Assembly (NCBI RefSeq): GCF_020217185.1
Contig: NZ_JAIWNX010000260.1
Coordinates: forward strand, 1 to 10,000
Direction of reading: 5' to 3'
DNA length: 10,000 nt
Source: Asticcacaulis sp.
GTDB lineage: Bacteria > Pseudomonadota > Alphaproteobacteria > Caulobacterales > Caulobacteraceae
Under the pieces are notes generated by a model. That model was given only the letters and a program-made list of their open reading frames with translations. It made no database searches and had not been told where the DNA came from. Position numbers and translations under genes: made by a program. The first letter of the stretch is position 1; each line of letters starts with the position of its first letter. Shown here in pieces: positions 1 through 10,000 of the stretch.

Positions 1-456
1 GACCGCCTGATGCGCCTTGCGGATCAGATTCTGACCGCGCTCGAAACCGCGCCGCGCCCCACCACGGCTATCGAGATTGGCCGCACCGCCCGCGCCATTA
101 TGGCCGTCGAGCGGATGTTGCGGGGGATATACACGCCGCTGCTGAAGGCGAAACCGAAGCCGGTCAAGGAGGCAACTCCGACCGAAACGCCCGCTGCGTC
201 TCGTCGTCCTCGCGCCGAGCCACCGTCCCCGTCGCGCCCTGACGGGCTCACAGGGGAGGAGACAGACAGCCCCGTGAACGGAGGGGCGTTGGCCCCTGAA
301 CGTACAGAAGAAGCGAAACCAGAGGCAATCCCCGTGGCCTCTCCGCATGGTGAGTGGTCAAAGGGCTGGGCCGACAAACAGGCTCAAATGCGCGAACAAC
401 GCGCCGCTCGCATCGGCAAATGGCCCGACGGCACGCCGTATAAAAAGTCCGGCTGA
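1..456 (+). CDS. Hypothetical protein, 5' end possibly outside the window
   Basis: The reading frame is open from base 1. The first ATG is at 10, but it has no visible ribosome binding site, and the codons before it (Asp-Arg-Leu) continue an amphipathic helix, so the true start is probably upstream. From ATG 10 the product is 148 residues. Residues 1-45 look helical (motif ARAIMAVERMLRGIY). Residues 46-110 are a low-complexity linker rich in Pro, Ala, Glu and Arg, and so probably disordered. The C-terminus is a short charged segment ending in KWPDGTPYKKSG. No signal peptide, membrane helix or catalytic motif is visible. I do not recognise the family. It may be a small conserved Caulobacterales protein, but function cannot be assigned. 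The stop is followed by a hairpin and the rarA control region. Confidence 0.6.
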   Translation, partial: DRLMRLADQILTALETAPRPTTAIEIGRTARAIMAVERMLRGIYTPLLKAKPKPVKEATPTETPAASRRPRAEPPSPSRPDGLTGEETDSPVNGGALAPERTEEAKPEAIPVASPHGEWSKGWADKQAQMREQRAARIGKWPDGTPYKKSG

Positions 457-458
457 TA

Positions 459-492
459 TCTCCTCCCCATCGCTGACGCGACAGGGAGGAGA
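459..492. repeat. Hairpin between the first gene and rarA
   Basis: A perfect 9-base inverted repeat (TCTCCTCCC at 459-467, GGGAGGAGA at 484-492) encloses a 16-base loop. No T-tract follows, so it is not a classical intrinsic terminator, although it lies 3 bases after the upstream stop and could protect a 3' end. Its right arm contains GGAGG (485-489), which would otherwise look like a good ribosome binding site for a GTG at 496. In RNA that site would be paired, one reason to disfavour the GTG start of rarA. Confidence 0.45.
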
Positions 493-563
493 GAGGTGTC
501 CCAGCCCTCCGGAAAAAAACCCGCTAAACGCCGATTTCACGGCTTTTCCTGTCCGGGCAACAT

Positions 564-578
564 GTTCTATACATGTTC
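564..578 (+). promoter_or_regulatory. LexA operator (SOS box) of rarA
   Basis: GTTC (564-567), seven bases, GTTC (575-578) is an exact match to the direct-repeat LexA site known from Alphaproteobacteria (GTTC-N7-GTTC). The wider sequence is an 11-base tandem repeat with one mismatch (560-570 and 571-581). It ends 1 base before the ATG of a DNA-repair ATPase gene, where a repressor would block transcription. An exact match would turn up by chance in 10 kb a fraction of the time, so the position directly before a repair gene carries much of the weight. Confidence 0.75.
568..573 (+). promoter_or_regulatory. Candidate rarA -10 box, possibly giving a leaderless mRNA
   Basis: TATACA lies between the two LexA half-sites and is one or two substitutions from TATAAT. 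Transcription would start about 7 bases downstream, at or next to the A of ATG 580, giving a leaderless transcript; such mRNAs are common in Caulobacter. There is no good -35 hexamer at the expected spacing (about 545-550 reads TTTCCT), so this is a weak call that rests mainly on the overlap with the LexA site. Confidence 0.35.
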
Positions 579-579
579 C

Positions 580-1935
580 ATGTCTTCTGCGCCCCATGAC
601 CTGTTTCAGGCGGCTGGCCTGACGCCGTCCGCTCCGACCCTGACCGCAACTCCCGAAGGGTTCAAGCCGCTGGCTGAGCGTTTGCGGCCGCAGGCCTTGT
701 CCGAGATCGTGGGACAGGACCATCTGCTGGGCGAAGGCGGGGCCATTGCGCGCGCCGTCGATCGCGGGTTTTTGCCGTCGCTGATCCTGTGGGGGCCGCC
801 GGGCGTCGGCAAGACGACCATTGCGCGGTTGCTGGCCGCCAGCGTCGGCTATGAGTTTCAGCAGATTTCGGCGGTTTTTTCCGGCGTCGCTGATCTGAAA
901 AAGGCCTTTGAATACGCGCAGGCCCGCCGCAATCAGGGGGTGCGCAGCGTCCTGTTTGTCGATGAAATCCATCGCTTTAACCGCGCCCAGCAGGACAGCT
1001 TCCTGCCCTATGTCGAAGCCGGCGTGGTCACCCTGATCGGGGCGACGACGGAAAACCCGTCGTTTGAGCTGAACGGCGCGCTTTTGTCGCGCTGTCAGGT
1101 GTTTGTGCTGAAGCGCCTCGATGATGAGGCGATGGACAAGCTCATCACCCGCGCCGAAACGCATCTGGGGCACGCCTTGCCGCTGATGGACGAGGCGAAG
1201 GAGACGTTGAAAGGGCTGGCCGACGGCGACGGGCGCTATCTGCTGACCCTGATCGAGTCTCTGGCCTCGATGGGGTTTGAGGCGCCGCTGAATAGCGAGG
1301 CCCTGCTGCAAAACCTGCAAAAGCGCCGTCCCAATTACGATAAGGACCGCGAAGGCCACTACAACCTGATCTCGGCCCTGCATAAGTCGGTGCGCGGTTC
1401 CGACCCCGATGCGGCACTCTACTGGTTTGCGCGGATGCTACAGGGCGGCGAAGACCCGCTGTACATCGTGCGGCGGATGCAGCGCATGGCCTCCGAAGAC
1501 ATCGGCAATGCCGATCCCATGTCGCTGATCATGACCAATGCGGCGCGCGAAACCTATGAGGTGCTGGGCTCTCCGGAAGGCGAACTGGCCATTGCTCAGG
1601 CGCTTGTCCACATGGCCTCGGCCCCCAAATCGAACGCTGTCTATACGGCCTTCAAGGCGGCGATGAAGGCGGCGAAGGACACCGCGACGCTCGACCCGCC
1701 CGAAGTCATCCGCAATGCGCCTACCAAATTGATGAAGCAACTGGGCTATGGCGAAGGCTATATCTACGACCCGGATGACCCCGACGGGTTTTCGGGGCAG
1801 AACTATTTTCCGGACGGCATGGCACGCCCGCGCTTCTACGACCCGAAGGGCGAGGGGCACGAGGGCAAGACGCGACAAAGGCTTGAATACTGGGCACAAT
1901 TGCGGGAAAAGAAACAGCGGCAAAGGGGGGGATAA
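580..1935 (+). CDS. rarA: Replication-associated recombination protein A (AAA+ ATPase, RarA/MgsA)
   Basis: RarA is a cytoplasmic clamp-loader-like AAA+ ATPase, related to eukaryotic WRNIP1/Mgs1, that acts at stalled replication forks. With the ATG at 580 the protein has 451 residues, close to E. coli RarA. The Walker A motif GPPGVGKTT is at residues 72-80 (Lys78). Walker B is FVDEIHRFN, with Asp128-Glu129. Sensor 1 is GATTENPSF around Asn159, followed by the LLSRC segment. The C-terminal MgsA domain includes MASEDIGNADP and the conserved end YFPDGMARPRFYDP. A GTG at 496 would add 28 residues and has a nearby GGAGG, but that extension is not family-like. The LexA operator and putative -10 lie between 496 and 580, which supports 580. 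The gene ends in a run of seven G bases that doubles as the ribosome binding site of the next gene, 2 bases after the stop, so translational coupling is likely. Confidence 0.95.
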   Translation: MSSAPHDLFQAAGLTPSAPTLTATPEGFKPLAERLRPQALSEIVGQDHLLGEGGAIARAVDRGFLPSLILWGPPGVGKTTIARLLAASVGYEFQQISAVFSGVADLKKAFEYAQARRNQGVRSVLFVDEIHRFNRAQQDSFLPYVEAGVVTLIGATTENPSFELNGALLSRCQVFVLKRLDDEAMDKLITRAETHLGHALPLMDEAKETLKGLADGDGRYLLTLIESLASMGFEAPLNSEALLQNLQKRRPNYDKDREGHYNLISALHKSVRGSDPDAALYWFARMLQGGEDPLYIVRRMQRMASEDIGNADPMSLIMTNAARETYEVLGSPEGELAIAQALVHMASAPKSNAVYTAFKAAMKAAKDTATLDPPEVIRNAPTKLMKQLGYGEGYIYDPDDPDGFSGQNYFPDGMARPRFYDPKGEGHEGKTRQRLEYWAQLREKKQRQRGG

Positions 1936-1937
1936 AG

Positions 1938-2429
1938 ATGTTTTTATGGTTTGTGATTGGGGTGGCAACAGTCTTTGTCATCGCGAATATTATAGTAGCC
2001 TTGATTTGCCTGCCGGTTATCCTGAAGAAAAGTGTGTTGCCCAATCGCTTTGGGGGGACTGTGGAGACACTTGATCTGTTCCAAGCGATCGCTCAGGGTT
2101 TCAGTCGTTGGAATGATTTTGGGGGACGTTCAAACCGTATCGCATTCTGGGTATTTGCTGTATTTATAGGATGCGTTTGTTTTGGCATTCTGGGACTGAC
2201 AGTTTTTCTGCTTATTCTCAACCGCGATGCGCCTACCTGGTGGTCAGGTCTTCCCTTGCTGGCACTTCCGGTTCTCGCTGTGCCGAGCCTTTCGGTGGCG
2301 GTGCGCCGGTTGCACGACACCAACCGCAGCGCCTTATGGCTGTTGTTAATGTTCGTCTGTGGATGGTTGGTATTGTTGAGTTTTTTCTGCCAAATGCCGA
2401 GCCAAGACCAACGAGTTGAGGTTTTTTAG
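1938..2429 (+). CDS. DUF805 family membrane protein, copy 1 of a tandem trio
   Basis: This 163-residue inner-membrane protein has a first hydrophobic helix at about residues 3-29, then the linker LPNRFGG (34-40). The DUF805 signature begins at about 60 with DFGGRSNRIAFWVF. Further helices lie at about 70-94 and 104-120, then the conserved AVRRLHDTNRSALW motif (121-134) and a last helix to about 150. The biochemical function of DUF805 is unknown. The ATG is 2 bases after the rarA stop, with an upstream G-run as ribosome binding site, so it probably shares the rarA transcript. Its composition differs from its neighbours: hand-counting three 60-base rows (1981-2040, 2101-2220) gives 76 G+C of 180 (42 percent), against 38 of 60 in a rarA row (1201-1260). 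The GRSNR and RSALW motifs deviate slightly from copies 2 and 3 (GRATR, RSGLWW; GRASR, RSGWW), so this copy may be diverging. Confidence 0.85.
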   Translation: MFLWFVIGVATVFVIANIIVALICLPVILKKSVLPNRFGGTVETLDLFQAIAQGFSRWNDFGGRSNRIAFWVFAVFIGCVCFGILGLTVFLLILNRDAPTWWSGLPLLALPVLAVPSLSVAVRRLHDTNRSALWLLLMFVCGWLVLLSFFCQMPSQDQRVEVF

Positions 2430-2452
2430 TAGCGGGTTGATTACTGAAACGC

Positions 2453-2947
2453 GTGGCAGCAGGGGGGAATGATGTACGATTTTGGGGGGGGCAATTTTAC
2501 CTTTATCTTGCGGCTGTTTTTGTGTTGCCGTCCGTGCTGGCGGTTGTGTGGTTTAATCTCAAAAAACCTGCGGATGCCCTTCGTTTTGGAGCCCCGCCGC
2601 ATGGACGGTTAAGCCTCGGCAGCGGTGTCGTGACCGCACTGGTTCGCGGGCTGAATTTTACAGGTCGCGCCACCCGCTCACAATTCTGGTGGTTTGTTCT
2701 GATTTATCTCACGGTGTTGTTTCCTGTCGGCTTTCTGGCCAAGGATTACAATCCCATCATGGGCGATATCGTTTATGCTTTGATCGCCGTGCCGATGCTT
2801 TCCGTGGGCGTGCGCCGTCTTCATGACATAGGCCGCAGCGGGTTATGGTGGTTGCTCTTGCCGACAGTACTGGGGGCTCTGCCGCTGATCGTCTTATGGA
2901 CCTTACCGGGTCAAAAGCGACAGGCGGAACCGGAGTCTGTGTTTTAA
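2453..2947 (+). CDS. DUF805 family membrane protein, copy 2 of the trio (uncertain start)
   Basis: The frame encodes up to 164 residues from GTG 2453. There is an N-terminal helix at about 15-36 and a linker with LRFGAPPHG (43-51). The DUF805 core follows, with NFTGRATRSQFWWF (68-81), helices at about 79-95 and 105-120, the VRRLHDIGRSGLWW motif (120-133) and a last helix to about 150. The C-terminus ends in ESVF, like EVF of copy 1. The start is uncertain. GTG 2453 has no ribosome binding site, whereas an ATG pair at 2469 and 2472 has an excellent one (AGGGGGGA, 2461-2468) but is in another frame. A run of eight G bases at 2484-2491 lies between them, and a run of six or nine would put ATG 2472 in frame with the protein. 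A sequencing error, a phase-variable tract or a genuine GTG start are all possible. Function is unknown; it is paralogous to the flanking genes. Confidence 0.8.
   Translation: MAAGGNDVRFWGGQFYLYLAAVFVLPSVLAVVWFNLKKPADALRFGAPPHGRLSLGSGVVTALVRGLNFTGRATRSQFWWFVLIYLTVLFPVGFLAKDYNPIMGDIVYALIAVPMLSVGVRRLHDIGRSGLWWLLLPTVLGALPLIVLWTLPGQKRQAEPESVF
2484..2491 (+). repeat. Eight-base G homopolymer near the start of DUF805 copy 2
   Basis: TTT, eight G bases, then CAA. The well-placed ATG 2472 enters this tract in one frame and the DUF805 protein leaves it in another. A change of +1 (nine G) or -2 (six G) would join ATG 2472 to the full membrane protein. Long G runs are the usual substrate for slipped-strand phase variation and also a common site of assembly error. 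Confidence 0.6.
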
Positions 2948-3022
2948 GCCTTCAAGTCACACTCGCCTCTCAGCTCTGTGATAATCGCTCCCCATTTCCG
3001 GCCCATTTCACGTCCAGACTGA

Positions 3023-3040
3023 CCTTCACGTTGATGAAGG
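3023..3040 (+). promoter_or_regulatory. Small hairpin overlapping the ribosome binding site of DUF805 copy 3
   Basis: CCTTCA (3023-3028) and TGAAGG (3035-3040) are perfect complements around a 6-base loop. The right arm covers most of AAGGAG (3037-3042), the ribosome binding site of the ATG at 3050. Pairing could lower translation. The stem is short, so this may be coincidence. Confidence 0.3.
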
Positions 3041-3049
3041 AGACGCGCT

Positions 3050-3532
3050 ATGTCACCGGAAACCCTGCAACAACTCGCCGTTCTGCTGCTGTGGATCGCG
3101 CCGGCCTTTCTGCCGTTTATTATTTACCCCACCGGACCGAACCGCTTTGGTGCGCCGCACCGCACGGCAGGCTTTGAGGCGGCGGTGCGCAGCGGCTTTG
3201 GGCGCGCTTTTGACTTCAAAGGCCGGGCGTCGCGCGGCGAATATGGCGGCTTCCTGTTGCTGTTTGTCGGCGTCTATTGTGCCGCCGCCCTGATAGACGG
3301 GGCCTTTGGGCTGAGCTGGCTCTACATCGCGCCGATACTGCTGCTAGTCCCCTATATAGCGGTCACTACGCGCCGTCTGCATGATCTCAATCGCTCCGGC
3401 TGGTGGCAGTTGCTGGCCCTGGGGGCGGGCGTTTTTGTGCTGTTTTATCTGCTGGCGCAACCGTCAGCGCAGCCGCTGCGTCAATCCCTGCGCCGTCCGG
3501 TGGGGCCCGTGCGTATGGCTGGTCATCGCTAA
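3050..3532 (+). CDS. DUF805 family membrane protein, copy 3 of the trio
   Basis: This is a 160-residue membrane protein. Its first helix is at about 8-26, followed by the linker GPNRFGAPHRT (29-39), which closely matches that of copy 2. The DUF805 core has FDFKGRASRGEYGGF (54-68), a helix at about 67-83, helices at about 89-106, and TTRRLHDLNRSGWWQLL (106-122), then a last helix to about 135. The tail is Arg/Pro/Gln-rich (136-160) and lacks the VF ending of copies 1 and 2, so this C-terminus has been replaced or drifted. The start is ATG 3050 with AAGGAG seven bases upstream. A 102-base gap separates it from copy 2 with no clear promoter; apart from the hairpin next to the ribosome binding site I see nothing in it. 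GC content is back to the local norm. Function is unknown. Confidence 0.87.
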   Translation: MSPETLQQLAVLLLWIAPAFLPFIIYPTGPNRFGAPHRTAGFEAAVRSGFGRAFDFKGRASRGEYGGFLLLFVGVYCAAALIDGAFGLSWLYIAPILLLVPYIAVTTRRLHDLNRSGWWQLLALGAGVFVLFYLLAQPSAQPLRQSLRRPVGPVRMAGHR

Positions 3533-3572
3533 CGAAAGGCTATAGGTTCGTCTCTCCAAACTGAGGTGACGG

Positions 3573-3836
3573 ATGAGCCAGGTCGTGCGGATTTTGAAGA
3601 TAGGGGCGGGGATCGTCGCTGCCGTCTTTGCGGCTGTGGTGGTACTGGCCCTCTATGCGCCCTACGAGGCCGGAAAGGTGTTGCGCGCCCTCAATATCGG
3701 CATCAGCGGACAAGGACTGGCCGTCTGGGCCGCCTTCGCGCTGGGGGCGCTGATCGTTTTGGCAGCCCTGTTTGGCTCGCTGAGCGGCTCCGGCTTTCGG
3801 GGTCGCCGCGGTGCGGGCAAACATCGTGAGGATTGA
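3573..3836 (+). CDS. Small two-helix membrane protein, unknown function
   Basis: An 87-residue protein with two hydrophobic helices, at about residues 9-29 and 49-70. A short polar loop joins them (YEAGKVLRALNIGISGQG), and the C-terminal tail is basic (GRRGAGKHRED). The ATG at 3573 is preceded by GAGG (3563-3566) at suitable spacing. An overlapping frame from 3566 gives a charged, non-hydrophobic product with no such support. The gene lies 40 bases after DUF805 copy 3 and 43 before the pseudouridine synthase, all on the same strand, so it may be part of the same transcript. I recognise no family. Confidence 0.7.
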   Translation: MSQVVRILKIGAGIVAAVFAAVVVLALYAPYEAGKVLRALNIGISGQGLAVWAAFALGALIVLAALFGSLSGSGFRGRRGAGKHRED

Positions 3837-3879
3837 AAGGCCTATGGGCAAGCGCTGGGCGATATTGTAAGAGCCGCGC

Positions 3880-4755
3880 ATGACTCCGAAAAAGCAGGAC
3901 AAGCTCAACCGTAAAAAGGCCTCGCGTCAGTCGCCGCAGCACAAAGCCGCCATTGCCGAGCGCGAAGCAAAGGGCTGGGCGCGCCCCGTCCAGACGCCCC
4001 AAAACCCCAAGGCCATCGACCGGCCGCTGAAACTGTCTGACGAAGAGATCGTGTGGGTGAAATCCATGCTGATCCACGAAGACGGGGTGATTATGGGCTT
4101 TAACAAGCCGTCGAACCTGTCGTCACAGGGCGGGCGTGGCAATTTCCATAATCTCGATGACATGCTGTGGGCCTTTGCGCGCTCGAATGGCAACAAGCCG
4201 CGCCTGCTGCACCGGCTGGACCGCGACACGTCGGGCATTATTCTGGCGGCCAAGACGCGCACCTCGGCGGCCTTTGTCGGCAATGCGATTGCCGCGCGTG
4301 ATGTGCATAAAACCTATGTCTGCATCGTCGCCAGTCCGCAAAATCTTGCGGACGAAGGCGTCATCGACGTGCCCCTGCGCCGCGAAGAGATCGGGCGGGA
4401 GGCCTATAGCCGCGTTTGCGCCGCCAATCATCCGGACGCCCTGACCGCCCGCACCACCTATCGCGTGCTCAGCCGCACCGATACCTCGGCGCTGGTACAG
4501 TGTGAGCCGTTTACGGGCCGGATGCATCAGATCCGCGTCCACATGGCGCATCTGGGCTGTCCCATTGCGGGAGACGTCCGCTACGGCGGCGCGCTTAGTC
4601 TGGACGGTCTGCGCGTGCCGCGCCTGATGCTGCACGCCCGCGCCATCGAGTTTCCGCATCCCGATGGCGGTCGCCGCCGCTGGGAGGCACAGTTGAGCCC
4701 GGATATTCAGGCGCTCTGTGAAGGTCTTGGGCTGGCGCAGGGAAAAAGTCCGTAA
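3880..4755 (+). CDS. RluA-family RNA pseudouridine synthase
   Basis: This is a 291-residue cytoplasmic enzyme that isomerises uridine to pseudouridine in rRNA or tRNA; the exact target cannot be read from the sequence. The family signature HRLDRDTSG is at residues 111-119. The Asp of RLD (Asp114) corresponds to the catalytic Asp of RluA enzymes. The second conserved block, TGRMHQIRVHMAHLG, begins at 212, and the preceding IMGFNKPSNLSSQGG matches the family's KP-G motif. No S4 RNA-binding domain is present. Instead the first 55 or so residues form a very basic leader (Lys/Arg-rich, with several Gln and Pro) that may contact RNA. The ATG at 3880 has only a weak TAAGAG ribosome binding site. The frame overlaps an antisense open frame that I regard as a shadow. 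Confidence 0.93.
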   Translation: MTPKKQDKLNRKKASRQSPQHKAAIAEREAKGWARPVQTPQNPKAIDRPLKLSDEEIVWVKSMLIHEDGVIMGFNKPSNLSSQGGRGNFHNLDDMLWAFARSNGNKPRLLHRLDRDTSGIILAAKTRTSAAFVGNAIAARDVHKTYVCIVASPQNLADEGVIDVPLRREEIGREAYSRVCAANHPDALTARTTYRVLSRTDTSALVQCEPFTGRMHQIRVHMAHLGCPIAGDVRYGGALSLDGLRVPRLMLHARAIEFPHPDGGRRRWEAQLSPDIQALCEGLGLAQGKSP

Positions 4756-4766
4756 GGCTTCCCGCC

Positions 4767-4779
4767 GTTTACGGTAAAC
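4767..4779. promoter_or_regulatory. 13-base palindrome in the control region before the first vWA gene
   Basis: GTTTAC and GTAAAC flank a single central base. It lies 11 bases after the pseudouridine synthase stop. No T-tract follows, so a dimeric regulator's operator fits better than a terminator. A second 13-base palindrome is centred 25 bases further on. Confidence 0.35.
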
Positions 4780-4790
4780 ACGTATTGGGC

Positions 4791-4805
4791 TTAACGGCGC
4801 GTTAG
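4791..4805 (+). promoter_or_regulatory. Candidate CtrA-like site, overlapping a second palindrome
   Basis: TTAA-N7-TTAG (4791-4794 and 4802-4805) matches seven of the eight fixed bases of the Caulobacter CtrA consensus TTAA-N7-TTAA. It also contains the palindrome TAACG-GCG-CGTTA (4792-4804). It sits about 45-60 bases upstream of the inferred start of transcription, a position that would suit an activator. CtrA controls pilin and flagellar genes in Caulobacter, so control of a TadG-like gene is plausible but not shown. Confidence 0.35.
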
Positions 4806-4838
4806 GGATGCTTCTTTCTCCGTCATTAATGTATTTCT

Positions 4839-4844
4839 TATAAA
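4839..4844 (+). promoter_or_regulatory. Candidate -10 box of the first vWA gene
   Basis: TATAAA lies within an AT-rich stretch (4823-4848), unlike the surrounding GC-rich DNA. It would start transcription near 4851, leaving a leader of about 30 bases before ATG 4883. No good -35 hexamer is seen, as would be expected for an activator-dependent promoter. Confidence 0.4.
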
Positions 4845-4882
4845 ATTTGCTGCAACTGTGCATCCTTTGGGGCAGAAATGAC

Positions 4883-6595
4883 ATGTTGAAGCAATCGGGC
4901 GGTCGTCTGCGCCAAAACTGCGGCCATGCGCTGAAGGCGGGTTTCTGGGGTAATACTCGCGGCAACACCCTGATTGTTTTTGGTCTGCTTGCGGCCACTG
5001 TGGTGGCGGCCGCCGGGGGTGGGGTCGAGTTCAGTCTGGCCAACGAGCAGAGCAACCGGCTTCAGGACGCAGCCGATGCAGCGGCCCTGCGTGGGGCCTT
5101 GATGGCTAAAGACGAAACCGCCGCCAAGGCCGCCGCAGACACCGTGTTCAATCTCAACCTGACAGACAGCGGCATTACACCGACATCAAAAGGTCTGACG
5201 TTCGAAACGAGTGGTTCGCACAAGACGGCGGTTTATACGGCCAGGGCCCAGATCAACACGACCTTTCTGAGTATGATGGGCATCAAAACGCTCAGCATCG
5301 GCGCGACCTCGACCGCCGAAGCCGAAATGCGTAAATCCGAAATCGCTCTGGTGCTCGACTCGACGGGGTCCATGTCGCGGGATTCGCGCATGACCAACCT
5401 CAAGGCCGCGGTGGACAGCGTTCTGGCCTCTCTGCTGGTCAATGGTCAGAATGTGTGGGACGCCAGAGTCGGTATTGTGCCGTTCGATACGCAGGTGAAT
5501 ATTCAGGGCGTTCCGGCCGCCGGCATCGCCGGGGAGTTCGGCGAGACGCCCTATACCTATAGCTGCACGGGCAGCAGCATGACGGCGGATCGCTGTACCT
5601 CCGTGGGGACGACGCGCGACCTGATGTGCAGCGGCGCGGCGGATGTCGCCGCCTGCAAAGCCAATGCCCGCATCTATGCCTATACGACGAACGGTGGCAC
5701 TTACCGGGTGTTTGTGACTTCCTACTATTCGCAAAACAACGGGTCTTGCTGGGCGGGATACTATTACTACAACAATTGTAACTACACGGTTGTGTCGCGA
5801 ACGGACTATTATGCGGCGACGACCTGGGCGCGCACGAACAACGCCAGCAATTCGACGGCATGGCCCTGGGCGGACTATTACGGCCGCCCCAATAACAACT
5901 ACGCGCAATATAACGGCACGATCACCGCGACGCCGACCAGCGCCGGTGGCTATGGCTCAGGATCGACGACCACCATCAAGGACAATGATACCATTACGGC
6001 CAATTCGAACCTTCTGGGGGTCGGCACCGACAGCTGGAACGGTTGCGTCATCGACCGTAAACAACCCTATGATGTGTCGGGACAATCTCCTATCGCGTCC
6101 AATGCCGACACCCTCTATCCGGCAGCCAAATGTGCCACCAATAACCTCTTGCCGGTGATGGGCCTGACTACGGATATCGCCGCTGTGCGAGCCCATGCCC
6201 AGAAGCTGACGCCGGCCGGTAATACCAATATCACCATCGGTGTGCAGTGGGGTATGGAGCTTCTGTCGCCGGAACTGCCGTTCAATACGGCCAAGCCCTA
6301 CAGCGACAAGACCAACTACAAGTATATGATCGTCATTACCGACGGTGAAAACACGCAGAACCGGTGGAGCACCTCGGCCTCCACGATCAATGCCCGCACG
6401 CTGCTGGCCTGTCAGGCGGCCAAGGATCTGGGGATCACCGTCTATACGATCCGCGTCATGGAGGGTAATTCCGACATGCTCAAATCCTGCGCCAGCCGTC
6501 CGGAATACTTCTACGATGTCACGGCTTCAAGCCAGTTGACCTCGACTCTGGCCAAGGTTTTCTATTCGATCCAGAGCACGCGCCTGACGAAGTAA
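4883..6595 (+). CDS. TadG-like von Willebrand factor A envelope protein with a Tyr/Asn-rich insertion
   Basis: With ATG 4883 the product has 570 residues. Residues 24-70 match the N-terminus of TadE/TadG-like proteins (RGNTLIVFGLLAATVVA, then GVEF and the DAADAAALRGA segment): one membrane anchor, with the rest outside the cytoplasm. The vWA domain begins at about 153; its metal site is DSTGSMS at 159-165 and the second conserved block is VITDGENTQNRW (Asp487). The C-terminus ends in LTSTLAKVFYSIQSTRLTK, typical of the family. Between strands of the vWA fold lies an insertion (about 200-390). Its central part (about 269-345) is strikingly rich in Tyr (14) and Asn (13), and Cys pairs are present. 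A TTG at 4847 would extend the frame by 12 residues but has no better support. A 3-codon ORF (ATG 4878 to TGA 4889) overlaps the start. The role is likely surface adhesion or pilus-related, by inference from the family. Confidence 0.85.
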   Translation: MLKQSGGRLRQNCGHALKAGFWGNTRGNTLIVFGLLAATVVAAAGGGVEFSLANEQSNRLQDAADAAALRGALMAKDETAAKAAADTVFNLNLTDSGITPTSKGLTFETSGSHKTAVYTARAQINTTFLSMMGIKTLSIGATSTAEAEMRKSEIALVLDSTGSMSRDSRMTNLKAAVDSVLASLLVNGQNVWDARVGIVPFDTQVNIQGVPAAGIAGEFGETPYTYSCTGSSMTADRCTSVGTTRDLMCSGAADVAACKANARIYAYTTNGGTYRVFVTSYYSQNNGSCWAGYYYYNNCNYTVVSRTDYYAATTWARTNNASNSTAWPWADYYGRPNNNYAQYNGTITATPTSAGGYGSGSTTTIKDNDTITANSNLLGVGTDSWNGCVIDRKQPYDVSGQSPIASNADTLYPAAKCATNNLLPVMGLTTDIAAVRAHAQKLTPAGNTNITIGVQWGMELLSPELPFNTAKPYSDKTNYKYMIVITDGENTQNRWSTSASTINARTLLACQAAKDLGITVYTIRVMEGNSDMLKSCASRPEYFYDVTASSQLTSTLAKVFYSIQSTRLTK

Positions 6596-6602
6596 GGTGA
6601 TA

Positions 6603-6640
6603 TTTCCAGAGTTTTTTCAGGCATTTCCAGGTGTTTCCGT
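6603..6640 (+). repeat. Four helically phased TTTCC motifs between the vWA genes
   Basis: TTTCCAG (6603), TTTTCAG (6614), TTTCCAG (6624) and TTTCCGT (6634) are spaced 11, 10 and 10 bases apart, so they face the same side of the helix. ATTTCCAG is repeated exactly at 6602 and 6623. They lie just after the first vWA gene stop, in a 138-base gap that has no clear terminator. They could be a regulator array or a mild bend caused by phased T-tracts. The remainder of the gap (6641-6733) shows no convincing promoter. Confidence 0.4.
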
Positions 6641-6733
6641 GCGCGGCATTACAGGGTTTTTGCAATAGAGCGAATCTTAAGCTTTGGCGCGTAAATTGCA
6701 GGGAGAAAGCCGATACAGATACACGGATACACC

Positions 6734-8179
6734 ATGCGCCAGCCTGACTTCTTCCGCGATCGCCGTGGCAACACGGCCGTTATGTTCGGTATGTTTTTCT
6801 TTTTGCTGACGGCGGCCATGGCCGGCGCACTGGATTTTTCGACCGTCCTTTCGCGTCGGGCCAAGGCGCAGGATGCGCTGGATGCAGCGACCCTGGCCGT
6901 GGCGATCCTGCGTCCGTCTACGGTTGAGCAGGCCAGGACGGCAGCGACCTTACGCCTCAATAATGAATTGGGCGACAATCCGGACAAGGTAGCCATAGAC
7001 CAGTTCCAATATGATACGGCGACGCGCACCTACTATGTGACGGCCAAGGGGAGCTATAAAACCTTTCTTCTGGGCGTCGTGAACATCAAGGAGATGCCTT
7101 ATGAGGTGCTCAGCAAGACTATTCAGGCGGCCAATGGCACGCTGGAATTGTCGCTGGTGCTCGATAATACCTTCTCTATGAGCAATAAGCTCGATGGCAC
7201 GAAAACGCGTCTGGACGTGCTGAAGACGGCGGCCAAGAACCTCGTCAACACCGTCATGACCGATGCCAACAAGGACTATGTCAAGGTCGCCGTCGTTCCC
7301 TATGCCAACTATGTCAATGTCGGTGTGGCCAATCGCGGTCAGACCTGGGTTTCGGTCGGCGCCGACTATACGGTGCCCAAGACCTGTAAGACCAATACGA
7401 CCAAGACAACCTGCACGCCGGGAACCACGTACCCGTGTACCACCAATGTAGACGGTGTCATAAAGCCGGCTACCTGCCGGAAGGATCAGGTGTGTACAAC
7501 CGTGACAGTTGCGCCTTATGAGACCTGTAGCGGCCCAACGAATTACAAATGGTACGGCTGTGTGCGCCATCAGGTCGATACCAAAACTAAAATGGCCCTG
7601 ATGCCCGACCCGCTCACCGCCTATACCGGTGCCCTTGAAACCTCACAGCAGTGTCCGACGGCGATACAGCCCCTTAGTAATAACAAAACGACCGTAACGG
7701 CATCGATAGATGGTCTTGTTCACAGCATTGGCGGCTATCAACCCCTTACCTATATCCCCGGTGGACTGATATGGGGCGTGAATACCTTGTCTCCGCCGGC
7801 GCCGTTCAAAGAAGGTCTGGCCTACGACGTCAAGAACAAAGAGCCGAAGAAGGTCATTGTGCTGATGACCGACGGTGACAACACCATCTATACCGACTCA
7901 AAAGGGGTGGCCATATCCGCTCTGAAGGGGGCGGTGACGGATGCGAAGCTGGTTGCCCCGACTTACACGGTTCAGGATAATGTTTGTAAATACGCCAAGG
8001 GCAAGAATATCGAAATCTTCGTTATTGGTCTGGGGGTGACGGACCCCACCGCTTTGAGCGCGCTGAAATCGTGCGCCACGGATGCCCAGCACTATTTCGA
8101 TGCCCAGAGTGCCAACGAGCTGATTCAGGCATTTAACATCATCGGTGGCAAGCTGAGCGTGGTGCGCCTGATGCAATAG
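6734..8179 (+). CDS. TadG-like von Willebrand factor A envelope protein with a Cys-rich insertion
   Basis: A 481-residue protein of the same architecture as its neighbour. Residues 10-56 carry RRGNTAVMFGMFFFLLTAAMAG, a single helix, followed by DFSTVLSRRAKAQDALDAAT. The vWA metal site is DNTFSMS (144-150), with Phe where the usual residue is Gly but with the Asp, Thr and Ser positions kept. The second block is VLMTDGDNT (Asp380). A large insertion (about 215-277) has seven Cys in about 60 residues, rich in Thr, Lys and Pro, as expected for disulfide-bonded periplasmic or extracellular loops. The end, IIGGKLSVVRLMQ, matches the family. ATG 6734 has no clear Shine-Dalgarno sequence (GGGAG is too far upstream, at about 6701). 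The two genes are probably an ancient duplication; overall sequence identity is low outside the motifs. The protein may form a pair with its neighbour in surface attachment, which is inference. Confidence 0.85.
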   Translation: MRQPDFFRDRRGNTAVMFGMFFFLLTAAMAGALDFSTVLSRRAKAQDALDAATLAVAILRPSTVEQARTAATLRLNNELGDNPDKVAIDQFQYDTATRTYYVTAKGSYKTFLLGVVNIKEMPYEVLSKTIQAANGTLELSLVLDNTFSMSNKLDGTKTRLDVLKTAAKNLVNTVMTDANKDYVKVAVVPYANYVNVGVANRGQTWVSVGADYTVPKTCKTNTTKTTCTPGTTYPCTTNVDGVIKPATCRKDQVCTTVTVAPYETCSGPTNYKWYGCVRHQVDTKTKMALMPDPLTAYTGALETSQQCPTAIQPLSNNKTTVTASIDGLVHSIGGYQPLTYIPGGLIWGVNTLSPPAPFKEGLAYDVKNKEPKKVIVLMTDGDNTIYTDSKGVAISALKGAVTDAKLVAPTYTVQDNVCKYAKGKNIEIFVIGLGVTDPTALSALKSCATDAQHYFDAQSANELIQAFNIIGGKLSVVRLMQ

Positions 8180-8248
8180 CGGCGGTAGAAAAGCAGCGCT
8201 GCCTCAGATAAGCGTCTTTTCTCATGCGGTTGACGGTGTTAAGCGAAA

Positions 8249-8281
8249 AGGCGGGGACTTTGAGTTCCCGCCTCTTTTGTT
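8249..8281 (+). terminator. Intrinsic terminator after the vWA pair
   Basis: A ten-pair stem (A8249-C8258 with G8264-T8273, one G-U) has a five-base loop TTTGA and is followed by CTCTTTTGTT. This is the most convincing terminator in the window. It begins 70 bases after the vWA stop and ends 13 bases before the next ATG, so it would also act as an attenuator-like barrier in front of the DUF805 gene unless that gene has its own promoter. Confidence 0.8.
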
Positions 8282-8293
8282 GCGGTATGGATC

Positions 8294-8707
8294 ATGAACC
8301 AGAAAATCGACTGGAGCGAGCTGTTCTTTTCGTCCACCGGACGGGTGCGGCAAACGCCGTTCCTGATCGCCCTGGCGGTGCTGGTCGGGCTGTTCATGAT
8401 CTATGACTCGGCCATTACCGGCGCGCCGCGCGTGCTGACCGGGTGGGTGGTCTATCCAGCACTGCTGTTTTGTGCCGCGTGCGTGTTGTCGAAGCGTTTG
8501 CACGACCGGGGGCGCTCCGGCTGGTGGGCGGCGGTGATCCTGATCGCCTTTATGATGGTGTGGCCGCGCCCGGATAATTTCCTCGACTTTGTTGGCGCAT
8601 TGGTGCTGCTGTGGGCGGCCATTGACTTAGGCGCGATGCCCGGCGAGAGGGGCGCGAACAGGTACGGGCGTTCCACGCGATTTGCGGCGCCCATCGAGCA
8701 AAGCTAA
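8294..8707 (+). CDS. DUF805 family membrane protein, fourth copy (without N-terminal helix)
   Basis: This 137-residue membrane protein differs from the trio by starting directly in the DUF805 core: LFFSSTGRVRQTPFLIAL (10-27), a helix at about 22-38, WVVYPALLFCAACVLSKRLHDRGRSGWWA (51-79), and a third helix around 80-90 and a fourth at about 98-110. It then ends in the classic family tail DLGAMPGERGANRYG (111-125). The ATG at 8294 lacks a clear ribosome binding site, and an in-frame stop at 8261 rules out a longer start. The upstream terminator leaves only 13 bases for a promoter, so expression may rely on readthrough or an element inside the terminator region. The C-terminal 18 codons recur in frame immediately downstream (see the repeat). 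Function is unknown. Confidence 0.85.
   Translation: MNQKIDWSELFFSSTGRVRQTPFLIALAVLVGLFMIYDSAITGAPRVLTGWVVYPALLFCAACVLSKRLHDRGRSGWWAAVILIAFMMVWPRPDNFLDFVGALVLLWAAIDLGAMPGERGANRYGRSTRFAAPIEQS
8644..8698 (+). repeat. Tandem direct repeat, copy 1, within the DUF805 C-terminus
   Basis: This 55-base segment matches 8713-8767 at 53 of 55 positions, offset by 69 bases, an exact multiple of three. It codes for the ERGANRYG tail of the upstream protein. Differences are at 8686/8755 and 8688/8757. Confidence 0.9.
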
Positions 8708-8712
8708 AAACC

Positions 8713-8776
8713 CGAGAGGGGCGCGAACAGGTACGGGCGTTCCACGCGATTTGCCGAGCCCATCGAGGCGGTTTGA
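8713..8776 (+). pseudogene. Tandem copy 2: orphan DUF805 C-terminus
   Basis: It repeats 8644-8698 (offset 69) and stays in the reading frame of the DUF805 gene. Behind the TAA at 8705-8707, read-through would encode two residues, then a second ERGANRYG tail, ending EPIEAV at TGA 8774-8776. The original gene therefore probably ended ...EAV. A 69-base in-frame duplication or recombination with a paralogue then inserted a copy with a new stop (EQS). It is not a gene by itself, because it lacks a start. Its stop lies 3 bases from the end of lipB on the other strand. Confidence 0.75.
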
Positions 8777-8779
8777 CGC

Positions 8780-9529
8780 TTATTTGGCCAGATCCACCGG
8801 CCCGAAGCGTTCGATAAATTGCTGACGCAGGGCGTAGTCCACCTCATCCATGGTCACCGGCAGGCCCAGATCAATCAGGCTGGTCACCCCGTGTTCGGAG
8901 ATGCCGCACGGCACTATACCATTGAAATGGCTGAGGTCCGGCTCGACATTCAGGCTGATGCCGTGAAAGCTGACCCACCGGCGCAGCTTGATGCCGATGG
9001 CCGCGATTTTATCTTCGGGAATAGGGGTAATCCCCCGGTCGCGCCGTTCGACCCACACGCCAACGCGCCCGTCACGGATATGGCCTTCGACATTGAACTG
9101 CCACAGCGTGCCGATGATCCAGCCTTCCAGCGCCTTGATAAAGGCGCGGATGTCCTTGGTGCGCCGGTTGAGGTCCAGCATCACATAGATCACCCGCTGA
9201 CCGGGGCCGTGATAGGTGAACTGCCCGCCGCGCGCGCTGTCGAAAACCTCGAACCGCTCGGGCTCCAGCAGGTCTTCGCGTTTGGCCGACACGCCGGCCG
9301 TATAGAGTGGCGGGTGTTCGATCAGCCAGATCAGTTCGCGCGCCTCGCCCTTGAGGATGGCTTCGACGCGCGCCTCCATCGCGGCCACGGCGTCGGGATA
9401 GGCCACCTGAGCCGCAGACACACGCCATTCCGGCAGACCGTTCTCAGGGTCTTTCAGGAAAAAGTCCGGCGACACAAAATCGGGCTGAGTGTCATCGGAA
9501 TCTGCGGGGCTTAACCTGTCGTTCAGCAT
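8780..9529 (-). CDS. lipB: Octanoyltransferase (lipoyl synthesis)
   Basis: LipB transfers octanoate from octanoyl-ACP to the lipoyl domains of 2-oxoacid dehydrogenases and the glycine cleavage H protein, through a Cys/Lys mechanism in the cytoplasm. The 249-residue product has the family's conserved blocks: [18 protein letters not shown] (66-83), [13 protein letters not shown] (100-112) and [18 protein letters not shown] (173-190), containing the Lys174 that corresponds to the conserved catalytic Lys. [17 protein letters not shown] (194-210) follows, with catalytic Cys208. The first 30 residues are a non-conserved extension, so a start a little downstream is possible; no clear ribosome binding site is seen before ATG 9529. 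The gene converges on the fourth DUF805 gene and is divergent from the FliN-like gene. There is no obvious terminator in the short convergent gap, which is filled by the repeat. Confidence 0.96.
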
Positions 9530-9572
9530 GTTCGGCCATTCTGCGGCGGATGGGGGAGGGTTCTTCCCTATC

Positions 9573-9600
9573 GTGTGATGCGTTTAGAAATGCATCACAC
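9573..9600. repeat. Large palindrome in the lipB-fliN divergent gap
   Basis: GTGTGATGC (9573-9581) pairs perfectly with GCATCACAC (9592-9600). Continuing inward, TTT/AAA also match with one G/T mismatch, so 12 of 14 paired positions are symmetric. It may be an operator or a dispersed intergenic repeat unit. Confidence 0.7.
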
Positions 9601-9618
9601 TCAGGGATTTTGGTTGGT

Positions 9619-9664
9619 AGCGCAATTTTTCCGAAAAGTGGTGCCCACTTTATCGGATTGCGCT
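9619..9664. repeat. Long imperfect palindrome directly upstream of the FliN-like ATG
   Basis: The outer arms AGCGCAAT (9619-9626) and ATTGCGCT (9657-9664) are perfect complements. The inner arms are CCGAAAAGTGG (9631-9641) and CCACTTTATCGG (9645-9656), with one bulged base and a three-base loop. It ends 4 bases before the ATG at 9669. The nested form recalls short dispersed repeats of Alphaproteobacteria (recalled from memory, not checked). It would form a strong hairpin in any RNA that crosses it. Confidence 0.7.
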
Positions 9665-9668
9665 CTAT

Positions 9669-9950
9669 ATGGGCATTCAAGGGATCAAGTCGAGCGTGTC
9701 GTCTCAGGTCAATTCCGTACCGGTGGAAATCTCAGTGCTTCTGGGGCGGTCCGTCCTGCCGATGCAGCAGCTTCTGCGCATGGGCCGCGGCGCAGTCATC
9801 CCGCTGGACGCGCGTGAGCACGATGAGGTGTGGATACTGGCCAACAACCACCCGGTGGCGCGCGGCGAAATCCAGATTTTCGAAGAGAAGATCTCGATCG
9901 TGGTGACCCGCCCGGCCAATGTCTATGACTTTATGGCCCTGGGGAATTAG
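9669..9950 (+). CDS. FliN-like SpoA-domain protein (flagellar switch type)
   Basis: This 93-residue cytoplasmic protein is almost entirely a SpoA (FliM/FliN C-terminal) domain. It includes VPVEISVLLGRSVLPMQQLL (17-36), the RMGRGAVIPLD segment, the DEVWILANNHPVARGEIQIF core and the final KISIVVTRPANV. These align with E. coli FliN blocks such as VKLTVELGR and LIAQGEVVV. FliN forms the C-ring that switches flagellar rotation. The canonical caulobacterial fliN sits with other flagellar genes, so a stand-alone copy beside lipB may be a paralogue with a modified role; the symbol is left blank for that reason. ATG 9669 has no ribosome binding site, and its upstream sequence is the palindrome described above. 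Confidence 0.8.
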   Translation: MGIQGIKSSVSSQVNSVPVEISVLLGRSVLPMQQLLRMGRGAVIPLDAREHDEVWILANNHPVARGEIQIFEEKISIVVTRPANVYDFMALGN

Positions 9951-9952
9951 GC

Positions 9953-9958
9953 TATAAT
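9953..9958 (+). promoter_or_regulatory. Candidate -10 box before the right-edge gene
   Basis: A perfect TATAAT lies 2 bases after the FliN-like stop. The best -35 position (about 9930-9935, TTTATG) is poor. Transcription starting near 9965 would trim most of the ribosome binding site at 9962-9968, so this may be a chance match and the downstream gene may instead be co-transcribed with the FliN-like gene. Confidence 0.25.
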
Positions 9959-9973
9959 TGTGGAGAGGTCTAA

Positions 9974-10000
9974 ATGGAAAAGAGCGGGTCGTGTGACCCG
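9974..10000 (+). CDS. Start of an unidentified gene, cut by the window edge
   Basis: ATG 9974 has a good ribosome binding site (GGAGAGG, 9962-9968) and an open frame to the edge, giving MEKSGSCDP. Nine residues are too few to identify the product. It lies 23 bases after the FliN-like stop and may be in the same transcript. Confidence 0.5.

Follow-up and report, generated by a model that had tools for sequence, protein, structure and literature searches.

A putatively leaderless or nearly leaderless rarA promoter with a predicted LexA operator on its -10 element in Asticcacaulis, weakened in one clade

Introduction

The systems closest to the one described here are known from C. crescentus. 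Its SOS regulon depends on LexA and RecA, and the main text describing it gives the LexA consensus as the direct repeat GTTCN7GTTC (PMC12700426). Leaderless mRNAs are common in the same species, with 375 of them mapped according to the passages reporting them (PMC4117421). The third component, RarA, is active at stalled forks and at post-replication gaps according to the passages that deal with it (PMC8735627, PMC7031210). In Salmonella, the gene (there named ycaJ) is among those induced in egg white; the passage saying so, which belongs to a section about SOS and the repair of DNA damage, does not state LexA control (PMC6374596). The rarA genes of E. coli, B. subtilis, and Salmonella are orthologous to the one studied here, but the passages on them do not state LexA control, unlike what we propose for Asticcacaulis. 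In the literature searched (main-text passages), we found no report of rarA under LexA, a silence that we take as a weak sign of novelty.

The rarA locus of Asticcacaulis combines traits of both C. crescentus systems. It shares with the SOS regulon the direct-repeat operator, here as one predicted box on the promoter of a gene for DNA repair, and differs from it in that the main text of that study does not mention rarA (PMC12700426). Like the mapped leaderless mRNAs, it has a start predicted at the ATG, no Shine-Dalgarno sequence, and a short distance between the -10 and the ATG. Unlike them, the -10 of Asticcacaulis rarA lies inside a predicted LexA operator, and the start that was mapped there is predicted here (PMC4117421). 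We propose that rarA of Asticcacaulis has a promoter that is leaderless, or nearly so, and carries on its -10 a predicted LexA operator, weakened in one clade. From the sequence comparisons below, we put the probability of this reading at about 0.8.

Results

The operator at the start of rarA

We analysed a stretch of 10,000 nucleotides of an Asticcacaulis genome, hereafter the window. Its rarA product has the AAA+ core and, above the curated cut-off, the MgsA_C domain of RarA/MgsA (Table 1). The original prediction was of an exact GTTC-N7-GTTC motif enclosing TATACA and ending one base before the rarA ATG. This is what the sequence contains: GTTCTATACATGTTC is followed by a single base, C579, and then by the start codon. 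At this predicted promoter, the motif exactly matches the alphaproteobacterial LexA operator. A LexA box placed over a -10 represses by blocking the polymerase.

Table 1. Features around the start of rarA, in positions of the window.
Feature	Position	Strand	Remarks
Strong hairpin, behind the upstream gene and 5' of the rarA promoter	459-492	+	-23.9 kcal/mol, z -4.05
Candidate -35, TTCCTG, 16-base spacing	546-551	+	Weak (2/6 consensus); putative
Predicted LexA operator GTTC-N7-GTTC, GTTCTATACATGTTC	564-578	+	Exact motif match, in register at rarA across Asticcacaulis
Predicted -10 hexamer TATACA, within the operator spacer	568-573	+	TATA invariant in 25/25 Asticcacaulis genomes
rarA start codon ATG, predicted transcription start (leaderless)	580-582	+	Start deduced from the -10 spacing
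rarA (MgsA/RarA AAA+ ATPase), 451 aa	580-1935	+	PF12002 MgsA_C, E 1.6e-63
DUF805 gene 1, first after rarA, possible operon partner	1938-2429	+	
DUF805 gene 2	2453-2947	+	GTG start as listed, start uncertain
DUF805 gene 3	3050-3532	+	

No other exact GTTC-N7-GTTC occurs on either strand of the window. The bare match is not significant in itself, because shuffled sequences give 0.29 matches per window and at least one match in 49 of 200 shuffles, so the weight of the case rests on position and conservation. The window's genome (3,436,706 bases) has 66 exact matches and 36 of the reversed control pattern, which indicates that about half of the exact matches may be due to chance; of the 66, the sites at recA, lexA, ruvC, and rarA were assigned to genes.

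LexA and the core SOS genes

LexA is encoded in all 25 Asticcacaulis genomes of our sample, including that of the window, and the same motif is found at core SOS genes. As positive controls, we found it in exact form upstream of recA (25/25), of lexA (25/25, two boxes each), and of ruvC (24/24 examined, a count that leaves out G018, whose match to ruvC falls into two pieces). In several genomes, one lexA box reads GTTCTATATGTGTTC and is letter-identical to the rarA box of two loci (L017 and L021). The DNA-binding domain of LexA, compared in 18 of the 25 genomes, differs among them by one residue at most.

Start of transcription

The original prediction further suggested that rarA would be transcribed without a leader if TATACA is its -10, and much of the sequence agrees with this. 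In all 25 genomes, GTTCTATAnnTGT starts 16 bases (16 genomes) or 17 bases (9 genomes) 5' of the rarA ATG. This leaves a gap between box and ATG of one or two bases, respectively, and the 7-base spacing of the repeat is constant wherever the box is exact. The window has six bases between TATACA and the ATG. In none of the 25 genomes do the 20 bases preceding the ATG contain a Shine-Dalgarno-like tetramer, and 14 of them have no in-frame start 5' of it before a stop codon. The absence of a Shine-Dalgarno sequence and a short, constant distance from the -10 to the start are those of leaderless mRNAs. What fits less well is the weak -35 of the window and an ATG in frame at 562. The -35 is better in some relatives within the genus (TTGACC, TTGAAA); at the 16-base spacing, 21 of the 25 genomes have a -35-like TT and nine have TTG. 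A consensus promoter scan of positions 400-4000 did not call the rarA promoter site. We rejected two other start codons for rarA: GTG 496, for which the other 24 genomes offer no equivalent, and ATG 562, for which six of them do.

These weak points would be explained if the LexA box were real while most rarA transcripts carried a leader and came from a promoter farther upstream, or arose by read-through of the gene at 10-456, which is on the same strand. The effect of LexA would then be small and the mRNA would not be leaderless. The poor -35 of the window, its two in-frame upstream starts, and the presence of an ATG 18 bases upstream of the rarA start in 7 of the 25 genomes, the window included, are all in line with such transcription. 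However, a strong hairpin separates the upstream gene from rarA, that gene precedes rarA in only 7 of the 25 loci, and the sequence upstream has diverged. Neither the 14 genomes lacking an upstream in-frame start nor the restriction of the GTG to the window fit this explanation, and we consider it unlikely.

Conservation within Asticcacaulis

The operator at rarA is exact in 16 of the 25 genomes: the first GTTC block is kept in all of them and the second in 16. The RarA tree has two clades, and the operator is kept exactly at the orthologous promoters of all 14 genomes in the clade of the window, but in only 2 of the 11 genomes of the sister clade. The other nine have an altered second half, which reads GTTCTATATTTGTTTC in seven genomes, GTTCTATACCTGTGTC in one, and GTTCTATATCTGTTTT in one. 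LexA control in its strict form is thus not genus-wide, since 9 of the 25 genomes lack the exact second half, even though they have exact boxes at the other SOS genes and the LexA domains compared do not differ. The box states require three changes on the tree, which by itself is compatible with either an ancestral or a later-acquired exact box.

Eleven of the 15 box columns are invariant over the 25 genomes, a number that rises to 13 within the window's own clade. The 60 bases upstream of the box have diverged (mean frequency of the commonest base of 0.40-0.48), and of the fourfold sites of rarA, 2 of 127 are invariant over the 25 genomes and 21 of 156 in the window's clade. One block, GTTCTATATTTGTTTCATG, is unchanged in seven loci (L015, L016, L018, L019, L020, L022, and L025) despite an inexact second half (GTTT) and diverged flanks. 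A changed LexA does not appear to lie behind the altered rarA boxes of the sister clade: its DNA-binding domain differs by at most one residue among the 18 genomes compared, and the recA, lexA, and ruvC boxes are exact there.

rarA loci of other genera

Outside the genus, the box is nearly absent from the loci examined. In the interval from -200 to +30 around the site aligned with rarA residue 1, an exact box was found in 1 of 81 and in 0 of 31 loci, two sets that overlap in part (L067 and L218, for example, share a start region). These loci were anchored by alignment to residue 1 of the window's RarA; some of their start codons are uncertain and a few have less than 200 bases upstream. The only box, in Acetobacter (L136), lies on the other strand 55 bases before the residue-1 position and probably arose by chance. 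In the same interval, none of 22 related loci, including those of Caulobacter, has an exact box. We chose these 22 by hand, by record title and kinship; two are titled only Alphaproteobacteria (L075 and L081), and L070 was omitted as a copy of L027. Hence, of the conservation of the two GTTC blocks that the original prediction proposed to look for in related Caulobacterales, the part concerning Asticcacaulis stands (first block in every genome, second in most), whereas, among the loci examined, the blocks are not common to the order.

These related loci do share a -10-like CTA close to the start. Of the 22, 16 have it at a distance of 6-18 bases from the ATG, against 3.8 expected from shuffling this interval (whose limits were set after the sequences had been seen), and none has it 18-30 bases before the ATG. 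The occurrence of this element near the rarA ATG in genera lacking the box suggests that initiation at the ATG, or near it, predates the box.

It could be argued that nothing but this leaderless promoter is conserved, the -10, the C before TATA, and the start region being kept for RNA polymerase, and that the GTTC repeat is incidental and does not bind LexA. Promoter function alone would retain the TATA and part of the block. TATA is indeed invariant in 25 of 25 genomes versus 16 for the second GTTC, and GTTCTATATTTGTTTC-ATG is unchanged in seven sister-clade genomes that have no exact LexA box. The 16 related loci with the CTA near the ATG have no GTTC repeat. Yet a -10 needs neither the GTT before C-TATA nor the TGTTC between the -10 and the start. 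In the window's clade, all 14 genomes have both of them unchanged, with the 7-base spacing fixed while the distance to the ATG varies, and the promoters that related genera have in the same place do without them. Conservation of the promoter would therefore account for TATA but not for two GTTC blocks at a fixed spacing, and we find this explanation quite improbable. An origin by chance match to a short motif, for which the expectations in the window and its genome given above leave room, is hardly credible and was rejected, since 16 of the 25 genomes have the exact box in this one position, whereas 0.002 matches are expected per 230 bases from the remainder of all 110 loci (6 in 662,386 bases) and about 0.004 from the 66 matches of the window's genome.

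Genes around rarA

The original prediction had a DUF805 gene two bases behind rarA, and the coordinates confirm it: the rarA stop codon ends at 1935 and the gene starts at 1938. In all but three of the 25 genomes (22, the exceptions being L011, L013, and L022), the 1.5 kb downstream of rarA contain a DUF805 match, and another gene precedes it in four (L002, L003, L007, and L008). A relative of the pseudouridine synthase encoded at 3880-4755 of the window (54-58% identity) directly follows rarA in L022 and in L026-L030, the latter being all five loci from other genera of the family. A scan of positions 400-4000 found six terminator-like sites (4.4 expected), none of them on the + strand of 1079-2325, which spans the joint between rarA and DUF805. 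This, together with the gene-order survey, makes plausible a shared transcription of rarA and the first DUF805 gene, and with it the DNA-damage control that the original prediction proposed for that gene; for the two DUF805 genes behind it, shared transcription with rarA is conjectural.

The window has four DUF805 genes, three in 1938-3532 and one at 8294-8707. The first three sit between rarA and the gene for the pseudouridine synthase, which directly follows rarA in the five loci of other genera. On the other side of rarA, the hairpin was not called as a terminator by the scan of 400-4000. Its core is found at four places in the genome (with up to two mismatches), and its reversed control at none.

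Other boxes next to a start codon

Over Asticcacaulis, a box followed by 0-3 bases and an ATG occurs 190 times, against 44 for the reversed pattern. We do not take this as proof because the reversed pattern is an unfair control for the ATG and many matches will be intragenic. Among six such sites inspected away from rarA, five mark the start of ORFs of 14, 15, 27, 67, and 1 codons. In the sixth, GTTCACTATTTGTTC runs directly into the ATG of a gene that has 207 codons and belongs to the 2OG-Fe(II) oxygenase family (L280:460-1095, in G001:C2; PF13532, E 3.6e-14), which is presumably AlkB-like. This gene is possibly a second SOS gene with a LexA box touching its start codon. The sequence before a 14-codon ORF at L278 (G024:C6:274612-274631), GTTCTATATATGTTCGCATG, is letter-identical to the rarA box-and-start of other species, and the genome that carries it away from rarA, G024, has an altered box at its own rarA.

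Discussion

We propose that promoter, LexA operator, and start codon of rarA form a single block of 19-20 bases in Asticcacaulis. A sigma-70-type -10 (TATAnn) would lie in the 7 bases that separate the direct repeats of a LexA operator, and the predicted transcription start is the ATG itself or a position within 1-2 bases of it. Bound LexA would cover the -10 and keep rarA off; upon DNA damage, RecA-stimulated cleavage of LexA would release it. The operator would be a feature of Asticcacaulis laid on a promoter whose close -10 is common to related genera. We infer the binding of LexA, the leaderless start, and the induction of rarA by damage from motif, spacing, and conservation. The gain of the operator in Asticcacaulis, and the order of gains and losses, are inferred from the distribution of box states.

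A more far-reaching scenario is possible, though we hold it to be doubtful. The gene rarA may have been recruited to the SOS regulon within one genus by the building of a LexA operator around an older leaderless -10, making the repressor site, the core promoter, and the start codon one module. The clade with an eroded half-site would then be an intermediate, and the DUF805 genes would ride on the same damage-induced transcript.

At a more general level, rarA appears to be a new member of a circuit whose type is known, apparently brought under LexA in Asticcacaulis. Whether cells raise RarA upon damage is not settled by the passages on model species; if our reading is true, Asticcacaulis would be a case in which rarA has been placed under LexA. 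Its clades and relatives (with an intact box, an altered box, and, in other genera, no box) may then provide a natural series for studying the entry of a gene into a regulon, and its exit, in a setting where operator, -10, and start codon have bases in common.
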